A DNA stretch of 64,000 nt from Candidatus Tanganyikabacteria bacterium (GTDB taxonomy: Bacteria > Cyanobacteriota > Sericytochromatia > S15B-MN24 > VGJW01). A model generated the notes under the pieces. The model did no database searches. It was given only the letters and a program-made list of their open reading frames with translations, and had not been told where the DNA came from. Below are positions 1 to 64,000 of the stretch, piece after piece. The first letter of the stretch is position 1; every line of letters begins with the position of its first letter. The stretch spans positions 62,001-126,000 of the forward strand of contig VGJW01000004.1 of assembly GCA_016867265.1 (NCBI GenBank). The letters are read 5' to 3'. The translations under genes were made by a program, and so were the position numbers.

Positions 1-1
1 C

Positions 2-211
2 AGCGATGCCGAACTGGAGGCGGGCCTCAAGAAGCTGGCGACCTTCACGGTAGCCGTGGCCCAGGACGCACGCGAGCAGACCGGAGGCGTGGCCCCCGGC
101 GGCACGAGGGACCAAGCTTGCGGCGTCGCCCCTGCTCCGGTCGTGACGCCCAGGCCGACGCCTGTCCCCACCCCGGTGCCGACCCCGGCGCCGCGGTCGG
201 GCGGCTACTAG
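2..211 (+). CDS. C-terminal end of an unidentified protein with a Pro-rich tail (partial)
   Basis: The gene enters from the left edge, so only the last 69 codons are visible, ending in TAG at 209-211. The first half looks like an ordinary helical segment (ELEAGLKKLATF). The tail is low complexity, rich in Pro, Thr and Val (for example PVPTPVPTPAPR), like the Pro-rich linkers seen in other exported proteins of this window. Nothing here identifies a family. A strong hairpin follows directly, so this is probably the last gene of its transcript. Confidence 0.6.
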   Translation, partial: SDAELEAGLKKLATFTVAVAQDAREQTGGVAPGGTRDQACGVAPAPVVTPRPTPVPTPVPTPAPRSGGY

Positions 212-220
212 GACCGAAAC

Positions 221-252
221 AAGGCCCCCGATCCCCCGGGATCGGGGGCCTT
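221..252 (+). terminator. Rho-independent-type hairpin
   Basis: A perfect inverted repeat with arms of about 15 nt (aaggcccccgatccc and its complement) lies 10 nt after the stop of the partial gene and just before the radical SAM start. There is no long T tract, only a short ttgcc. A transcription end is the simplest reading. Confidence 0.7.
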
Positions 253-265
253 GCCATCCTTGTTC

Positions 266-2008
266 ATGCCACGTGTTCTCTTCCTGAGTCCCCCGCGGCG
301 CGCCGACGGGTCGCGCCCCCTGTTCAACCACGCGAGCCTGACGCTCGCTTCCTACCTCGTGCGGCATGGCGTCGAGGCGCGCATGGAGCCCCTGGTCGGA
401 CCTGCTTGGTCGCGTCATCTCGAAAACATCCTCGCGGACTTCCGACCGGACCATGCCGCCATCAGTTGCAAGTGGTGGGATACGCTCCATGGCGCGACGG
501 AAGTCGCAAGACGCATCAAGGCTCAAGACAGCCGCGTTGCCACGCTGGCGGGTGGGCAGACGGCCACGGCCTTTGCGGACGAACTCGTGCGTCGGGGCAT
601 GCTGGATGCGGTTGTACGCGGCGACGGAGAACGTCCCCTGCTCGCACGGGTCCGGGGAGAGCCAGGCCCCAACCTGACATGGCTGCAAGACGGGATCGTC
701 AGGACTACGGAACAGACCTATGTGCAGCGCCCGGCTGACGGGGAGAATCTGACGCTCCTCGATGACCTCACGCAGATCGCGGACCCCAGCCTGTTGGCGT
801 GGATTGGCCGGGAAGTCCCGTTCGTCTGGACGGGCAAGGGCTGTAGGAGCACTTGCCTCTACTGCGCAGGCAGCGCCCTGGGCCACAAGCGGCTCTTCAA
901 CCGCACAGGCTACGTCTACCGGCCCATCGACCAGGTCATCCACGACCTCGAGGTTTTCGGACATTGGTCCGGCGGCAGCTTCCTGTTCGACTTCGACCCG
1001 GTCACGGACCCCGACAAGGAACCCTACTACCTCGAATTGTTCAGCCGCCTGCCCAGGGGACGCTACCACGCGCTGTTCTATTGTTGGTCGGTGCCGAGCA
1101 GAAGTTTCATCGAAAGAATCTCCGACACCTTTGCCACCGCTGTCGTCGGCCTCGACGCCCAGACCTACTCCGAACCGCTGCGCCAGCGACTTGCCCAACG
1201 TGCCTGGATCAAGCCTTTCTCACCGGACGATGCCATCCTCGATCGGCTCACCGCCATCGGCGAGGCCCCCAACTTGACGGCCTCGGTCTACGGCATCCTC
1301 GGACTCGCCACCGAGTCCGCCGAGGACGTCCGGCGGGCGGAGGACCTTCTGGAGCAAATCCATGCCGCTCACGGCCCCCATCTGCATGAACTGGCCCTGA
1401 CACCCCTGTCGATCGAACCAGGTGCGCTCGTCAACGGTAATCCCCAGAAGTACGGCATCGTGCCGTTGCGCCATACGCTGGATGATTACCTCGCACACAC
1501 GGGCCAGGCATGGTCGGGACAGGCAGGATTTCACGGCCAGCCTTGGACGGCGGATGGCCCGCACCCCTTCGGGCTCATGCTGGCAGGTGACGCGCCCGAC
1601 CGCGTCTGGCGCGACTACCAGCGTCTTCAGGACAGGCTCGCCGCGATGGATACCGAGCGCCACCAAGCGCGTGCCGTGGGCAGCCTGACTTTCACTGAAA
1701 ATGCCGTCCGATTGGTGCTGCGCAACCGCACGGTGTTCGAACCCGTCTGGGAGTTGTTGCCCTGGGCCGTGGACAATGCTCTGGCGTGGGACCGGCCGCA
1801 GGTCCACATCGATGCGACCGACGCGTGGATCCACGTGCCGGACGAAGAAGCCTTGGCCTACGACGAACGTTTCCAGGTCACCGTAGAAGGACTCGGCCGT
1901 GCGCGCAATGCCCTTGCTTCCGGAAAAACACGGCTCCACCTCAAGACGAGACAGGGACAGCAATGGGGTGCGGTAGGCCAGTTGCCAATCGCCGGCACTG
2001 CCGATTGA
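266..2008 (+). CDS. B12-binding-type radical SAM protein
   Basis: A 580-residue protein with the layout of cobalamin-binding radical SAM enzymes. Residues 1-130 look like a B12-binding-type Rossmann domain, starting MPRVLFLSPPRR and containing a GGQTATAF turn. The radical SAM domain follows, with the cluster motif CRSTCLYC (Cys193, Cys197, Cys200; CX3CX2C). The three cysteines would hold a 4Fe-4S cluster that cleaves S-adenosylmethionine. The C-terminal 200 residues match nothing I recognise. An in-frame TTG lies at 251, but it sits inside the preceding hairpin, so the ATG at 266 is preferred. The substrate is unknown and the neighbours give no pathway; the gene stands alone on this strand. 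Confidence 0.82.
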   Translation: MPRVLFLSPPRRADGSRPLFNHASLTLASYLVRHGVEARMEPLVGPAWSRHLENILADFRPDHAAISCKWWDTLHGATEVARRIKAQDSRVATLAGGQTATAFADELVRRGMLDAVVRGDGERPLLARVRGEPGPNLTWLQDGIVRTTEQTYVQRPADGENLTLLDDLTQIADPSLLAWIGREVPFVWTGKGCRSTCLYCAGSALGHKRLFNRTGYVYRPIDQVIHDLEVFGHWSGGSFLFDFDPVTDPDKEPYYLELFSRLPRGRYHALFYCWSVPSRSFIERISDTFATAVVGLDAQTYSEPLRQRLAQRAWIKPFSPDDAILDRLTAIGEAPNLTASVYGILGLATESAEDVRRAEDLLEQIHAAHGPHLHELALTPLSIEPGALVNGNPQKYGIVPLRHTLDDYLAHTGQAWSGQAGFHGQPWTADGPHPFGLMLAGDAPDRVWRDYQRLQDRLAAMDTERHQARAVGSLTFTENAVRLVLRNRTVFEPVWELLPWAVDNALAWDRPQVHIDATDAWIHVPDEEALAYDERFQVTVEGLGRARNALASGKTRLHLKTRQGQQWGAVGQLPIAGTAD

Positions 2009-2029
2009 AAGACCGGGAGCAAGCCGCTT

Positions 2030-2584
2030 CTAGTTGGCGCCCGCGCCCTTGCCCACTTCCGCCTCAAGCGCGCGAACCCGCTTCAGGACCTTGAGGCGCA
2101 GGCCACCCAGATTCTCGGAAGTGGGGGCCTTGGCCAGGGCCAGAACGGCACGATTCAGGTTGCGATGGGCACGCACCAGATCGGGATGGGCCTCTCCAAG
2201 AGCCTTGCCGGGCACCTTGACGCCCTTCTCGAGTTTGCTTGCAGGCGTACGCGTCGCCCTTTCGAGCTGGCGAATGGCGTCGTCGACTTCCTTGATGATG
2301 GCCGGCTTTCGGGCACCAAGGGATCCGTCTGCTGGTGCCGCATCCAGAGCCTTGCGTGCCCTGCCCAGATCACGCAGGGCACGATGAATGTAGGGGAATC
2401 GGCGCCCGGGGTGACCATGTGCCGGCTCATTGGGGTCGAGCACCACGTCGCCCGTTGCATACGGAACGGCTTCGGGCGCAGCCGCCTGCTGAGCCCGAAC
2501 AGGCATCTGGCCCGCAGCAAGAAGGCCGAGAACAAGCGCCAAACGTAGCGAGAAGCACGTAACCACGTCGGACCCCCTACCCAT
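2030..2584 (-). CDS. Secreted helical protein of unknown function
   Basis: A 184-residue protein with a probable Sec signal peptide (hydrophobic LRLALVLGLLAAG, then a likely cut near VRAQQ). The mature part is highly charged and helical with repeated Leu/Arg/Ala patterns, and carries no Cys or obvious catalytic motif. It overlaps the end of the upstream bcp gene by 8 bases, so the two are probably co-transcribed. A TTG nine bases upstream is an alternative start. I do not recognise the family; a periplasmic helical-bundle role is only a guess. Confidence 0.6.
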   Translation of the reverse strand: MGRGSDVVTCFSLRLALVLGLLAAGQMPVRAQQAAAPEAVPYATGDVVLDPNEPAHGHPGRRFPYIHRALRDLGRARKALDAAPADGSLGARKPAIIKEVDDAIRQLERATRTPASKLEKGVKVPGKALGEAHPDLVRAHRNLNRAVLALAKAPTSENLGGLRLKVLKRVRALEAEVGKGAGAN

Positions 2585-3044
2585 GCTGGGCAACCATGCG
2601 CGCGGCGTGTCCCGCTGCCTTTACGGCGCGATAGACACACGTAATGACTCCATCCCCATCAGCCACAAAGGTCGAACGTATCACGCCCTTGACGAGCTTG
2701 CCGTACATCTTCTTCTCGCCATGGGCACCCAGTTGCGACAGGACTTCGAGCCCGGTGTCGCTCAGCAGCGGGAAACTAAGGCCATGCTTGTTCATGAACT
2801 TGCGATGGCTGGCCACCGAATCGGGACTGATGCCCACGACCTTGACGCCAAAGCCTGCCGCCAACGCATCTCTGAAATCACAGGCCTGGGTCGTGCAGCC
2901 AGGGGTGTCGTCTTTGGGATAGACGTAAAGGATCAGGCCACCTGACGCCCGAGCGAGAGACCTGAGGTCCGTCGAAAGGTCTTCACCGGAAGCCCCGATG
3001 CCTTCAAGGCGCGTCTCGGGAAGACTGTCCCCAACATCCAGCAT
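2577..3044 (-). CDS. bcp: Peroxiredoxin of the Bcp/PrxQ type
   Basis: 155 residues, the normal length for Bcp/PrxQ thiol peroxidases, which reduce hydrogen peroxide and organic hydroperoxides in the cytoplasm using thioredoxin. The peroxidatic cysteine is Cys50 in DDTPGCTTQACDF, and Cys55 is placed as the resolving cysteine of the atypical 2-Cys class. VVGISPDSVASHRKF and SFPLLSD are family signatures. It sits downstream of feoB on the same strand, which fits defence against peroxide when ferrous iron is taken up, though the 50-base gap does not prove one transcript. Confidence 0.93.
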   Translation of the reverse strand: MLDVGDSLPETRLEGIGASGEDLSTDLRSLARASGGLILYVYPKDDTPGCTTQACDFRDALAAGFGVKVVGISPDSVASHRKFMNKHGLSFPLLSDTGLEVLSQLGAHGEKKMYGKLVKGVIRSTFVADGDGVITCVYRAVKAAGHAARMVAQHG

Positions 3045-3094
3045 GAGCCCCTCCTATTGCCTGCATCCTAGCATACGGGAGCCGACAGGCCAGA

Positions 3095-5008
3095 TCAGGC
3101 GAGGGCCCGGTATACCAGTGCGGCGAGACCATACGCCAAGGCATTGAAGCCGAGGAGCTGCCCCCAGGCGACACGCGCACTGCCGGACTCGCGCCAAGCC
3201 ACCACGAAGGTGCTCGCGCACTGCATCGCGACCACGAAATACACGAGCAGGGCGACGCCCGATGCCAAGGTAAACATCGGGGCGCCATCCTGGAGCGTCG
3301 CCTTGGCCATCGACGCGAGCAGGCCCGCCTGCAGGCCGTCCCTAACGGCCGTCACGCCCAACGCAAGCGCAAGCGAGGCCACGAAGACCTCGCGGGCAGC
3401 AAAGGCCGCGATCAAGGCCACGCCGGCACGCCAATCCAGTCCGAGGGGCGCGAAAGCGAAGTCGATGGCCTTTCCCCAATGGGCCGCATAGGAGCCTTGC
3501 ATGCGCAGGACGGGGTCGTCGCCCGCAACCGGAAAATAGGTCGCGGCCCAGAGCAGGGTCGCCACGATCGTGATGGGCAGGGTTGCCCTCTCGAGGTAGG
3601 ACCGCACCTTGAGAAGGACTCCCTGGATGACCCTCTTCGCCACGGGACGACGGTAGACAGGCAACTCCAGCACGAAGGGCACGGAGGCGCGCACATCGGC
3701 CGGAAGGGCACGGGAAACGCACCACGCCAGCAATGCGGCAAGGGCCAAACCACCGAGGTAAAGCGTTGCCAGGGCCACCCCGCCAAGCCAAGGCTTGTCG
3801 GCCGGCACGAGAAAACCCAGGATCAGGGCATAGACGGGCAGTCGCGCCGAGCAACTGGCCAGTGGGACGACGAGGATGGTCAGGCGCCGGATACGGGCGT
3901 CGGGAATCGTGCGCGTGGCCAGCATGGCCGGGATCGCACACGCGAAACCGGACAGCAAAGGAACGAAGGAACGCCCCTCCAGCCCCAGGACGGAGAGGGG
4001 ACGATCCGCCATGGTGGCTGCCCGGGCCAGATAACCGGAATCCTCGAGCAGGATCATCGCGAGGAAGAGCAGCGCAATCTGCGGCACGAACATCAAGACC
4101 GAACCCAGGCCAGCGACGAGACCGTCCCTCACGAAGTCCGCAAGGGCCCCCGGCGGCAGGCGGTCGTGGAGCCACCCCCCCGCCGAGCCCACCAGGGCAT
4201 CCACGACTTCCATGGCAGGTTGTGCGACCCAGAAGACCGCACTGAAGACCGCAGCCATGGCCACGAAGAAAACCAGGAAGCCCCAGAAAGGATGCAGCAA
4301 CCAAGGATCGAGACGCTCGTGGAGCGGCAATCGGACACGCGGGTCAGGGCGCGGCACCGGCACGAGAACACGCAGAGCCAGCGCATCGGCATCCTGCCGA
4401 GCGTCTTCGACCCGGGCCCGGTCCCATGGCACGGGAGGCTCGGGAGCTGTCGTCACGACAGGCAACGCCGCAACGGCTTCGGCAAGCACCTCAAGCGACT
4501 TCGGATCACCCGTGTCGACACGAACGACGGGCATGCGCAAGGAAGCCTCGAGATCGGCCACGCGGACCTCATGTCCTTGTTCGGCGAGCAGATCGCCCAT
4601 CGTCAGGGCAACGACCACAGGCAGACCCGCCTCGCGCAGTTGGAAAGCGAGGTAGAGGTGACGTGCCAGTTGGGTCTGATCCAGGACCAGCACGACGCGC
4701 GGGTTGCGCGCGACCCCAGCCGGGAACAAAATTTGCCGGGTCACGGCCTCATCCGCACCGCGCGGTTCGAGGCCGACAATCCCCGGAGTATCGAGGACAC
4801 GCCAGCCCTCCCCCGTTCCCGTGCCGACCCAGCGTCCTTCTTGGAGGTCCACCGTCGCCCCGGGGTAGTTGACAATACGCGCCCTGACGCCAGTCAGCGC
4901 TTGAAACAGGGTCGACTTGCCGACGTTGGGCGGCCCGACCAGCACCACCGGCAAGCCGTTCGAGGCCCGGGCACTTTTCCCCGGTGCCAGATTCAGGCCT
5001 TCAGGCAC
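3095..5008 (-). CDS. feoB: Ferrous iron transport protein B
   Basis: 637 residues: an N-terminal G domain, then a polytopic membrane part that imports Fe(II) through the inner membrane. G1 is GPPNVGKST (25-33), G2 lies near NYPGAT (48-52) and G3 is DTPG (73-76). At the G4 site the usual NxxD reads TMGD (136-139), so the base-contacting Asn is Thr. The membrane part keeps the GFACAIPAM and ASCSARLPVY cysteine segments and the two Gate regions. The protein is shorter than the common 700-770 residues, mostly because the linker after the G domain is short. The GTG start overlaps the end of feoA by 16 bases. Confidence 0.93.
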   Translation of the reverse strand: MPEGLNLAPGKSARASNGLPVVLVGPPNVGKSTLFQALTGVRARIVNYPGATVDLQEGRWVGTGTGEGWRVLDTPGIVGLEPRGADEAVTRQILFPAGVARNPRVVLVLDQTQLARHLYLAFQLREAGLPVVVALTMGDLLAEQGHEVRVADLEASLRMPVVRVDTGDPKSLEVLAEAVAALPVVTTAPEPPVPWDRARVEDARQDADALALRVLVPVPRPDPRVRLPLHERLDPWLLHPFWGFLVFFVAMAAVFSAVFWVAQPAMEVVDALVGSAGGWLHDRLPPGALADFVRDGLVAGLGSVLMFVPQIALLFLAMILLEDSGYLARAATMADRPLSVLGLEGRSFVPLLSGFACAIPAMLATRTIPDARIRRLTILVVPLASCSARLPVYALILGFLVPADKPWLGGVALATLYLGGLALAALLAWCVSRALPADVRASVPFVLELPVYRRPVAKRVIQGVLLKVRSYLERATLPITIVATLLWAATYFPVAGDDPVLRMQGSYAAHWGKAIDFAFAPLGLDWRAGVALIAAFAAREVFVASLALALGVTAVRDGLQAGLLASMAKATLQDGAPMFTLASGVALLVYFVVAMQCASTFVVAWRESGSARVAWGQLLGFNALAYGLAALVYRALA

Positions 5009-5205
5009 GCGGCGTCGGAGAGACGGATGGCCAGCCGCGCGCCACGAACCTCGACGACCACAGGTCCGCCAAAGGGGGCCCGGGCCAGCAGGCGCACACG
5101 CGTGCCCCGGGTGAACCCAAGTTCCATGAGGTGCCGGACGCGGCTGTCGCCACCTTCGACATCCGTGAGGATCACCTCGTCACCGAGATTCAGGCTCGAC
5201 CACAC
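4993..5205 (-). CDS. feoA: Ferrous iron transport protein A
   Basis: A 70-residue SH3-like FeoA protein with the family core RVRHLMELGFTRGTRVRLLARAPFGGP. FeoA is a small cytoplasmic partner of FeoB that modulates uptake. The start is GTG at 5205, with gaggag about 12 bases upstream, and the gene overlaps feoB. A Fur-box-like palindrome lies 56 bases upstream, so iron repression is likely. Confidence 0.9.
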   Translation of the reverse strand: MWSSLNLGDEVILTDVEGGDSRVRHLMELGFTRGTRVRLLARAPFGGPVVVEVRGARLAIRLSDAACLKA

Positions 5206-5260
5206 GACGCCACGCTCCTCCGCAACCCTGAAAGCTTGCCAACACCCAATGATGCGCGTA

Positions 5261-5279
5261 GTTGAGAATCATTGTCAAC
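5261..5279. promoter_or_regulatory. Fur-box-like operator between feoAB and ahpD-like gene
   Basis: gttgagaatcattgtcaac is a 19-bp near-perfect palindrome; only positions 6, 10 and 14 fail to match the reverse complement. It closely resembles the Fur consensus (GATAATGATAATCATTATC). On the minus strand it overlaps a TTGACA that could be the feoA -35 element. It lies in the divergent gap, so it could control feoAB and the AhpD-like gene together. Confidence 0.75.
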
Positions 5280-5338
5280 AAGGCGCCCGGCACGAGGAGC
5301 GTTGACCGAAGAAGCTGCCTGCGCGACACTGACTCACC

Positions 5339-5878
5339 ATGGCTTTGTCGCTCGAAGACATCGATCGTCGCTTGCAAGCGCACGTCCCCGACGTGGCGCG
5401 CAACTGGCAGATGATCGTGGACGATACCAACGACCTGCTGCCCCGGGAGACACGCAGGGGCTTGGTGCTGGCCTGCGCCCAGTCCTTGCGTTCACGCAGC
5501 CTTACGACCGCGCTGCAAGCGGCCGGCGAGAACTGGGCGGCAGCAACTACGCGCATGGATGCCTTGACGACAGCAGCGCTGATGACGATGAACAACGTCT
5601 TCTACCGGTTTCGTCACGAGTTGCCGCAGCCAGCCTACACGACGACACCGGCTCGCCTACGCATGACAGGCATGCTTCAGCCCGCAGGCACACGAGCGGA
5701 TGTGGAGCTCTGGGCTACGGCACTGAGCGCCCTCAATGCCTGCGGCGCCTGTGCCAGGGCCCATGAAGCCAAGGCCCGCCCGCTTGGCTGGGACGAAACG
5801 CAGATTCTCGAAGCCGTGCGCATCGCAGCCGTCGTGGCATCTGTCTGCGTAGTCCTGTCGGCTGGCGAAGCCGACTGA
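5339..5878 (+). CDS. AhpD-like alkylhydroperoxidase
   Basis: 179 residues, the size of AhpD, a thiol protein of the carboxymuconolactone decarboxylase fold. The redox motif is CGAC (Cys135, Cys138), followed by His142 (ACGACARAHEAK). The upstream Glu of the proton relay is probably Glu123. The His often found inside the CxxC (CSHC in Mycobacterium AhpD) is Ala here. AhpD usually reduces the peroxiredoxin AhpC, but no ahpC lies beside it; the nearest peroxiredoxin is bcp, across feoAB. The gene is divergent from feoA with the Fur-box-like site between them. Function is by family; the real electron partner is unknown. Confidence 0.8.
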   Translation: MALSLEDIDRRLQAHVPDVARNWQMIVDDTNDLLPRETRRGLVLACAQSLRSRSLTTALQAAGENWAAATTRMDALTTAALMTMNNVFYRFRHELPQPAYTTTPARLRMTGMLQPAGTRADVELWATALSALNACGACARAHEAKARPLGWDETQILEAVRIAAVVASVCVVLSAGEAD

Positions 5879-5893
5879 TCGGCGGCAGCCTCT

Positions 5894-6202
5894 TCAGCCC
5901 TCGGCGGCAGCCTCAGGCCCGGGTTCCTCGTCCTGTGTCGCGGCCTCGAAATCGGGAAAACCGACATCGAAGCCGAGCTTGAGGAACTCCTCGGCCTCGG
6001 TCTTGGCAGCAGGCGTCCCCGGCAAAAGGACAAGGTCAATCCTGCTGGCATCGAGCCAGCGATGCAGGGCGATGCCCACCTTCATTCCCCGTGCACGGAC
6101 AAGCTCACGCAGTTCGACAACCTTGACGGACAACAACTCGAGATCCGCAGGTTCCGACAGATCGACGGTCATGCGAAGGAGTGGCTCAATCTGACGGGAC
6201 AA
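5894..6202 (-). CDS. Small hypothetical protein, last gene of the TRAP operon
   Basis: 102 residues with an acidic tail (EEPGPEAAAEG). The middle (VDLSEPADLELLSVKVVELREL) alternates strand and helix in a way that resembles a STAS-like or ferredoxin-like fold, but I cannot name the family. It starts 6 bases after the MFS gene ends, so it is almost certainly translated from the same message. No Cys, signal peptide or membrane segment. Confidence 0.6.
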   Translation of the reverse strand: MSRQIEPLLRMTVDLSEPADLELLSVKVVELRELVRARGMKVGIALHRWLDASRIDLVLLPGTPAAKTEAEEFLKLGFDVGFPDFEAATQDEEPGPEAAAEG

Positions 6203-6208
6203 GATTCA

Positions 6209-7477
6209 TCAACCTCCGGCAGACTGGACCAAGGGAGCCTGCGCACCGCGCACGCCGAGTGCCGGATGGCGCCGGAACACGGCAGCAGCCGCGACGATCG
6301 CACCCGCGAAAAGGATGGCACCCGCGAAGAAGGCAATTCCCGGAAGCGTGACGGACAGACCCGGAGCAGTCGCCGAAGAGAACAAGCCGTTGGCCATGAC
6401 GGGACCGACCACACCCGTCAGGCTGACGAGACTGGCCAAGGCGCCCTGCAGGCGGCCCTGATCGGCTGGCAAGACCTGCATCGAGATCAAGGCCTGTATG
6501 GCAGGCCCTGACAAGCCCCCGAGCGCAGCAATGGAGAGAATCGCGTACATCATCCAGCCCTGGGTCGCGAGCCCGTAGGCCACGAAGACGACCGCCGACC
6601 AGGCCATGCCCCAGAGGACGGCGCGCCGCTCACCCAGCATGGGCATGATCCGCCGGATCAGGCCGCCCTGGACCACGGCAGCCGACACCCCGACCAAGGC
6701 CAGCGCAAAGCCATTCTCCGTCGGGGACCACGAGAACCGGTAGGTCGTGTACACGACCCAGTTCGTCTGCAGGCACTGCTGGGCCAGACTCGACAGGACC
6801 AGGACAGCCACCAGACCACGCCCCGCCTCGAGTCTCCAGAGCATCGGCCAGCTACCCAGCGGATTGAGTCGGTCCAGCGACACGGGCCGCCTCTGGTCCT
6901 CCGGCAGGGACTCCTTGACGACAAACAGACCATAGACCGCATTGAGCGCGGCCAGGATGGCCGCCGCCCAGAAGGGGGTCCGCAGGCCATGACCCGAGAG
7001 CAGGCCGCCCAGCGCCGGACCGAGGATGAAACCGACGCCGAAGGCCGCTCCGAGGAGGCCGAAATTCTTGGAACGGTCCTCGGGCGAGCTGAGATCGGCA
7101 ATGGCCGTGCTCACGACGGAGAGGCTGGCGCCCGCGAGGCCTGCGGCCACGCGCGCCGCAAAGAGCATGTCGAGGCTGCTGGCCAAGGCCATGCCGACAT
7201 AGCTGAGCGAGGTTCCGGCGAGCGCATAGAGCAGGACGGGCTTGCGTCCCCAAGCATCCGAAAGCGCCCCAAGGAAGGGAGCAGCCAGGAACTGCATGAA
7301 CGTGAAGGAAGCGAAGAGATAGCCAACGGTAGCGGCGTGGGCCGAGGCATCGGCACCCGGCGACAACTCGGCCACGAGACCCGGGGTGATCGGCACGATG
7401 AGGCCGATGCCCATGATGTCCAGCAACAGCGTGATGAACAGGAAGAACAGCGGGGATGGGGCCTTGCGCGTTTTCAA
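6209..7477 (-). CDS. MFS exporter of the TetA/TCR type
   Basis: 422 residues with about 12 membrane segments. The N-terminal [20 protein letters not shown] and the loop [14 protein letters not shown] (motif A) are typical of TetA-like proton-driven drug exporters (DHA1 group). The TTG start overlaps the dctM stop (TTGA), so it is translationally coupled to the TRAP operon, an odd partner for an importer. It might export a by-product of the imported substrate, but a drug or metabolite exporter is as far as the sequence goes. Confidence 0.85.
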
Positions 7478-8748
7478 GGCTGGACGATTCCGAGGAGCCA
7501 GAGCGAGATGGACGGAACGTAGGTCACCAAGGCCAGCACCAGAAGCGTCGCGAGGAGGAAAGGCAGGGTGGCGCGGTAGAGGGCCATGATGGGCTGGTTG
7601 AATCGGAATGAGGCCACGAACAGGTTGAGCCCCATAGGCGGCAGGCTGTAGCCGATCTCGAGATTCATCAGGAAAACGATACCAAGGTGGACGGGATCCA
7701 CCCCGTAGTTTGCCGCGAGCGGCAGGATCAGCGGCAGGACCACGAGAATCGCCGAGAAGACGTCCAGCAGTGCCGCCACGACCAGCAGGAATACGTTAAG
7801 GGCCAGCAGGAAGGTGAACTTGTTGGTGATGAAGGGTTCGATGGCTTGGAACAAGTGGTCCGGGACCTCGCGATCGACCAGCAGGTTCGTCAGGCCCAGC
7901 GCAGCCCCGATGATGATGAGGATGCCTCCGACCAGGACCATCGACTCACGGATGACCCGGGGCACGTCCCGCCGCCAATGGAGGTCCTTGTAGATGAAAA
8001 CCTCCACGATGAAGACATAAAGGGCCATGGTGACGGCCGCCTCGGCTGCCGTCAGGAAGCCCCCATAAATCCCGCCGAAGATGATGAAGGGGACCGGAAG
8101 TTCCCACGCTGCGGCCTTGATTGCCCGTACGGCCTCGTCCAGGCGAAAGGGGACGCGCTCCGTCGGGCCGCGTCCGCCCAAGAACAGGCACAGCAACAGG
8201 GCGGCGGCCAGGTCAAGCACACCGGGTACGACGCCCGCGATGAACAGTTTGCCGATGTCGACCTGCGCGATGACGCCGTAGATGATGATTGGGAGAGACG
8301 GGGGGAAGAGCAGGCCGCGGCTGCCCCCCGTCGTCAGCAAGCCGAGCGCGAAGCGTTCGGTGTACCCTTCGCGGAGCAAGGCGGGCAGCAACAAGCCCCC
8401 GAGCGCAATGACCGTGACGCCGGAAACTCCCGTGAAGACGGTGAAGAAGGCACACGAGAGCAGCGCCACGATGGCGACACCGCCGGGCAACCAGCCGACC
8501 AGAGCCTTGGTGAGGTCGATCAGGCGGACGCTGGTCCTGGCTTCCGCCATCAGGTAACCCGCAAAAGTGAAAAGCGGGATGGCGATGAACATCGGCTGCT
8601 CGGCGATCTTCACGAATTCGGTGAAGAGGATGGCAGCATCCTGGCCATCGGCCAGGAAGCCAAGCACCGTAATCAGCGAAAGAATGACAAAGAGCGGCGC
8701 CCCCAGCAACGTGGCGAGGGTCAGTCCGATTCCCGCAACCCACGCCAT
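7474..8748 (-). CDS. dctM: TRAP transporter large permease subunit DctM
   Basis: 424 residues, the normal size of DctM, with about 12 membrane segments. Family features include GVSGVTVIALGGLLLPALL, TTGGSRGLLFPPSLP and EIGYSLPPMGLNLF. It forms the sodium-coupled channel of a tripartite ATP-independent periplasmic (TRAP) importer with DctQ and the binding protein DctP encoded directly upstream. It starts one base after dctQ ends. Confidence 0.93.
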   Translation of the reverse strand: MAWVAGIGLTLATLLGAPLFVILSLITVLGFLADGQDAAILFTEFVKIAEQPMFIAIPLFTFAGYLMAEARTSVRLIDLTKALVGWLPGGVAIVALLSCAFFTVFTGVSGVTVIALGGLLLPALLREGYTERFALGLLTTGGSRGLLFPPSLPIIIYGVIAQVDIGKLFIAGVVPGVLDLAAALLLCLFLGGRGPTERVPFRLDEAVRAIKAAAWELPVPFIIFGGIYGGFLTAAEAAVTMALYVFIVEVFIYKDLHWRRDVPRVIRESMVLVGGILIIIGAALGLTNLLVDREVPDHLFQAIEPFITNKFTFLLALNVFLLVVAALLDVFSAILVVLPLILPLAANYGVDPVHLGIVFLMNLEIGYSLPPMGLNLFVASFRFNQPIMALYRATLPFLLATLLVLALVTYVPSISLWLLGIVQP

Positions 8749-8749
8749 C

Positions 8750-9349
8750 TCAGTTGCCCTTCTCGCGAAGCAGGGCGGCTTCGGCCCGGGGAAAGCACAA
8801 CAGCAAGCCGTCGTTAAGGGCCAGCAACGTGAACCTGAAACCCATCACCGCGAGGGCAACAGGGAAAGCGATCTGGAACTGGGCTTGCGTGATGCCGAAG
8901 GCGACCTCCTCGCCCCCGTGCGCCAACTCGTCGCGGAGGTAGGGCACGACAATCACCAACAGCCAGAAGCACGTGAAGCCGGAGAGTGCCTCAGCGATGA
9001 CCTCTGCCCCGCGACGCAGGGAATCCGGCAGGACACGGACGAGGGCATCCATCGCGAGATGGCGCCGGGCGTGCGTGGCCGTCATCGCGCCGAACAATCC
9101 CGTGAGCAGGACAAAATGGCGCAACAGGCCATCTGCCCACGACCAACCGGACTGGAAGAACTCGCGCAGGACGACCTGCCCGAGTCCCAGGAAGATCATC
9201 CCGGCCAGAAGCAGGCCAAGCAGACCCACCTCTGCGGCCACCAACCATCGGTCGAGGCGGAAGAGCGGTGCCAAGAGCGGAAGCTCGAGGCGGGTCGCAC
9301 CGGCGTCCGCGCCATCTGGAGCCACCGCGCCCCCGAACGGTCCTGTCAC
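8750..9349 (-). CDS. dctQ: TRAP transporter small permease subunit DctQ
   Basis: 199 residues with four predicted membrane helices. The second carries the DctQ pattern VVLREFFQSGWSWADGLLRH, followed by RRHLAMDALVRVLP. The frame stays open upstream into dctP, but the GTG at 9349, 4 bases after the dctP stop, gives a normal-length protein and is chosen. It bridges the binding protein and DctM in the membrane. Confidence 0.88.
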   Translation of the reverse strand: MTGPFGGAVAPDGADAGATRLELPLLAPLFRLDRWLVAAEVGLLGLLLAGMIFLGLGQVVLREFFQSGWSWADGLLRHFVLLTGLFGAMTATHARRHLAMDALVRVLPDSLRRGAEVIAEALSGFTCFWLLVIVVPYLRDELAHGGEEVAFGITQAQFQIAFPVALAVMGFRFTLLALNDGLLLCFPRAEAALLREKGN

Positions 9350-9353
9350 GCGT

Positions 9354-10346
9354 CTAGCGCCCCGCGGACTGGCGGACCTGACGCAGCAAGTCGGCAGGAT
9401 AGAGCGAACCGACCAGTTCATCTGCCACGCGGTCCGCCGCCTGGCGAACCCGCTTGCGATCCTCGGCAGGCAACGACGTCAATTGCACGCCCTGGCGCTT
9501 GAGTGCCTCGAGGGCCTTGCGATTGTCTTCCCGTCCTTCACGCACCAGTGTCTCGCAGTGACGGCGGGACGCCTCGCGCAGGACCCGTTGCTGCTCCGGC
9601 GAAAGGCCATCCCAGGCCTTTCGCGTCACGACCAGGGCGCCGACCGACTGCGTCAGGCGGAAGTCAAGCGCGTAGCGGACCTTGGAGTTCCATTGGAGCG
9701 CCACGAGGCCTTGGGGAGAGTTGTAGACGCCATCGACCATGCCGGTCTGCAAAGAGGTCAGGACGCTCGTGATCGCCAGTGGCGTCGGCTGGAGACCGAG
9801 CTCCTTGAAGATGGCCTCCGCGAGGCGGTCATTCTCCCACATCCACATGCGGGTTCCCTTGAAGTCCGCGAGGCGCCTGATCGGCTTGTTGGTAAAGACA
9901 TAGACGGGACCGACCTCGGCCCAGCCGAGCAGCACATGATCCTTTTCCCCGAGGCGCGCACCCAACTGGTCCTCGACCTTGGCCGTCACCCTGTCGACGT
10001 CGGCATCCGAGTCATAAAGCATGGGCAACTCAAGGACGCGAACCTGGGGCTCGATGAGGCCGAGCCCCATGCCGGTCAGCGCGGCACCCTGCAACTGGCC
10101 GCGTCGCATCTTGCGGACGACATCCGGCTCGTCCCCCATCACCCCGCCCCCGATGAAGCGGATGCGAATCTCGCCGGAGGTCTTTTCGGAGACCTCGTCG
10201 CTGATGCGCTTGAAGGTCTGGTCCCACTTGGAACCAGGTGGCGCGAGGAAAGCCACCTTGAGGGTCTTGGCTGCCAGAGCGGCAGGTGCCTGAAACACGA
10301 AGAAGCTGCCCAGAACGGCAGCGGCAAGCATATGGGACAGGTTCAT
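9354..10346 (-). CDS. dctP: TRAP transporter substrate-binding protein DctP
   Basis: 330 residues with a Sec signal peptide (MLAAAVLGSFFVFQAPAALA, likely cleaved after ALA). The mature part is a DctP-family periplasmic receptor: TLKVAFLAPPGSKWDQTF at the start, the IRRLADFKGTRMW segment, and SLQTGMVDGVYNSP. The usual carboxylate-binding Arg may be the R of KGTRMW; ligand identity cannot be read from sequence. Companion genes are tatT upstream and dctQ-dctM downstream. Confidence 0.92.
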   Translation of the reverse strand: MNLSHMLAAAVLGSFFVFQAPAALAAKTLKVAFLAPPGSKWDQTFKRISDEVSEKTSGEIRIRFIGGGVMGDEPDVVRKMRRGQLQGAALTGMGLGLIEPQVRVLELPMLYDSDADVDRVTAKVEDQLGARLGEKDHVLLGWAEVGPVYVFTNKPIRRLADFKGTRMWMWENDRLAEAIFKELGLQPTPLAITSVLTSLQTGMVDGVYNSPQGLVALQWNSKVRYALDFRLTQSVGALVVTRKAWDGLSPEQQRVLREASRRHCETLVREGREDNRKALEALKRQGVQLTSLPAEDRKRVRQAADRVADELVGSLYPADLLRQVRQSAGR

Positions 10347-10351
10347 GATTT

Positions 10352-11413
10352 CTACCTCCGAGCCTTCGGACGAGGGGACCCCGGCATGCGGTTCCGCACG
10401 GCCGGCGCAGGCGTCTTCCGGACCCTGGGCGAGGGCGTCGGGGACGGGGCGGGAGCGGCCTCGGCGTCAGTGGCCTCGGCACCCGTGTCTTCGGCCGCTT
10501 CAAGGTCGAAGCAGTCCGCGATCCGATCGAGCAGAATCCGCGCCCGACGTTGCGCCAACAGGTTCGCAAGGCGCTCTTCCGGCAGGACATCCGACGGCGT
10601 CGCGATGACCGCCTCGAGCACCCTGCGGAATTCGGCCGCGTCCTGCGTCTGAACGCAACCATATTGCGCATAGAGGACATCCGTCATCAGGAAGCGACCG
10701 CCCGAGGCCTCGCGCGCCCGCGACCAGGCGGCCTTGGCCGCGGCAGGGTCGCCCCCCAAGAGCGTCGGCCTCGACGCATAGCGCACCATCAAGAAGGCCT
10801 GGGCACCACCGTGATAGTAACCCGGCGCCAGTTCCTCCACGCGCCGCATCATCATCTCGGCTTTCTCGAACTCGGCGCTCAACTCGATGTCGTCGAAGGA
10901 GAGGAGGGCAAGTTGGCCCCAGTTGTACGCCATCCAGAACAGGGCAGGCACCTCGGGAAAACCAGCCGAGGCCACGGCGGCCCGGAAGACCTCAAGATCG
11001 CCGTCAACACCCGCCACGAAGCCCGGCAACGATGTCAGTCCTCGCATCGCATAGGCTCGCCCTTCCCGAAAAGCCTTCCGCGCCTGCGCAAGCGCGTCCT
11101 GCGGCGGCTCGAAACCGGGCGTGAGCACCGGGTCGAGGTAGCCCAGCGCATAGCCTCCGAGCGCCTGGGCTACAGCGACGTTGACAGGAGCATGATCCGG
11201 GGCGAGGTCGGCGAGGAAGCGCAGCTGCGCCAGATTGCCCGGGATGTCGACGCGGGAGCGCTCCGCATCCCCGGAGGCGAACATCTCCGCACTGCGCCAC
11301 CGCACGACAGGCATGGCTGCCCCGGCCAGCAGCGCGCATCCGGGCAGGGTCGTCAGCGTGGCGAGGAACGCGAGGCGAACGACAAGCGCACGAAGGTCAA
11401 AGTGGCATTGCAC
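10352..11413 (-). CDS. tatT: TatT-like lipoprotein, T component of a TPAT-type TRAP transporter
   Basis: 353 residues: lipoprotein signal (LTTLPGC, Cys near residue 27), a helical-repeat body with the TatT pattern, and an Ala/Pro-rich tail. Recognisable pieces are VVRWRSAEMFASGD, PALFWMAYNWGQLALLSF and EELAPGYYHGGAQAFLMVRYAS. In Treponema, TatT forms a trimer with pores and binds the DctP-like partner TatP; such tetratricopeptide-associated TRAP systems are thought to move hydrophobic ligands. Here it heads the operon tatT-dctP-dctQ-dctM-MFS-small protein. The start is GTG at 11413 without a clear Shine-Dalgarno. Confidence 0.85.
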   Translation of the reverse strand: MQCHFDLRALVVRLAFLATLTTLPGCALLAGAAMPVVRWRSAEMFASGDAERSRVDIPGNLAQLRFLADLAPDHAPVNVAVAQALGGYALGYLDPVLTPGFEPPQDALAQARKAFREGRAYAMRGLTSLPGFVAGVDGDLEVFRAAVASAGFPEVPALFWMAYNWGQLALLSFDDIELSAEFEKAEMMMRRVEELAPGYYHGGAQAFLMVRYASRPTLLGGDPAAAKAAWSRAREASGGRFLMTDVLYAQYGCVQTQDAAEFRRVLEAVIATPSDVLPEERLANLLAQRRARILLDRIADCFDLEAAEDTGAEATDAEAAPAPSPTPSPRVRKTPAPAVRNRMPGSPRPKARR

Positions 11414-11558
11414 GCCAAAAGGTTAGGACACGGGGGGCTGCTTGTCCAACTTCACATGGGCAGCCCAACGTGCGCAAACCGGGACGCAAGATACACGGCG
11501 GAGATGGGGATAACAGGAGAGACGACTGTTTGCCTCAGATTTTCGGGAGTCCCCTATC

Positions 11559-13301
11559 ATGTCCGAAGTCCACAACCGCGGGTCCGTCCATCGCCTCGGG
11601 CGCGTCGGGCAGGTCCGATCGTCGCTCGACAAGGCGCTGCGGGCCGCCGAACCGCGGCTCGAGGCGGACCAGACCGCGTTAAGGTCCTCGCCCGTCGCGC
11701 GCGGGTCGAGTGTCAAGGACCAGATCCTCGCGCTCGATGGCAGACGCAGGGACACCCGGGACCGTATCGACGTCGTGGCCGGACAACTGGCCAAGGCCCA
11801 GCAGATCCAAGAGCGTCTCGAGCAGGAGATCGAGGCGAAGCGTCGCGACCTGGCAGAACTCGAGCAGCGCGGTGCAGGACTCGAGGATGCCAAGGCCCGC
11901 CTTGAGGCAGATCTGGATCAGGATTTGCGCAAGCTGGAGGGTCTCGAGCAGCGCGTTCGCGACCTGAAGGCCGAAGCCAAGGCCCTCGCGGCACAGGGCA
12001 ACGAGCTGGCCGAGGCTCATCGGGAAGCCTTCGTCAAGGCGCGGACGGCCAAGGCCTACTATGACTACCTGAAGGGACTCGACCCGCGAACACTGCCGGA
12101 GGGCGCCCTCCAGCGGGCCGAGCGTGAATGGCGGTCCGCCGAGGCAGCCGCGGCGGAAAAGGGCCTCAAGACCGGTGAGTCCGACATTGCACGCAACAGG
12201 GATGCACGGGACGGCAACGCTCGGGCAACCGGCAGGGCCGAGCGCGATGTGACGTCACAGCAAGGAATCGTGGCCCGGATCGGCGAGGCCGTCTCCAAGG
12301 CACGGGCCGAACTGCTGGGTGTCCGCCAGAAGGCAGGGGAGCTCGAGCAGCGCACCCGGGCCCAGGAACAGGAGGCTTCAGCCAACCTCGACGAGATTCG
12401 CGCCGCACGCGGCAGGATTGATGACTTGGGCCGCTCGCTCGAACGCCTGACCCAAGAGAGGAACACGCTTCTCGAACGGGCTCTCGATGCCGACCAGCGC
12501 ACCCTTGCCAAGATCCGGCGTGAGGAGCAGGCGCTCGCGGCCGAGACTGAACGGGTCAAGGACGCCATCCGCGCGGCACAGGACCTGTTCGATCGGGCCA
12601 TGGCACGGCGGGACGCCCTGAAGGGTGAGCAGGCCGAACTTGCGCGCCAATTGGCCGAATTGCAGGCCGAACTGCGCCGGCTGGGCGAGGAGCGCGGCCA
12701 CACGCAGGGTGAGATATCCGGTGCCAAGGAAGGCGTGGCGCGGGCGGCCGACGCCATCAGGCGGCTTGAGGGCAGCGACCAGAATCTGGTTCAGCGCGGC
12801 AACGACCTGAGCGACACCCGCTTCGACCTGTTGCGCGAACAGGCCGGTCTCGACCGGCTTGCGCAACTGGACCCCGACCAGCTCTCGGAGCGGGATCGCC
12901 AGCGACTTGCGAGACGGCCCGAGCTCGAGCGCCGGATCGCGGATCTGACCGGTCGCATTTCGGACCTCAATGGCAAGCGGCAAGACGTCGCCCGCGAGAT
13001 CGACAGCCAAGAGCAGCGCATCGCCGAAGCCAAGCAGCGCATCGCCGGGGCACAGCGTCGCCTGTCGCGCATCGAGCAGTCCATCGACAAAGACAGCGCC
13101 TCGGCCAACCGGGCGCGTGAAGAGCTGCGTGCGGCCGAGGACGAGTTGCGCAGCGCCACGGAAGGTGCCCGGAAGGCCCTGGCCGCTCAGGACAAGCTGC
13201 GCGGGGATCTCGAGGACATCGGTCGGGAGCAGCGTCAACTGCTGGGGGCCCGGGAACAGGTGCTCCGGGAGATCCAGGATCTGCTGTCCCTGCGGGAGTA
13301 G
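11559..13301 (+). CDS. Long coiled-coil protein of unknown function
   Basis: 580 residues, almost entirely heptad-rich coiled coil from about residue 15 to the end (for example EQEIEAKRRDLAELEQRG and ERRIADLTGRISDLNGKR). There is no signal peptide, membrane segment, ATPase head or Cys. The first 15 residues (RGSVHRLGRVGQVR) are basic. SMC-like arms without heads, filament or scaffold proteins look like this, but composition alone cannot assign a role. The upstream gap (11414-11558) separates it from the divergent tatT operon and should hold both promoters. The next gene begins 8 bases after its stop. Confidence 0.75.
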   Translation: MSEVHNRGSVHRLGRVGQVRSSLDKALRAAEPRLEADQTALRSSPVARGSSVKDQILALDGRRRDTRDRIDVVAGQLAKAQQIQERLEQEIEAKRRDLAELEQRGAGLEDAKARLEADLDQDLRKLEGLEQRVRDLKAEAKALAAQGNELAEAHREAFVKARTAKAYYDYLKGLDPRTLPEGALQRAEREWRSAEAAAAEKGLKTGESDIARNRDARDGNARATGRAERDVTSQQGIVARIGEAVSKARAELLGVRQKAGELEQRTRAQEQEASANLDEIRAARGRIDDLGRSLERLTQERNTLLERALDADQRTLAKIRREEQALAAETERVKDAIRAAQDLFDRAMARRDALKGEQAELARQLAELQAELRRLGEERGHTQGEISGAKEGVARAADAIRRLEGSDQNLVQRGNDLSDTRFDLLREQAGLDRLAQLDPDQLSERDRQRLARRPELERRIADLTGRISDLNGKRQDVAREIDSQEQRIAEAKQRIAGAQRRLSRIEQSIDKDSASANRAREELRAAEDELRSATEGARKALAAQDKLRGDLEDIGREQRQLLGAREQVLREIQDLLSLRE

Positions 13302-13309
13302 GGCCGGTC

Positions 13310-14770
13310 ATGCTCCCGATGCCGGGGTATGCTGCAAGCAGCATGCCCCGGCATCGTGGCTTCAAGGGGACTCCGTGGTCCTTGGTCTTGGCGTGTCTGC
13401 CCGGCTGCGCGACCCCGACGCCTGCGCCACCGCCGGTCACGCTGTCCGAGGTCGTCGAGCCGGAGATTCGGCTCATCGGTTGGCGGGCGAATGTCGACGA
13501 AGGCGCGATCACGGCACTCGTGACGGCCGTGGGCGGTACGACCCTCAACCGGCCCCTGCCTGACGTCAGCACATTGGTGTTCCCGAGCGAAGATCGGGCG
13601 AAGTCGGCGGAGGAACGCCTCGCCGCGAGTGGTCTTGCCCGCTGGGTCAGCCGTAACCATCGCCGGTCGCTTGGCCTGTTGCCCGTGGCATCCGGGGCAT
13701 CGGCAGAATCGGACAGGACCATCCAGTCCTTCGGGGATCTCAACACCGGCTCGAGCAACCAATGGGGCCTGGCCCAGGCAAACATCCCTGCCGCTTGGCA
13801 GGCCTATCCGAGCATACGGGGCCAAGGAGTGCTCGTAGGCGTCCTCGACTCCGGAGTCGACTACCGCCACCCGGATCTGGCCCTGAACATGGCACGCGAC
13901 GGCGCCGGACAAAGGCTGCACGTCGATGCAATCGAGGCTGCCGGGCGCAACGACAGCTGCCTCGGCCTCACCTACAGCTATGCGACCGCCTACTCGGACG
14001 CGTCGCATCCGGGGCCCGACGGGAACGGCCATGGCACCCACGTGGCCGGCATCATCGGCGCCGTGGGCGACAATCAACCCGGCCTGCGCAACAACATCGT
14101 CGGCGTGGCCCCCTCGGTCCGCATCGTGGACATCAAAGCCATGGACTGCCAGGGGGGGGGGACGGACGATGTCATCGCACTGGGCATCCGTCGTGCCGTC
14201 GATCTTGGCGTCCGGGTCCTGAACATGTCCATCGGGGGCGAGGAGCCTGCGCCCATCCTTGCGGAGGCCATGGCCTACGGCCAGGCTCGAGGCGTCCTGT
14301 TCGTGGTGGCAGCAGGCAATGGCAGCGGCGTCCCTGTCTACTACCCCGCCGCCTACGCCGGGGTCCTGGCCGTGGGAGCGCTGGATCCTCGAGGCAGGCG
14401 TGCGAGCTATGGCAATATCGGCCCTGAGATGGGGGTCGTGGCGGCAGGTGGCGGGCTCAGCCAAGACTCGGAAGGCATCCTGTCGACGCTGCCGACCTAC
14501 GCCCACATGCTCTCCTTGGGACGGAGCCAAGGATCCTGGCCCGGACATGGTCGTGTCTCAGGAACGTCCCAGGCCTCGCCCCTCGTGGCAGGCCTCGCTG
14601 CCCTCATCCTCTCCCAGGAACCCGGACTCTCGGCCGACCAGGTGCGCCTGAGAATCCTCGCGTCCGCGACGGACGTGGGAACGTCCGGCTTCGACCCGGA
14701 AACGGGCTGGGGCCGAGTCGATGCCCTGGCTGCGCTCGGCATGCAACAACCGACCGGGAGCCGACCTTGA
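13310..14770 (+). CDS. Subtilisin-like (S8) serine protease, probable lipoprotein
   Basis: 486 residues. The N-terminus holds a short hydrophobic stretch and a weak lipobox (ACLPGC, Cys33). Residues 50-120 resemble an I9-like prodomain. The catalytic triad of family S8 is clear: Asp180 (VGVLDSGVDYRHPDL), His241 (GNGHGTHVAGI) and Ser420 (SGTSQASPLVAG), with oxyanion Asn337 (AAGNGSG). It should be an envelope protease facing away from the cytoplasm. The ATG at 13310 follows gggagtaggg and is preferred; ATGs at 13319 and 13343 are alternatives. A run of ten G (14152-14161) lies in frame between the catalytic His and Ser. The stop overlaps the next start (TTGA). Confidence 0.92.
   Translation: MLPMPGYAASSMPRHRGFKGTPWSLVLACLPGCATPTPAPPPVTLSEVVEPEIRLIGWRANVDEGAITALVTAVGGTTLNRPLPDVSTLVFPSEDRAKSAEERLAASGLARWVSRNHRRSLGLLPVASGASAESDRTIQSFGDLNTGSSNQWGLAQANIPAAWQAYPSIRGQGVLVGVLDSGVDYRHPDLALNMARDGAGQRLHVDAIEAAGRNDSCLGLTYSYATAYSDASHPGPDGNGHGTHVAGIIGAVGDNQPGLRNNIVGVAPSVRIVDIKAMDCQGGGTDDVIALGIRRAVDLGVRVLNMSIGGEEPAPILAEAMAYGQARGVLFVVAAGNGSGVPVYYPAAYAGVLAVGALDPRGRRASYGNIGPEMGVVAAGGGLSQDSEGILSTLPTYAHMLSLGRSQGSWPGHGRVSGTSQASPLVAGLAALILSQEPGLSADQVRLRILASATDVGTSGFDPETGWGRVDALAALGMQQPTGSRP
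13319..13354 (+). promoter_or_regulatory. Stable hairpin across the start region of the protease gene
   Basis: Two 16-nt arms, 13319-13334 and 13339-13354, pair completely around the loop caag if one G-U pair is allowed. The hairpin covers the second and third possible ATG codons of the protease. With no T tract it is a poor terminator for the coiled-coil gene; it could instead damp translation of the protease. Confidence 0.5.
14152..14161 (+). repeat. Homopolymer of ten G inside the protease gene
   Basis: The codons cag ggg ggg ggg acg encode QGGGT (residues 281-285). A tract this long can slip during replication, and a change of one base would truncate the protease before its catalytic Ser. 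Confidence 0.8.
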
Positions 14771-16083
14771 ATACCCGGGCCCACGTGGCACTTGGGCTGG
14801 TCCTGACGGGTTGCCCGGCCACGGCCTCTACCTCGCCCACCTCCACACCTCCCGTCACGCGTACGGTCGTGTCGACACCATTGCCCGGCAACGGCCAGGG
14901 CGCTCCTCCGGGTGGCCAAGATCGCTGCGAGACGGACGGGGGATGCATCAGTCCCTCCAACCTGATAGGCGGCAGCCTGAGGGTCCAGGTCCGGGATACG
15001 GCCGATGCCCCCCTCGCCGGTGCCACGGTGGTCGCCGCCGGCTCGGGCCTGGGGTTCGGCCGGACGGATGGCGCGGGCGCTCGTGCCTTCGACGACATGA
15101 GCGCCGGCATCTACACGGTCACGGTCTCGGCGGTCGGCCACTTGACGCAACAGGCAACGATTTCACTCGCGGCGGTACCCCAGCCTAAAATCGGTTCTTC
15201 CCAGGTCACCATCCCCGTCGTGCAACTGTCCTTTCGCCTCGCGCCGACCACCCGCATCCTCGAAGGCAGCCTGCGGGACACATCGGGCCAGCCTGTCAGC
15301 GGGGCACGCATCGTGCTGGGCCTCCAGGACACCGAGTCCGGTCCTGACGGAAGCTATCGCCTCGAAGCAGGACCCGGCACGGGTGCCGCAACCATCCACC
15401 ACGTCGGATTCGAGGAGGAGACGACGACCGGCGGTGCCGGGGTGCTGACGTCGCGACCGGTGACCCTGAGCCTCACGGGATGGCCCTACGGCGAGCCGGA
15501 CGCCGCCACGCTCGCCCGGCTTCAGGCCGCGATGGGCCAGGCTCCCCTTTCGATTTCCGGTCCCGTCGCGGCATCGCCAAGGCTTGGCACGGTGCTCTGG
15601 TGTGCGGCCCCCGCAGCCCTGTCACCCGGCGAGGAGGAAGCCCTGAGCCAGCACCTCGATCTGGGCGGAACGGTCCTCGTTTCGGCAGACTGGGGTGCGG
15701 CCAAGGGCCTTGCCGCCGTGCGTCTTCAGGAAGTCCTGCGCCGGCTCGGGGCCTACACGCGCATCGACATCGTGCGTGCATCGAACGGTCTTCCCGATCT
15801 GTTGCCTGATTGGGAGGTGCCGTTCGATGACCTGAATCTCACCATGCAGGGAGCCTGCACCGTCGAGGCCGCGCCCCCGTCGACCATCCTCGGAACCGTG
15901 CCCCTCGCTGCTTATCGAGTCGCATCAGGCACGGCCCGGGGCTACCGACTGGCCGTCAGCCGCAGGACGGGACGCGGCCGACTGCTCATCGTGGGCGACA
16001 CCCAGATGCTGTGGCCTGCCGATGACACCGCAGCCAACGCGGCAGCCCGGTGGCTGAGACGGATTGTCGCGCGGATGGGCTGA
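14767..16083 (+). CDS. Lipoprotein with carboxypeptidase-regulatory-like domains
   Basis: 438 residues starting at a TTG that overlaps the protease stop, so the two are coupled. A lipobox (LVLTGC) is followed by a Thr/Ser/Pro linker. Two beta-sandwich CarboxypepD_reg-like units follow: GSLRVQVRDTADAPLAGATV and, further on, ILEGSLRDTSGQPVSGARIV. The C-terminal 180 residues (AALSPGEEEALSQHLDLGG, then RLLIVGDTQMLW) resemble the Rossmann-like DUF4350/glutamine-amidotransferase-like fold, but without a clear catalytic Cys. Probably a surface or periplasmic binding protein acting with the upstream protease; the role is inferred only from the pairing. Confidence 0.75.
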   Translation: MNTRAHVALGLVLTGCPATASTSPTSTPPVTRTVVSTPLPGNGQGAPPGGQDRCETDGGCISPSNLIGGSLRVQVRDTADAPLAGATVVAAGSGLGFGRTDGAGARAFDDMSAGIYTVTVSAVGHLTQQATISLAAVPQPKIGSSQVTIPVVQLSFRLAPTTRILEGSLRDTSGQPVSGARIVLGLQDTESGPDGSYRLEAGPGTGAATIHHVGFEEETTTGGAGVLTSRPVTLSLTGWPYGEPDAATLARLQAAMGQAPLSISGPVAASPRLGTVLWCAAPAALSPGEEEALSQHLDLGGTVLVSADWGAAKGLAAVRLQEVLRRLGAYTRIDIVRASNGLPDLLPDWEVPFDDLNLTMQGACTVEAAPPSTILGTVPLAAYRVASGTARGYRLAVSRRTGRGRLLIVGDTQMLWPADDTAANAAARWLRRIVARMG

Positions 16084-16095
16084 ACACGGCCTCGC

Positions 16096-17613
16096 TCAAC
16101 GCCGGGGCTCGGCCACCCAGATCGAGCCTGCGGGACCGACCTCCCCGAGCAGCACCTTGCGGCCGGCTACCTTGACCGTGCGGCCCGAAAGGACCTCGCG
16201 AAGCACGGTGCCATCAGCCAGGCTGGTATCGGCCACCGGCACCTCGAGGCGTCCCGCTGCATCACCAGCATTGACGACGACCAGCGCGCGGCTCTCTCCC
16301 TGCCAATCGCGAAGATAAGCCCAGAGACGCCGATCGTTGTGGCGAAGCAGGGTCTGGAACCAGCCGTCGCGCAGCGCGCGTACCTCACGGCGCGCCTTGA
16401 TGAGGGCGCGGTAGTGACGGAGCGTGCCGGCATCCCACTGCGCCGTCTGCCAAGGGAAACACCGCCGATCGTCGGGGTCCTTGCCTCCGGTCATGCCGAC
16501 TTCGTCACCGTAATAGACGACGGGTGTCCCGGGATAGGTCATCTGCAGGAGCACGGCCGCCCGTTGGCGTTCCGGCCGCTCACCCGTCTCGAATCGGAAG
16601 CGTTCGACATCATGACTGCCCAGGATGTTGAACATCGCGTTGGTCGAGGGTCCGCCCCAGCCCCGCTGCGTGGCCAACTCCCTGTCGAGCGTGTCGACAT
16701 CCATCTGGCGCTTGGCCGCGAAGGCCACCAAGGCCTTCTGGAAAGGATAGTTCATCGTGGCATCGAAGCGCCCGAGCCAAGGACGCGGATCGTCCCAAAT
16801 CTCGCCGACGAGATAGGCCTCGGGATTGATGGCGAGGACCTTGGCGCGGAAAGCTTCCCAGAAGCCTGGCTCGGAGATCTCGTTGGGCACATCAAGACGC
16901 CAGCCATCGATACCCATGCGCGTCCAGTGCGGCACGACCGTATCGAGGATGTAGTCCCGCACGGCGGGATTGCGGAAGTTGAGCTTTGGCAACGTCGCAA
17001 AGCCCCACCACGAGTCATAATTGGGCCGGGGCTGCTGCACCACGGGAAAACCGTAGAAGTTGTACCAAGACCAGAAGGGTGATTCAGGACCCTTGCGGGC
17101 CGCCTCGCGGAAGCCGGCGAACTGATCACCCGTGTGGTTGAAGACGCCGTCGAGGATGATGCGCATGCCCCGGGCGTGGACATCCGCGACCAAGGCGCGG
17201 AAGGCGGCCTCGTCGCCAAATGCGGGGTCAATCCGCAAGTAATCCGTTGTGTCGTACTTGTGGTTCGAGGGAGACTGGAAGATGGGATTCAGGTAGAGCG
17301 CCGTGACACCGAGGCTCTGCAGGTGGTCGAGATGCTGCCGGATGCCCTCGAGGTCTCCCCCGAAGAAATTCGTGATGGTCGGCTTGCCCCCCCACGGCTC
17401 GGTACCTGGCGGATCATTGGTCGCCGAGCCGTTCGCGAAGCGATCCGGGAATATCTGGTAGAAGACGGCGTCCTTGGCCCACGCCGGGGCGCCCTGCCGA
17501 ACACTGCGCGCGCCGAGCCCGTTGCGCTCTGATGCGACCAACGTCCCGCGGGGGGCGGACAGGCCACAACCCGCAACCAGACCAGCCAAGGCTAGAATCG
17601 ACGCACGATGCAT
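16096..17613 (-). CDS. GH13 alpha-amylase/neopullulanase-like lipoprotein
   Basis: 505 residues with a lipobox (GLVAGC, Cys16), so anchored outside the inner membrane. The (beta/alpha)8 domain begins near residue 45 (DAVFYQIFPDRFANG). Conserved regions include DGVFNHTGD, GWRLDVPNE (nucleophile Asp241), YLVGEIWDD (acid/base Glu271) and LGSHDVERF (Asp335). Such enzymes cleave alpha-1,4-glucans or cyclomaltodextrins, some with transfer activity. A beta-sandwich C domain ends the protein. It converges on the preceding lipoprotein gene and is transcribed alone. Confidence 0.9.
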   Translation of the reverse strand: MHRASILALAGLVAGCGLSAPRGTLVASERNGLGARSVRQGAPAWAKDAVFYQIFPDRFANGSATNDPPGTEPWGGKPTITNFFGGDLEGIRQHLDHLQSLGVTALYLNPIFQSPSNHKYDTTDYLRIDPAFGDEAAFRALVADVHARGMRIILDGVFNHTGDQFAGFREAARKGPESPFWSWYNFYGFPVVQQPRPNYDSWWGFATLPKLNFRNPAVRDYILDTVVPHWTRMGIDGWRLDVPNEISEPGFWEAFRAKVLAINPEAYLVGEIWDDPRPWLGRFDATMNYPFQKALVAFAAKRQMDVDTLDRELATQRGWGGPSTNAMFNILGSHDVERFRFETGERPERQRAAVLLQMTYPGTPVVYYGDEVGMTGGKDPDDRRCFPWQTAQWDAGTLRHYRALIKARREVRALRDGWFQTLLRHNDRRLWAYLRDWQGESRALVVVNAGDAAGRLEVPVADTSLADGTVLREVLSGRTVKVAGRKVLLGEVGPAGSIWVAEPRR

Positions 17614-17710
17614 TATCTGACGCTCTCCGAGCTACATTGAGGAACCAACGGGCAAACAAGCTGTTAAAGTAGAGGTTACACGACGTTAATGGCAAAGGGA
17701 AGCCCCCGGC

Positions 17711-17911
17711 ATGACATTCCACGACATGCGCGCAGCATTGGATCAGGCGCTGGCGTCGGGCCCGAGGGACCAGCAGCATCTGGTCGCGACGGTCGACGCG
17801 GCCTGGGCCTGGATAGAGGCAAATCCCGAGGCCGGTGAGGAAGCCATCACGGACCTCAGGGTCCGGATTGCGCACGCCGAGAGCCTTATCGGTCGCTACT
17901 TCGGCATGTAA
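17711..17911 (+). CDS. Small hypothetical protein
   Basis: 66 residues, acidic and helical (MTFHDMRAALDQALASG ... AESLIGRYFGM). It has a Shine-Dalgarno-like aaaggga upstream of the ATG and ends 16 bases inside the convergent redoxin gene. Composition looks coding, but I do not recognise a family. Confidence 0.5.
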   Translation: MTFHDMRAALDQALASGPRDQQHLVATVDAAWAWIEANPEAGEEAITDLRVRIAHAESLIGRYFGM

Positions 17912-18513
17912 GCCGCAAGGACCTTGCGGACGACGGAGGGATCGGCACGATCCGCAGCATCAGCCCCGATGTGTGCCCACGCGACACGTCCATCAGGTCC
18001 GACGACCACCAGGGCAGGCCGGGCGTAGACACGATTGGCCTCCCGGCCGGCACACGCGTCGATCAGGCGATAGCCCGCGTCGGAGACCAGGGGATAGTGG
18101 AGCTCCAGTTCACGGGCCAGTACGCGAAGGTCCTCAGGCCGGTCGTGGCTGATGGCCAGAAGACCGACGCCCCTCGGCCAGGTCTTGCGTTCCTCGCGCA
18201 ACTGCGCGAGTTGGTGGCGACAGTGCCCTCAGGTGAATACCCTGAAGAACACCAGGACCTGCGGTCCCGGCAGGGGCAGACTGACCGTGGCGCCGTGCGC
18301 CGTCGGCAGCGTCACCCGCGGGAATGGCTGACCTGCCCACACCCGGGCAGCCCGCCTGAAGGCCTCGCGCACCGGCGCGTCGGCGGGTGGCGCCGTCAGG
18401 GTCCAGACGCCCCACAGGACAAGTAACCCGGATGCCACGAAGGCAACCAAGGCGAGCCAGCGGGGCACGGCCACACCAGTATCGATTGTCGGACGCTCCA
18501 CGCCGATGAGCAT
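17896..18513 (-). CDS. Membrane-anchored thioredoxin-fold redoxin with in-frame TGA: candidate selenoprotein
   Basis: Two open stretches lie in the same frame, 18513-18232 and 18228-17896, separated only by TGA at 18229-18231. Read through, they give 205 residues: an N-terminal membrane anchor (about 18-42, ALVAFVASGLLVLWGVW), then an AhpC/TSA-redoxin fold (VLVFFRVFT, TGA95, GHCRHQLAQL, GVGLLAISHDRPEDLRVLA, ALVVVGPDGRVAWAHIG). The TGA takes the first position of the CxxC-type motif (U95-G-H-C98), exactly where selenocysteine replaces redox cysteine in known redoxin selenoproteins. Cys98 and the whole downstream domain are intact, and a SECIS-like hairpin follows. The alternatives are a fresh nonsense mutation or a sequencing error. 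selA, selB, selC and selD are not in this window. Confidence 0.75.
18193..18231 (-). promoter_or_regulatory. SECIS-like element directly after the TGA codon
   Basis: On the coding strand the TGA is followed by 18 nt, then a perfect 7-bp stem CUCGCGC/GCGCGAG closing a tetraloop AGUU. The loop begins 25 nt after the TGA and has G in its second position. This fits the described bacterial SECIS pattern: loop 16-37 nt downstream of UGA, 3-14 nt long, with G in its first two positions. Confidence 0.6.
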
Positions 18514-18701
18514 AGCAAATCAGCCGCATCCTGCCCCGTTCGTTGCCACGCCTACGGCGAGGGTGCTAGACTGCCGACTGGTTGTCGTGCCGCGGCCATT
18601 TGCGCCGTCCAGACTCAGGTAGATCACGCCGCAACCGCGTTCCCACGCCGTGATTCCGGACCACGTCCGTCCAGGAAACGGCCCGCCCCGCACTGTGGCG
18701 C

Positions 18702-21700
18702 ATGAAGGCAGAGACGAAACGTCGCGTGGTGCTGCACGGCACCTGGTGTCCCGACGAGGCCCAGGGGCAGTTCGTGTTCTGGGCCGAGGATATTGGCGGC
18801 CCGCTCGATTCGACGCGGGTGTGCGAGGCCTTCCAGGGCATCCTGCCGGATGTACCGGCCCGTTCGTTCTTCGTCACGGACGCCCGGCTCCCGGGCACCG
18901 GCAACCGGCCGGCCGCCTCTCCCGACGCCAACCCTGCCGTTCTCACCGAGGAACGGACCTTGGTGGAGACGCGCCTCTTCCATCTACCGTCCGGCCCCGC
19001 GGAGGCCATCCGCCTGCTCGCCGGCTTGGCGGACACGCCTGCAACCGGACGAGCCCTCGGGCCCGACCTGCGCTTCTGGCGTCTCGTCGCGAACTGGGTG
19101 CTCGAACTGGCCGCACGCCGGCACTTCGTGCCGGCGCTGACCCACGAAGGCACGCGGTTGGTGGGTCGCTGGCAGCCCATCCTGAACACCGAGGAAGTGC
19201 GCCTTGCCCAGATGGCGAGGATCATGCCCCCCGTCGCCCGGGCACTCGGACGCGCCGGGCACCCTCCTGCGCCCCGGCACCTCATCAGCAGCTTCGCGGG
19301 ACGGGGCCTCGATGCCCTGATCCGCCAGTGGGCCATCGCCATCCCCAAGCCACTTCGGCCCTCGGGGCCGAGTGTGTGGGACCGCTGGGCCGCCTCGCTC
19401 GGGGCGCCCCCCGAGGACCTCGAAAACCTTCAGGTCAAGGGGCCGGTCCGAGAGTTGCAGGCGCTTGAATCGGCGGTCGAACGCTGGCTGGTTCCGGTCC
19501 ACACGCCGCTCCCTCCGCTCAGAACGGCATTCCGCCTGACGCCCCCGGATGAGCCGGATGGGCCTTGGCTTTTGCAGTTCGGTTTCCAGGCACCCGACGA
19601 ACCCTCGCTCTTCGTCACAGCGTCGGAAATCTGGCGAGAAGGTGGCCACAAGGGCGTCTTTCACGCCCGCGAGATCGCCCTGCCCCAGATCACCTTCCTG
19701 CAATCGCTCGGGGAAGCGCAGGAGGTCTTCAAGAAGAATTCCCACGTGGGACTCGGGGATAATCTGGCGGCCGCCATCCGGGTACCCCGGCCGGACCATG
19801 CCGTACTGCGCATCGAGGAAGCCCATGATTTCTTGGCCAACGTGGCCCCGGTCCTGGAAAGCGCGGAAGAAAAGTTCGGATGCATCCTGCCCCCATGGTG
19901 GTCGCCCGGCAAGAGCCGCCTCGGAGTCCGATTGACCATCAAGCCGATGGACGACGAACCGCAAAAGGCGGGGACCGGCATGCTTCGCGCTGCAGATGCA
20001 GGAGCCGGCATCGAGACCATGGTGCGCTATGACTGGGATCTGGCCCTGCCGGATGGCGCATTGTCCGCCATCGAATTCCAGCTGCTGCAGGAGCAACAGG
20101 CTCCGCTGCGCCATGTCCGTGGCCAATGGTTCGAGGTTCGCCCGGAAGACCTGGAGCTGACCATCCAGCACTGGGGCAGGCAAGCCGCGCACGCGCGGAC
20201 GATGGAGCTTTCCAAAGCCATGCAGTTGGCATTCGCCAATCCTGCCGCGAGCCAGTCCAAGGGCTTGCCGGTCCTCGGCGTGGTCGGCCAGGGCTGGCTC
20301 GCGGACATGCTGGGCGGCGACAACCAGCGCATCCCGACGCTGCCCAGCCCCGAGGGCTTCGTCGGCACGCTGCGCCCGTACCAGCTCCGGGGATTCTCCT
20401 GGTTGGCATTCCTGACGGGTCAAGGTCTCGGCGTGTGTCTTGCCGACGACATGGGCCTCGGGAAGACCATCCAGTTGCTGGCCCTGCTGATCCACAACCG
20501 ACGAACCCGGGCACGCAGGCGCGCCACCTTGCTGGTCTGCCCCACTTCGGTCCTGGGCAACTGGTGGCGGGAGATCCAGCGCTTCACGCCGGGCCTGACG
20601 GTGCATGTCCATCACGGACCCGACCGCAAGCAGGGCGAAGCGTTGCTCGCCCTAGTCCGGGATGTCGACGTGGTCTTGACGACCTACAGCATCGCAACCC
20701 GCGACCGCGAGACGCTGGCGGCGCATACCTGGGACGGCGTGGTGCTGGACGAAGCCCAGAACATCCGCAATCCGGACACCCAGCAGGCCAAGGCCGTATG
20801 CATGCTCCGCAGCCGCTATCGGGTCGCGCTGACGGGTACACCTGTCGAGAATCGCCTTGCCGAGCTCTGGAGTCTATTCCAGTTCCTCAACCCGGAGTAT
20901 CTGGGTGACAAGGCATTCTTCAAGCAGCGCTACTCGACCCCCATCGAGCGCTTCCGCGACCCCGTCGCTTCGATTCGCCTTCGCAAGCTGATAAGCCCCT
21001 TCATCCTCCGCAGGATGAAGACGGATCCCTTCGTCATTCAGGACCTGCCCGAGAAGATCGAGATGAAGGTCCATACCAACCTGACCCGCGAGCAGGCCGA
21101 TCTCTACCGCCAGACCCTGGCCCAGATGATGGACGAGATCGAGCAGGCCAACGGTATCGCGCGTCATGGCGCCGTCCTGCGGACGCTGACCCGTCTCAAG
21201 CAGGTTTGCAACCATCCCGCCCAAGCCGTCGACGAAGGCGAGATGCCCGTCCTCGCAGGTCGTTCGGGGAAGCTGTCCCGCTTGTCGGACATGCTGGACG
21301 AGATCATGCAAATCGGAGACCGCGCGCTCATCTTCACGCAGTTCGTCGAGATGGGGCACCTATTGGCCAGGCACTTGAAGGATCAATTCGGCTACCAGGC
21401 CGTGGCGTTCCTGCATGGCGGCATTCCGCAACGCCAGCGGGACGAGATGGTCCAGCGCTTCCAGGAAAGCCCCGACGGGCCACCCCTGTTCATCCTCTCG
21501 CTCAAGGCGGGGGGCCTCGGCCTGAACCTGACACGCGCCAACCATGTCTTCCATTTCGACCGCTGGTGGAACCCCGCCGTCGAGAACCAGGCCACGGACC
21601 GTGCTTTCCGCATCGGTCAGAAGCGCAACGTCCAGGTCCACAAGTTCGTCTGCACCGGCACGATGGAGGAGCGCATCGACCAGCTCATCGAGTCCAAGAA

Positions 21701-21815
21701 GTTCCTGGCCTCGTCCATCGTCGGGACCGGCGAACGCTGGCTTGCCGACATGGGGACCTCGGAACTGCGCGAACTGCTTGCGCTGCGTGACGATGCGGTC
21801 GAGGACGAGGGATGA
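18702..21815 (+). CDS. SNF2-family helicase (DEXH, HepA/RapA-like)
   Basis: 1037 residues. The N-terminal 480 residues match the SNF2-associated region found in bacterial SNF2 proteins. The motor follows: Walker A in DDMGLGKTIQLLALL, Walker B VVLDEAQNIRN, motif III ALTGTPVENRLAELWSLF, and motifs V-VI in SLKAGGLGLNLTRANHVFHF and ENQATDRAFRIGQ. These ATP-driven translocases remodel protein-DNA complexes. The stop overlaps the start of the SWIM zinc-finger gene, a pairing common in bacteria and suggesting one complex. The start is ATG at 18702. Confidence 0.93.
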   Translation: MKAETKRRVVLHGTWCPDEAQGQFVFWAEDIGGPLDSTRVCEAFQGILPDVPARSFFVTDARLPGTGNRPAASPDANPAVLTEERTLVETRLFHLPSGPAEAIRLLAGLADTPATGRALGPDLRFWRLVANWVLELAARRHFVPALTHEGTRLVGRWQPILNTEEVRLAQMARIMPPVARALGRAGHPPAPRHLISSFAGRGLDALIRQWAIAIPKPLRPSGPSVWDRWAASLGAPPEDLENLQVKGPVRELQALESAVERWLVPVHTPLPPLRTAFRLTPPDEPDGPWLLQFGFQAPDEPSLFVTASEIWREGGHKGVFHAREIALPQITFLQSLGEAQEVFKKNSHVGLGDNLAAAIRVPRPDHAVLRIEEAHDFLANVAPVLESAEEKFGCILPPWWSPGKSRLGVRLTIKPMDDEPQKAGTGMLRAADAGAGIETMVRYDWDLALPDGALSAIEFQLLQEQQAPLRHVRGQWFEVRPEDLELTIQHWGRQAAHARTMELSKAMQLAFANPAASQSKGLPVLGVVGQGWLADMLGGDNQRIPTLPSPEGFVGTLRPYQLRGFSWLAFLTGQGLGVCLADDMGLGKTIQLLALLIHNRRTRARRRATLLVCPTSVLGNWWREIQRFTPGLTVHVHHGPDRKQGEALLALVRDVDVVLTTYSIATRDRETLAAHTWDGVVLDEAQNIRNPDTQQAKAVCMLRSRYRVALTGTPVENRLAELWSLFQFLNPEYLGDKAFFKQRYSTPIERFRDPVASIRLRKLISPFILRRMKTDPFVIQDLPEKIEMKVHTNLTREQADLYRQTLAQMMDEIEQANGIARHGAVLRTLTRLKQVCNHPAQAVDEGEMPVLAGRSGKLSRLSDMLDEIMQIGDRALIFTQFVEMGHLLARHLKDQFGYQAVAFLHGGIPQRQRDEMVQRFQESPDGPPLFILSLKAGGLGLNLTRANHVFHFDRWWNPAVENQATDRAFRIGQKRNVQVHKFVCTGTMEERIDQLIESKKFLASSIVGTGERWLADMGTSELRELLALRDDAVEDEG

Positions 21816-23425
21816 CGGACGAGCCCCTGACCACTCCCGAGGCAGCTCCGGTCCGCAAGCGTCGCAGTCGCGCCGTCACGACGGAGGTGACCGGACCGGA
21901 CACTCCGGTGGCCGTCGCCGTCGATCGGACCGAAGTCCCCGGGGCCCCCGAGCCGCCGCGCACCCGGACCACCCGGCCCCCCCGGACGCAACGCCGGGCA
22001 ACGGCGCCCGCACCAGAATCAGCCCCGCAAGAGTCGGCTGCGCTCCCGGACGTCGCGCCCGTGGCTCGGCCAGCCGAGCCTGCCGGAGACCGGCCTGCCG
22101 CAGAAGAATCGCCCACCGGGCGCAGACCAAGCACGCGCCGGCCTCGTGGCCGGTCCCGTCCTGAAACGGTCGACCAGGCAGTCCTCGAGGAAACTCGGGA
22201 GGCCGGAGCCGTCATCGCCGAGCCCGAGTCGCCGGAAGAGGCACCGGCGGACGCCGACAACACCCACGCCGGTCGTGCAAGGCGACGGCGGCGACGGCGC
22301 GCACGAGCGCGGGGTGCTGCCGGTGAGACCGCTGCGCCCGGCGTGTCGGCCGAAGCCTCCGAGGCCCTCGCCCGGGAAATTGCGGGAACCCTGCAAGAGC
22401 CCGGTGAGCACGGGACAGTCCCCGAGGCAGGAACTCCGGCCGCGGGCAGGCGGCGCAGGGTACGCAAGCGCAGGCGGGGCAAGACAGCCGCGGCCGGCGA
22501 TGCCGCCGAAGGCCCCATCGTCGAGCGTCCTCCCCAGCCCGCGCGCCCCCCGAAAGCCAACCGCACGGAGCGCAAGGGACACAAGGTAAGCCTTGCGCGC
22601 AGGGCAGCTTCCATGGGCCTCGGCACGCGACGCTGGTCCGAGCGCTGGACGGACTTTCTCGAGTATGTCGGACTAGGACCGCGCCTGAAGCGTGGGCTCG
22701 AGTACGCGCGCCAGGGTGCCGTGCATGACGCGCGGATGGACCAGGACGGTGTCCTGACGGCCAAGGTCAAGGGGTCGCTGCCCGAGCCCTACAGGGTGAC
22801 CTTCGCCCTGGTCCACCTCGAGGATGAGGTCTGGAAGGCCACGCTTCGGGAGATGGCCGACAACGCCTGGTGGTCCACCGAGTTGTTGCGCGGAGAATTG
22901 CCCGACGACATCGACGCGGCCTTCGCAGCGGCTGGTGCATCGCTGTACCCGACGGATGGGCAGGAAGTGCTCGCCCAATGCACCTGTCCGGACCTCTACA
23001 ACCCGTGCAAGCACATCGCCGCCGTTTTCTACTGGCTGGCAGGCCAGTTCGACAAGGATCCCTTCATCCTGTTCCGATTCCGCGGCAGGACCCGAGAACA
23101 GGTGTTGCAGGCACTGACCATCATCCGGTCCGGTGGCGACCCAGATGCGGAGACGATCGAGGAACCCGTCATCGCGGAGGATGGTCCTCTGGAACAGCGT
23201 TTGGACGACTTCTGGACGCTGGGGACCGGTACCGAACGCCTGGTCCTGCAGTCCGGCTTGCCCGCGCAAGGCGTGGGGAACCACCTGATCCGCCTGGACC
23301 AGCCAGCGGGCTGGGAAGGCCGCATGGGTTTCATCCTGACCATGGGCTCCTACTTCGCCGCCCTTGAGCAGGCCGAAGATCTCCGCCCATACTTCGGCAC
23401 GGAAGGCGCCGGAGGCCCGAGTTGA
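21812..23425 (+). CDS. SWIM zinc-finger protein, partner of the SNF2 helicase
   Basis: 537 residues. The first 260 are disordered and rich in Arg, Pro, Ala and Glu, with basic blocks such as RARRRRRRRARARG. The C-terminal half has the SWIM zinc finger CTCPDLYNPCKH (CxC...CxH) near residue 390, followed by IAAVFYWLAGQFDKDPFILF, as in SWIM proteins encoded next to SNF2 helicases. The finger probably binds DNA or protein. It overlaps both the upstream helicase gene and the downstream dehydrogenase start, making it the joint between the helicase pair and the kynurenine operon. Confidence 0.88.
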   Translation: MTDEPLTTPEAAPVRKRRSRAVTTEVTGPDTPVAVAVDRTEVPGAPEPPRTRTTRPPRTQRRATAPAPESAPQESAALPDVAPVARPAEPAGDRPAAEESPTGRRPSTRRPRGRSRPETVDQAVLEETREAGAVIAEPESPEEAPADADNTHAGRARRRRRRRARARGAAGETAAPGVSAEASEALAREIAGTLQEPGEHGTVPEAGTPAAGRRRRVRKRRRGKTAAAGDAAEGPIVERPPQPARPPKANRTERKGHKVSLARRAASMGLGTRRWSERWTDFLEYVGLGPRLKRGLEYARQGAVHDARMDQDGVLTAKVKGSLPEPYRVTFALVHLEDEVWKATLREMADNAWWSTELLRGELPDDIDAAFAAAGASLYPTDGQEVLAQCTCPDLYNPCKHIAAVFYWLAGQFDKDPFILFRFRGRTREQVLQALTIIRSGGDPDAETIEEPVIAEDGPLEQRLDDFWTLGTGTERLVLQSGLPAQGVGNHLIRLDQPAGWEGRMGFILTMGSYFAALEQAEDLRPYFGTEGAGGPS

Positions 23426-24912
23426 AGGCCATGCCCACCGCAACCGTGCCGGAAGTTCGTCGCCACTTCATCGGTGGCCGCTGGTTCGAGGAGACGGGCA
23501 AAACTCGGCCATTGCGCAACCCGGCAACCGGCATGGTTCACGGACGCCTCGCCCTCGGTGGCGAAGCCGAGGTCGAGGCCGCAGTTCGTGCCGCACGTGC
23601 CGCACTTGAGGGCCCCTGGGGCCGGATGACGCTCGCTGCGCGCTGTGACCTGCTCGACAAGGTTGCGGATCAGTTGCTCGAGCGTCTCGAGGATCTTGTG
23701 GCCGCCGAAGTCGGAGATACCGGCAAGCCTGCCCATGAAGCCCGATCCTGGGAGTTGCCTCGTGCCGCGGCCAATTTCCGGGCCTTCGCGGCACTGGCGC
23801 GCAGCCGCGCGGATGAGGTGTTCCGCATGCGGTCCGCCGATGGCCTCGAGGTCATGAACACCGTTTTGCGCGCACCCATCGGCGTCGTCGGCCTGATCGT
23901 GCCGTGGAACCTGCCGCTGCTGCTGCTGACCTTCAAGGCGGCGCCGGCCCTTGCGATGGGCAACGTCATCATCGCCAAACCCAGCGAGGAGACGCCCACG
24001 ACAGCCTGCCTGCTGGCCGAGATCATGGCCGAGGCCGGCCTGCCGGACGGCGTCTTCAACGTCGTTCACGGCCTCGGTGCCGGAGGCGCCGGAGAGGCTT
24101 TGGTACGCCACCCCGAGGTCAGAGCCATCGCCTTCACCGGCGAGAGCGCGACCGGCCGGTCCATCATGGCCACCGCGTCCCACGGACTGAAGGCCCTGTC
24201 CTTCGAGTTGGGCGGCAAGAACGCGGCCATCGTCCTGGAAGATGCCGACCTCGAGGCGGCCGTGGCGGGCACAGCTCGCTCGGCCTTTCTCAACACCGGG
24301 CAGGTCTGCCTGTGCACGGAACGTGTCTATGTGGCGAGGCCCCTCTACGAGACATTCGTCGCGCGACTCGCGGAAGAGGCCAGTCGATGGGTCCCGGGGG
24401 ATCCTTGGCAGCTCGGGACCCGGCTGGGTCCCGTCATCTCGGAAGGCCAACGGGAACGCATCCGCCGGTATGCCGCGCTTGCGGCCGAATCCGGCACCGT
24501 GCGCGCCGGCGGCGTCGTACCTGTCATGTCCGAGGGGCTCGAGGGCGGCTGGTGGTTCGCTCCAACGGTCTGGACCGACCTCGGGGAGGACCACCCGTGC
24601 GTCCGCGAGGAGGTCTTCGGCCCAGTCTGCCATGTCGCCCCGTTCGACACCGAGGAGGACGCGCTCAAGATGGCCAACGCCTCGCCCTATGGCCTCGCAG
24701 GCGTGGTGTGGACGCGTGACCTGGAACGCGCCATGCGCGTCAGCCGACGCCTCGAGGCAGGCCTGACATGGGTCAACTCGTGGTATCTGCGGGATCTCAG
24801 GACGCCGTTCGGCGGCGTCAAGGCCTCAGGCATCGGACGCGAAGGCGGGGTCTGGTCCCTCGACTTCTTCAGTGAGACCCGCACCATCTGCGTGCCGTGG
24901 GATGAATCATGA
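23422..24912 (+). CDS. nbaE: 2-aminomuconic 6-semialdehyde dehydrogenase
   Basis: 496 residues of the NAD(P)-dependent aldehyde dehydrogenase superfamily. Catalytic Cys lies in LNTGQVCLCTERV and the general base Glu in FELGGKNAAIVLED; IVPWNLPLLL is the cofactor segment. By context it oxidises 2-aminomuconate semialdehyde, made by the ACMSD encoded downstream, to 2-aminomuconate. The TTG at 23422 is favoured over the ATG at 23431 because ggagg lies 6 bases before it and TTGA overlaps the SWIM stop. The related 2-hydroxymuconic semialdehyde dehydrogenases cannot be excluded from sequence alone. Confidence 0.87.
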   Translation: MKAMPTATVPEVRRHFIGGRWFEETGKTRPLRNPATGMVHGRLALGGEAEVEAAVRAARAALEGPWGRMTLAARCDLLDKVADQLLERLEDLVAAEVGDTGKPAHEARSWELPRAAANFRAFAALARSRADEVFRMRSADGLEVMNTVLRAPIGVVGLIVPWNLPLLLLTFKAAPALAMGNVIIAKPSEETPTTACLLAEIMAEAGLPDGVFNVVHGLGAGGAGEALVRHPEVRAIAFTGESATGRSIMATASHGLKALSFELGGKNAAIVLEDADLEAAVAGTARSAFLNTGQVCLCTERVYVARPLYETFVARLAEEASRWVPGDPWQLGTRLGPVISEGQRERIRRYAALAAESGTVRAGGVVPVMSEGLEGGWWFAPTVWTDLGEDHPCVREEVFGPVCHVAPFDTEEDALKMANASPYGLAGVVWTRDLERAMRVSRRLEAGLTWVNSWYLRDLRTPFGGVKASGIGREGGVWSLDFFSETRTICVPWDES

Positions 24913-25361
24913 CGGCAGTCACGCGTAACGAGGGTCCTAACGGCACGAGTTTCATCCTTGCCGAGGGCACGAGCACGCTGGCCCATTACCCCCACGCCCG
25001 CGCCGCCGGCGGCCTTCTCTGGGTCTCGGGCCTGTCCGCGCGACGCCCCGACCAGAGCATACCTGGCGTTGTCCGTGGCCCTGCCGGCGTCACCCGCGAC
25101 TTCGGGGCGCAGGCCGAAGGGGTGTTCGATAACCTCGAACGCGTGTTGGCTGCAGCCGAAGCCGACCTGTCCCACGTGGTCGATATCTTCGCGATGCTGG
25201 TCGATCTCGCGGATTATCCGGCCTTCAACGAAGCCTACAACCGTCGCTTCGACGCCCAAGGCGGCCCGACCCGAACGACTTGTGTCGTCCGGTCACTGCC
25301 CCTTCCCGATCTGCTCATCGAACTCAAGGTCGTGGCCGTCGACCCCGGGGCCCGCCCGTGA
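24909..25361 (+). CDS. nbaF: RidA-family 2-aminomuconate deaminase
   Basis: 150 residues of the YjgF/RidA fold (AAGGLLWVSGLSARRPD; a final TRTTCVVRSLPLPDLLIELK). RidA relatives called AmnD/NbaF deaminate 2-aminomuconate to 4-oxalocrotonate with release of ammonia. Its place between the semialdehyde dehydrogenase and the decarboxylase/hydratase pair supports that reaction. It overlaps both neighbours by 4 bases. Confidence 0.85.
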   Translation: MTAVTRNEGPNGTSFILAEGTSTLAHYPHARAAGGLLWVSGLSARRPDQSIPGVVRGPAGVTRDFGAQAEGVFDNLERVLAAAEADLSHVVDIFAMLVDLADYPAFNEAYNRRFDAQGGPTRTTCVVRSLPLPDLLIELKVVAVDPGARP

Positions 25362-26197
25362 ACGCCGCGACCAACCAGATCGAGGCCATCGCCGAAGCCT
25401 TGGCCGAAGCCGAGCGTCACGCCCTTCCCGTGCCGCCCCCGCGCGAGATGCTGCCGGGTCTGTCGGTCGAGACCGCCTACCAGGTGCAGCGTGCGGGCAT
25501 GGCCCGGCGCATCGGCATGTTGCCCCACCTGAACGCCGTGGTGCCGACGCAACGCGACCACGCCCCGACCGTGGTCGGGCACAAGGTCGGCGTCACGAGC
25601 CGTGCCGTCCAGCAATGGCTGGGCTTCGACCAACCCGACTTCGGAGTCCTGCTCGACAGCATGCAGATTCCCCTTGGCGTCCCATGTCCGGGGTCGACCC
25701 TAATTCAGGCGCGCATCGAAGCCGAACTGGCCTTCGTGATGCGCGCGGCGTTGCCCCGGCAAGGCTGCACGCCGGCGGATGTCCTGCACGCCACGGCCTA
25801 TGTCCTGCCTGCCCTCGAAGTCATCGATTCACGGATCGCTGACTGGAACCTGACCATCGTCGACACCGTGGCCGACAATGCAAGCTCGGCCTACTTCACG
25901 CTGGGCCACGTGCCCATCGATCCCAGAAACCTCGACATGCGCCTGATGGGCATGAAGCTGACACGCAACGGCGAGGTCGCCGCGTCCGGTGCAGGTGCCG
26001 CGTGCCTCGGTCATCCGGCTAAGGCCGTCGCATGGCTGGCTAGGACGCTCGGTGCCGCCGGCGTCGAGATCGAGGCTGGCCACATCGTCCTGTCCGGGGC
26101 CCTGGGGCCCGTGGTGCCTTTCCTTCCCGGAGACGTCGTCAGCGCGACCCTGTCCGGTGCGGGCACCGTCTCGTTGACGCGAGAGGCCGGCCGATGA
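25358..26197 (+). CDS. nbaH: 2-oxopent-4-enoate hydratase
   Basis: 279 residues, GTG start overlapping the RidA stop. The MhpD-like (fumarylacetoacetase fold) signature is present: GHKVGVTSRAVQQWLGFDQP, the metal-site run RIEAELAFVM, and EVIDSRIADW followed by TVADNASS. These enzymes add water to 2-oxopent-4-enoate to give 4-hydroxy-2-oxovalerate. It is distinguished from its neighbour by the VADNASS motif. The aldolase that would follow is not in the window. Confidence 0.87.
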   Translation: MNAATNQIEAIAEALAEAERHALPVPPPREMLPGLSVETAYQVQRAGMARRIGMLPHLNAVVPTQRDHAPTVVGHKVGVTSRAVQQWLGFDQPDFGVLLDSMQIPLGVPCPGSTLIQARIEAELAFVMRAALPRQGCTPADVLHATAYVLPALEVIDSRIADWNLTIVDTVADNASSAYFTLGHVPIDPRNLDMRLMGMKLTRNGEVAASGAGAACLGHPAKAVAWLARTLGAAGVEIEAGHIVLSGALGPVVPFLPGDVVSATLSGAGTVSLTREAGR

Positions 26198-26976
26198 CGA
26201 CCGAACACGAGGGCTGGGCCCGCCATCTGGAAGCGGCGCGACGATCGGGTACCCTGCTCGGTGCCGATGACAGGCCGTGGACCAGTCTTTCCGTCGGGGA
26301 CGGATATGCCGTCCAGTCTTGCGGTCTGGCTCACCGGCTTGCCGAAGGGGAACGTCTGGCGGGCTGGAAGATGGGCTTCACCAGCTTGGCCAAGATGCGC
26401 CAGATGAACCTTGACGCGCCGATCGCCGGCTACTTGCTGGCGAGCATGGACGTGCCGGAGGGAGAGCTGGACGTGACGGCTTACCAGCATCCCAAGGCGG
26501 AACCCGAAATCGTCCTGCGCCTGAAGCATGACCCCGGTCCGACCCCCGACTTCCTTGAGGCCAGCCGCGCCATCGAGTCCGTCTGCCTGGGGATCGAGAT
26601 CTTGGACAGTCGCTTCGCCGGCTACCAGTTTTCGCTGGGTGAGGTGCTTGCCGACGACACGTCCGCCGCGGGCTATGTCTTGGGTTCGCGCTGGCGTGCG
26701 CCTGACGCGCTGGACCTGGGCAACCTCGGCATCCTGATGTCGGTGGATGGTGTCCTCGTCGAGGCAGCCAGCAGCGCAGCCATCATGGACCATCCCGTCC
26801 GGGCCCTGATGGCCCTCGCACGCCTGCTCGACGCCCGGGGCGATCAGCTTGCTGCCGGACAATTGGTGCTTACGGGGGGCATCACGGCCGCCCATCCTCT
26901 GCCGCCTGGTCGCCACGTGGTCGTCGAAGCTCAGGACCTCGGCAGCATCATGCTGTCCACGCGGACCGGAGCCTGA
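26194..26976 (+). CDS. nbaG: 4-oxalocrotonate decarboxylase
   Basis: 260 residues, same fold as the hydratase, with decarboxylase hallmarks: GWKMGFTSLAKMRQMNLD, PIAGYLLASM and HPKAEPEIVLRL, the last carrying metal-ligand Glu residues. It converts 4-oxalocrotonate to 2-oxopent-4-enoate, usually in a complex with the hydratase; the two genes overlap here (ATGA). Confidence 0.87.
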   Translation: MTTEHEGWARHLEAARRSGTLLGADDRPWTSLSVGDGYAVQSCGLAHRLAEGERLAGWKMGFTSLAKMRQMNLDAPIAGYLLASMDVPEGELDVTAYQHPKAEPEIVLRLKHDPGPTPDFLEASRAIESVCLGIEILDSRFAGYQFSLGEVLADDTSAAGYVLGSRWRAPDALDLGNLGILMSVDGVLVEAASSAAIMDHPVRALMALARLLDARGDQLAAGQLVLTGGITAAHPLPPGRHVVVEAQDLGSIMLSTRTGA

Positions 26977-26982
26977 TTCGCC

Positions 26983-27510
26983 ATGTTCCCGCCCCTCATC
27001 CCCGTCAACCTGCAGGACTGGCTGGCAGCCCACCGTGACCAGCTGAAGCCTCCGGTCGGCAACAAGTGCTTGTACCGAGGCGAGGATCTCATCGTCATGG
27101 CGGTAGGTGGCCCCAATGCCCGCAAGGACTACCACATCGACCCCTACGAAGAATACTTTCATCAACTCGAAGGTGACCTGCTGCTCAAGCTGCTGGTCGA
27201 CGACAAGCCCGTCGAGGTCCGGGTGCGCGAAGGCGAAACATTGCTGTTGCCGCGACGCGTCCCCCATTCGCCGCGTCGCGGCTCTGGCACGCTAGGCATC
27301 GTGATCGAGAGGCCCCGGCTGCCCGGCGAGCACGATGGGTTCCTGTGGGTTTGCGAAGCATGCGGCCACAAGCTGAATGAGGTCACCCTGCCCGTTTCCG
27401 ACTTGGAGACCCAGCTCAAGGAGGCCTTTGCCGCCTACTGGAGCGGCGATCCGGCCCTGCGGACGTGCCGTTCCTGCGGCACGGTGATGGAGCCCCCGCC
27501 TACTCCATGA
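26983..27510 (+). CDS. nbaC: 3-hydroxyanthranilate 3,4-dioxygenase
   Basis: 175 residues, the bacterial size. This cupin enzyme opens 3-hydroxyanthranilate to 2-amino-3-carboxymuconate semialdehyde with O2 and Fe(II). Metal ligands are visible in KDYHIDPYEEYFHQLEGD (His, Glu, and His further on at RVPHSPRRG). The C-terminal rubredoxin-like iron site, CEAC...CRSC, is intact, as in bacterial enzymes. ATG at 26983, 6 bases after the decarboxylase. Confidence 0.93.
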   Translation: MFPPLIPVNLQDWLAAHRDQLKPPVGNKCLYRGEDLIVMAVGGPNARKDYHIDPYEEYFHQLEGDLLLKLLVDDKPVEVRVREGETLLLPRRVPHSPRRGSGTLGIVIERPRLPGEHDGFLWVCEACGHKLNEVTLPVSDLETQLKEAFAAYWSGDPALRTCRSCGTVMEPPPTP

Positions 27511-28505
27511 TCGTCGACGTCCACACCCATGTCCTGCCTCGCGACTGGCCCGACATGGCGGAGCGCTGGGGCGCTGGCCCTTGGCCGTCCCTGGTCCACG
27601 GGGCCATGGGATGCACGAAGCTGATGGTGGGCGATCGACCGCTCAGGGACGTGGATGCAAGGCTCTGGGACATGCCGACGCGACTTGCCGCGATGGATGA
27701 GGCCGGCATCGACTGCCATGTGCTCTCTACCGTACCGGCGATGTTCAGCTACTGGGCCCCCGGCAAGGCCGCTGCCGACCTCGGGCGCCTGCTCAACGAT
27801 CATGTGGCTGGCTGGGTCCGGGAGCGTCCGGACCGCTTTTTCGGTCTCGGAACCTTGCCGATGCAGGCACCCGACATGGCCGTGGCCGAACTGGAGCGTT
27901 GCGTGCGAGAACTGGGGCTCCGGGGTGTGCAACTGGGCACGCACGTGCTGGGGCGGAATTGGGACGATCCTGCGCTGGAGTCCGTCCTCGCCGCGGCCGC
28001 GGATTTGGGCGCGGCCGTATTCATCCATCCGTGGGACATGATGGCGTCGGACCGCATGCCCGCGTGGTTCGCTCCTTGGCTGGTCGGAATGCCTGCAGAG
28101 ACGGCCCTTGCCGCCGGCAGCCTGATGTTCGGAGGCGTCCTCGATCGCCATCCCGCCCTTCGGATCGGCCTGGCGCACGGTGGCGGTGCCGTTCCCTACC
28201 TGCTCGGGCGTTTCGACCGTGGTTTCACGGCACGACCCGACCTGTGCGCGACACGGACGACGCATGCTCCTTCCACGCAGTGGAGCCGCTTCTGGGTCGA
28301 CACCTTGGTCCAGGACGCCGAAAGCCTGCGGCTGCTGGCCGAGAAGAGCGGTCGGGACCGGCTGATGCTGGGCACCGACTTCCCGTTTCCGCTCGGCGAG
28401 GCCGTGCCCGGGGAGGCCGTCAGGCAGGCGTGGCCGGACCAACCCGACCTTGTCGACAGCCTTTTGACCGACAACGTCCGGGCCTTCCTCGGGGTCACGT
28501 CGTGA
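27507..28505 (+). CDS. nbaD: 2-amino-3-carboxymuconate 6-semialdehyde decarboxylase (ACMSD)
   Basis: 332 residues of the amidohydrolase superfamily. The start MIVDVHTHVLPRDWP carries the first metal ligands (HxH). Later metal and catalytic residues are His in FIHPWDMM, His in LAHGGGAVPYLLGRFD and Asp in LGTDFPFP. It removes CO2 from the dioxygenase product, steering the flow to 2-aminomuconate semialdehyde and away from quinolinate and NAD. ATG overlaps the dioxygenase stop (ATGA). Confidence 0.92.
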   Translation: MIVDVHTHVLPRDWPDMAERWGAGPWPSLVHGAMGCTKLMVGDRPLRDVDARLWDMPTRLAAMDEAGIDCHVLSTVPAMFSYWAPGKAAADLGRLLNDHVAGWVRERPDRFFGLGTLPMQAPDMAVAELERCVRELGLRGVQLGTHVLGRNWDDPALESVLAAAADLGAAVFIHPWDMMASDRMPAWFAPWLVGMPAETALAAGSLMFGGVLDRHPALRIGLAHGGGAVPYLLGRFDRGFTARPDLCATRTTHAPSTQWSRFWVDTLVQDAESLRLLAEKSGRDRLMLGTDFPFPLGEAVPGEAVRQAWPDQPDLVDSLLTDNVRAFLGVTS

Positions 28506-29281
28506 GCGACCTGCACCTCCGGGCCGAGGTGTCGGGCCAGCCTTACGTCGTCCGCATCAATGAGGCACGCGTGCTGGCCTATGGCCTTGACTTCGAGACC
28601 CTGCAGGCGGGGGCATTCGGTCTTCCCCGGGCCTCGGTGCAGATCGTCCGTGCCGGTGCCTTCACGGGTGAGCCTGCAGAGGGCGGGTCGTGCCGTTGTG
28701 AAATCCTGACGTTGATTCCCCACGCCCACGGCACCCACACGGAAGGGATCGGGCATCTTTCGGACCGCCCCTTGCCCGTTCACGAGGACCTTGCCGACAT
28801 TCTGGTACCGGCCACCCTCGTCACGCCCGTGTCCCTCTCCGCCGCCCCGGAAGGCACCTTGACCCTCGAGGTGCTCAGGGCCGCATTGGCCCCGTGGCCA
28901 CCAGCGTGGCGCACGGCCGTCATCCTGAGGCTCGCCGAACCTCGGGACACCCCCCGGGACTGGTCGGGTATGCCACGCATGCACCTTGCGCCCGAGGCCG
29001 CCAGTTGGCTGCGCCTCGAAGGCTGCCGCCACCTCGTGACCGATCTGCCATCGCTGGAGCCTGAATGGGATGGCGGTCTGTTGGCCGCGCATCGGGCCTT
29101 CTGGAACGTGGCACCCGGCGAATACCCCGCCATGGGAAGTTCGAGCACCATCACCGAAATGGCCAGGCTGCCCGCGGACCTGCCCGATGGCATCGGCCTG
29201 CTCAACCTCCAGATTGCCCCCTTCGCCCGTGATGCCGCACCTGCCCGACCGGTCTGGCTTCCCGTCACCCCCCTTTCTTGA
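28502..29281 (+). CDS. Cyclase-family kynurenine formamidase
   Basis: 259 residues, GTG start overlapping the ACMSD stop. It belongs to the metal-dependent cyclase family that includes bacterial KynB; the metal motif reads HAHGTHTEGIGHL (HxGTHxE...H), and a second acidic site lies in VTDLPSLEPEWDGG. KynB hydrolyses N-formylkynurenine to kynurenine and formate. KynB is normally about 210 residues, so this is a longer, divergent member; the assignment rests largely on its place next to kynureninase and the monooxygenase. Confidence 0.72.
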   Translation: MSDLHLRAEVSGQPYVVRINEARVLAYGLDFETLQAGAFGLPRASVQIVRAGAFTGEPAEGGSCRCEILTLIPHAHGTHTEGIGHLSDRPLPVHEDLADILVPATLVTPVSLSAAPEGTLTLEVLRAALAPWPPAWRTAVILRLAEPRDTPRDWSGMPRMHLAPEAASWLRLEGCRHLVTDLPSLEPEWDGGLLAAHRAFWNVAPGEYPAMGSSSTITEMARLPADLPDGIGLLNLQIAPFARDAAPARPVWLPVTPLS

Positions 29282-29294
29282 ACAGAGCCCAGCC

Positions 29295-30515
29295 ATGACC
29301 GCACGTCCAAGCCTGCCCACGGGGCAATTCCACCTTCCCCGCGATCCCGCAGGTCGCCCCAAGGCCTATCTGGCAGGTCATTCACTCGGCCTGCAACCCG
29401 TGACCACGGCGGAGAACATGCGCGCCGAACTTGACCGCTGGGCGCGCGAGGGAGTAGCTGGCCACTTCTCCACCCCGGACCCTTGGTATGCCTTTCACGA
29501 GACGGTACAGGAGCCCTTGGCGAGGCTGGTGGGCGCGCAGCCCCATGAGGCCATCATGATGAACAGCCTGACGGCCAACCTTCATCTGCTTTTCGCCTCG
29601 TTCTACAGGCCGCGGGGCCAGCGACGCCGAATCCTGTTCGAGGCCCACGCCTTCCCCTCGGACCGATTTGCGCTGGAGACGCAAGTGCGATGGCACGGGG
29701 GCGACCCGGCGGTGGATCTGGTGCCGGTACGCCCACGGCAAGGAGAGTCACACTTCCGGCACGAAGACCTGATCGCGACCATCGCCCGTGAAGGCGAGCA
29801 ACTGGCCATGGTCTGGCTTCCCGGAGTCGATTGGTTGACGGGCGAGGCGCTGGACCTCGCGGGCCTGACGAGGGCGGCGCACGAGGCCGGGGCCATCGCC
29901 GGATTCGATCTGGCCCATGCAGTTGGCAACATGCCATTAAAGCTACATGACAGCAATATAGATTTTGCGGTTTGGTGTAGCTACAAGTATCTCAACAGTG
30001 GCCCAGGTAGTGTAGGGGGCGCCTTTGTCCACGAGCGTCACCATAACCGACCCGACCTGCTGCGCCTCGGCGGCTGGTGGGGCCACGATCCGGCGACGCG
30101 ATTCGCGGAGGAGCCGCCGTTCCAGCCGCAGCCGGGCGTCGAGGGCTGGCAACTCAGCAACGCGCCTGTCCTATCGATGGTCGCCGTGCGCGCGTCGCTG
30201 GGCATCTTCGACCGTGTGGGCATCGACCATCTCCACGACCGCGCCATCGCACTGACAGACCACCTGCGCCGGAGCCTCGCGAATCTCGAGAGGCCTTGGA
30301 TCCGGGTCCTGACGCCGGAGAGTGCCGCGCGGCGCGGGGCCATGACTTGCATCGCCCTTGGCGAGCGAGCCACACCTGTCCACGCCGCCCTTGAGGCAGC
30401 AGGCATCGTCTGCGACTTGCGCGCCCCCGACGTGCTGCGTCTCGCGGCCGCCCCCCTCTACAATGATGAGGCGGATCTCGACCGCTGCCTCGCAGTTTTG
30501 GAGCAACAGGCATGA
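29295..30515 (+). CDS. kynU: Kynureninase
   Basis: 406 residues of the PLP fold-type I family. It cleaves kynurenine or 3-hydroxykynurenine to (3-hydroxy)anthranilate and alanine. The Schiff-base Lys is Lys231 in WCSYKYLNSGPGSVGG; the phosphate-binding Asp is in AGFDLAHAVGN. The ATG at 29295 gives the usual length. Codons from about 29934 to 30022, covering the Lys loop, switch from G/C-ending to A/T-ending (tta, ata, gat, ttt, gtt, tgt, agt), very unlike the rest of the gene; see the findings. Confidence 0.94.
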   Translation: MTARPSLPTGQFHLPRDPAGRPKAYLAGHSLGLQPVTTAENMRAELDRWAREGVAGHFSTPDPWYAFHETVQEPLARLVGAQPHEAIMMNSLTANLHLLFASFYRPRGQRRRILFEAHAFPSDRFALETQVRWHGGDPAVDLVPVRPRQGESHFRHEDLIATIAREGEQLAMVWLPGVDWLTGEALDLAGLTRAAHEAGAIAGFDLAHAVGNMPLKLHDSNIDFAVWCSYKYLNSGPGSVGGAFVHERHHNRPDLLRLGGWWGHDPATRFAEEPPFQPQPGVEGWQLSNAPVLSMVAVRASLGIFDRVGIDHLHDRAIALTDHLRRSLANLERPWIRVLTPESAARRGAMTCIALGERATPVHAALEAAGIVCDLRAPDVLRLAAAPLYNDEADLDRCLAVLEQQA

Positions 30516-31843
30516 CGACACCCGAATTCACCATCGCCGGGGCAGGCCTTGCCGGTGCCCTGCTTGCCCTGACATTGGGGCGTCGCGGTCATCGGGTGCG
30601 GGTGCTCGAACGCCGTCCGGACCCACGCAAGGTACCGCAGCCCCCGGGGCGCTCGATCAACATGGCGCTCTCCACCCGAGGCCGGCACGCCCTCGCTTGC
30701 GTGGGATTGGAAGAAAGGGTTCTCGAGAAGGCCCTGCCCATGCGGGGCAGGATGATCCACGGCCAGGATGAATCGCTCGAGTTGCAACCCTACGGCATTC
30801 ATCCGGAGGACGTCATCCTGTCGATCGGGCGCGCCGAGCTCAATTTGCTTCTGGTCGAGGAGGCCGAGCGGTGCCCGACCGTCGAAGTTCTCTTCGACCA
30901 GGGTGTTGACGGCTTTGATGCGGCGACACGCACCCTGACGTGGTCCCGAGCCGACGGCACGCGCGGGGAGGAGGCCTTCGTGACCTTGTTCGGTACGGAT
31001 GGGGCCTTCTCGGCGGTGCGTCGCCAGATGCAGCGCCGGGATCGCTTCGACTACCAGCAGCAGTTCATTGACTGGGGCTACAAGGAGATCTCGTTTCCGG
31101 CTCGGCCGGACGGTGCCTTCGCGATGGAACCCGGAGCCCTGCATATCTGGCCGCGTGGCAACCACATGCTCATTGGCCTGCCGAATCCGGACGGCAGTTT
31201 CACGGGCACGCTCTTCCTGCCCTTCGAAGGCGCCGAAAGCTTCGCCAATCTCGAGTCCGTGGCGGACGCGCGGGAGTTCTTCAGGAACTGGTTCCCGGAT
31301 GCCCTGCCCATGCTGCCGGATTTCGACCAGTCGTGGCGCGAGAACCCGGTACGTTCCCTGGTCCTCGTTCAATGCGATCCGTGGGTGATCGACGATGCGG
31401 TGGCCTTGGTGGGCGACGCGGCGCATGCCGTGGTGCCCTTCTATGGCCAAGGCATGAATGCCTCATTCGAGGATGTCGTGGTCCTGGCCGAGGAGCTCGC
31501 CATGGCACCGGATGATCGTCGACTCGCCTTGTCACGGTATGCCGATCGACGCAAGCCGCACACGGACGCACTCGCCGAGTTGGCGATGCGCAACTTCGTG
31601 GAGATGCGCGATTCCGTCGCCAAGCGAAGCTACAAGTGGCGTCACGCCCTTGATCAGCAGTTGCAACGGTGGCTCCCCGATCAATGGATGTCGCTGTACC
31701 ACATGGTGACCTTCACGCGCCTGCCCTATGGCGAGGCCAAGGCACGCGCGGAACGCCAGGACCGCTTGGTCCGCGCAGCGACAATGGGGCTGGGGGCCGG
31801 TCTGCTCTGGATGCTGGCCCGCAGGTCATCGGACGATCAGTAG
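30512..31843 (+). CDS. kmo: Kynurenine 3-monooxygenase
   Basis: 443 residues of the class A flavoprotein hydroxylases. FAD-binding motifs are GAGLAGALLALTLGRRG at the N-terminus and VALVGDAAHAVVPFYGQGMN (GD motif). RSINMALSTRGRHAL and the EISFP region are typical of KMO. It hydroxylates kynurenine with NADPH and O2. The C-terminal hydrophobic stretch (MGLGAGLLWMLAR) matches the membrane tail of KMO. The ATG overlaps the kynU stop. It is the last gene of the rightward run. Confidence 0.94.
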   Translation: MTTPEFTIAGAGLAGALLALTLGRRGHRVRVLERRPDPRKVPQPPGRSINMALSTRGRHALACVGLEERVLEKALPMRGRMIHGQDESLELQPYGIHPEDVILSIGRAELNLLLVEEAERCPTVEVLFDQGVDGFDAATRTLTWSRADGTRGEEAFVTLFGTDGAFSAVRRQMQRRDRFDYQQQFIDWGYKEISFPARPDGAFAMEPGALHIWPRGNHMLIGLPNPDGSFTGTLFLPFEGAESFANLESVADAREFFRNWFPDALPMLPDFDQSWRENPVRSLVLVQCDPWVIDDAVALVGDAAHAVVPFYGQGMNASFEDVVVLAEELAMAPDDRRLALSRYADRRKPHTDALAELAMRNFVEMRDSVAKRSYKWRHALDQQLQRWLPDQWMSLYHMVTFTRLPYGEAKARAERQDRLVRAATMGLGAGLLWMLARRSSDDQ

Positions 31844-31900
31844 GTGCGCCGTCCGGCGCATAAGCGTCCGGGCCCCTGACGGCGGAAGCAGTTCCCCCCA

Positions 31901-31945
31901 TAAAAGCTAAGGGTCCCGCACTTCCTCAGGGGAGGCGCAGGACCC
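31901..31945 (-). terminator. Terminator of the rpmG-rpsR transcript
   Basis: On the minus strand, 19 bases after the rpsR stop, gggtcc...ggaccc arms (31911-31945) form a long imperfect hairpin followed by ttagctttta. It separates the ribosomal genes from convergent kmo. A smaller hairpin, tgcgcc-gtcc-ggcgca (31845-31860), follows kmo on the plus strand without a T run. Confidence 0.65.
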
Positions 31946-31963
31946 GCTGTCCTTGAACCGAAA

Positions 31964-32206
31964 CTACCGCTTTTGGTAGGGAAGGAGAGCAATCTCGCGG
32001 GCACGCCCGATGGCGACCGTCAGAATCCGCTGATACTTGGCACTGACGCCCGTGACCCGGCGGGGCAGGATCTTGCCGTCCTCGGAAACGAAGCGACGAA
32101 GGGTCATCACATCTTTGTAGTCGATGACCTTGTCGACCTGGCCCGACAGGAAAGGACAGGGCTTGCGACGACGCTTGCGCTGACGCTTCTTGTTATCACC
32201 CGCCAT
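31964..32206 (-). CDS. rpsR: Ribosomal protein bS18
   Basis: 80 residues with the S18 core [20 protein letters not shown] and [17 protein letters not shown], and a basic N-terminal [10 protein letters not shown] tail. It belongs to the platform of the 30S subunit and binds with bS6. Its start overlaps the rpmG stop by one base (TAATG). It is not next to rpsF/rplI as in many bacteria, but behind rpmG as in cyanobacteria and chloroplasts. Confidence 0.97.
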
Positions 32207-32367
32207 TACTTGGTCTCCTTGAACTCGACGTGGCGCTTCACGACCGGATCGTACTTCTTGAGCACGAGGCGGTCGGGATCGTTCCGCTTGCTCTTGAAGG
32301 TCGTGTACTGATATGGGCTCTCCGTGCTGCGGAGCTTGATGATCACGCGATGACCGCTGGCTGCCAT
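32206..32367 (-). CDS. rpmG: Ribosomal protein bL33
   Basis: 53 residues: [20 protein letters not shown], then [17 protein letters not shown] and a final [10 protein letters not shown]. This is the zinc-free form of bL33, lacking the CxxC pairs. It belongs to the 50S subunit near the E site. The gene leads rpsR with a 1-base stop/start overlap. It diverges from rpmB across a 167-base gap. Confidence 0.97.
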
Positions 32368-32442
32368 GAAAGGACTCCTGGACGAGTGGGCTTCATAATG
32401 CCCGGAAAAGGACCAGATGGGCCGGGACCCGCGTCGCGGGAT

Positions 32443-32471
32443 TTGACGGAACGGCCCGGTCCCTCTATCCT
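32443..32471 (+). promoter_or_regulatory. Sigma-70-type promoter of rpmB
   Basis: TTGACG (32443-32448), a 17-base spacer and TATCCT (32466-32471). Transcription should begin near 32478, leaving a leader of roughly 57 nt before the rpmB start. Confidence 0.65.
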
Positions 32472-32534
32472 AGCACAGGTTGTTGGAAGCGTGTGGCTTC
32501 CTTGTTCCTTTTCTGAAAGCTGGAGAATTCGGTC

Positions 32535-32777
32535 GTGGCCCGCAAGTGCATGGTGTCCGGCAAGAAGCCCAATGTGGCGAACGCCGTCAGTCATTCCCAC
32601 GTGAAGACCAAGCGCCGTCAGGAGCCCAACCTGCAGTGGAAGCGCTTCTTCCTCGAGGACGAGAACCGCTGGGTACGCCTTCGCGTCTCGGCCAAGGTCA
32701 TCAAGACCATCAGCCGCTATGGCCTGCGCGACGCCCTGAAGCGCTACGGCGCCTCCGAGTCGCTGCTCAAGCCCTGA
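32535..32777 (+). CDS. rpmB: Ribosomal protein bL28
   Basis: 80 residues with the L28 signature MARKCMVSGKKPNVANAVSH and NLQWKRFFLEDENRWVRLRV. The start is GTG at 32535 after a short purine-rich stretch (gctggag). Single-gene transcript between its own promoter and a strong terminator. Only one Cys remains, so this is a zinc-free form. Confidence 0.97.
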   Translation: MARKCMVSGKKPNVANAVSHSHVKTKRRQEPNLQWKRFFLEDENRWVRLRVSAKVIKTISRYGLRDALKRYGASESLLKP

Positions 32778-32791
32778 CGTCCTGACAACAG

Positions 32792-32823
32792 AAGCCCCCC
32801 GGCCCTGTGGCCAGGGGGCTTTC
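32792..32823 (+). terminator. Terminator of rpmB
   Basis: aagcccccc-ggccctgtggcc-agggggctt forms a GC-rich stem (arms about 9 nt plus an inner ggcc/ggcc pair) followed by a short ttt, 14 bases after the rpmB stop. Confidence 0.8.
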
Positions 32824-32965
32824 TGCGTGAAGCAACCCTGATCTCGCCCAGCCAGGCCTTGACTGCCCCAGGGCGATGATGCCGCGATCCCGTCACTTGT
32901 CCCGCGGTGCAAACCGTTACAAAGACAGACCTAATTTTGCGCTTTGTATCGTTTTCGTAGAACTA

Positions 32966-33082
32966 TTGACCAACTCCCGTCGAAGGTCGTACAGTATCAG
33001 CAGAACGGTCCGCCGTTCGGGAGTCCGGGAAGCGCTGACCGGGTCGGGACAGGTTGTCAGCACTTTCCGGATTTTCCTATTT
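32966..33082 (+). ncRNA. Promoter-hairpin module 1 (putative short RNA)
   Basis: TTGACC (32966-32971), an 18-base spacer and TACAGT (32990-32995) form a good sigma-70 promoter. The hairpin at 33024-33071 has arms tccgggaagcgctga and tcagcactttccgga, with one C-A mismatch and one G-U pair, and it is followed by tttt. If it terminates, the product would be an RNA of about 70-75 nt with a G-rich loop. The same hairpin recurs in module 2. Confidence 0.5.
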
Positions 33083-33229
33083 GGGAACAGGCCTCATCTC
33101 CGCGGCACGCGCCACCCGGGTCCTTGGACCTTCGGCCATCTGCGGGCCGCGCGTTTCCCCCGTGCAGGCCTGCGCACCGGCAGGTCAAGCTATCGGCCCG
33201 AACTTATTTGTATATATTTCGTCAACCTA

Positions 33230-33345
33230 TTGACTAAGTAGTGTCCAAGGGATATCTTGAATACAGAGCGTTCGTCGCTCGGGTTTCCGGGAAGTGCTGG
33301 CCGGGTCGGGACAGGTTGTCAGCACTTCCCGGATACTTCTTTGGG
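33230..33345 (+). ncRNA. Promoter-hairpin module 2 (near-copy of module 1)
   Basis: TTGACT (33230-33235), a 17-base spacer and TATCTT (33253-33258). The hairpin at 33286-33333 has fully complementary 14-nt arms (tccgggaagtgctg and its complement). A 27-base stretch at 33301-33327 is identical to 33039-33065 of module 1, 262 bases away, while the flanks differ. Changes between copies mostly keep pairing, which suggests a selected RNA fold. Confidence 0.5.
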
Positions 33346-33373
33346 CCGAACTCGTCGAATCTCTGTCTAAATA

Positions 33374-33450
33374 TTGACCCGGTGTTGCCTCGGGTCCTAG
33401 GATAGAAGTGCAGTCGGTTACGGTTTGTCCGGTCAGGACAGCACAGACCG
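33374..33450 (+). promoter_or_regulatory. Third promoter with leader hairpin before the ABC operon
   Basis: TTGACC (33374-33379), an 18-base spacer and TAGGAT (33398-33403). A smaller hairpin follows (33421-33450, inner arms tgtcc/ggaca, outer cggt/accg). It lies 14 bases before the first gene of the operon, so it probably gives the operon message; the hairpin may act on transcription or translation. Confidence 0.5.
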
Positions 33451-33463
33451 TTTGCCGTCGGGG

Positions 33464-34192
33464 ATGGACGTGAGGTCGACAACTTCAAGCATCGACACCC
33501 GGTGGGATGCCCCCACCCCGTGGGTGGACAGTAGCCATGGCGCCATCCAGCGCCTCATGCGCCGGCTCGTCCCGGCCCCGGATGCGCCCGCCGCCGCTGC
33601 GTGCTACCGCTATGTGCGGTACGGCATCCCCTTCGGCTTCCCGGCCGAACGCCTGCATTACCGGGCTTCCGAAGTACTCGCGGCCGGCATGGCCGACGGC
33701 CTGGGCAAGTCCACCCTGCTGACGGCACTCTGGCGCGCTGCGGGCCAGGAAGCGCGGCAGTACATGGCGCGCCTGCCAGCCGCCTTCCTGTCGGGCTTGG
33801 TTTATCCTGGCCCGCACCTGGTCCACGCCGTCACGGAATTGCGCGTCTCCGGCGTCTGGCATCGGCTGGACAGCTACCTGCTGGACGGCCCCTTGCTCCT
33901 CCGCGTCCGCGAGGCCCTCGGACGGGGGCCGGGCAGCATCGGCTGGTCCCACGACGGTAGCGGCTGTACCGATTGGCATGGCACCGGGGACAGCCTGCTC
34001 GACGTCACCCGGCTGGTCCGGCTTGACGGCCCCTTCGAGGACATCGGTACCTGGTTGGCCGCTGACCCTGCCCAGCTTCATGATCATCCGCTGCATGGAC
34101 CGTCGTGGCGCGAGGTCCGCCTCGATGCCCAGCGTCGTGTCACCCAGTTGCGTGCACGGCGCACCTTGCCCCTGCCCGGACAGGAGACGTGA
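33464..34192 (+). CDS. Transglutaminase-fold protein lacking the catalytic Cys
   Basis: 242 residues from the ATG at 33464 (after gggg). The middle reads like the bacterial transglutaminase/papain-like core, LGKSTLLTALWRAAGQEAR. The position of the nucleophile Cys (usual pattern GDCxxK) is Gly in MADGLGKS. His in LVHAVTELRV and Asp in WHRLDSYLLD are kept. It is probably a non-catalytic or altered member. It leads a four-gene operon with an ABC ATPase, a permease and an AttH-like protein, so a helper role for that system is likely. The family call is moderate. Confidence 0.6.
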   Translation: MDVRSTTSSIDTRWDAPTPWVDSSHGAIQRLMRRLVPAPDAPAAAACYRYVRYGIPFGFPAERLHYRASEVLAAGMADGLGKSTLLTALWRAAGQEARQYMARLPAAFLSGLVYPGPHLVHAVTELRVSGVWHRLDSYLLDGPLLLRVREALGRGPGSIGWSHDGSGCTDWHGTGDSLLDVTRLVRLDGPFEDIGTWLAADPAQLHDHPLHGPSWREVRLDAQRRVTQLRARRTLPLPGQET

Positions 34193-34863
34193 GACTCGTC
34201 GACGCGCGGGGCCTTGTCCGGATTCACGGGCGAGGCACGGCTGCCGAGCATCGCGCACTGGATTGCGTGGACTTCTCGATGGAACCCGGAGAATGGGTCG
34301 CCATCGTCGGGCCCAGCGGCAGCGGCAAGAGCACGCTCCTCCACCTCGTGGCCCTGACGGATCGACCGGACGCCGGCGCGCTCACCGTGGCCGGACAACC
34401 GACGTACGGCCTATCCGACGCTGCCTTGACGCGATTGCGTCGGGACCGTCTCGGCCACTTGCATCAGGCGTTCCACCTCTTGCCTACGCTCGATGTCCTT
34501 GGCAACGTCCGGTTGCCCCTCGATCTGCAGGGCGTTCCGGATCGTGAAGCAGAACGTCGGGCGCGCGCCATGCTCGAGGAGGTGGGCCTCGAGCGCGAGA
34601 CCCACCGGCATCCCGCGGCACTGTCCGGTGGCCAGCAGCAACGGGTTGCCCTCGCACGTGCCCTCGTGCACGCGCCCGCACTCGTCGTGGCGGACGAACC
34701 TACGGGCAATCTGGACCGGGAGACCGGCCGGAGGGTACTGACGCTGATCCGGCGCGCGATTGCCTTTGCCGGCAGCGGCATCCTGATGGTGACCCACGAT
34801 CCTGAGGTCGCGGCCGCTGCCGATCGCTGCCTCACGCTTGTGGACGGGCGATTCGAGACTTGA
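34189..34863 (+). CDS. ABC transporter ATP-binding protein (LolD/MacB class, AttE-like)
   Basis: 224 residues. Walker A GPSGSGKST, Q-loop HLHQAFHLLPTLDVLGNVRLP, signature LSGGQQQRVALARALVH, Walker B ALVVADEPTGNLD and H-loop VTHD are all intact. The pattern is that of the LolD/MacB/FtsE group, which drives mechanotransmission permeases and not import channels. GTG start overlaps the previous stop. Confidence 0.92.
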   Translation: MRLVDARGLVRIHGRGTAAEHRALDCVDFSMEPGEWVAIVGPSGSGKSTLLHLVALTDRPDAGALTVAGQPTYGLSDAALTRLRRDRLGHLHQAFHLLPTLDVLGNVRLPLDLQGVPDREAERRARAMLEEVGLERETHRHPAALSGGQQQRVALARALVHAPALVVADEPTGNLDRETGRRVLTLIRRAIAFAGSGILMVTHDPEVAAAADRCLTLVDGRFET

Positions 34864-37358
34864 GGCGCCTCATCGAGGCCCTCGTCACCGGGTGGTGGAA
34901 ACGCTCCCCATGGGGCCTGCTGCTGACCCTGGCGGGTGTCGCGCTCGGCAGCGGCGTCGCGCTCGCCGTCCACCTCGCTAGCCGTTCCGTCCACGAGGCC
35001 TTCCTGGCGGGCATCGAGACCCTCGCGGGCCCCCCGGGCCACATCATTCGGGCTCCTGCGGGGGACCTCGACGAACGGTTGATGCTTCGGCTGCAGCGCG
35101 CCACGTCGGCGACTACCCCGCTCGTCCCGCTTGTCGAGGGCGAGTTGCGCACCCTTGGGGAAGATCCGCAGGATCTGACGCTGACCGGGATCGACCTGGC
35201 CTGCCCACTGGACGCATGGGGTGAGGTCAAGAGCCTTGGTGATCCCGACGATCTGTTTGCGCCGGCCGCGGTCCTCTGGCCCGAAGACGGGCGCGCGGAC
35301 AAGTTCCGTCGCGTGATGGCAGGCTCGCGTCACCTGAACCTCCGCGTGGTCGCTCGTCTTCTTCCGTCGGGTCGGGGACCTGTCCAGCCACGCGTTCTCT
35401 GCGACATCGCCGAAGCCCAACGCCTCCTCGAACGGCCGGGTCGCCTCGATCGCATCCTGGTGCGTGGCGCACTGCCGAATGGACTCGCCGAACAGGTACG
35501 CCAGGCCGGGCTCGTCCTCGAGCCGGCGGGTTCCCGGGCAGCCGTCCTCGACCAGATGGCGCGGGCGTTCCGATTCAACCTGTCGGCACTCAGCCTGGTC
35601 TCGGTCCTGCTCGGTACGGCGCTGACGCTCAATCTGCTCGGCCGATCGTTCGGCGCACGCCGCAGCACGATGGCCCGCATCCATGCCCTTGGCGCCTCGA
35701 GGCGCGCCATTGCGACGCTGTTGCTAGCGGAAGGTGCCGCCATCGGCTGTGTCGGCGGCGTCCTCGGTGTAGGCGTTGGCGTGTTTCTCGCCAGCAGCAC
35801 CACTCAGGCGATACGTCGGACGGTTTCGGCGCTGTATGGCCGCACGGGCCCGGCGTGGAGCCAGCTCGAAACCCAGGACGTTTTCCTCGCGATCGCGTGC
35901 GCGACCTTGTGCGGATGCGTGGCCGCCGCCGTGCCGGCCTGGCGGGCGCTGTCCATCGCCCCCTCGCTGACGGACCTCGAGCATCCGCCGGAACGCCAGC
36001 CTCCCCCTTGGCCTCACGGTTGGACGCTCACAGGATTCATCCTTCTGCTGGCTGCCTCGGGAACGTCCGCCATCGCCGCCGCGTCGGGAACGGACCGCAC
36101 GTGGACCAACCTTGTGGCCCTTGCCTCGGCCACCTTGCTGGCCTCCGGCACGGCCGCCATGGCACCGCTGGCCTTGCGACTGATGGCCTTGACACGAACT
36201 TCGAGGCAGCATCCCTGGCTGCTGGTCCTTGGGTTGGCGGCTCGATCGCTGGCGCTCGGCTGGCGACGCCACGCCCTCGCCGTGGCCGCCATCATCCTCG
36301 CCTCGGGGATGGTCCTCGGCATGGGGACGATGGTCGCTTCTTTCCGGGGATCCGTCGCCCAGTGGGCGCAACGCACCTTGTCGGCGGACCTCTTCCTGAG
36401 TTCACGCCAAGGGGAAGGGACGCGCGAAGGCGGTACGCTGTCTCCTGCAATTGAAGGCCACATCGCAAGCATGCCGGGTATCCGCGCCGTCGAGGCCACC
36501 TATGAAGTCCGGACCCAGTGGCGCCAGCGACCCGTCACCCTCGCCGGCATGCTCATCCGGGCGCGTGCCGAACGCGGGGAAATGCCCCTGCTCGAGGGGC
36601 GCCTGCCCCGCAGCCCGGACGAAGTGCTCGTGACCGAAGCGCTCTGGCGCCATCATCGTCTGGAAACGGGCATGCATCTTGACCTCCCTGCAGCCACGGG
36701 GAGCCTGGGCGTGACGGTGTCCGGCGTCGTCCAGGACTACGCCAGCGACCAAGGTCAGATTTTCATGGCCCACGAGGTCTTCTTCCGTGCCTATCCGGGC
36801 TGGCTTCGACCGCGCAGCCTCGCCATCACGCTCGACACCGGGGCCGATGCCGGCAGCGCGAGGCGCGCCATGCTCCGCGCGCTGCCTGGGGCAAATGCGC
36901 TGGTCTGCCGGACCCCGGGCGAACTGCGCGGCGAAGTCCTGAGGATCTTCGACGAGACCTTCGCGCTGACCCGGGCCATCGAGGCCATCGGCCTGCTGGT
37001 GGCCCTGCTCGGGCTCGCCTCCAGCCAGGCCAGCGCCCTTGCCGAGGAGAGGACGCTGCTCGTGCAGTTCCGGTGGCTGGGCTTCTCGGCAGGCGATCTC
37101 CTCCGATATGCGCTCTGCCAGGCCTGGCTTGCCACGGTGACGGGTACCCTGCTGGGCACGCTGCTCGGCCTGGGCCTCGCACGCTTGCTCGTGGACGTCC
37201 TGAATCCCGCGGCCTTTGGCTGGCACCTGCCCTTCACGCTTCAACCGCTGCGCATGGCCCTTGTCCTGCTCATCCTGCCCGCTGCGGGCATCCTCGCCAG
37301 CCTGGGACCGGCCCGGGCCATCCGCAAGGCAACGGACCCGGGAGTCGTTCGCCCATGA
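34860..37358 (+). CDS. FtsX/MacB-type ABC permease (AttF-AttG-like)
   Basis: 832 residues: an N-terminal helix (WGLLLTLAGVALGSGVALAV), a large extracytoplasmic domain, then three membrane helices, then the whole arrangement repeated, ending with helices near LGTLLGLGLARLLVDV and LVLLILPAAGILASLGPARA. The double FtsX layout matches fused AttF/AttG or YbbP-like permeases that handle lipids, lipoproteins or peptides at the outer face of the membrane. TTG start overlaps the ATPase gene. Confidence 0.87.
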   Translation: MRRLIEALVTGWWKRSPWGLLLTLAGVALGSGVALAVHLASRSVHEAFLAGIETLAGPPGHIIRAPAGDLDERLMLRLQRATSATTPLVPLVEGELRTLGEDPQDLTLTGIDLACPLDAWGEVKSLGDPDDLFAPAAVLWPEDGRADKFRRVMAGSRHLNLRVVARLLPSGRGPVQPRVLCDIAEAQRLLERPGRLDRILVRGALPNGLAEQVRQAGLVLEPAGSRAAVLDQMARAFRFNLSALSLVSVLLGTALTLNLLGRSFGARRSTMARIHALGASRRAIATLLLAEGAAIGCVGGVLGVGVGVFLASSTTQAIRRTVSALYGRTGPAWSQLETQDVFLAIACATLCGCVAAAVPAWRALSIAPSLTDLEHPPERQPPPWPHGWTLTGFILLLAASGTSAIAAASGTDRTWTNLVALASATLLASGTAAMAPLALRLMALTRTSRQHPWLLVLGLAARSLALGWRRHALAVAAIILASGMVLGMGTMVASFRGSVAQWAQRTLSADLFLSSRQGEGTREGGTLSPAIEGHIASMPGIRAVEATYEVRTQWRQRPVTLAGMLIRARAERGEMPLLEGRLPRSPDEVLVTEALWRHHRLETGMHLDLPAATGSLGVTVSGVVQDYASDQGQIFMAHEVFFRAYPGWLRPRSLAITLDTGADAGSARRAMLRALPGANALVCRTPGELRGEVLRIFDETFALTRAIEAIGLLVALLGLASSQASALAEERTLLVQFRWLGFSAGDLLRYALCQAWLATVTGTLLGTLLGLGLARLLVDVLNPAAFGWHLPFTLQPLRMALVLLILPAAGILASLGPARAIRKATDPGVVRP

Positions 37359-38404
37359 TGCCCCTGCTCGTCCTGGCCTGGTCCTGGCTGCACCCGTCCC
37401 TCGACGGGACGCGGTTGGTCTTTCCGGAAGACCACGGGGCCCATCCGGGCCATCGGACGGAGTGGTGGTACTGGACGGGGCGCGTCGAGGCGCCCGGAGG
37501 ACGCTCCTTCGGCTTCCAGGCCACGTTCTTCAGACGCCAGTTGCCCCCGAGGCCACGCGATGTCTCCAGTGCGTGGGATGCCCGGGACCTGATGGTCGCC
37601 CATGCGGCGCTCGGTGATGTTCGCCGCGGCGTCTTCCACCATGCCGAAGCCTCGGCCAGAACCGCCATGGAGCGCGCGCGCACGGGGTCGCGCGGCCTGG
37701 ACGTAGCGGTCGGCAACTGGACGGCCGTGTCGACGGTGCGGGGGGTCCGCCTCTCCCTCCCCGTCGGTGCGTGGGGGCTGGACCTGACCATGGATCCCCG
37801 GAGGCCCCCCATGATCCACGGTCCCTCCGCCTACTCCAGGAAGTCGGATGTCCGTGACCAAGGTTCCCGCTACTACTCCCAGCCTCGGCTGGCCGTGTCG
37901 GGAACGGTCCGGATCGGCAACGAACGTCTCCCCGTGCGCGGCGAGGCGTGGCTGGATCGGGAATGGACCAGCAGCGGGCTCGGGCCCGATGCCGTGGGCT
38001 GGGACTGGTTCAGCCTCACGCTTGCCGATGGGCGGGACGTCATGGCCTATGTTCTGCGCCATCCGGACGGACACGTGCTGGGGGTGAGCCGCGCCTCGAT
38101 CCGCCATCCGGACGGGCGCCAGGCCACGTGGCTGCCGGGCCCCGACCGCCTTGAGGCCAGAAGGACCTGGACCAGTCCCCGCAGTGGCATCAGGTATCCC
38201 GCAAGTTGGACCATGGTCCTGCCGGACGACCCGGAACCGCTCACCATCACGCCCGCCATGGCAGACCAGGAGTTGCGCACGGCGCGGACGACGGGGGTGA
38301 CCTACTGGGAGGGCCTGGTCGAGGTTCGTCGTGCCAACCGCGCGGCAGGCTGGGGGTTCGTGGAACTGACGGGCTATGGACGCGGAGGCCGGCCCGTCCT
38401 CTGA
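37355..38404 (+). CDS. AttH/CrtC-like lipocalin-fold protein
   Basis: 349 residues. The family pattern appears in FPEDHGAHPGHRTEWWYWTG, SFGFQATFFR, RDLMVAHAALGD and WLDREWTSSGLG with GWDWFSLTLADG. AttH-like proteins (two lipocalin-like barrels, related to hydroxyneurosporene synthase CrtC) are encoded with AttEFG transporters and are thought to carry hydrophobic ligands in the envelope. A short hydrophobic N-terminus (MPLLVLAWSWLHPSL) could be a weak signal. ATG overlaps the permease stop. Confidence 0.85.
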   Translation: MMPLLVLAWSWLHPSLDGTRLVFPEDHGAHPGHRTEWWYWTGRVEAPGGRSFGFQATFFRRQLPPRPRDVSSAWDARDLMVAHAALGDVRRGVFHHAEASARTAMERARTGSRGLDVAVGNWTAVSTVRGVRLSLPVGAWGLDLTMDPRRPPMIHGPSAYSRKSDVRDQGSRYYSQPRLAVSGTVRIGNERLPVRGEAWLDREWTSSGLGPDAVGWDWFSLTLADGRDVMAYVLRHPDGHVLGVSRASIRHPDGRQATWLPGPDRLEARRTWTSPRSGIRYPASWTMVLPDDPEPLTITPAMADQELRTARTTGVTYWEGLVEVRRANRAAGWGFVELTGYGRGGRPVL

Positions 38405-38481
38405 AGCTTCAGCAGAACTTGAGTCGCCCTTTACCTTGCCTCCCCGGGACCGCCCGATAACCCCGGAGAGGAGCCAAGGAC

Positions 38482-39216
38482 ATGCATCGCACGCGCTGGG
38501 CGGGAATCCTGCTGGTGGCCACGATGGCCAGCGGCTGCGGCCTGCGGGACGAGATGACGACCACCTCGTCGCTTGCGCTCACGGCCTCGCCCGCTACCGA
38601 CATGGCGCTGCCGGATCCCACGTACACCTACGAGCCCTTGCCGTGGGCCACGGATGACTTCCCCGTGGCGACGGACGACCTGAGCTTGCCGAGTTTGCCC
38701 GAGGCCACGGCCGCGCCCGCCGCATCCCCATCTTCCGAGCCGGCCCCGGTTCAGACGGCCTCACCCGATGCGACCGCATCCGTTCCGCAGGTGCCGGTAG
38801 TGATGCCGCCCCCCCAGCCCGTACCCACGGTCGTACCGACGCCCGTCGTGACGCCGGCACCGCTGCCCACTCCGGTTCCTGTCGTACCGACGCCCGTCGT
38901 GACGCCGGCACCGCTGCCCACTCCGGTTCCTGTCGTGCCGGCGCCGGCTGACCTCGCCTTCACGACCAAGCGCACCTGGACGACGGGCTTCTCGTTGTTC
39001 GGCACCCTTCGTGCCCACACCGAACTGCAGGTCCGGAACCAGTCCTTCTTCGGCACCCGCCAAGCCATCGTGACCGTGGCCTTCACCCGGAAGGGCGCCG
39101 TGGTCGAGACGCGCGAGTACACCGTGACGGTTCCGCCGGCGGACATCCGGCTCTACACCTTCGACTCCGAGGAAGCCGCCGACGACGTCATCCTTTCGAC
39201 CCGAGGCGTGAACTGA
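38482..39216 (+). CDS. Lipoprotein with Pro-rich repeat linker
   Basis: 244 residues. Lipobox VATMASGC gives an acylated Cys near residue 19. Residues 60-150 are a low-complexity Pro/Thr/Val linker with two exact 17-residue repeats (VVPTPVVTPAPLPTPVP). The last 85 residues form a small beta-rich domain (TKRTWTTGFSLFGTLRAHTELQ, then TVTVPPADIRLYTFDS) that looks like a FxLYD/immunoglobulin-like fold. Probably a surface-exposed anchor or binding protein; unknown family. Confidence 0.7.
   Translation: MHRTRWAGILLVATMASGCGLRDEMTTTSSLALTASPATDMALPDPTYTYEPLPWATDDFPVATDDLSLPSLPEATAAPAASPSSEPAPVQTASPDATASVPQVPVVMPPPQPVPTVVPTPVVTPAPLPTPVPVVPTPVVTPAPLPTPVPVVPAPADLAFTTKRTWTTGFSLFGTLRAHTELQVRNQSFFGTRQAIVTVAFTRKGAVVETREYTVTVPPADIRLYTFDSEEAADDVILSTRGVN
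38830..38931 (+). repeat. Two perfect 51-bp tandem repeats in the lipoprotein linker
   Basis: 38830-38880 and 38881-38931 are identical, and a degraded third unit (gtcgtgccggcgccgg) follows. Exact identity at the nucleotide level suggests recent duplication and likely length variation between strains. Confidence 0.9.
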
Positions 39217-39228
39217 GACCGATAAGGC

Positions 39229-40905
39229 TCAGGCGCCGAGTACGGACACCAGCAGAACCGGCCGGCGCCGAGAGCGCTCGTTAAGGAATTGGGACAGCGA
39301 CTCGGAAACCGCGGCACGCAGGGCCTCGTGGCTCACGGTCCCTTCGGCATGGCAGCGCGCGACAACGTCCGCGATCAACTCCTCGGCATCGGGCAGCATC
39401 TTCATGAACTCGCTGCCGTGGACGAAGCCCTGGGAGAGCAGTCGAGGCAGGTCCGCCAACTGGCCGGACGCGTCCACCGTGAGCGCGACGGAGACGACGC
39501 CTTCCATGGCCAGTTGCTTGCGGTCCTTGAGTACCGCGGCCCCGATGTCCTTGAGCAACTGACCGTCGACAAGGAAGGGTGTCGCCGGCACGGGTTCCCC
39601 GAACCGGCCCCCGTCCGGCCCCAATTCGAGCACGGCACCATTCTCCATCAGGAAGCAGTGCTGCGGGGGCACGCCCATCTGGATGGCCAATTCGGCATGG
39701 TGGATCAGGTGGCGGGGCTCGCCGTGCACCGGGATGAAGTAGCGGGGCCGCGTCAGCGACAACATGATCTTGAGCTCCTCACGACTGGCGTGGCCCGAGA
39801 CATGCCGGGTTGCCCGGGCATTGCTGCGCTCGCCCTCATAAATCACCTGCACACCGCGGCTGAAGAGTTTGTTGATGGTGCGCCCCACGCTGCGCTCATT
39901 GCCCGGGATGGGCACGGCGGAGAGGATGACGGTGTCCCCTTCCATCGCCGTGACATGCTTGTGGTCTCCGTGCGCGATCCGGGAAAGACCGCTCATCGGT
40001 TCGCCCTGGCTACCCGTCGTGACGATGCAGACCTGCTCGGGCGGCAGGGCCATCAGGTCCTCGATACGCCCGAGTGCGCCCTCCGGCACGGCCATGTAGC
40101 CCATCTTGAGCGCTTGTTCCGTTACTTGCTGCATGCTGCGCCCCACAAGGGCGACACGGCGTCCGTAGGCGTGCGCGACCTCGATGATCTGCTGGACCCG
40201 CTGCACGTTGGAGGCAAAGGTCGCGACGATGACGCGACCGGCCGCATCACCGAAGGCATGTCGCAGGCCCTCGCCGACCACGCGTTCCGAGGGGGTCATG
40301 CCCTCGCGTTCTGCATTGGTCGAATCGGAGAGCAGCGCCAAGACGCCTTCCTCTCCCAGCGCGGAGAAGCGGAAGTAATCGAAGCGATGGCCGTCCATCG
40401 GCGTCTGGTCCATCTTGAAGTCACCGGAATACACCACGGTACCCATCGGAGTCCCGATGCCGAAGCCCACGGCGTCGACGATCGAGTGGCAAACGCGAAT
40501 GAACTCGACTGCCAGGCTTCCGGCCTGCACGACCGTGCGAGGCTCGCACGGCACCAGAGGCACCTTGCCACGCAGGCTGGCGACTTCGTGCAGCTTGCGC
40601 TGGACCAAGGCGATGGTGAACGGGGTGCCATAGACAGGCACATCGGGGTTCGGCAGTTCGCGATAGAGGAACGGCAGGCCACCGATGTGGTCCTCGTGGC
40701 CATGCGAGACGAAGACGCCCCGCAGCTTGTGGGCCCGCTCAACCACATAGGTGAAGTCCGGAATGACGAGGTCGACCCCGTACATCTCCTCGGTCGGAAA
40801 GGCGAAGCCGCAATCGAGCATCACCATGTCCTGCTCGGACTCGACGAGCCAGCAGTTCTTGCCGATTTCGCCAAGTCCGCCCAGCGGAATGATCCGAATG
40901 GCCAT
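39229..40905 (-). CDS. rnj: Ribonuclease J
   Basis: 558 residues from the ATG at 40905 (a GTG directly before is possible). Metallo-beta-lactamase/beta-CASP nuclease: IRIIPLGGLGEIGKNCW, the metal motif VSHGHEDHIGG, DSTNAEREG, and the beta-CASP part with HVSGHASREELK and PVHGEPRHL. It degrades and processes RNA with 5'-exo- and endonucleolytic activity. It follows dapA with overlapping stop/start, an order known from cyanobacteria. An RNase E/G is also encoded at 59.1 kb, so both major decay enzymes coexist. Confidence 0.95.
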   Translation of the reverse strand: MAIRIIPLGGLGEIGKNCWLVESEQDMVMLDCGFAFPTEEMYGVDLVIPDFTYVVERAHKLRGVFVSHGHEDHIGGLPFLYRELPNPDVPVYGTPFTIALVQRKLHEVASLRGKVPLVPCEPRTVVQAGSLAVEFIRVCHSIVDAVGFGIGTPMGTVVYSGDFKMDQTPMDGHRFDYFRFSALGEEGVLALLSDSTNAEREGMTPSERVVGEGLRHAFGDAAGRVIVATFASNVQRVQQIIEVAHAYGRRVALVGRSMQQVTEQALKMGYMAVPEGALGRIEDLMALPPEQVCIVTTGSQGEPMSGLSRIAHGDHKHVTAMEGDTVILSAVPIPGNERSVGRTINKLFSRGVQVIYEGERSNARATRHVSGHASREELKIMLSLTRPRYFIPVHGEPRHLIHHAELAIQMGVPPQHCFLMENGAVLELGPDGGRFGEPVPATPFLVDGQLLKDIGAAVLKDRKQLAMEGVVSVALTVDASGQLADLPRLLSQGFVHGSEFMKMLPDAEELIADVVARCHAEGTVSHEALRAAVSESLSQFLNERSRRRPVLLVSVLGA

Positions 40906-41807
40906 CACGCCGTCACCCCCGCAGCAGCTACCACGCCGGCCTTGCGCAGCAAAGCCTCGAGGCGCTGGCGATCCGTTGCGTCAAGGTCGACGAGCGGCAG
41001 GCGGACCCCGCCTACCGGCACGCCGGCCCACGCAAGCGCGGCCTTCACGGGTGCCGGGCTCGGTGCCAGGAACAAGCCCTGCATCAGGTCGTAGAGCTCG
41101 AGGTGCAAGGCCCGGGCCGTCGGGAGATCACCCTGAGCGGCGGCCTCGACGAGGCGACGCAAGCGCGGTCCTGCGACATGAGCGGCAACGCTGATGACAC
41201 CATGACCGCCGACCGTCATGATGGGCAAGGTCAGGCTGTCGTTGCCGCTGTAAAGCAGGAATCCGGGCGGCGTCGCAAGAAGGAACTCGGTGGCCACGTC
41301 GAGGCTGGCCGAACTGTCCTTCAGGGCGACGATGGTCGGACAGTCCGCGGCCAGACGTCCGACCAGAGAAGCCGTGAGGGCAACGCCTGTCCGCGGAGGA
41401 TGGTTGTAGAGGACAACCGGACGGTCGGTCGCGGCGGCGACCGCGCGGAAGTGCGCCTCGAGGCCGCGGGCGTCCGGCTTGTTGTAGTAAGGTGCTATCA
41501 CGAGCAGACCGGCGACGCCGCGTTGGGCTGCCCGGTGCGCCATGCGCACGGCCGCGGCGGTATCGTTGGAGCCAGTGCCCATGAGGACGCGGTCCGCGCC
41601 CACGGCCGTCACCACGGCCTCGAGCAGGGCATCCCGTTCGACTTCGGAGAGCGTCGGGCTCTCGCCGGTCGTGCCATTGATGACGAGGCCTTCGGAGCCT
41701 TCGGAGACAAGGTGCCGCGCGAGGTGGGCCGCTGCCGGCAGGTCAAGGGAGCCATCTGTCCCGAAGGGCGTCACCATGGCCGTGAGCAGGCGTCCGGGCA
41801 GGGTCAT
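40905..41807 (-). CDS. dapA: 4-hydroxy-tetrahydrodipicolinate synthase
   Basis: 300 residues from the ATG at 41807 (MTLPGRLLTAMVTPFGTDG). It condenses pyruvate with aspartate semialdehyde in lysine and diaminopimelate synthesis. GTTGESPTLS, the Tyr in LYNHPPRTG and the Schiff-base Lys in IVALKDSSASL are intact (YNHP in place of the common YNVP). The open frame extends upstream to 41867, but residues before this Met do not match the family. Confidence 0.94.
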   Translation of the reverse strand: MTLPGRLLTAMVTPFGTDGSLDLPAAAHLARHLVSEGSEGLVINGTTGESPTLSEVERDALLEAVVTAVGADRVLMGTGSNDTAAAVRMAHRAAQRGVAGLLVIAPYYNKPDARGLEAHFRAVAAATDRPVVLYNHPPRTGVALTASLVGRLAADCPTIVALKDSSASLDVATEFLLATPPGFLLYSGNDSLTLPIMTVGGHGVISVAAHVAGPRLRRLVEAAAQGDLPTARALHLELYDLMQGLFLAPSPAPVKAALAWAGVPVGGVRLPLVDLDATDRQRLEALLRKAGVVAAAGVTA

Positions 41808-41895
41808 GTGCGGGCCTCCAGATGCATCGTCGCGCCGCATGGTCCCACGCCGGCGATGCCGGGGCAAGCACAGGCAGCAAGCCCCGGAGAGGCGG

Positions 41896-41911
41896 CACGT
41901 TACTTAACGTG
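41896..41911. promoter_or_regulatory. Palindrome cacgttacttaacgtg in a divergent gap
   Basis: Perfect 7-bp arms around ct, between dapA and the 5'-nucleotidase-like gene. It is suited to a dimeric repressor, and on the plus strand it is followed by a TTAA-N7-TTAG arrangement. The binding protein is unknown. Confidence 0.4.
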
Positions 41912-41953
41912 AAATTAGGTTCAGAAATCGGCTAAGGTCGGGATAAGAAAACC

Positions 41954-43678
41954 ATGGCCAACCTGCTGTCCCCCCGTCACGTCGCCACCTCCCTGATTGT
42001 GGGAGCGTTGGCTGCCGGTGTCCTTGCCGGTTGCGCCGGTTCCAGCCACGGCTACCTGCCCTCGGGCAACCGGTCCTTGAAGCACCGGGCAAACGGCATC
42101 CCTGTCACGCCTGGCTTCCCCGACCTAGGCCAAGCACCTCTGGTCCCCGCCGATCCCTCGCTGGCCGGCCAGCCCGTGCCGTTCTCGGTGCTTTACACGA
42201 GCGACATCCACTCGCGCATAGAGCCGTTTGCCGACGACTACTACTACGCCACCTACGCCGGCAAGGGCGGCTTCGCACGGCTCGCGACCAAGACGGCCGA
42301 ACTTCGTGCCCAGCAGCCCCAGTCCGTCCTGGTCGACTCGGGCGACTACCTGCAGGGCACGCCCTACTTCAACTTCTTCAAGGGCGAGGCCGAGATGCGC
42401 CTGATGAGCATGTTGGGCTTCAGCGCGCTGACCATAGGCAACCATGAGTTCGACAATGGCGTGGACGATCTGCGACGGGCCATGGGCTACTACAACAACC
42501 GGCCCGTCACCTCGAACGTGACCTTCAATCCCGAGTTCGCCAGCCGCTACACGGTGGTCAAGGCAGGCAAGCTGCGGGTTGGCATCTTCGGCCTGCTGAC
42601 GGAAGTGGACGGGCTGATCGCGCCGCCGAACTTCCAGAGCGCCACTTACTACGATCCGCTTGCGACGGCTCGCGCCGTCGTCGAACGCCTTCGCCGCGAG
42701 GCGGATGTCGTGGTGTGTATCTCCCACGTGGGAACGGTACCGCCTTGGGCCGACGAGCACGAACGCGACCATGCCGACGAGCACGCCTCGGACGCCGCCA
42801 GCAGCGAAGGCGACCACATCACGGACGAGACGATCGCAGCCAAGGTGCCGGGGATCGACGTACTGGTCAGCGGCCACACCCACGTCATGATCAAACGCCC
42901 CAAGGTGTTCGAGAACAACGGCGAGCGTTGCCTTATCGTCTCCCCCGGCTTCGGGGGCGGCTTCCTGGGCAAGCTCGACCTGACGCTGCGTGACGGCAAG
43001 GTCGAGGCCTACCAGAACAATCTGATTGCCCTTGACCGCACGGTTCGGCCCGATCCTGCCATCGAAGCCGCCATCGCCCCCTACAAGGCGCGTGTCGACA
43101 GCGTGGTCAAGGAAGTCATCGGCACGGCCAATGGCGACTTCAAGCGGTATGCGACGGATGCCGTCGAGTCGGCACTCAACAATCTGATCGCCGACGCCTC
43201 TCTGGCGGCTGCCCGGACCCTCGACCCCGAGGTAGACTTCGCGATATCGAGCAGCGGCACCCCGCGCAACCACATCCTTCACGGGCAGGTCCGCATCGAG
43301 GACGCCTTCTACGCCCTGCCCTTCGACAATAAGCTGGTGATGATGACCGTCGATGGCAAGACTGCGCGTGAGGTCCTGAGCATTCAGCGGCGGCCCAACG
43401 AGCGCAAGCGTCACGCCATCGCAGGCGCCACCTACATGGTCCAAGCCAATGGCACCATCGCCTCGATCAAGATCGGCGGCAAGGCCTTCGACGAGAACCG
43501 CACCTACAAGATCGTGGTCACGGACTACATGGCCGAGGGCGGAGCGGGCTTCGCGATGCTCCCGGGCAAGACCCGGCGTGACCTGCAGGTCCTGCAGCGG
43601 GACGCGCTGATCGCCCACATCCGTGTCAAGCGGCAGTTGATGCCTGAGGTCGGCCGCATCGTCGCCCGGAACCGGTGA
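41954..43678 (+). CDS. 5'-nucleotidase/UshA-like metallophosphatase lipoprotein
   Basis: 574 residues. Lipobox VLAGC (Cys near 27), then the calcineurin-like domain with metal motifs YTSDIHSRI (Asp, His), VDSGDYLQG, GNHEFD and VSGHTHV. A 5'-nucleotidase C-terminal domain follows (EVIGTANGDFKRYATD, SSSGTPRNHI, YKIVVTDYMAEGG). These enzymes hydrolyse nucleotides or related phosphoesters outside the cytoplasm to salvage nucleoside and phosphate. A His/Asp-rich insert (DEHERDHADEHASD) lies before the third metal motif and may bind metal. Confidence 0.9.
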   Translation: MANLLSPRHVATSLIVGALAAGVLAGCAGSSHGYLPSGNRSLKHRANGIPVTPGFPDLGQAPLVPADPSLAGQPVPFSVLYTSDIHSRIEPFADDYYYATYAGKGGFARLATKTAELRAQQPQSVLVDSGDYLQGTPYFNFFKGEAEMRLMSMLGFSALTIGNHEFDNGVDDLRRAMGYYNNRPVTSNVTFNPEFASRYTVVKAGKLRVGIFGLLTEVDGLIAPPNFQSATYYDPLATARAVVERLRREADVVVCISHVGTVPPWADEHERDHADEHASDAASSEGDHITDETIAAKVPGIDVLVSGHTHVMIKRPKVFENNGERCLIVSPGFGGGFLGKLDLTLRDGKVEAYQNNLIALDRTVRPDPAIEAAIAPYKARVDSVVKEVIGTANGDFKRYATDAVESALNNLIADASLAAARTLDPEVDFAISSSGTPRNHILHGQVRIEDAFYALPFDNKLVMMTVDGKTAREVLSIQRRPNERKRHAIAGATYMVQANGTIASIKIGGKAFDENRTYKIVVTDYMAEGGAGFAMLPGKTRRDLQVLQRDALIAHIRVKRQLMPEVGRIVARNR

Positions 43679-43702
43679 CCCAGGTCGGAACAGCGGGCAG
43701 CC

Positions 43703-45001
43703 TTGGCCGCTGAGGGCAAGGCCGCCCGGCCGTGGTCCGCGTGGGGGGTACGCCCCTTCAGGCGCCTGCTCATCGGGCAAGCGGCGTCGAGTCTGGGCAC
43801 GCAGATGCAGCAGGTGGCCCTCGCGTGGCAGCTCTGGTCGCTGACGCACGACCCCCTCGTGATGGGTGCGATGGGCCTCGCCAAGGCCCTGCCCATCCTG
43901 TTCCTGGCTCCGCTCGGGGGCGTACGGGCCGATCGCCGGGACCGCAGGCGCATTATGCTCGTCACCCAGGCGATGATGGCGCTGGTCGCCGTCATCTTCC
44001 TGCTGCTGACGGTGACCCAGCGGCTTACGGTCCCGCTTTTGCTGGGCCTGGTGGCCCTGCACGCCGGGGCCGTGGCCTTCGACAACCCGGCCCGCGGGGC
44101 CCTGGTGCCTGCGCTTGTGCCGTCCAACCGCCTCGCCCATGCCCTGTCGCTCAGTGTCTCGGGCTGGCAGATGGCCGCCGTCGCGGGGCCCCTCGCGGGC
44201 GGCCTGATCCTTGCCGGTGGCCACGGAGCCGGCCTGATCCATGCCCTGGATGCCGCATCCTACCTTGCCGTGCTTGCAGCCCTCTACCGGTTGCCGTCCA
44301 TCCTGCCGGAGACGGATACCGGACGCGCCGACCAGTCCGCCTGGACCAGCTGGCTCGAGGGTTGGCGCTTCATGCTTGCGGACCGCCTGCTGTGGACGAC
44401 GATGGTCATCGACTTTGCATCGACGTTCCTCGGGGCATCGATGGTCCTGATGCCCGCCATTGCAGAGCAGATCCACCGTGGGAGCGCAAGGGAGCTGGGG
44501 ATGCTCATGGCTGCGCAACCGCTGGGCGCGACCCTGGCCGCCGGCCTGCTTTCCCTCATGCCGCCCATCCGGCGGGAGGGGCCTGTCTTCCTGATGATGA
44601 TTGGTGTCTATGGGCTTGGCTGGACCGCCTTCGGACAGATGCAATCCCTGCTGCCAGCGCTGCTCTGCCTGGTCGTGGCGGGCGCGGCGGACAGCATCAG
44701 CACGGTCATTCGGGCGCACCTCAGGCAAGCTCGCACACCGGATGCGATGCGCGGCCGTGTCACCAGCATCGGCATGATGTTCTACATCGGTGGCCCACAA
44801 CTGGGTGAGGCGGAAGCCGGGGCGGTGGCACGATGGCTTGGCCCCGGCGCTGCCGTCAGCGTGGGTGGCGCGGCCATCCTGACCTTGGCCGCCCTCGCCG
44901 CGGCACGGACTCCGGAGTTAAGACGCCATCAGGTTCAGCGGACGGACATCCGGACTGCCCCCGAGGCCTCTTCCGCCACGCCCGATGGCCTGAAGGCGTA
45001 G
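43703..45001 (+). CDS. MFS transporter, EntS-like (MFS_3)
   Basis: 432 residues with 10-12 membrane helices. QAASSLGTQMQQVALAWQLW, GVRADRRDRRRIM (motif A) and VAFDNPARGALVPALVP are marks of the MFS_3 group, which contains the enterobactin exporter EntS and macrolide exporters. TTG start. No siderophore genes are nearby, so the substrate is open. The 3' end overlaps the convergent LysM gene by 67 bases. Confidence 0.87.
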   Translation: MAAEGKAARPWSAWGVRPFRRLLIGQAASSLGTQMQQVALAWQLWSLTHDPLVMGAMGLAKALPILFLAPLGGVRADRRDRRRIMLVTQAMMALVAVIFLLLTVTQRLTVPLLLGLVALHAGAVAFDNPARGALVPALVPSNRLAHALSLSVSGWQMAAVAGPLAGGLILAGGHGAGLIHALDAASYLAVLAALYRLPSILPETDTGRADQSAWTSWLEGWRFMLADRLLWTTMVIDFASTFLGASMVLMPAIAEQIHRGSARELGMLMAAQPLGATLAAGLLSLMPPIRREGPVFLMMIGVYGLGWTAFGQMQSLLPALLCLVVAGAADSISTVIRAHLRQARTPDAMRGRVTSIGMMFYIGGPQLGEAEAGAVARWLGPGAAVSVGGAAILTLAALAAARTPELRRHQVQRTDIRTAPEASSATPDGLKA

Positions 45002-45990
45002 CGGCGGACGCCCCAAAGCTTGTTCTCATCACCAAGCCAGTTCTCGAACTCGGCCGAGCCGGGCTTCAGCTCGAGCATCTCGATGGGGGTGATGTCGAGC
45101 GTCGCCCACGTCACGGGCTGGCCATCCCGCGATAGATTGTCGTAGGAGCCGTAAGCGAGGAGCACCGTACCGTCGTCCTTGCGACCCACATAGTTGACGG
45201 CGTGGTTGACGGTGTCGTCTCTGTCCCAGTCATAGAACAGGATATCCCCGGGCTCGAGGTCATCGAGGTCGACGCGCCCGGTCCGCCTGTCCGCACCGGC
45301 AATGCCGTCGCGGTCGTGGTCAGGCACGGGCCGCGTGAATTGCTTGGCGAGGTTGTCGGCATTGACCCGGGACAGGAAGTAGGTGGGGCCCTGCACGTTC
45401 GGCAGGCCACCGGGATTAGCCTTGTCATAGCGATGCCAGGTCCCGGCCCGGTCCACCGGATTGGGCAACTGCTCGTGCTTGGAGAAGTCGCTCAGGAGCT
45501 TGGCGGCCAGGTCCGCACAATCAATCTCGGTACCCGCCGACCGAAGACGGTTGACGTGCTCCGGAACGAACGCCGAGAAGCGAGCTGAGGTGTCCTTGGT
45601 CCAACGTCCCTGCTCATCCAGCGCGCGCGACCGGACGAACCTGTCGCCCGGCACGGGCGCCAGCGGACGAGGCTCGGCCGCGGGGCGTGGAGCGGGCGTC
45701 GAGGCAGGAACGGCCGGACGCGAAGCTGCAGCGGGAATGGCGGGCGTGGGTGCTGTGGCAAGCGAGGAGGCGGTGCTCCCGGGCAAACGCAAGGTCATGC
45801 CGGGGTGAATCAGCCCACCGGTCCGGGCCAAAACGGCTTGATTCGCAGCCTCCAGCTCCCGCCAGCGACGCCCGTCACCGAGGTGGCGCTGGGCAATACC
45901 CCAGAGCGTGTCCTTGTCCCGGACCGTGACGGTCCCGGCAGCGGCAGGTCGTCCACCCTGGGTGGGTCCTCGCTGAATCGACTGGGGCAC
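44935..45990 (-). CDS. LysM protein with C-terminal cysteine hydrolase-like domain
   Basis: 351 residues, GTG start behind a good aggaggtgtcgc. LysM-like domain at 20-70 (VTVRDKDTLWGIAQRHLGDG), a Pro/Ala linker, then a domain with a likely catalytic Cys in TEIDCADLAAKLL and His in DTVNHAVNYVG, as in NlpC/P60- or amidase-type cell wall hydrolases. No signal peptide is seen, so export, if any, is by another route. It may cut peptidoglycan peptides or cross-bridges. Confidence 0.75.
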   Translation of the reverse strand: MPQSIQRGPTQGGRPAAAGTVTVRDKDTLWGIAQRHLGDGRRWRELEAANQAVLARTGGLIHPGMTLRLPGSTASSLATAPTPAIPAAASRPAVPASTPAPRPAAEPRPLAPVPGDRFVRSRALDEQGRWTKDTSARFSAFVPEHVNRLRSAGTEIDCADLAAKLLSDFSKHEQLPNPVDRAGTWHRYDKANPGGLPNVQGPTYFLSRVNADNLAKQFTRPVPDHDRDGIAGADRRTGRVDLDDLEPGDILFYDWDRDDTVNHAVNYVGRKDDGTVLLAYGSYDNLSRDGQPVTWATLDITPIEMLELKPGSAEFENWLGDENKLWGVRRYAFRPSGVAEEASGAVRMSVR

Positions 45991-46073
45991 GCGACACCTC
46001 CTGTTCCTGAGGTTATCGGAAGCTGGAACCGGCCAGTCGTTTAAAGAACGTTAAAGACGACGCCAAAAGTCAT

Positions 46074-47936
46074 TCAACGTCCCAGCGCATCAAGGAATTG
46101 CAGCGTCTGGTCCAGCGCCGACATTCGATTGGGCAAACGGCTCAGCCCATGGCCCTCATCTTCGAACTCGAGCAACCGTACGACACGGCCCCGTGCACGC
46201 AGCGCCTCGGCCATCTGGCGCGCTTCTCCCACGGGGACCCTCGGGTCCTGAAGCCCCTGAATCAGAAACAGGGGTGCCCGGATGCGATCGACGTGCGTCA
46301 GGGGCGACCAATGCACGAGAAACTCACGATCCTGATCCAGTTTGCCGTACTCGGCTTCCCGCAAGGCCTTGCGCCACGGTCCGGTTCGCTCGAGGAAGGT
46401 CACGAGGCTGCTCATGCCGACCGAGGAGATGCCCCCCGCCCAGAGATCCGGCTGGAAGGCGAGGCAGGCCATGGTCACATAGCCCCCGTAGCTGCCCCCG
46501 GTAACGACCACACGCCGGGCATCGACGTCAGGCTGCCTGCGCAGCCAGGTGCCCACCGCCGCCATGTCCGCAAGCGCATCCGGACGCTTGCGACCATCGT
46601 CGAGGTGGGTCCACGTCCGCCCCATGCCGGTGCTGCCGCGGATGTTCGGCGCCAAGACGCCCCAGCCACGCGACAGGTGCAACTGGATGGCCGCCGAGAA
46701 CGAAGGACGCTCCTCGCCCTCTGGCCCGCCATGCACCATGACAATCCACGGAGCCCGCTGGCCGGGCTTGAGGCCCTGGGGCCGATAGCGCCAGGCCGGT
46801 ACGAGACGCTTGTCGAAGCTGGGCACCAGCACGCGGTCAGGACGCACGAAACGTTCGGTCCGAAGGCCGCCCAAAGCGGCATGGGTCACGCGCCTGCTGA
46901 CACCGGTCGCCGGGTCGACGAGCCAGGCATCCGGTGGGGAAACCGGTGTAGAGAGGGTCACGGCCAGGCGCTTGCCGTCCGCGGACCACACCGGACCAGA
47001 CAGGACGCCCGCGGGCAACGACTCGATCCGACGAGGCTTGACCATCCCGGTCTGCGACACCCACAGTTCGGACCAGCCGTCACGCTGCTGCAACCAGGCT
47101 GCCTGCAAGCCGTCGTCGCTGAGAACGAGGTCGGTCACGGTCTCGGGCCCATCGGGTCCGAGGAATCGGACCTGAGGACGCAATGGGTCCACGGTGGCCA
47201 AGCCCGCAAACTCGCGACCCTCGTCGGAGACAAGCCACAAGCGACCATCGGCAGCCCGATGGACAGCCCGGTAGACGGCAACCCCCGGCTTCTCCGTCAG
47301 CGGACGGACTTGCCGTAAGCGCAGGTCGAGCAGATACAGATCCTCGTCGGTGGGCGTCCGCGCCTGGTGATAGACGAGGGCCTCTCCGTCCTTGAGCCAT
47401 GTCGCGGCCTGCAGGGTCCCGTCGCCCTCGAGAATCCGCCGCGACCGCCCCGTCCCGGGCTCGAGCAGATGCAGATCGAAGCGGCGCGAATCCCGTTCGT
47501 TGGTCGCATAGGCCATCAGGCGTCCGTCCCGGGTGACGGGTCCGGGAATCTGAATGGAACCGGAGGCCCACGGGTAGGGCTGGAGAACGCCTCCCTCCAG
47601 GGGCAGCCACGCCAGACGGCGACGCTCGTTGCCGCCTTCATCGACCGTCGTCACGTACCGTCCCGGCAACCGGATCGCCTCGCCGACAGGCTCGGGTTCG
47701 TGGGTCAGCGGCTGAGGCCAGCCCCCTTGGGTCGGAACCGTCCAGAGTTGGGCCGTCCCGGTCACGGTCGAGGTGAATACCAAAGAGCGGCCGTCCGGCG
47801 AGAAGCAGACGGCGCGATGGCCACGGACACCCAGGTAGGAACGCACCCGTTGCTCCGTCGAGCTGCCTGCGGCTGCGGCGGGCATCGCGAGGTTCGCACA
47901 TACCACCAGGGCGGGAAACAGCAAGGAAAGACGCAT
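46074..47936 (-). CDS. S9 prolyl-oligopeptidase-family serine peptidase
   Basis: 620 residues from the ATG at 47936, which opens a signal peptide (LLFPALVVCANLAMPAAAAG). The N-terminal part is a beta-propeller-like domain (VCFSPDGRSLVFTSTVTG and similar blades); the C-terminal alpha/beta hydrolase holds Ser in GGSYGGY (near 480), Asp in QGLQDPRVP and His in DEGHGL. These enzymes act as acyl-aminoacyl or dipeptidyl peptidases; export implies periplasmic peptide processing. It overlaps the C39-like gene (ATGA). An upstream in-frame extension to 48389 is non-coding by composition. Confidence 0.9.
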   Translation of the reverse strand: MRLSLLFPALVVCANLAMPAAAAGSSTEQRVRSYLGVRGHRAVCFSPDGRSLVFTSTVTGTAQLWTVPTQGGWPQPLTHEPEPVGEAIRLPGRYVTTVDEGGNERRRLAWLPLEGGVLQPYPWASGSIQIPGPVTRDGRLMAYATNERDSRRFDLHLLEPGTGRSRRILEGDGTLQAATWLKDGEALVYHQARTPTDEDLYLLDLRLRQVRPLTEKPGVAVYRAVHRAADGRLWLVSDEGREFAGLATVDPLRPQVRFLGPDGPETVTDLVLSDDGLQAAWLQQRDGWSELWVSQTGMVKPRRIESLPAGVLSGPVWSADGKRLAVTLSTPVSPPDAWLVDPATGVSRRVTHAALGGLRTERFVRPDRVLVPSFDKRLVPAWRYRPQGLKPGQRAPWIVMVHGGPEGEERPSFSAAIQLHLSRGWGVLAPNIRGSTGMGRTWTHLDDGRKRPDALADMAAVGTWLRRQPDVDARRVVVTGGSYGGYVTMACLAFQPDLWAGGISSVGMSSLVTFLERTGPWRKALREAEYGKLDQDREFLVHWSPLTHVDRIRAPLFLIQGLQDPRVPVGEARQMAEALRARGRVVRLLEFEDEGHGLSRLPNRMSALDQTLQFLDALGR

Positions 47937-49009
47937 CAAGGCCGGCTCCCGAGCGACTCGGCCCGCTCGAAGACATAGGCCATGCCACCCCCTGAACGAT
48001 CCAGCCAGGCGGTGGCAAGGTCCTCGGGAAGCCACGCGAAGCCGTCGCCCGAACCGGCCGAGGCCGGGTCGTTCGCGATGACCGAACCGTCCGCACGGAT
48101 GCCCCTCAGGAGAATCAGGTGCCCCTTGGTCGCGGCCAATGCAGGCGGTCGCTTGAGTTGGCCCTCTGCGTAACGTACGCTTGCCCCGATCAGATGGCCG
48201 GCCGCGAGATGATCCCGCAGGGCATCCAAACCGGCAAGGCGTGTCACATAACCGGACAGGCCCCGTTCGGCCGCGGCCGCCGTCGCGCGGGGCCAGACAC
48301 CGAAAAGATCGTGGCGCGGGTCGTAGACCCGACTGGCAAAGTCTTCGAGCACACCCTCCGCGCGGCCGACCGACGCCAAGGCCATCCACGTGGTCGTGGG
48401 CGAGCAGAGGGAACCCTTCATCCGCGGCACCTCCGTGCCCTGATCCCGGTAGGGCACCATCACGATGCCGCGCCAGTCAGGCCGGACAGGGGGGACGAGC
48501 GGATCGGGTGGCAAGGTTGTTCCGCCAAGGGGTTTGCCGGCCATGGCCAGGACCAGGCGCTCGACGACAGGCCGAACGCCATCGGGCCGCCCTCGGCTGA
48601 TCACGCGCCACTGAACCCATGCCTGGGGCTGACGGCAGAGGACCGTGTCGACATCGATGACCACGCCCGCGGACTGCGTCGACTCATCTGCCGGCGCCGG
48701 CGCATCGTCACCCCACTGCCCGACGGTCAGCCAACTCCCCCACGCGGTCGCGGCTTCCGTCCGGAATCGCAAGGCCAGTTGGACGCCCGTGCCTGCCGGT
48801 GCGACCACTTCCCACGAGGGCCAAGCCTCCTGGATGGCCACCCCGGACGCCAGCTCGTCCGAAACCCAGATGCCGTCGGCAAGCGTCCCTGCAGGCGGTC
48901 GACAGACGAGGTGCCGTACGGTCGACGCCTCTGTCGACGGAGACCCCGGCGGAGCTTGCAGCGAGACCAGCCAAACCCAGAAGGACAGCACGGCGGACTC
49001 GAAATTCAT
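47936..49009 (-). CDS. C39-like cysteine peptidase, exported
   Basis: 357 residues. An N-terminal hydrophobic segment (VLSFWVWLVSLQA) serves as signal. Residues 30-190 look like a beta-sandwich domain. The C-terminal peptidase_C39-like domain holds Cys in GSLCSPTTTWMAL, then RYAEGQLK and His in KGHLILLRGI with Asn/Asp in VIANDPAS. Members of this group are often linked to cell wall or peptide cleavage. Operon with the S9 peptidase downstream and the pseudokinase gene 9 bases upstream. Confidence 0.82.
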   Translation of the reverse strand: MNFESAVLSFWVWLVSLQAPPGSPSTEASTVRHLVCRPPAGTLADGIWVSDELASGVAIQEAWPSWEVVAPAGTGVQLALRFRTEAATAWGSWLTVGQWGDDAPAPADESTQSAGVVIDVDTVLCRQPQAWVQWRVISRGRPDGVRPVVERLVLAMAGKPLGGTTLPPDPLVPPVRPDWRGIVMVPYRDQGTEVPRMKGSLCSPTTTWMALASVGRAEGVLEDFASRVYDPRHDLFGVWPRATAAAAERGLSGYVTRLAGLDALRDHLAAGHLIGASVRYAEGQLKRPPALAATKGHLILLRGIRADGSVIANDPASAGSGDGFAWLPEDLATAWLDRSGGGMAYVFERAESLGSRP

Positions 49010-49018
49010 GGCACCATC

Positions 49019-50902
49019 CTAGCGGAATGCGGCAAGAACCGAGGCGTCAAGGATGGTAAGGATGCCTCCATCTTCCATCAACCAAGGTCCGCCGGTCATC
49101 GCACAACCCGGATCGGCCTGCGCGAGCACCCTGCCGCTGCGTCCCTCGACACGCAGCAGAGGTCCTGCCGCACCCTGCACCAGCAGCCCGGATGCGGCAG
49201 GCTGGACCGAAAGGGACGTCCCTCCGACATGCAGGACCCATTGGCGTTCACCCGTCCCGAGTTCCGACGCGGTCCACTTCCAGGGCGAGGCGGCCAGAAC
49301 CAGCAGGCCCTCGACGATCGCAGGCGGCACGACCTCGTCGTCGCCGGGCAACGCCGGCTGCTCCCGGATGGGCGCGCCGGTCCGCGCATCACGAATCCAG
49401 GCACGTCCCCCCCGGTCAGCCAGGACCAGGACATCGACGCCCAGACACACCCGCGCCTGTCGCGAGGCGCCCTCAGGGCCGGCAGGCAGGTCCTGTTCCC
49501 AGAGGCACAGGCCGGTCCTGACGTCCAGCACGCCCATCCTGCCCTTGAAGGCGTAACCCAGACGGTCTTCGTGAACCGACCAGCGCACCCTGCCATCCAG
49601 ACGATCCAGTGCCTCGACGTCCAGATGGGATCGGGCTTTTCCGAAGCCGGCTTGCCAGACCTCTCGGCCGGAGCCATCGAACGCCCTGAACACGCGCTCC
49701 ACCGGGTCCGCGACCATCAGCAAGCCGCAGCCGACGGCCAAGGGATCTCGTGCGCGAAGGCCTCTGATGTCGACGATCCACTCGGGCTCCGCGGTCTGCA
49801 ATCCCATGGCCACCAAGGTGTCCTGGGCCGGCATGACCCACCTCGATGCGAAGGATACCCCACCTGACGGAGCGTCGCCGGGTACCGGCACAGGACGCGA
49901 CCAGACCTCTGCGCCATCGCTCCAACGCCGGAGCGTCAGGACGCCTTCGCGATCCCATGTCCCCAAGTGCGCGGGCCCGAGCGGAACGACAGCCTCCACC
50001 ACGGCGCCCAAGGGCTGACGCCATTGCAGGTCGAGGGCAGGGGCCAGGCGCCAGGCAGCTGTCGGTTCCCCGGCGGTCGGCAGCACCTCGGGAGCCAGGG
50101 AGACAGGCCCTGGGGCCCGGGCCGCACCGGCAAGAAGATGACGCCCTTCCAGAAAGCAGGCACCGGCAGGCCCTCCAGGGAAGGGGGCTGCCTCCATCTC
50201 GCGCAGAAGGCCCTCGAGATTCGGATCGAGGTCGCCTTCGACGACCGCGCGCAAAAGGGCTGCGACCGACGCGAGATCCGCACGTGCCAATTGCCCGGCA
50301 TCCTCGACCTCGGGTCCCTGGCCAAGCGGGTGCCATGACCAGCGCCGCCAGTTGCCCCGGGCAAGCAGAATGGCCTCGCCGTCCGGGTCGAGCCGCAGAT
50401 CCTCCAGCCCCGGAGCACCCGCATCGAGGCCGCAGGCATGCAGGGCCTCCATGGCCTCGACGAGGCCCGAGGCGACCCGGGCCAGTCCGGAAGAGGGTGC
50501 CGTCCAACCGAACGGCAATGCGGGCCAAGGCACCTTGGCCTCGACGACCCACCACGCATCGGCCTCTTCGTACAGGTCATACCAAGCCGGAAGGGAAGGC
50601 ACGTCGAGGGCCGCACGGGCCTCGAGCAAACGCCAACGCAGGGCAGCCGCCACGTCATCGAAGGGCTGGGCCCACTGGCGAATCAGAACAGTGCGGCCGA
50701 AGACTCGTACGTCCTCCGCCTCATGGCAAGCCCTGCCCCAGGCATCGGAAAAGCGGCGCGCGTTCAGTTGCCATCGCCCCCGAAGGACGGTGCCGGGGGC
50801 CGGAATCGCCAGCTGCACAGCCCCGCATGTCGGGCAACAGCGCGCCTGCGCGGGCGCCAGACGACCGCAACCCGGGCATCCACCGGCCTCTTCTCGCACC
50901 AT
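49019..50902 (-). CDS. Zinc-ribbon, pseudokinase and PQQ-type beta-propeller protein
   Basis: 627 residues. The start has a zinc ribbon (CPGCGRL, then CCPTCG). Residues 40-250 follow the order of a bacterial Ser/Thr kinase (LRGRWQLNARRF, FGRTVLIRQW, EAMEALHACGLDAGA, LRLDPDGEAILL), but the VAIK Lys is Arg and the HRD catalytic loop is missing, so it should not phosphorylate. The last 330 residues are repeats of the PQQ/quinoprotein-propeller type (DGRVRWSVHEDRLGYAFKG and DVRTGLCLWEQDLP). A cytoplasmic sensing scaffold is a reasonable guess; it leads the operon with two exported peptidases. Confidence 0.72.
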   Translation of the reverse strand: MVREEAGGCPGCGRLAPAQARCCPTCGAVQLAIPAPGTVLRGRWQLNARRFSDAWGRACHEAEDVRVFGRTVLIRQWAQPFDDVAAALRWRLLEARAALDVPSLPAWYDLYEEADAWWVVEAKVPWPALPFGWTAPSSGLARVASGLVEAMEALHACGLDAGAPGLEDLRLDPDGEAILLARGNWRRWSWHPLGQGPEVEDAGQLARADLASVAALLRAVVEGDLDPNLEGLLREMEAAPFPGGPAGACFLEGRHLLAGAARAPGPVSLAPEVLPTAGEPTAAWRLAPALDLQWRQPLGAVVEAVVPLGPAHLGTWDREGVLTLRRWSDGAEVWSRPVPVPGDAPSGGVSFASRWVMPAQDTLVAMGLQTAEPEWIVDIRGLRARDPLAVGCGLLMVADPVERVFRAFDGSGREVWQAGFGKARSHLDVEALDRLDGRVRWSVHEDRLGYAFKGRMGVLDVRTGLCLWEQDLPAGPEGASRQARVCLGVDVLVLADRGGRAWIRDARTGAPIREQPALPGDDEVVPPAIVEGLLVLAASPWKWTASELGTGERQWVLHVGGTSLSVQPAASGLLVQGAAGPLLRVEGRSGRVLAQADPGCAMTGGPWLMEDGGILTILDASVLAAFR

Positions 50903-50996
50903 GTGGCGATCCTAGCAGGTCAGCCACGCCAATTCTTGACCCCTTCGGACCGGAGGCATACGATCCCCACGTTCGCACCGCGCAAAGGAGCTCTCG

Positions 50997-51632
50997 ATGG
51001 CCGACCTGCGGACCTTGGTCTACCTGGACGTGCTGCAGCCCCAGTTGGCGGGCTTCCTGGCCACCGTATCGCAGGGCTTCCTGCCCCAGGAAGGACAGGC
51101 CTCGCTTTTCGTCGAAATCTCCCCGGGGATCGAAATCAACATCCTTGCGGATGTCGCGCTCAAGGCGGCACGGGTCGAACCCGGCATGCAGATTGTCGAA
51201 CGGGAATACGGATGTCTCGAATTGCACAGTTTCGACCAAGGCATGGTGCGTGAAGCCGGCCGGGCCATGCTGGACCACATGGGCCTGCAGACCTCGGATC
51301 GTCTCGCGCCGACCGTGGTCTCGTCCCAGACCCTGACGGGCATTGCCCCGCACCACGCGATGCTCGTCAATCGCATGCGTCATGGCGACCTGATTCTGGA
51401 AGGTCAGACCTACTTCGTGATGGAGACGCATCCAGCGGGCTATGCACTGCTTGCAGCCAACGAGGCTGAGAAAGCCGCCAATATTCACCTGCTGGAGGTC
51501 CGGGCCTTCGGGGCGTTCGGCAGGCTTTATCTTTCCGGATCGGAAGCCGACATCGAGGTCGCGGCAGAGGCTGTCCGACACGCCCTTGAGGGCGTTGAGG
51601 GAAGGACACCGGCCAAGGCCGCCAAGGCCTGA
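50997..51632 (+). CDS. Tandem BMC-domain shell protein (BMC-T type), orphan
   Basis: 211 residues with two BMC-like units. The first spans about 35-95 (SLFVEISPGIEINILADVAL, KAARVEPG, then EREYGCLELHS). The second spans about 135-200 (TYFVMETHPAGYALLAANEA, EKAANIHLLEVRAFG, GRLYLSG). Proteins with two BMC domains form trimers that tile bacterial microcompartment shells and often carry a central pore. No other shell or core enzyme gene is near. The ATG follows aaaggag. The family call is by pattern and needs a profile search. Confidence 0.72.
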   Translation: MADLRTLVYLDVLQPQLAGFLATVSQGFLPQEGQASLFVEISPGIEINILADVALKAARVEPGMQIVEREYGCLELHSFDQGMVREAGRAMLDHMGLQTSDRLAPTVVSSQTLTGIAPHHAMLVNRMRHGDLILEGQTYFVMETHPAGYALLAANEAEKAANIHLLEVRAFGAFGRLYLSGSEADIEVAAEAVRHALEGVEGRTPAKAAKA

Positions 51633-51639
51633 ACCACCC

Positions 51640-51723
51640 GGGCGAGTGGCGAAACGGCAGACGCAGCCGACTTAAAATCGGCCGGGACCCAGTCCCTTGC
51701 GGGTTCGAATCCCGCCTCGCCCA
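51640..51723 (+). tRNA. tRNA-Leu (UAA anticodon)
   Basis: The acceptor gggcgag pairs with ctcgccc; the anticodon arm gccga-cttaaaa-tcggc has anticodon TAA. The variable arm (gggacccagtccc) is long, as in class II tRNAs. The T arm gcggg-ttcgaat-cccgc is standard and the discriminator is A. The 3' CCA is not encoded. It lies 7 bases after the BMC gene. Confidence 0.97.
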
Positions 51724-51728
51724 CTCCA

Positions 51729-51759
51729 GACCGACTGCTTGGCCACCAGGCAGTCGGTC
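51729..51759 (+). terminator. Hairpin after tRNA-Leu
   Basis: gaccgactgcttgg and ccaggcagtcggtc pair over 14 positions (one G-U) around a 3-nt loop. It starts 5 bases after the tRNA, so it is probably its transcription end, though no T run follows. Confidence 0.7.
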
Positions 51760-51774
51760 GGTGCCTTGCCGAGC

Positions 51775-52383
51775 CTAGGCGTCCGCGTCCGCGGGGGGCG
51801 CAGGTGCCGCATCAGCGGCAGGAGGCTCCACTGTCGTTTCGGCGGGAACGTCGACGACCTGAACCACCACCGGCGCGGGTACGGTCGACGTGGCCGCCAC
51901 CGGCGCGGGACGAGACGGGGCAGCGCCCCCACGTCCCCCGCGGGCATGCTGGTAGTCCCTGCCGCCCCGATTGCCGCGGCGCTCGCCACCACCCAGCACG
52001 GGGAACTCCGCCCGATGCTGGGTCAGGTACTGGATACCGGCTTCGGCCAGAAGGATGCCCTCGTCGCCGTGATCGGAGAGCAGGTCGTTATCGACAAGCC
52101 ACTTTTCGGCCAGCTCGGCTTCTTCCTCGAAGGTCCGGACCAGCAGGCGCTGTGCCGTACGCGCACCCACGACACCGTTGGCAAGTTCCATCGACCGCAG
52201 GAAGTAGACAATACGCTTGCGGGAGGCCAGTTCGTCGAAACCAAGGGCGAGAAACGCTTCCTGCACCTTGCGGCAGGCTGCCAGCACATCCTTGCGGACG
52301 AGCGCCGGCGAAGACGCAGCCGCCAGCTGATCGGCCGCCTTGCGCAGGGCTGCCACGAGTGCTTCGCGCTGCATCGCTTCCAT
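51775..52383 (-). CDS. Helical protein with RGG-rich tail, unknown function
   Basis: 202 residues from the ATG at 52383, 5 bases after gggagg. Residues 1-130 are helical (REALVAALRKAADQLAAA; SRKRIVYFLRSMELANGVVG; LVRTFEEEAELAEKWL). The tail begins with GGGERRGNRGGRDYQ and RGGRGG repeats, a composition known from RNA-binding or condensate-forming proteins, then Pro/Val/Ala. I do not recognise the family. It diverges from the small zinc-ribbon gene. Confidence 0.68.
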   Translation of the reverse strand: MEAMQREALVAALRKAADQLAAASSPALVRKDVLAACRKVQEAFLALGFDELASRKRIVYFLRSMELANGVVGARTAQRLLVRTFEEEAELAEKWLVDNDLLSDHGDEGILLAEAGIQYLTQHRAEFPVLGGGERRGNRGGRDYQHARGGRGGAAPSRPAPVAATSTVPAPVVVQVVDVPAETTVEPPAADAAPAPPADADA

Positions 52384-52505
52384 CGTAACCTCCCGGGGAC
52401 TACCGGGCAGACCTTTGGGCCAACCGTCACGGCTCCCGACGGGGAATTGTAGCATTCTGGTGGCGCAGGCGGCGAACCGACGACCTGCATCTTGGAGGCG
52501 AACGC

Positions 52506-52685
52506 TTGGATCCGAACCAGGACAGGGCCATGGAGCAGTTGGTGCTGCATGTGATGCGGACGGGCAGCCGCACATGCCCGACGTGCGGCAAGGAAACACT
52601 GGTCTCGGACTTCGACGAGCACTATTGGAAGCTGCATTGCACGACATGCGGCTTCCGGCACGAGGACTACATGTCCGGCGCCTGA
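52506..52685 (+). CDS. Small zinc-ribbon protein
   Basis: 59 residues from TTG at 52506, 7 bases after ggagg; an ATG at 52530 would give 51. Two Cys pairs, CPTC and CTTC, about 22 residues apart, form a typical treble-clef or ribbon zinc site, and HCTTCGFRHEDYMSG ends the protein. Function unknown; such proteins often bind nucleic acid. Convergent with the next gene, 7 bases away. Confidence 0.65.
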   Translation: MDPNQDRAMEQLVLHVMRTGSRTCPTCGKETLVSDFDEHYWKLHCTTCGFRHEDYMSGA

Positions 52686-52692
52686 ATCGGCG

Positions 52693-53256
52693 TCAGGCGC
52701 CGGGGCGCAGCCGACTCTCGACGAGCTTGACCCACTTCGGAAAGCGACCATGCAGTTGGTCGTAGGCCCACAGGACATCCTTCTCGAGTGCCTGACGTCG
52801 ATCCGCCTTGAGCTTCATGAGGGCCTGCAGGGCCGAGGCCTGCTTCTGCGCATCCTGGGCACGAATGGCCGCGACGAAGGGAGCGAGCTCGTCATGGCGT
52901 TGCTCCAGGTTTCCGGCCAGCCTCTGGAACTCCCCGATCAGGCGCTGGGCCTCGGTGGGTGGCATCTGACGAAAAGCCCCCTGCAGCAGGTCCTGGCTGG
53001 CCGATGAGGGCTGCAGCCATGAGAATCGGGCGTACAGCCCAGGATAGGCCGACTTGAACTGCTTGCCGATCTGCTTCTGGTAGCTGGCGGCGAGCCGAGG
53101 CCCGACCCAGGTGCTGATACGCAACCGGGTCGCCGGCACCACGAGCACCACCACCGCAAGGGCCAGCAAAAGGGTCAGGCCCCATCCCAGCCAAGTCCAC
53201 GCATCACCCACCCTGAACGCCCTCCGGATCGCAATCGCGCATCCATGATGCCCCAT
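52693..53256 (-). CDS. Hypothetical single-span membrane protein
   Basis: 187 residues from the ATG at 53256. One membrane helix (WLGWGLTLLLALAVVVLVV, about 22-42) is followed by a basic helical domain with no Cys (SYQKQIGKQFKSAYPGLY; EKDVLWAYDQLHGRFPKW). Unknown family. The frame is open far upstream, but that part lies in the terminator and NHL gene and is not coding. Confidence 0.6.
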   Translation of the reverse strand: MGHHGCAIAIRRAFRVGDAWTWLGWGLTLLLALAVVVLVVPATRLRISTWVGPRLAASYQKQIGKQFKSAYPGLYARFSWLQPSSASQDLLQGAFRQMPPTEAQRLIGEFQRLAGNLEQRHDELAPFVAAIRAQDAQKQASALQALMKLKADRRQALEKDVLWAYDQLHGRFPKWVKLVESRLRPGA

Positions 53257-53307
53257 GCGCGACGGTATTGGAGGCCGCGCGCCCTCCCCGGACACCTGCC
53301 AATGCGA

Positions 53308-53341
53308 CAAGGGCGGGATTCCCGAAGGAACCCCGCCCTTG
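53308..53341 (-). terminator. Terminator of the NHL-repeat gene
   Basis: On the minus strand, caagggcggggttc and gaatcccgcccttg form a 14-bp stem with one mismatch around ccttcgg-like loop bases, 12 bases after the stop. No T run. Confidence 0.65.
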
Positions 53342-53353
53342 CCCGGACGTCGA

Positions 53354-54694
53354 TCAGAAGTTGGCGAAAGGCGACTTGGAAGGCGCGAACTTCTGGATGC
53401 GGTTGTTGTTGGTGTCGGCCACGTAGACGAAACCATCACGGTCGACGGCGATGCCGGAGGGCTGGTTGAACTGGCCAGAGCCCGCACCCATCCCGCCGAA
53501 CTCGGACAGGAAGGCGCCGTCGCGGTTGAACCGCTGGACCCGGTTGTTGCCGCTGTCGACAACGTAGAGATCACCATTGCGGGGGTCCACGGCGAGGTCG
53601 GTCGGACGCTCGAAGTAGCCGGCGCCCCGGCCACCCCGGAAGCCGAACTGCATCAGCACCTGGCCCTGCAGGTTGACCTTGCGGACAACGCCACCGGCGG
53701 CGGCCGTGTCGTCGATGAAGTAGAGATCATTGTTGGCGTCCGAGGTCAGACCCTTGACACCACCACCGGCAGCGATGGGCGCGAGGGTCCGGCCGGCCGC
53801 GTCCCGAGCAGGCTGGCGGGTAGCGTCGAGAAGCTGGATCTTGCCCTCACCACCGACGGCCACGGCCACCATGCCGTTGCGCAGGACCTCGACGTCGGTC
53901 GGCTTCGAGAGGTTCTCGAACGCACCCTTGGGGTTGGAGGCGCCCACCGAAGTGAAGCTGCGCACGGTGTCGCGGCCGGCATCGGCGGCGAAGAGGTTGC
54001 CGCCGCGATCCACCGCGAGACCGGTGGGGTTCATCAACTCGTTGGTCCACAGGGCGCGACCGAAGGTGTTCTCGATACCGCCGCCGAGGTTGAGCTTCTT
54101 GATGGCCCAGACCTGCACCGGAGTCGTGATGTTGCCGAACAGCAGGTAGTTGTCCAAGGACAGGACGTAAAGGCTCTGGGCGCCACGGTTGTCCTCGGCA
54201 TAGGCCGGGTCGATGGCCAGCGAACGGGGCCGATTGAGGTTGCCCATCGCCACGATGAAGGCATTCGGCAGCGCATCAATCTGGGCCGTCAGGCGGATGT
54301 CTGCGGCCGCGACGGTGCCACCGGGCAGGACGTCGACCAGGACGTCGCCGCCGCCCTGCAGGAAGGTGTAGCCGGGCTTGTCCACGACGAGGCGCACGCG
54401 CTGGGCGGGGACACCGGTGATGGTGAAGCGACCGCTGCCGTCCGTACGGATGGGCTGGCCGGCCTGGAGGCCTTGGGTCTCGACACGGACATCCGAGATG
54501 CCGAGGCCGGTGCGAGCATCGATCACGCGCCCGGTGACCGTTCCGGTCGCCACGTTCTGGACGGGCATCGAGGAACCGCCCGAGAAGCGATCGTCGGGCA
54601 ACGCCACCGTCGCGGTGCGCCCCCCGCACCCTGCGAGCAGGACGGAACCCAGAGCAAGGAGTGCAACCTTGCGAAGGACCGACTGACCGACCAT
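53354..54694 (-). CDS. NHL-repeat beta-propeller lipoprotein
   Basis: 446 residues from the ATG at 54694 (after gaggggggtctcgaa). The lipobox VLLAGC sets Cys near 22. A carboxypeptidase-regulatory-like unit at 45-120 (GTVTGRVIDARTGLGISDV) is followed by five or six NHL blades (GYFERPTDLAVDPRNGDLYV, QPSGIAVDRDGFVYVADTNN). NHL propellers bind proteins or sugars in the envelope. Upstream lies TTAA-N7-TTAA at 54721. Related in design to the lipoprotein at 14.8 kb. Confidence 0.88.
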   Translation of the reverse strand: MVGQSVLRKVALLALGSVLLAGCGGRTATVALPDDRFSGGSSMPVQNVATGTVTGRVIDARTGLGISDVRVETQGLQAGQPIRTDGSGRFTITGVPAQRVRLVVDKPGYTFLQGGGDVLVDVLPGGTVAAADIRLTAQIDALPNAFIVAMGNLNRPRSLAIDPAYAEDNRGAQSLYVLSLDNYLLFGNITTPVQVWAIKKLNLGGGIENTFGRALWTNELMNPTGLAVDRGGNLFAADAGRDTVRSFTSVGASNPKGAFENLSKPTDVEVLRNGMVAVAVGGEGKIQLLDATRQPARDAAGRTLAPIAAGGGVKGLTSDANNDLYFIDDTAAAGGVVRKVNLQGQVLMQFGFRGGRGAGYFERPTDLAVDPRNGDLYVVDSGNNRVQRFNRDGAFLSEFGGMGAGSGQFNQPSGIAVDRDGFVYVADTNNNRIQKFAPSKSPFANF

Positions 54695-54720
54695 TTCGAG
54701 ACCCCCCTCGACCTCGCCGA

Positions 54721-54735
54721 TTAAAGACGAGTTAA
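54721..54735. promoter_or_regulatory. TTAA-N7-TTAA site upstream of the NHL lipoprotein
   Basis: ttaaagacgagttaa, two TTAA halves with 7 bases between. The same 10-mer ttaaagacga occurs at 46051-46060 upstream of the LysM gene, and another TTAA-N7-TTAA lies at 63563-63577. A shared regulator or promoter element is possible. Confidence 0.35.
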
Positions 54736-54847
54736 TCCTGTTCTGTCTATCGGGGTTTCCCGATGCCATCTTGCCTCTCGAGGGTTGAGCGTCGTTCAAG
54801 CTTCTCCAAAGGTTGGTTTAAGCCCCCGCCGGACGCCCGGAGAGCGC

Positions 54848-55798
54848 CTAGCGCTTGGTGCCGACGGTCGGTGCCGGAGCCCCGAGCACGGGAGTCAGCC
54901 AGTGATGGTAGCGGGCAAGGGAACCCCGGACGGCCTGGTAGTAGACCTCGCGGATACGGGCCGTCAGAGCCCCCATCTGGCCCGTGCCGATGGCCCGATG
55001 ATCGACATGGCTGACCCACGCCAGCTGGGCACCGGTACCGCAGATGAAGATTTCGTCCGCCACGTAGACCTCGGTCCTGTCGATGGCACGGGAAACGGTC
55101 TTGATGCCGAACTCGCGGTCCGCGATTTCCATGATGCTGCTGCGCGTGATCCCCTCGAGAATGTTGTCGGCAACGCCGGGGGTGATCAGGACGCCATCGC
55201 GCACCATGAAGAAGTTTTCGGCAGATCCCTCGCAGACGTGGCCGTCCGGATTGAGGAACAGGCCCTCGTCGAAGCCGTTCATGACGGCCTCGGTCTTGCA
55301 CAGGGCGCTGTTGATGTAGGCACCGATGATCTTGGCCCGGGCAGGCACGGCGGTATCGTCGATGCGCCGCCACGAGGACGTCCCGAGATGAAGGCCGCGC
55401 GCCGTGTCGACGTAGTTGCCCATCGGCGCCGCGTAGATATGGAACTCGTCATTCAGGCCGTGCAGGCGCACGCCGATGATCTCGTCCCCCTTGTAAAGCG
55501 TCGGCCGCAGGTAGATATCCTGACGATAGCCCGTGGCACGCGCCAGTTCGACCGACCGCGCCACCATGGACTCCACCGTGTCGGGCAGCTCCATGAAGAG
55601 GATCTTCGCGTTGCGGGCCATCCGCCGGAAATGCTCGTGGGCGTGCAGCAGGTACATCTCGCCCTGCTCTTCGTTCCAGTAGGCCCGAATGCCCTCGAAG
55701 CAACCGGTCCCGTAGTTGAAGCCGTGGGCCATGATCGAGATGCGGGCATCTTCCACGGGCACGACCCTGCCCTTGAAGTACGCCATCGATCTACCCAT
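54848..55798 (-). CDS. ilvE: Branched-chain amino acid aminotransferase
   Basis: 316 residues from ATG at 55798 (after gaggacagg). PLP fold-type IV: MAHGFNYGTGCFEGIRAY, the arm YLRPTLYKGDEIIGV, Schiff-base Lys in CKTEAVMNGFDEGL, and EGSAENFFMVRDGVLITP. It interconverts leucine, isoleucine and valine with their 2-oxo acids using glutamate. Single gene between the NHL lipoprotein and ruvB, all on the minus strand. Confidence 0.95.
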   Translation of the reverse strand: MGRSMAYFKGRVVPVEDARISIMAHGFNYGTGCFEGIRAYWNEEQGEMYLLHAHEHFRRMARNAKILFMELPDTVESMVARSVELARATGYRQDIYLRPTLYKGDEIIGVRLHGLNDEFHIYAAPMGNYVDTARGLHLGTSSWRRIDDTAVPARAKIIGAYINSALCKTEAVMNGFDEGLFLNPDGHVCEGSAENFFMVRDGVLITPGVADNILEGITRSSIMEIADREFGIKTVSRAIDRTEVYVADEIFICGTGAQLAWVSHVDHRAIGTGQMGALTARIREVYYQAVRGSLARYHHWLTPVLGAPAPTVGTKR

Positions 55799-55903
55799 GA
55801 AAGCCTGTCCTCGTCGTTGACCGGAAGCGCTCGCAGCCTGCGGGCGCCATCGCCCGGGTGCGCCGGGGCGCACCACCATGGGCCATTATAGACCGAACCA
55901 CGC

Positions 55904-57001
55904 TCAGGACGGGAATGCCAGCGACTCCTGGCCGCCGGGATCGGGGCCAAGGCCCATGTGCCTCCACGCCAGCGGGGTCGCCTGGCGCCCTCGAGGCGTC
56001 CGCTGGAGGAAGCCCGCCTGGATGAGATAGGGCTCCACGACATCCTCGAGCGTCGCGGCCTCGAGGCCGACGGCGGCGGCCAGCGCCTCCATGCCGACAG
56101 GGCCGCCCCGATGCGCCACCAGCAACGTCGCGAGGACCTCCCGGTCGAGATCGTCGAGACCGCGGTCGTCAATCTCGAGGTGCGCGAGGGCGGCTGTCGC
56201 CCGGGCCTCATCGATGGGCCCCGGATCGCGGACCTGCACGTGATCCCGCACCCGACGAAGCAGCCGCAAGCCGACACGGGGCGTGCCCCGCGAACGACTG
56301 CCAATCGCGACGGCACCTTCCGGCTGCAGGTCCAGGCCCAGGAGGCCGGCTTCACGCAGCAGGATCGCGGCCATGTCCTCGGGCGCATAGAATCGCAGGC
56401 GCGCCACGAGACCGAAGCGATGGCGCAAAGGGCTGGACAGCGCACCGGCACGTGTCGTCGCGCCGACCAGCGTGAAGCGCGGCAAGGGTACGCGGCGGAT
56501 CTGCGCCGTCGTGCCCTTGCCCAGCACCAGGTCCAGCACGAAGTCCTCCATGGCCGGATAGAGCAACTCCTCGGCAACCGGCGTCAGCCGGTGAATCTCA
56601 TCGATGAACAAGACATCCCCGGGCTCGAGCCGCGCAAGGAAGCCGGCGAGGTCCCGAGGGCGCTCGAGACCGGGCGCAGACGTCACATGGCACCGCGATC
56701 CCATCTCGTAGGCCGCGATCTGGGCCAGGGTCGTCTTGCCAAGGCCCGGTGGACCGTGGAGCAGGAGGTGCTCGAGTGCCTCTCCCCGCTGACGCGCTGC
56801 CGTGAGCGCGACCTGCAGCTGCGCCTTGACCTCGGGCTGGCCGACCAGGTCGACAAGTGCCGTTGGGCGCGTGCTCGCCGGTCCTCCGTCCTCGGCTGTC
56901 GCCTCTGGCGAAAGCAGGCGCGCCTGGCGCACCGGAGGGTCGACGGCACGCGCCGATTGGTCCGGCTCGCCCGGGTCACCGACCGCGCGGACGACGGTCA
57001 C
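55904..57001 (-). CDS. ruvB: Holliday junction branch migration ATPase RuvB
   Basis: 365 residues, GTG start. AAA+ motor: Walker [13 protein letters not shown], Walker [11 protein letters not shown], sensor 1 LVGATTRAG, Arg finger region SSPLRHRFG, and the C-terminal winged-helix domain ([37 protein letters not shown]). An N-terminal extension of about 45 residues precedes the usual start. It works as a ring on each side of RuvA; ruvA and ruvC lie 700 bases away on the same strand, with an MBL hydrolase gene between. Confidence 0.95.
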
Positions 57002-57059
57002 GCCGTGGCCCCTTGGCGGCGGCGCTGGGCTCTCATGGCCTCATGCTAGCATGCGCCCC

Positions 57060-57692
57060 ATGTACCTCGAGACCTTTGCCGTGGGCGCCTTCAGGTGCAA
57101 CTGCACGATCGTGGGCGACCCTGCAACGGGCAAGGCCATCGTGGTCGACCCCGGCGACGAAGCGGCCGGCATCCTCGCGCGACTCGAGGAGGCTGGCCTC
57201 GAGCCGGCCATTCTCTTTCACACCCACGCCCACCTCGACCACTACATGGCGACCCGACGCCTGAAGGAACGGTTTCCGGCCGCACGCGTCGTGCTGCATG
57301 AAGCCGACATGCCCCTTTGGGAAGCGACACAAGTCCAGGCGCGGATGTTCGGCTTCCAGGTCGAGGACCCGTGCCGACCGGACATGCATGCGGGCCACGG
57401 GGAGAGGCTCGAGGCGGGTAGCGTCACCGGGACGGTCCTTCACACGCCCGGCCACACTCCGGGGTCGTGTTGCCTGCATGTGTCCGAGGCGGACTTGGTA
57501 TGTGCCGGGGACACGCTCTTCCGACGCAGCGTCGGCCGGACGGATCTCTGGGGCGGCTCCGCTCAGACGCTTGCGCGTTCCATCCGGAACACGCTCTACG
57601 CCTTGCCGGGCAAAACGCGTGTCATCGCGGGGCACGGCCCGGCCACCACCATCGGCGAGGAGCAGGTCGCGAATCCCTTCGTGAGCGCCTAG
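57060..57692 (+). CDS. MBL-fold hydrolase (GloB-like)
   Basis: 210 residues. The metal motif FHTHAHLDHYMA (HxHxDH), His in TPGHTPGSCC, Asp in CAGDTLFRRSVGRTDL and His in VIAGHGPATTIG mark the hydroxyacylglutathione hydrolase-like group of metallo-beta-lactamase folds. The substrate cannot be fixed; thioester or related metabolites are usual. ATG at 57060 is preferred for fit to the family; another ATG lies at 57051. It is encoded on the strand opposite the flanking ruv genes. Confidence 0.87.
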   Translation: MYLETFAVGAFRCNCTIVGDPATGKAIVVDPGDEAAGILARLEEAGLEPAILFHTHAHLDHYMATRRLKERFPAARVVLHEADMPLWEATQVQARMFGFQVEDPCRPDMHAGHGERLEAGSVTGTVLHTPGHTPGSCCLHVSEADLVCAGDTLFRRSVGRTDLWGGSAQTLARSIRNTLYALPGKTRVIAGHGPATTIGEEQVANPFVSA

Positions 57693-58282
57693 GGCCTCAG
57701 GCCTTGGACGAGGCGCATGGCCTGACGGAAACCCTCCTCGAAGCCGCGATCGGCATCCAGGCTGGCGACGGCCGCACGCGCCTCCTGCACCTGGACGTCG
57801 AGGCCGACCAGCGCGTCCTCGATGGCCCTGCGCCAGGCTTCCCCCGGCACGGGAAGTGACTCGGGCAACACCAGCGGCAGGCCGGACACGCGGGGTTTCA
57901 GCTCGACCACGAGGCGCTGGGCGAGCTTGGCACCGACCTTGGGCGCCCGCGCCAGGGTACGCGGATCGTCATCCGCAATGGCCCGGGCAATCTCGGCGGC
58001 CGTCAGCAGGCCCAGCAGCCCCATGGCCACCTTGTTGCCCACCCCCGTGACCCCGGACAGCAGCTTGAACATACGCCGGTCCTCGGGCGACGCGAAGCCG
58101 AGCAGGGCCATCTCGTCCTCTCGGTGGACCAGTTGTGTCAGCACGCGCACCTCATGGCCCGGGCCCGGCAGCATCGCGAGGTGCCTCGCGCCACACTGCA
58201 CCCGGTAGCCCACGCCGGAGACGGCCAGGACGAGGCTGTCTTCGTCGACCTCGACCAGTTGCCCCTGCAGATGGTCAATCAT
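57689..58282 (-). CDS. ruvA: Holliday junction DNA helicase subunit RuvA
   Basis: 197 residues: OB fold (MIDHLQGQLVEVDEDSLVL), helix-hairpin-helix region (LLSGVTGVGNKVAMGLLG, DDPRTLARAPKVGAKLAQRL) and a C-terminal helix bundle that contacts RuvB. It overlaps the ruvC stop (ATGA), so translation is coupled. Confidence 0.94.
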   Translation of the reverse strand: MIDHLQGQLVEVDEDSLVLAVSGVGYRVQCGARHLAMLPGPGHEVRVLTQLVHREDEMALLGFASPEDRRMFKLLSGVTGVGNKVAMGLLGLLTAAEIARAIADDDPRTLARAPKVGAKLAQRLVVELKPRVSGLPLVLPESLPVPGEAWRRAIEDALVGLDVQVQEARAAVASLDADRGFEEGFRQAMRLVQGLRP

Positions 58283-58797
58283 CGGCCCCTTGCCCCCTCG
58301 GCCCGTCCAGGCACCAGGTTACGAAGGCCGCGGTGCTGTTGGTGGCAAAGGGCCACGGCCAAGGCGTCGGCGGCATCATCGGGCTTGGGAATTCGCTCCA
58401 GACCGAGCATCTGGCGCACCGCCTCCTGCACCTCGCGCTTCGGAGCCCGACCCGAACCCGTCACCGCCTGCTTGACCGCCATGGGCACGTAGGCATGCAC
58501 GGCCAGCCCCCGGGAGGCCAGGGTCGCCAGGATGCATCCCCTGGCCATGGCCACCTGCATCCCCGTCGTGATGTTGTTGACAAAGAACAGGTCCTCGACC
58601 GCGACCTCGTCAGGCTGGTACTCGCGCAGCAGCCCGTCGAGGTCCTGCTGGATCTCGAGCAGGCGCTCGGCAATCGGCAGATCCCGTGCCGTCACGACTG
58701 CACCGGCAGCGACGCAGGCGGGGTACCTGGGGCGGGAAGTGTCCACCAAGCCGTAGCCCACCGTCGCCAAGCCGGGGTCGATGCCCATGATCCGCAT
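58279..58797 (-). CDS. ruvC: Holliday junction resolvase RuvC
   Basis: 172 residues from the ATG at 58797. Catalytic acids lie in MGIDPGLATVGYG (Asp), AVEDLFFVNNITTGMQVA (Glu) and the C-terminal KPDDAADALAVALCH (Asp pair). RuvC cuts Holliday junctions after RuvAB migration. The frame is open to 58827, but the residues before this Met do not fit the family. Confidence 0.95.
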   Translation of the reverse strand: MRIMGIDPGLATVGYGLVDTSRPRYPACVAAGAVVTARDLPIAERLLEIQQDLDGLLREYQPDEVAVEDLFFVNNITTGMQVAMARGCILATLASRGLAVHAYVPMAVKQAVTGSGRAPKREVQEAVRQMLGLERIPKPDDAADALAVALCHQQHRGLRNLVPGRAEGARGR

Positions 58798-58829
58798 GCT
58801 GGCACCAGTGTACGGGCCTGACGCCATTC

Positions 58830-58858
58830 TTGACAGGCCCCATGGGCGGTGTTAACGT
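58830..58858 (+). promoter_or_regulatory. Sigma-70 promoter of rne/rng
   Basis: TTGACA (58830-58835), 17-base spacer and TAACGT (58853-58858). The -35 element is a perfect match to consensus. Confidence 0.7.
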
Positions 58859-59109
58859 TCCTATGGGTTTTCTGCGCGGCTCCCCTTGCGGTTGGAGCGC
58901 GAAAATCCCCCGATCCCATCCACCCACCCGAACCCACGGTCCGCTGGACGTCGGCACCACAAAGCCGCGGTCGCGACCGTCGAGGGTCCAGACCCATTAT
59001 TCACGGCGCCCTGCAACATCGGTCGGCGCGACCTTGGCCCCCGAGGCCAGGCTCGGCATCCCGTTGTCACCGCAGGACGGCGGGGTCGCGCGCAGCCTAA
59101 GGAGGCCGT
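58859..59109 (+). promoter_or_regulatory. Long untranslated leader of rne/rng
   Basis: About 245 nt lie between the predicted start site and the GTG. A hairpin is visible around 58874-58901 (gcgcggctcc...ggagcgcg). Leaders of this length are known to mediate autoregulation by RNase E in other bacteria; here it is inference. Nothing else recognised. Confidence 0.5.
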
Positions 59110-61491
59110 GTGAGCAAACAGATCGTCATCAGCGAGAACAACAATCTCGCCGTCGTGTTCGAGGGCAGCAAGGCCGCCGAATTCATCATGCGCCAAGGCG
59201 ATCAGTTCGTCGGCGACATCATCCTCGGCCGCGTGGAATCGATCGTTCCGGCCATCGAGGCCATGTTCATCGACATCGGCCATGACAAGAACGGTTTCAT
59301 CCACACTGCCGACATGCCGGCGGAGCACAACCGCCGCCACGGCAAGCAGAAGCCCCTCGACGCCGGGCAACGCGTGCTCGTCCAGATCGCCAAGGCGCCG
59401 ACCGGCACGAAGGGTGCCAGGCTCTCTGGCCGCATCTCGGTACCCGGGCGCTTCCTCGTGTTCGTTCCGCATGACAATCGGGTCTGCATCTCGCGCCGGA
59501 TCACCGAAGGCAAGGAGCGGGATCGCCTAAAGCGGATCGCCACCGACCTGAAGGACCCCGGCCACGGCCTCATCGTCCGTACCGAAGCCGTCGGTGCTTC
59601 CGAAGAGGAACTGCGCAAGGATGTCGACGAGTTGATCGAACGCTGGGCGGCCATCCTGCACGAGGCCCAGACGCGTCCCTCGCCGGCCCTGCTGCACCGC
59701 GATCAAGACCTGATCACCCGCGTCATCCGCGACTGGGTGTCGGCCGACATCGACAAGCTTGTCATCGACACGGAGGAGGGCTTTGCCAAGGCAAAGACCA
59801 TCCTGCAGGACTGGATGCCCGACATGGTGGAGCGCCTCGAACTCCACCGCGGCAAGGACATCATGAGCGCCTACCGCATCGGCCACGAACTGGAGCAAGC
59901 CATCCAGAAGACCGTGCGCCTCCCGTCGGGCGGCTCGATCGTCATCGAGCTTACCGAGGCCCTGAGCGTCATCGACGTCAACTCGGGACGCCTCACGAGC
60001 AGCAAGAGCCTGCAGGACACGGTGCTCCGCACCAACCTCGAGGCTGCCCAGGAGATTGCCCGTCAGATTCGCCTGCGCGACATCGGCGGCATCATCATCA
60101 TCGACTTCATCAGCATGGATTACGCGCAGGACCGCCAGAAAGTGCATCGTGCGCTGGAGGATGCCCTGCGGCCTGACAAGAGTCGTCCGCAGATCTCCGC
60201 GTCCTTTTCGGAGCACGGCCTGATCGAGGTCGCGCGTCGTCGCCAGGGCCAGAGTCTGGTCGAGCAGCTGACGACCGTCTGCAATACGTGCAAGGGCGCC
60301 GGTCGCCACCGCAATGACGTCTTCCGGACTGGCGTCGTCGTGCCCGTCTTGACTGCCGATACCGGCAGCGAGGACGAGGAAGGCCTCCAGGCCGAGGATC
60401 TGCTGGGTGCCGCCGTGGGCGACTCCGGGTCCTTCGAGGTGGTCGAGGGCGGCTCGGGTTCATCAGCCCCTGCAGCGAGCCACGCCTCGCGGCAAGAGAA
60501 CGAGGAGGAGCGCGAGGGTGGCCGTCGCCGTCGCCGCCGCCGCCGTGGTGGACGTGGGCGCGGACGGGACGAGCGGTCCCAAGACGAAGATTCGGACGAC
60601 GAGGGTGCCGACGCAGGCGGCGATGACATCTCCATGCCCGTTGTCGAGGTGATGACGCTCGACGATGACGAGGATGCGGGCGACGAGGACGAGTCCGAGG
60701 GCTCCGCTGGGGATCGGGACAATCAGGGCGGAGACGATGGCGAACGCCGTGGCCGCCGCCGCCGCCGCCGTGGGCGTGGCCGTGGCGATCGCGGCCGAGA
60801 TCGTGACCGGGATCGGGATCGCCCCGTGGCGGCCGCATCGGAAGTAGCGGGAGGGCCTGATGAGGGTCCCGGCTTCGTCAGACCGGGCGTGCGCCCGGGT
60901 TCGGGCTTCGCGCGTCCCGCTGCGGAACCGGCGCCGGCTGTGGCCACTGTCGCCGTGCAGGCGCCTGTGGTGACCGCTCCGCAACCCGCAGCGGAAGACA
61001 AGGGTGCCCCCAAGCTGCCCAAGGGCCTGACGCCGCCCCGGCCCGTGGTGGGTCCTGTCACCCGGACGGAGCCCTATCGTCCCCGGGCAACGGGCAGTCG
61101 CCCCCAGATGGTGATGAGGGAGATCGCTCCCGGCATCATGCAGATGGTTCCGGTAGGACAGGAGCCTGAACCTGTCGCGGTGCAGGAGGCCTCTGTAGCC
61201 GCTGATGAGTCGGCCACGACGATCGTGGCCGAGGTCGCAACTGCGGTGACGGTCGAGGAGCCTGTCGCCACGGCGACTTCCGTAGAGGAAGCCGAGGCAA
61301 CCGAGGTTGCACCTGTGGACAAGCCCAAGCCAAAGCGAGGTACGCGGCGCTTGGCAAGCCCGGAATCGACCGTGGCGGCAACGGAAGCGGCCGGAGCAGA
61401 GGCCTCCGAACCAGCCAGCAAGCTGGGCTCGCTGGTGGCCAAGGCCAAGGCGGTGATCCCGGGTCGCGGCCGCCGTCCGACCGAGGGTTGA
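59110..61491 (+). CDS. rne: Ribonuclease E/G family endoribonuclease
   Basis: 793 residues, GTG start after aaggaggccgt. S1 domain at 35-125 (GDIILGRVESIVPAIEAMFI, GARLSGRISVPGRFLVFVPH), then the 5'-sensor and DNase I-like catalytic domain with metal acids in ALSVIDVNSGRL and IIIIDFISMD, and the Zn-link CNTCKGAG near 400. The order and wording of the core resemble cyanobacterial RNase E. The last 380 residues are disordered, with Arg blocks (RRRRRRRRGGRGRG) and acidic runs, as in RNase E scaffold regions that bind RNA and partners. It starts mRNA decay and rRNA processing. Overlaps the next gene. Confidence 0.93.
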   Translation: MSKQIVISENNNLAVVFEGSKAAEFIMRQGDQFVGDIILGRVESIVPAIEAMFIDIGHDKNGFIHTADMPAEHNRRHGKQKPLDAGQRVLVQIAKAPTGTKGARLSGRISVPGRFLVFVPHDNRVCISRRITEGKERDRLKRIATDLKDPGHGLIVRTEAVGASEEELRKDVDELIERWAAILHEAQTRPSPALLHRDQDLITRVIRDWVSADIDKLVIDTEEGFAKAKTILQDWMPDMVERLELHRGKDIMSAYRIGHELEQAIQKTVRLPSGGSIVIELTEALSVIDVNSGRLTSSKSLQDTVLRTNLEAAQEIARQIRLRDIGGIIIIDFISMDYAQDRQKVHRALEDALRPDKSRPQISASFSEHGLIEVARRRQGQSLVEQLTTVCNTCKGAGRHRNDVFRTGVVVPVLTADTGSEDEEGLQAEDLLGAAVGDSGSFEVVEGGSGSSAPAASHASRQENEEEREGGRRRRRRRRGGRGRGRDERSQDEDSDDEGADAGGDDISMPVVEVMTLDDDEDAGDEDESEGSAGDRDNQGGDDGERRGRRRRRRGRGRGDRGRDRDRDRDRPVAAASEVAGGPDEGPGFVRPGVRPGSGFARPAAEPAPAVATVAVQAPVVTAPQPAAEDKGAPKLPKGLTPPRPVVGPVTRTEPYRPRATGSRPQMVMREIAPGIMQMVPVGQEPEPVAVQEASVAADESATTIVAEVATAVTVEEPVATATSVEEAEATEVAPVDKPKPKRGTRRLASPESTVAATEAAGAEASEPASKLGSLVAKAKAVIPGRGRRPTEG

Positions 61492-62423
61492 GTCCCGATT
61501 TCGAATACCTGGTGCCTGCGGAACATGCAGGCATCAGGCTCGATCTCCTTCTGGCAAATTTGGTCACGGATGGTTCTCGTGCCCGGATTCAGGCCCTTAT
61601 CCAGGAAGGCCACGTCCTTGTGGACGGCAAGCTGCCCAAGGCCGGGCTGCGCCTGAAGGGTGGGGAGGCCGTGGTTGCCACCTGGCCGGCCGCTCGCCCC
61701 TACGAGGTTGCTCCGCAGGATATGGGGCTGACGATTCTCCACGAGGATGACTCCTTGGCAATCGTCCAGAAGCCTCGCGGAGTCGCCACCCATCCGGCGC
61801 CAGGCTCGTGGGAAGGCACGCTGGTTCATGGGCTGCTGCACGCACTCGACGGTCTGTCGGGCATCGGGGGCACCTTGCGCCCGGGCATCGTCCATCGCCT
61901 CGACAAGGACACTACCGGCCTACTGGTGGTCGCGAAGAACGACGCAGCCCACTTGGCCCTGTGCCGGGCTCTGCAGGATCGTCGCATCAAGCGTACCTAC
62001 ATGGCGCTGGTCCACGGCCGTCCGGCAGCGGCAACGGGAACCGTTGACCGAGCGATCGGCCGCCATCCCGTCGACCGCAAGCGCATGGCCATTCAGGAAG
62101 GCGGCAAGCGTGCCGTCACGCATTACACGACGCTGGAAGCCTTCCGCGATGCGAGTTTGCTCGAACTCGAACTCGACACGGGGCGCACGCACCAGATCCG
62201 CGTCCACATGGCCAGCATCGGCCATCCCGTCATCGGAGATCCAGTCTACGGACCCGCGACACGATCAAGCCCGATGCGGCTCGAAGGCCAACTACTCCAT
62301 GCCGTCCGCCTGGCGTTGGCACACCCTGTTGACGGCCGACCCATGCAGTTCGAAGCCCCCCTTCCGGAGGACTTCGAGCGGGCACTAAAGCTGGTGCGAC
62401 AGCGCGGCTACTGGCGCGGCTGA
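61488..62423 (+). CDS. RluD-family RNA pseudouridine synthase
   Basis: 311 residues from TTG at 61488 (TTGA overlap with rne). An S4 RNA-binding domain (GIRLDLLLANLVTDGSRAR) is followed by the catalytic domain with HRLDKDTTGLLVVAKN (catalytic Asp) and LELDTGRTHQIRVHMASIGHP. The RluA/RluD group modifies 23S rRNA (RluD at 1911/1915/1917) or tRNA; length and S4 domain favour RluD-like, but the target is not proven. Ends back to back with the convergent helical protein gene. Confidence 0.92.
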   Translation: MSPDFEYLVPAEHAGIRLDLLLANLVTDGSRARIQALIQEGHVLVDGKLPKAGLRLKGGEAVVATWPAARPYEVAPQDMGLTILHEDDSLAIVQKPRGVATHPAPGSWEGTLVHGLLHALDGLSGIGGTLRPGIVHRLDKDTTGLLVVAKNDAAHLALCRALQDRRIKRTYMALVHGRPAAATGTVDRAIGRHPVDRKRMAIQEGGKRAVTHYTTLEAFRDASLLELELDTGRTHQIRVHMASIGHPVIGDPVYGPATRSSPMRLEGQLLHAVRLALAHPVDGRPMQFEAPLPEDFERALKLVRQRGYWRG

Positions 62424-63425
62424 TTACTGGGCGCCCGAGAGGCGAGCGAAGGCCTTGGCGCTGATGTCCGCAACGACCTCGCTGGCCGCCTGCTTGAGCA
62501 AGGGGTCCTTAACATCTTCCAGGGCCTCGTCGAGTTCCTGCAGATGCTCCACGATGGCCTTGCGCTTATCGGCGCTGACCGGCGCGGCGGGCCCTGCCAA
62601 CCAGTCCTCGACCGGCCGCAGGTGCTCCTTGAAGGCCTTGCCCGGACGCCCGAAGAGATAGGCATTGTCCGGCTCCGAAATCGCCGACTTGTCCGCGTGG
62701 GCGACCATTGCCCGGTGAATCACCTTGCGCAGGGCCTCGGACTCAGTGCGGACATCCTTGGCCGCATCAGAGGGCAGATCCTTGACCCGTGCATCAATGT
62801 CCGCGTAGGCCTCGGTCAGACTACGGAGCGTACGTCCCAAGGCCTTCTCGTCCTTGGCCTTGCCGAGTGCCTCGTCCAAGGCCTTGCGATCCGCGGCCAG
62901 CTTGTCCTTGGCGTCCGCCACAGCCTTTTCCTGAACGGCAATCTGACCCTTGAGCTCGTCGACCCGGCCCTGCAGGCGCTCGAGTACATCCGCGGACGCC
63001 GCCTGGGCGGAAGGGTCCAGATCAGCCAGACGCTTGGCAGCGGCCTCGAGGTGGTCCGCCGCCTCGGAGGTCTTGGCCTTGCGATCCGCAAGACCCGTAG
63101 CCTTGGCCTCGGCAACCGACAACAGGCCCCGGGCCGACCGTGTCGCGTCGGCAAATGCCTTGCCGGCCTGCGCACGCGCCTTATCGAGGGTATCGCGGCG
63201 GGCCATCTCGGCCTTGGCCGCCTCGGCGGCATCCTTCGCTTGCAGGGTGCCGGCAAGAAGCTTGATCATGGCACCCGTGCGATTGGGATCGCGCGCCTCG
63301 GGCGAGATCTGCACCTTTTCGCCGCGCTCCTTGCGGGGCGCCTTCTCGGCCGGGGCGGGGGCCTTGGGCGGCTGGCCCGCCTTGGGTTTCGGCTGGACGC
63401 TCTCGGGACGATCAATCTTCGGCAT
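62424..63425 (-). CDS. Helical/coiled-coil protein of unknown function
   Basis: 333 residues. The first 50 are Lys/Pro/Ala-rich (PKAGQPPKAPAPAEKAPRK) and disordered. Residues 60-230 form long charged helices (ELKGQIAVQEKAVADAKDKL). The last 90 contain EPDNAYLFGRPGKAFKEHLR. No Cys and no signal peptide. I know no family; it resembles the 580-residue coiled-coil protein in style only. TTAA-N7-TTAA lies 138 bases upstream. Confidence 0.68.
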   Translation of the reverse strand: MPKIDRPESVQPKPKAGQPPKAPAPAEKAPRKERGEKVQISPEARDPNRTGAMIKLLAGTLQAKDAAEAAKAEMARRDTLDKARAQAGKAFADATRSARGLLSVAEAKATGLADRKAKTSEAADHLEAAAKRLADLDPSAQAASADVLERLQGRVDELKGQIAVQEKAVADAKDKLAADRKALDEALGKAKDEKALGRTLRSLTEAYADIDARVKDLPSDAAKDVRTESEALRKVIHRAMVAHADKSAISEPDNAYLFGRPGKAFKEHLRPVEDWLAGPAAPVSADKRKAIVEHLQELDEALEDVKDPLLKQAASEVVADISAKAFARLSGAQ

Positions 63426-63562
63426 GGAAAACTCCTCGGGGGGAAAAGGAGAGCAGGGTTCGGACCGACAAGGGCCACCTTAATGTATCGTGCCCCAAAA
63501 GCGGGAGGAGGTTGCGCCTGCACCAGCTGCAAATCAGCGGATTTGACAGCAAATGAACATGT

Positions 63563-63577
63563 TTAACCCGAAATTAA
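63563..63577. promoter_or_regulatory. TTAA-N7-TTAA site upstream of the helical protein gene
   Basis: ttaacccgaaattaa. It partly overlaps the stop codon of the gene at the right edge (63574-63576). The same spacing occurs at 54721-54735. Confidence 0.3.
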
Positions 63578-64000
63578 CCACTTACGAGGTGGGCCGTACC
63601 GTCGGGATGCAGCCACGCGTCCACGACCGGGGGTTCCCCGCGATCAAGCGGGCGCGGCAGTGCGTCATCAAGCCTGCAGGGCCACCACAGGGCCTCCGGT
63701 GCCACACGGTCGGGATCCGGGGCACCGGGGCGCAGGACAAGGTCCTCCAAACCCGCCAGACGCCGCAATACCGGCAAGGCAAGCAAATCAAGACCCGCAG
63801 CGAGTCCCCAGGGATCCAGGGGGGTGACGAGGACGAGACGCGCGCCCTGCCTGACCACCCAGGACGGTCCCGACTCGCCGGGCAAGTCCAGCACGCACGT
63901 GCCGGCACCGAGACATGGTTGCAGGCGTCTCGCCAGGGCCTCGGGATGCCGGGCCGGCATCATCAGCAGATCGACGAGTTCGACCGCCGCCTCGACCCGA
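63574..64000 (-). CDS. C-terminal part of an unidentified protein (cut by window edge)
   Basis: The frame is open from the stop TAA at 63574 to the right edge, so at least 141 residues. A Met pair at 63963-63958 is possible but need not be the start, because the frame continues in R-V-E-A-A-V-E-L-V-D-L-L before it. VLDLPGESGPSWVVRQGARL and VLVTPLDPWGLAAGLDLLAL faintly recall the last strands of MinD/ParA-type ATPases (a D-PPG turn, then LVTPLD). The family call is weak. Confidence 0.5.
   Translation of the reverse strand, partial: RVEAAVELVDLLMMPARHPEALARRLQPCLGAGTCVLDLPGESGPSWVVRQGARLVLVTPLDPWGLAAGLDLLALPVLRRLAGLEDLVLRPGAPDPDRVAPEALWWPCRLDDALPRPLDRGEPPVVDAWLHPDGTAHLVSG

Follow-up and report, generated by a model that had tools for sequence, protein, structure and literature searches.

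Described relatives of the redoxin

UxxC selenoproteins of the Pfam family PF00578 are listed in published tables (PMC13188914, PMC9312934), among them the Prx-like thiol:disulfide oxidoreductases with UxxC or UxxU motifs (Table 1 of PMC13188914). A redoxin gene in the window, i.e., the whole 64,000-nucleotide stretch of DNA that we analyzed, resembles the latter in its Pfam domain and in the position of selenocysteine (Sec), which would be the first residue of a UxxC motif. It differs from them in the motif itself (UGHC), in its N-terminal anchor and in its host, a non-photosynthetic member of the Cyanobacteriota. By predicted activity, the protein is of a known kind, a UxxC Prx-like thiol:disulfide oxidoreductase of PF00578. 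A sequence-only reading of the same DNA had proposed a new selenoprotein; this holds in so far as the protein is a new member of the UxxC Prx-like PF00578 group, but not in the sense of a new kind of protein.

Against the curated NCBIfam models for the most similar protein types, the redoxin stayed below every cut-off. The best match was to the SelL-related redox protein (NF040769), which has a thioredoxin fold and a UxxC-type site in common with the window redoxin. Against a cut-off of 120, the window protein scored 49.3 bits and its orthologue in another genus of the same family (genome G001) 67.4 bits, while an anchorless homologue from a more distant member of the class (genome G010) came closer, at 88.3 bits. 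The TUGYCR thioredoxin-fold (seleno)protein (NF053656, cut-off 100) is alike in its local motif, T-U-G-Tyr/His-C; its model gave 13.3 bits with the orthologue and no match with the window protein. ResA/TlpA oxidoreductases also possess an N-terminally anchored thioredoxin fold, with CxxC where the window redoxin has UxxC. Only the orthologue matched the ResA model (NF002854; 60.2 bits, cut-off 170), the first Cys of the ResA motif being replaced by Sec in the redoxin. Sec peroxiredoxins (PF00578, TxxU) belong to the same superfamily, and another copy in the genome is of this type (PKAFTPGU). In these proteins Sec occupies the peroxidatic position, whereas the Sec of the window redoxin precedes that position by three residues and falls on the CxxC site.

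A redoxin gene interrupted by a single UGA

Translation of the minus strand yielded a frame from an ATG at 18513 to a TAA at 17898-17896, with a single internal TGA at 18231-18229, which agrees with the sequence-only reading that one TGA is the sole interruption of a 205-codon frame (Table 1). There is a stop three codons 5' of the ATG in the same frame, and hence translation from an ATG can begin no further upstream than 18513. The residues around the UGA are F-T-U-G-H-C. The product exceeded the Pfam cut-offs of both AhpC-TSA (58.1 bits; PF00578 gathering score 26) and Redoxin (33.5 bits), with the G001 orthologue scoring 101.4 bits against PF00578. The further proposal that U-G-H-C begins at the first CxxC position of a thioredoxin fold behind a membrane anchor was likewise borne out by the Pfam matches, the alignments described below and a hydrophobic stretch near the N-terminus.

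Table 1. Features of the redoxin locus, with positions in the window.
Feature	Position	Strand	Details and evidence
Predicted membrane-anchored UxxC redoxin selenoprotein gene	17896..18513	minus	205 codons including UGA (Sec95); translation, Pfam, syntenic orthologue
In-frame UGA, codon 95, very probably read as selenocysteine	18229..18231	minus	sole internal stop; UGA aligned in G001 and in the distant G010 homologue; Cys in CxxC-type homologues
Predicted active-site motif U95-G96-H97-C98, CxxC type	18220..18231	minus	three-homologue alignment and BLAST columns
SECIS-like hairpin, 7-bp stem CUCGCGC/GCGCGAG, loop AGUU	18193..18210	minus	loop start 25 nt after UGA; pairs changed on both sides in G001 and G010
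Predicted N-terminal membrane anchor, residues 18-40	18394..18462	minus	hydrophobic stretch; confident helix in single-sequence model
AhpC-TSA/Redoxin thioredoxin-fold domain, residues 61-179	17977..18333	minus	Pfam profile match
Alpha-amylase-family gene (context only, not part of the selenoprotein)	16096..17613	minus	syntenic in G001

The codon-usage score in the redoxin frame was +0.165 upstream and +0.182 downstream of the TGA, with every other frame scoring lower. A single-sequence fold was poor overall (pLDDT 48) and confident only for the helix at residues 18-40; it was used for this N-terminal helix only. In the orthologue, the hydrophobic stretch is preceded by the positively charged KPRR, which suggests that the C-terminal redoxin domain lies outside the cytoplasmic membrane.

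A convergent ORF of 66 aa (MTFHDMRAALDQALASG...; 17711-17911, plus strand) overlaps the 3' end of the redoxin gene by 16 nt. Given that a similar stretch is found at the same place in G001, this ORF is probably a conserved small gene.

Conservation of the UGA codon in homologues

The G001 orthologue is 41% identical to the window redoxin (E 1e-23) and contains one TGA, at the same codon as in the window (LVFFRTHT-U-GHCQHHLTQLRD). As in the window, it adjoins an alpha-amylase-family gene (70% identity over 238 aa by tblastx). On the 3' side of the UGA, the two proteins share 40 of 103 aligned residues, and the nucleotide differences at the first, second and third codon positions number 49, 41 and 64, respectively. 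This identity, together with the excess at third positions, indicates that the downstream part of the redoxin is under protein constraint. The view that the gene is not decayed is therefore upheld by the constraint past the TGA and by the coding signal on both sides of it.

G001 supplied the only close homologue that was found. An alignment of homologues at position 95, suggested in the sequence-only reading, has UGA in this close homologue and Cys in the CxxC-type homologues (motifs WCDPC, WCPYC and CGYC). Amongst plasmid records, there was one distant Cys homologue, from Variovorax, with the motif CGYC. In the more distant G010, a TGA is located at the corresponding site of a homologue at L046 1417-1959 (VRHFG-U-LFCRQQVAQLR). 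A genome-wide scan with the Cys-for-Sec peptide pattern identified zero relatives, and a search for the DNA pattern F[FY]RxxTUG[HY]C across 85,000 genomes returned seven matches, approximately the number expected by chance and none of them in a redoxin frame, so that this motif can be regarded as rare. The G010 protein itself is a SelL-like redoxin without a membrane anchor, its motif being U-L-F-C.

A SECIS-like hairpin downstream of the UGA

According to the published model, a bacterial SECIS element has a stem of 4-16 bp and a loop of 3-9 nt, situated 16-37 nt after the UGA, with a G within the first two loop positions and an MFE of at most -7.5 kcal/mol (PMC13188914). The redoxin hairpin fits this model (7 bp, loop AGUU, spacing 25, -19.8 kcal/mol for a 51-nt stretch) and has the stem, loop and spacing that the sequence-only reading had attributed to it. 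However, hairpins of 7 bp or more that satisfy a simple SECIS rule occur at approximately 9% of window positions, and 2.9% of synonymous recodings of the redoxin did as well on the hairpin. By itself, the hairpin is weak evidence that exceeds chance only moderately.

The hairpin becomes convincing through its conservation in a second genus. Both the AGUU loop and the 25-nt spacing are identical in the window genome (G000) and G001, with one stem pair changed from G-C to A-U. An AGUU loop at a spacing of 25 is also present in G010, with more double-sided changes, and another register scores equally there. Across these three homologues, three of the seven stem pairs were changed on both sides, and pairing, at 90% in the alignment as it stands, did not exceed 67% once the hairpin partners were slid; a pair-shuffle control on the same three sequences was not significant (82/500). 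A further point against the hairpin is that its loop overlies conserved Gln-Leu codons.

Selenocysteine machinery and further probable selenoproteins

The window genome is represented by a draft assembly of 2.85 Mb in 41 contigs (98.2% complete, 0.3% contaminated). The search for selA, selB, selD and tRNA-Sec that the sequence-only reading had recommended found all four in this genome. The tRNA-Sec scored 69.3 bits and was given the anticodon TCA by ARAGORN. SelA (530.9 bits) is directly followed by SelB (325.3 bits), which contains EF-Tu, SelB beta-barrel and SelB-wing_3 domains, and SelD (343 bits) has a UGA of its own at the usual Sec site. The selD gene is found on contig C1 (L018 1531-2532) and carries an 8-bp SECIS-like hairpin.

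SelD, which belongs to an established selenoprotein family, was used as a control for the hairpin. In six of the seven UGA copies, a GU-loop hairpin with a stem of 6-9 bp was present 33 nt after the UGA; the seventh (G003) retains most of the stem with its top pair mismatched, and the hairpin is absent from the only Cys copy (G008). This is the pattern that selection on SECIS hairpins would give in these genomes.

When the genome was searched for PF00578 with stops read through, 11 matches were obtained, of which two contained a TGA, i.e., the window redoxin and a peroxiredoxin encoded about 6 kb away from selB. The latter (C25:16696-17067; L078 1453-2001) reads FFPKAFTPG-U-EAEM and is of the TxxU type, and its homologue in G008 (L028) has Cys at the U site. 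No simple SECIS hairpin was evident near the UGA of the C25 peroxiredoxin. Formate dehydrogenase was considered as a further Sec client; of two molybdopterin-family matches, neither had an internal stop. The genome thus likely encodes at least three selenoproteins, namely SelD, the TxxU peroxiredoxin and the UxxC redoxin.

Alternative readings and predicted function

From the genomic evidence, we are highly confident that the redoxin gene encodes a true selenoprotein. If the locus were an ordinary Cys redoxin turned into a pseudogene by a nonsense mutation, or an artefact of a sequencing error, a single base change (TGC or TGT to TGA) would suffice, and the draft state of the assembly (41 contigs) would be in keeping with this. 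However, a syntenic gene from another genus, assembled separately, has the same TGA codon, the sequence past it retains coding signal and constraint, and the genome possesses the full Sec machinery. Indeed, the UGA, the AGUU loop at the same spacing and a compensatory stem change in the other genus make sequencing error or decay very unlikely. Separate translation of two halves, with the UGA acting as a genuine stop, is just as improbable: a 101-aa downstream ORF that starts with TTG at 18201 is present, but dividing the protein in this way would break the active-site helix and part strands of one domain, and it does not accord with the conservation of the UGA and hairpin or the presence of Sec machinery. 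A genome-wide reading of UGA as another amino acid (Trp, as in code 4), for which no support was found, has a negligible probability, given that the selD gene of the genome and the redoxin gene of G001 terminate in TGA, that the large genes nearby in the window stay open with no need to decode a TGA, and that the Sec system is complete. All three of these readings were rejected.

With regard to function, we lean towards thiol:disulfide exchange, rather than peroxide reduction, as the main role of the predicted selenoprotein. A selenoprotein acting mainly as a peroxidase (Prx/GPx-like) seems rather unlikely to us, although AhpC-TSA is the best-scoring domain and profile comparison gives PrxQ/Bcp-type thiol peroxidases as the best relatives of solved structure. 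Sec also commonly increases peroxide reactivity. In sequence alignments, however, the peroxidatic Cys of PrxQ-type proteins aligns with C98 and not with U95, which instead aligns with the first Cys of CxxC, and it is this correspondence that favors an oxidoreductase. Furthermore, the TxxC/TxxU motif of peroxiredoxins is absent from the redoxin, and a Sec peroxiredoxin of the TxxU type is encoded elsewhere in the genome. The PxxxTxxC/U arrangement around the peroxidatic Cys or Sec that typifies peroxiredoxins was not found in the redoxin, the Sec of which is at the CxxC position.

For the favored oxidoreductase, SelD would supply selenophosphate, with which SelA would turn Ser-tRNA-Sec into Sec-tRNA-Sec. 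The C-terminal winged helices of SelB would bind the AGUU-loop hairpin, leading to the insertion of Sec at UGA-95. A single N-terminal helix would hold the product in the cytoplasmic membrane, and on the outer side, where the redoxin domain would lie, Sec95 could act as the nucleophile that reduces disulfides or, less likely, peroxides, with resolution by Cys98, and the Sec95/Cys98 pair may then be re-reduced by a thiol donor.

Probable selenocysteine use in the phylum

According to a review, Cyanobacteria appear to be without Sec (PMC9312934), and a survey of more than 5200 organisms mentions them only for an orphan SelD in Prochlorococcus (PMC5029168). Amongst the 386 genomes of the phylum that we sampled (142 genera), SelA was detected in seven, all from the 18-genome class of the window, and was absent from the remaining 368 genomes outside this class. 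The tRNA-Sec was found in exactly the same seven of the 18 class genomes as SelA, and SelD in those seven plus one genome that is 64% complete.

Several phycobilisome proteins were found in every listed relative of the phylum outside the window's class and one small-genome family, and none in the window genome; this distribution places the window genome in the phylum Cyanobacteriota. We infer that its non-photosynthetic 18-genome class corresponds to the Sericytochromatia. The Sericytochromatia-like placement put forward in the sequence-only reading thereby gains indirect support, from the distribution of phycobilisome proteins and the 18-genome class.

Our search of freely accessible published papers found none with both “Sericytochromatia” and “selenocysteine”, and large surveys may include the class without naming it. 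The novelty thus lies in the lineage, as Sec use in this class seems to have been undescribed so far. On balance, we judge that one non-photosynthetic class within the Cyanobacteriota really uses Sec, a trait as yet undescribed, probably with a small selenoproteome of redoxins and SelD rather than formate dehydrogenase. The trait may be ancestral, its loss elsewhere having preceded or accompanied oxygenic photosynthesis, or it may have been acquired later by transfer. The co-occurrence of SelA, tRNA-Sec and SelD in one class makes it a testable question whether Sec was used by the cyanobacterial ancestor and then disappeared as oxygen rose. In these genomes, standard annotation can be expected to break up the redoxin gene, selD and the peroxiredoxin gene at their UGA codons.

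One genome of the same class, G012, had two phycobilisome-family matches (best E 1.6e-19), the class being otherwise phycobilisome-free; these may represent contamination or a divergent relative.
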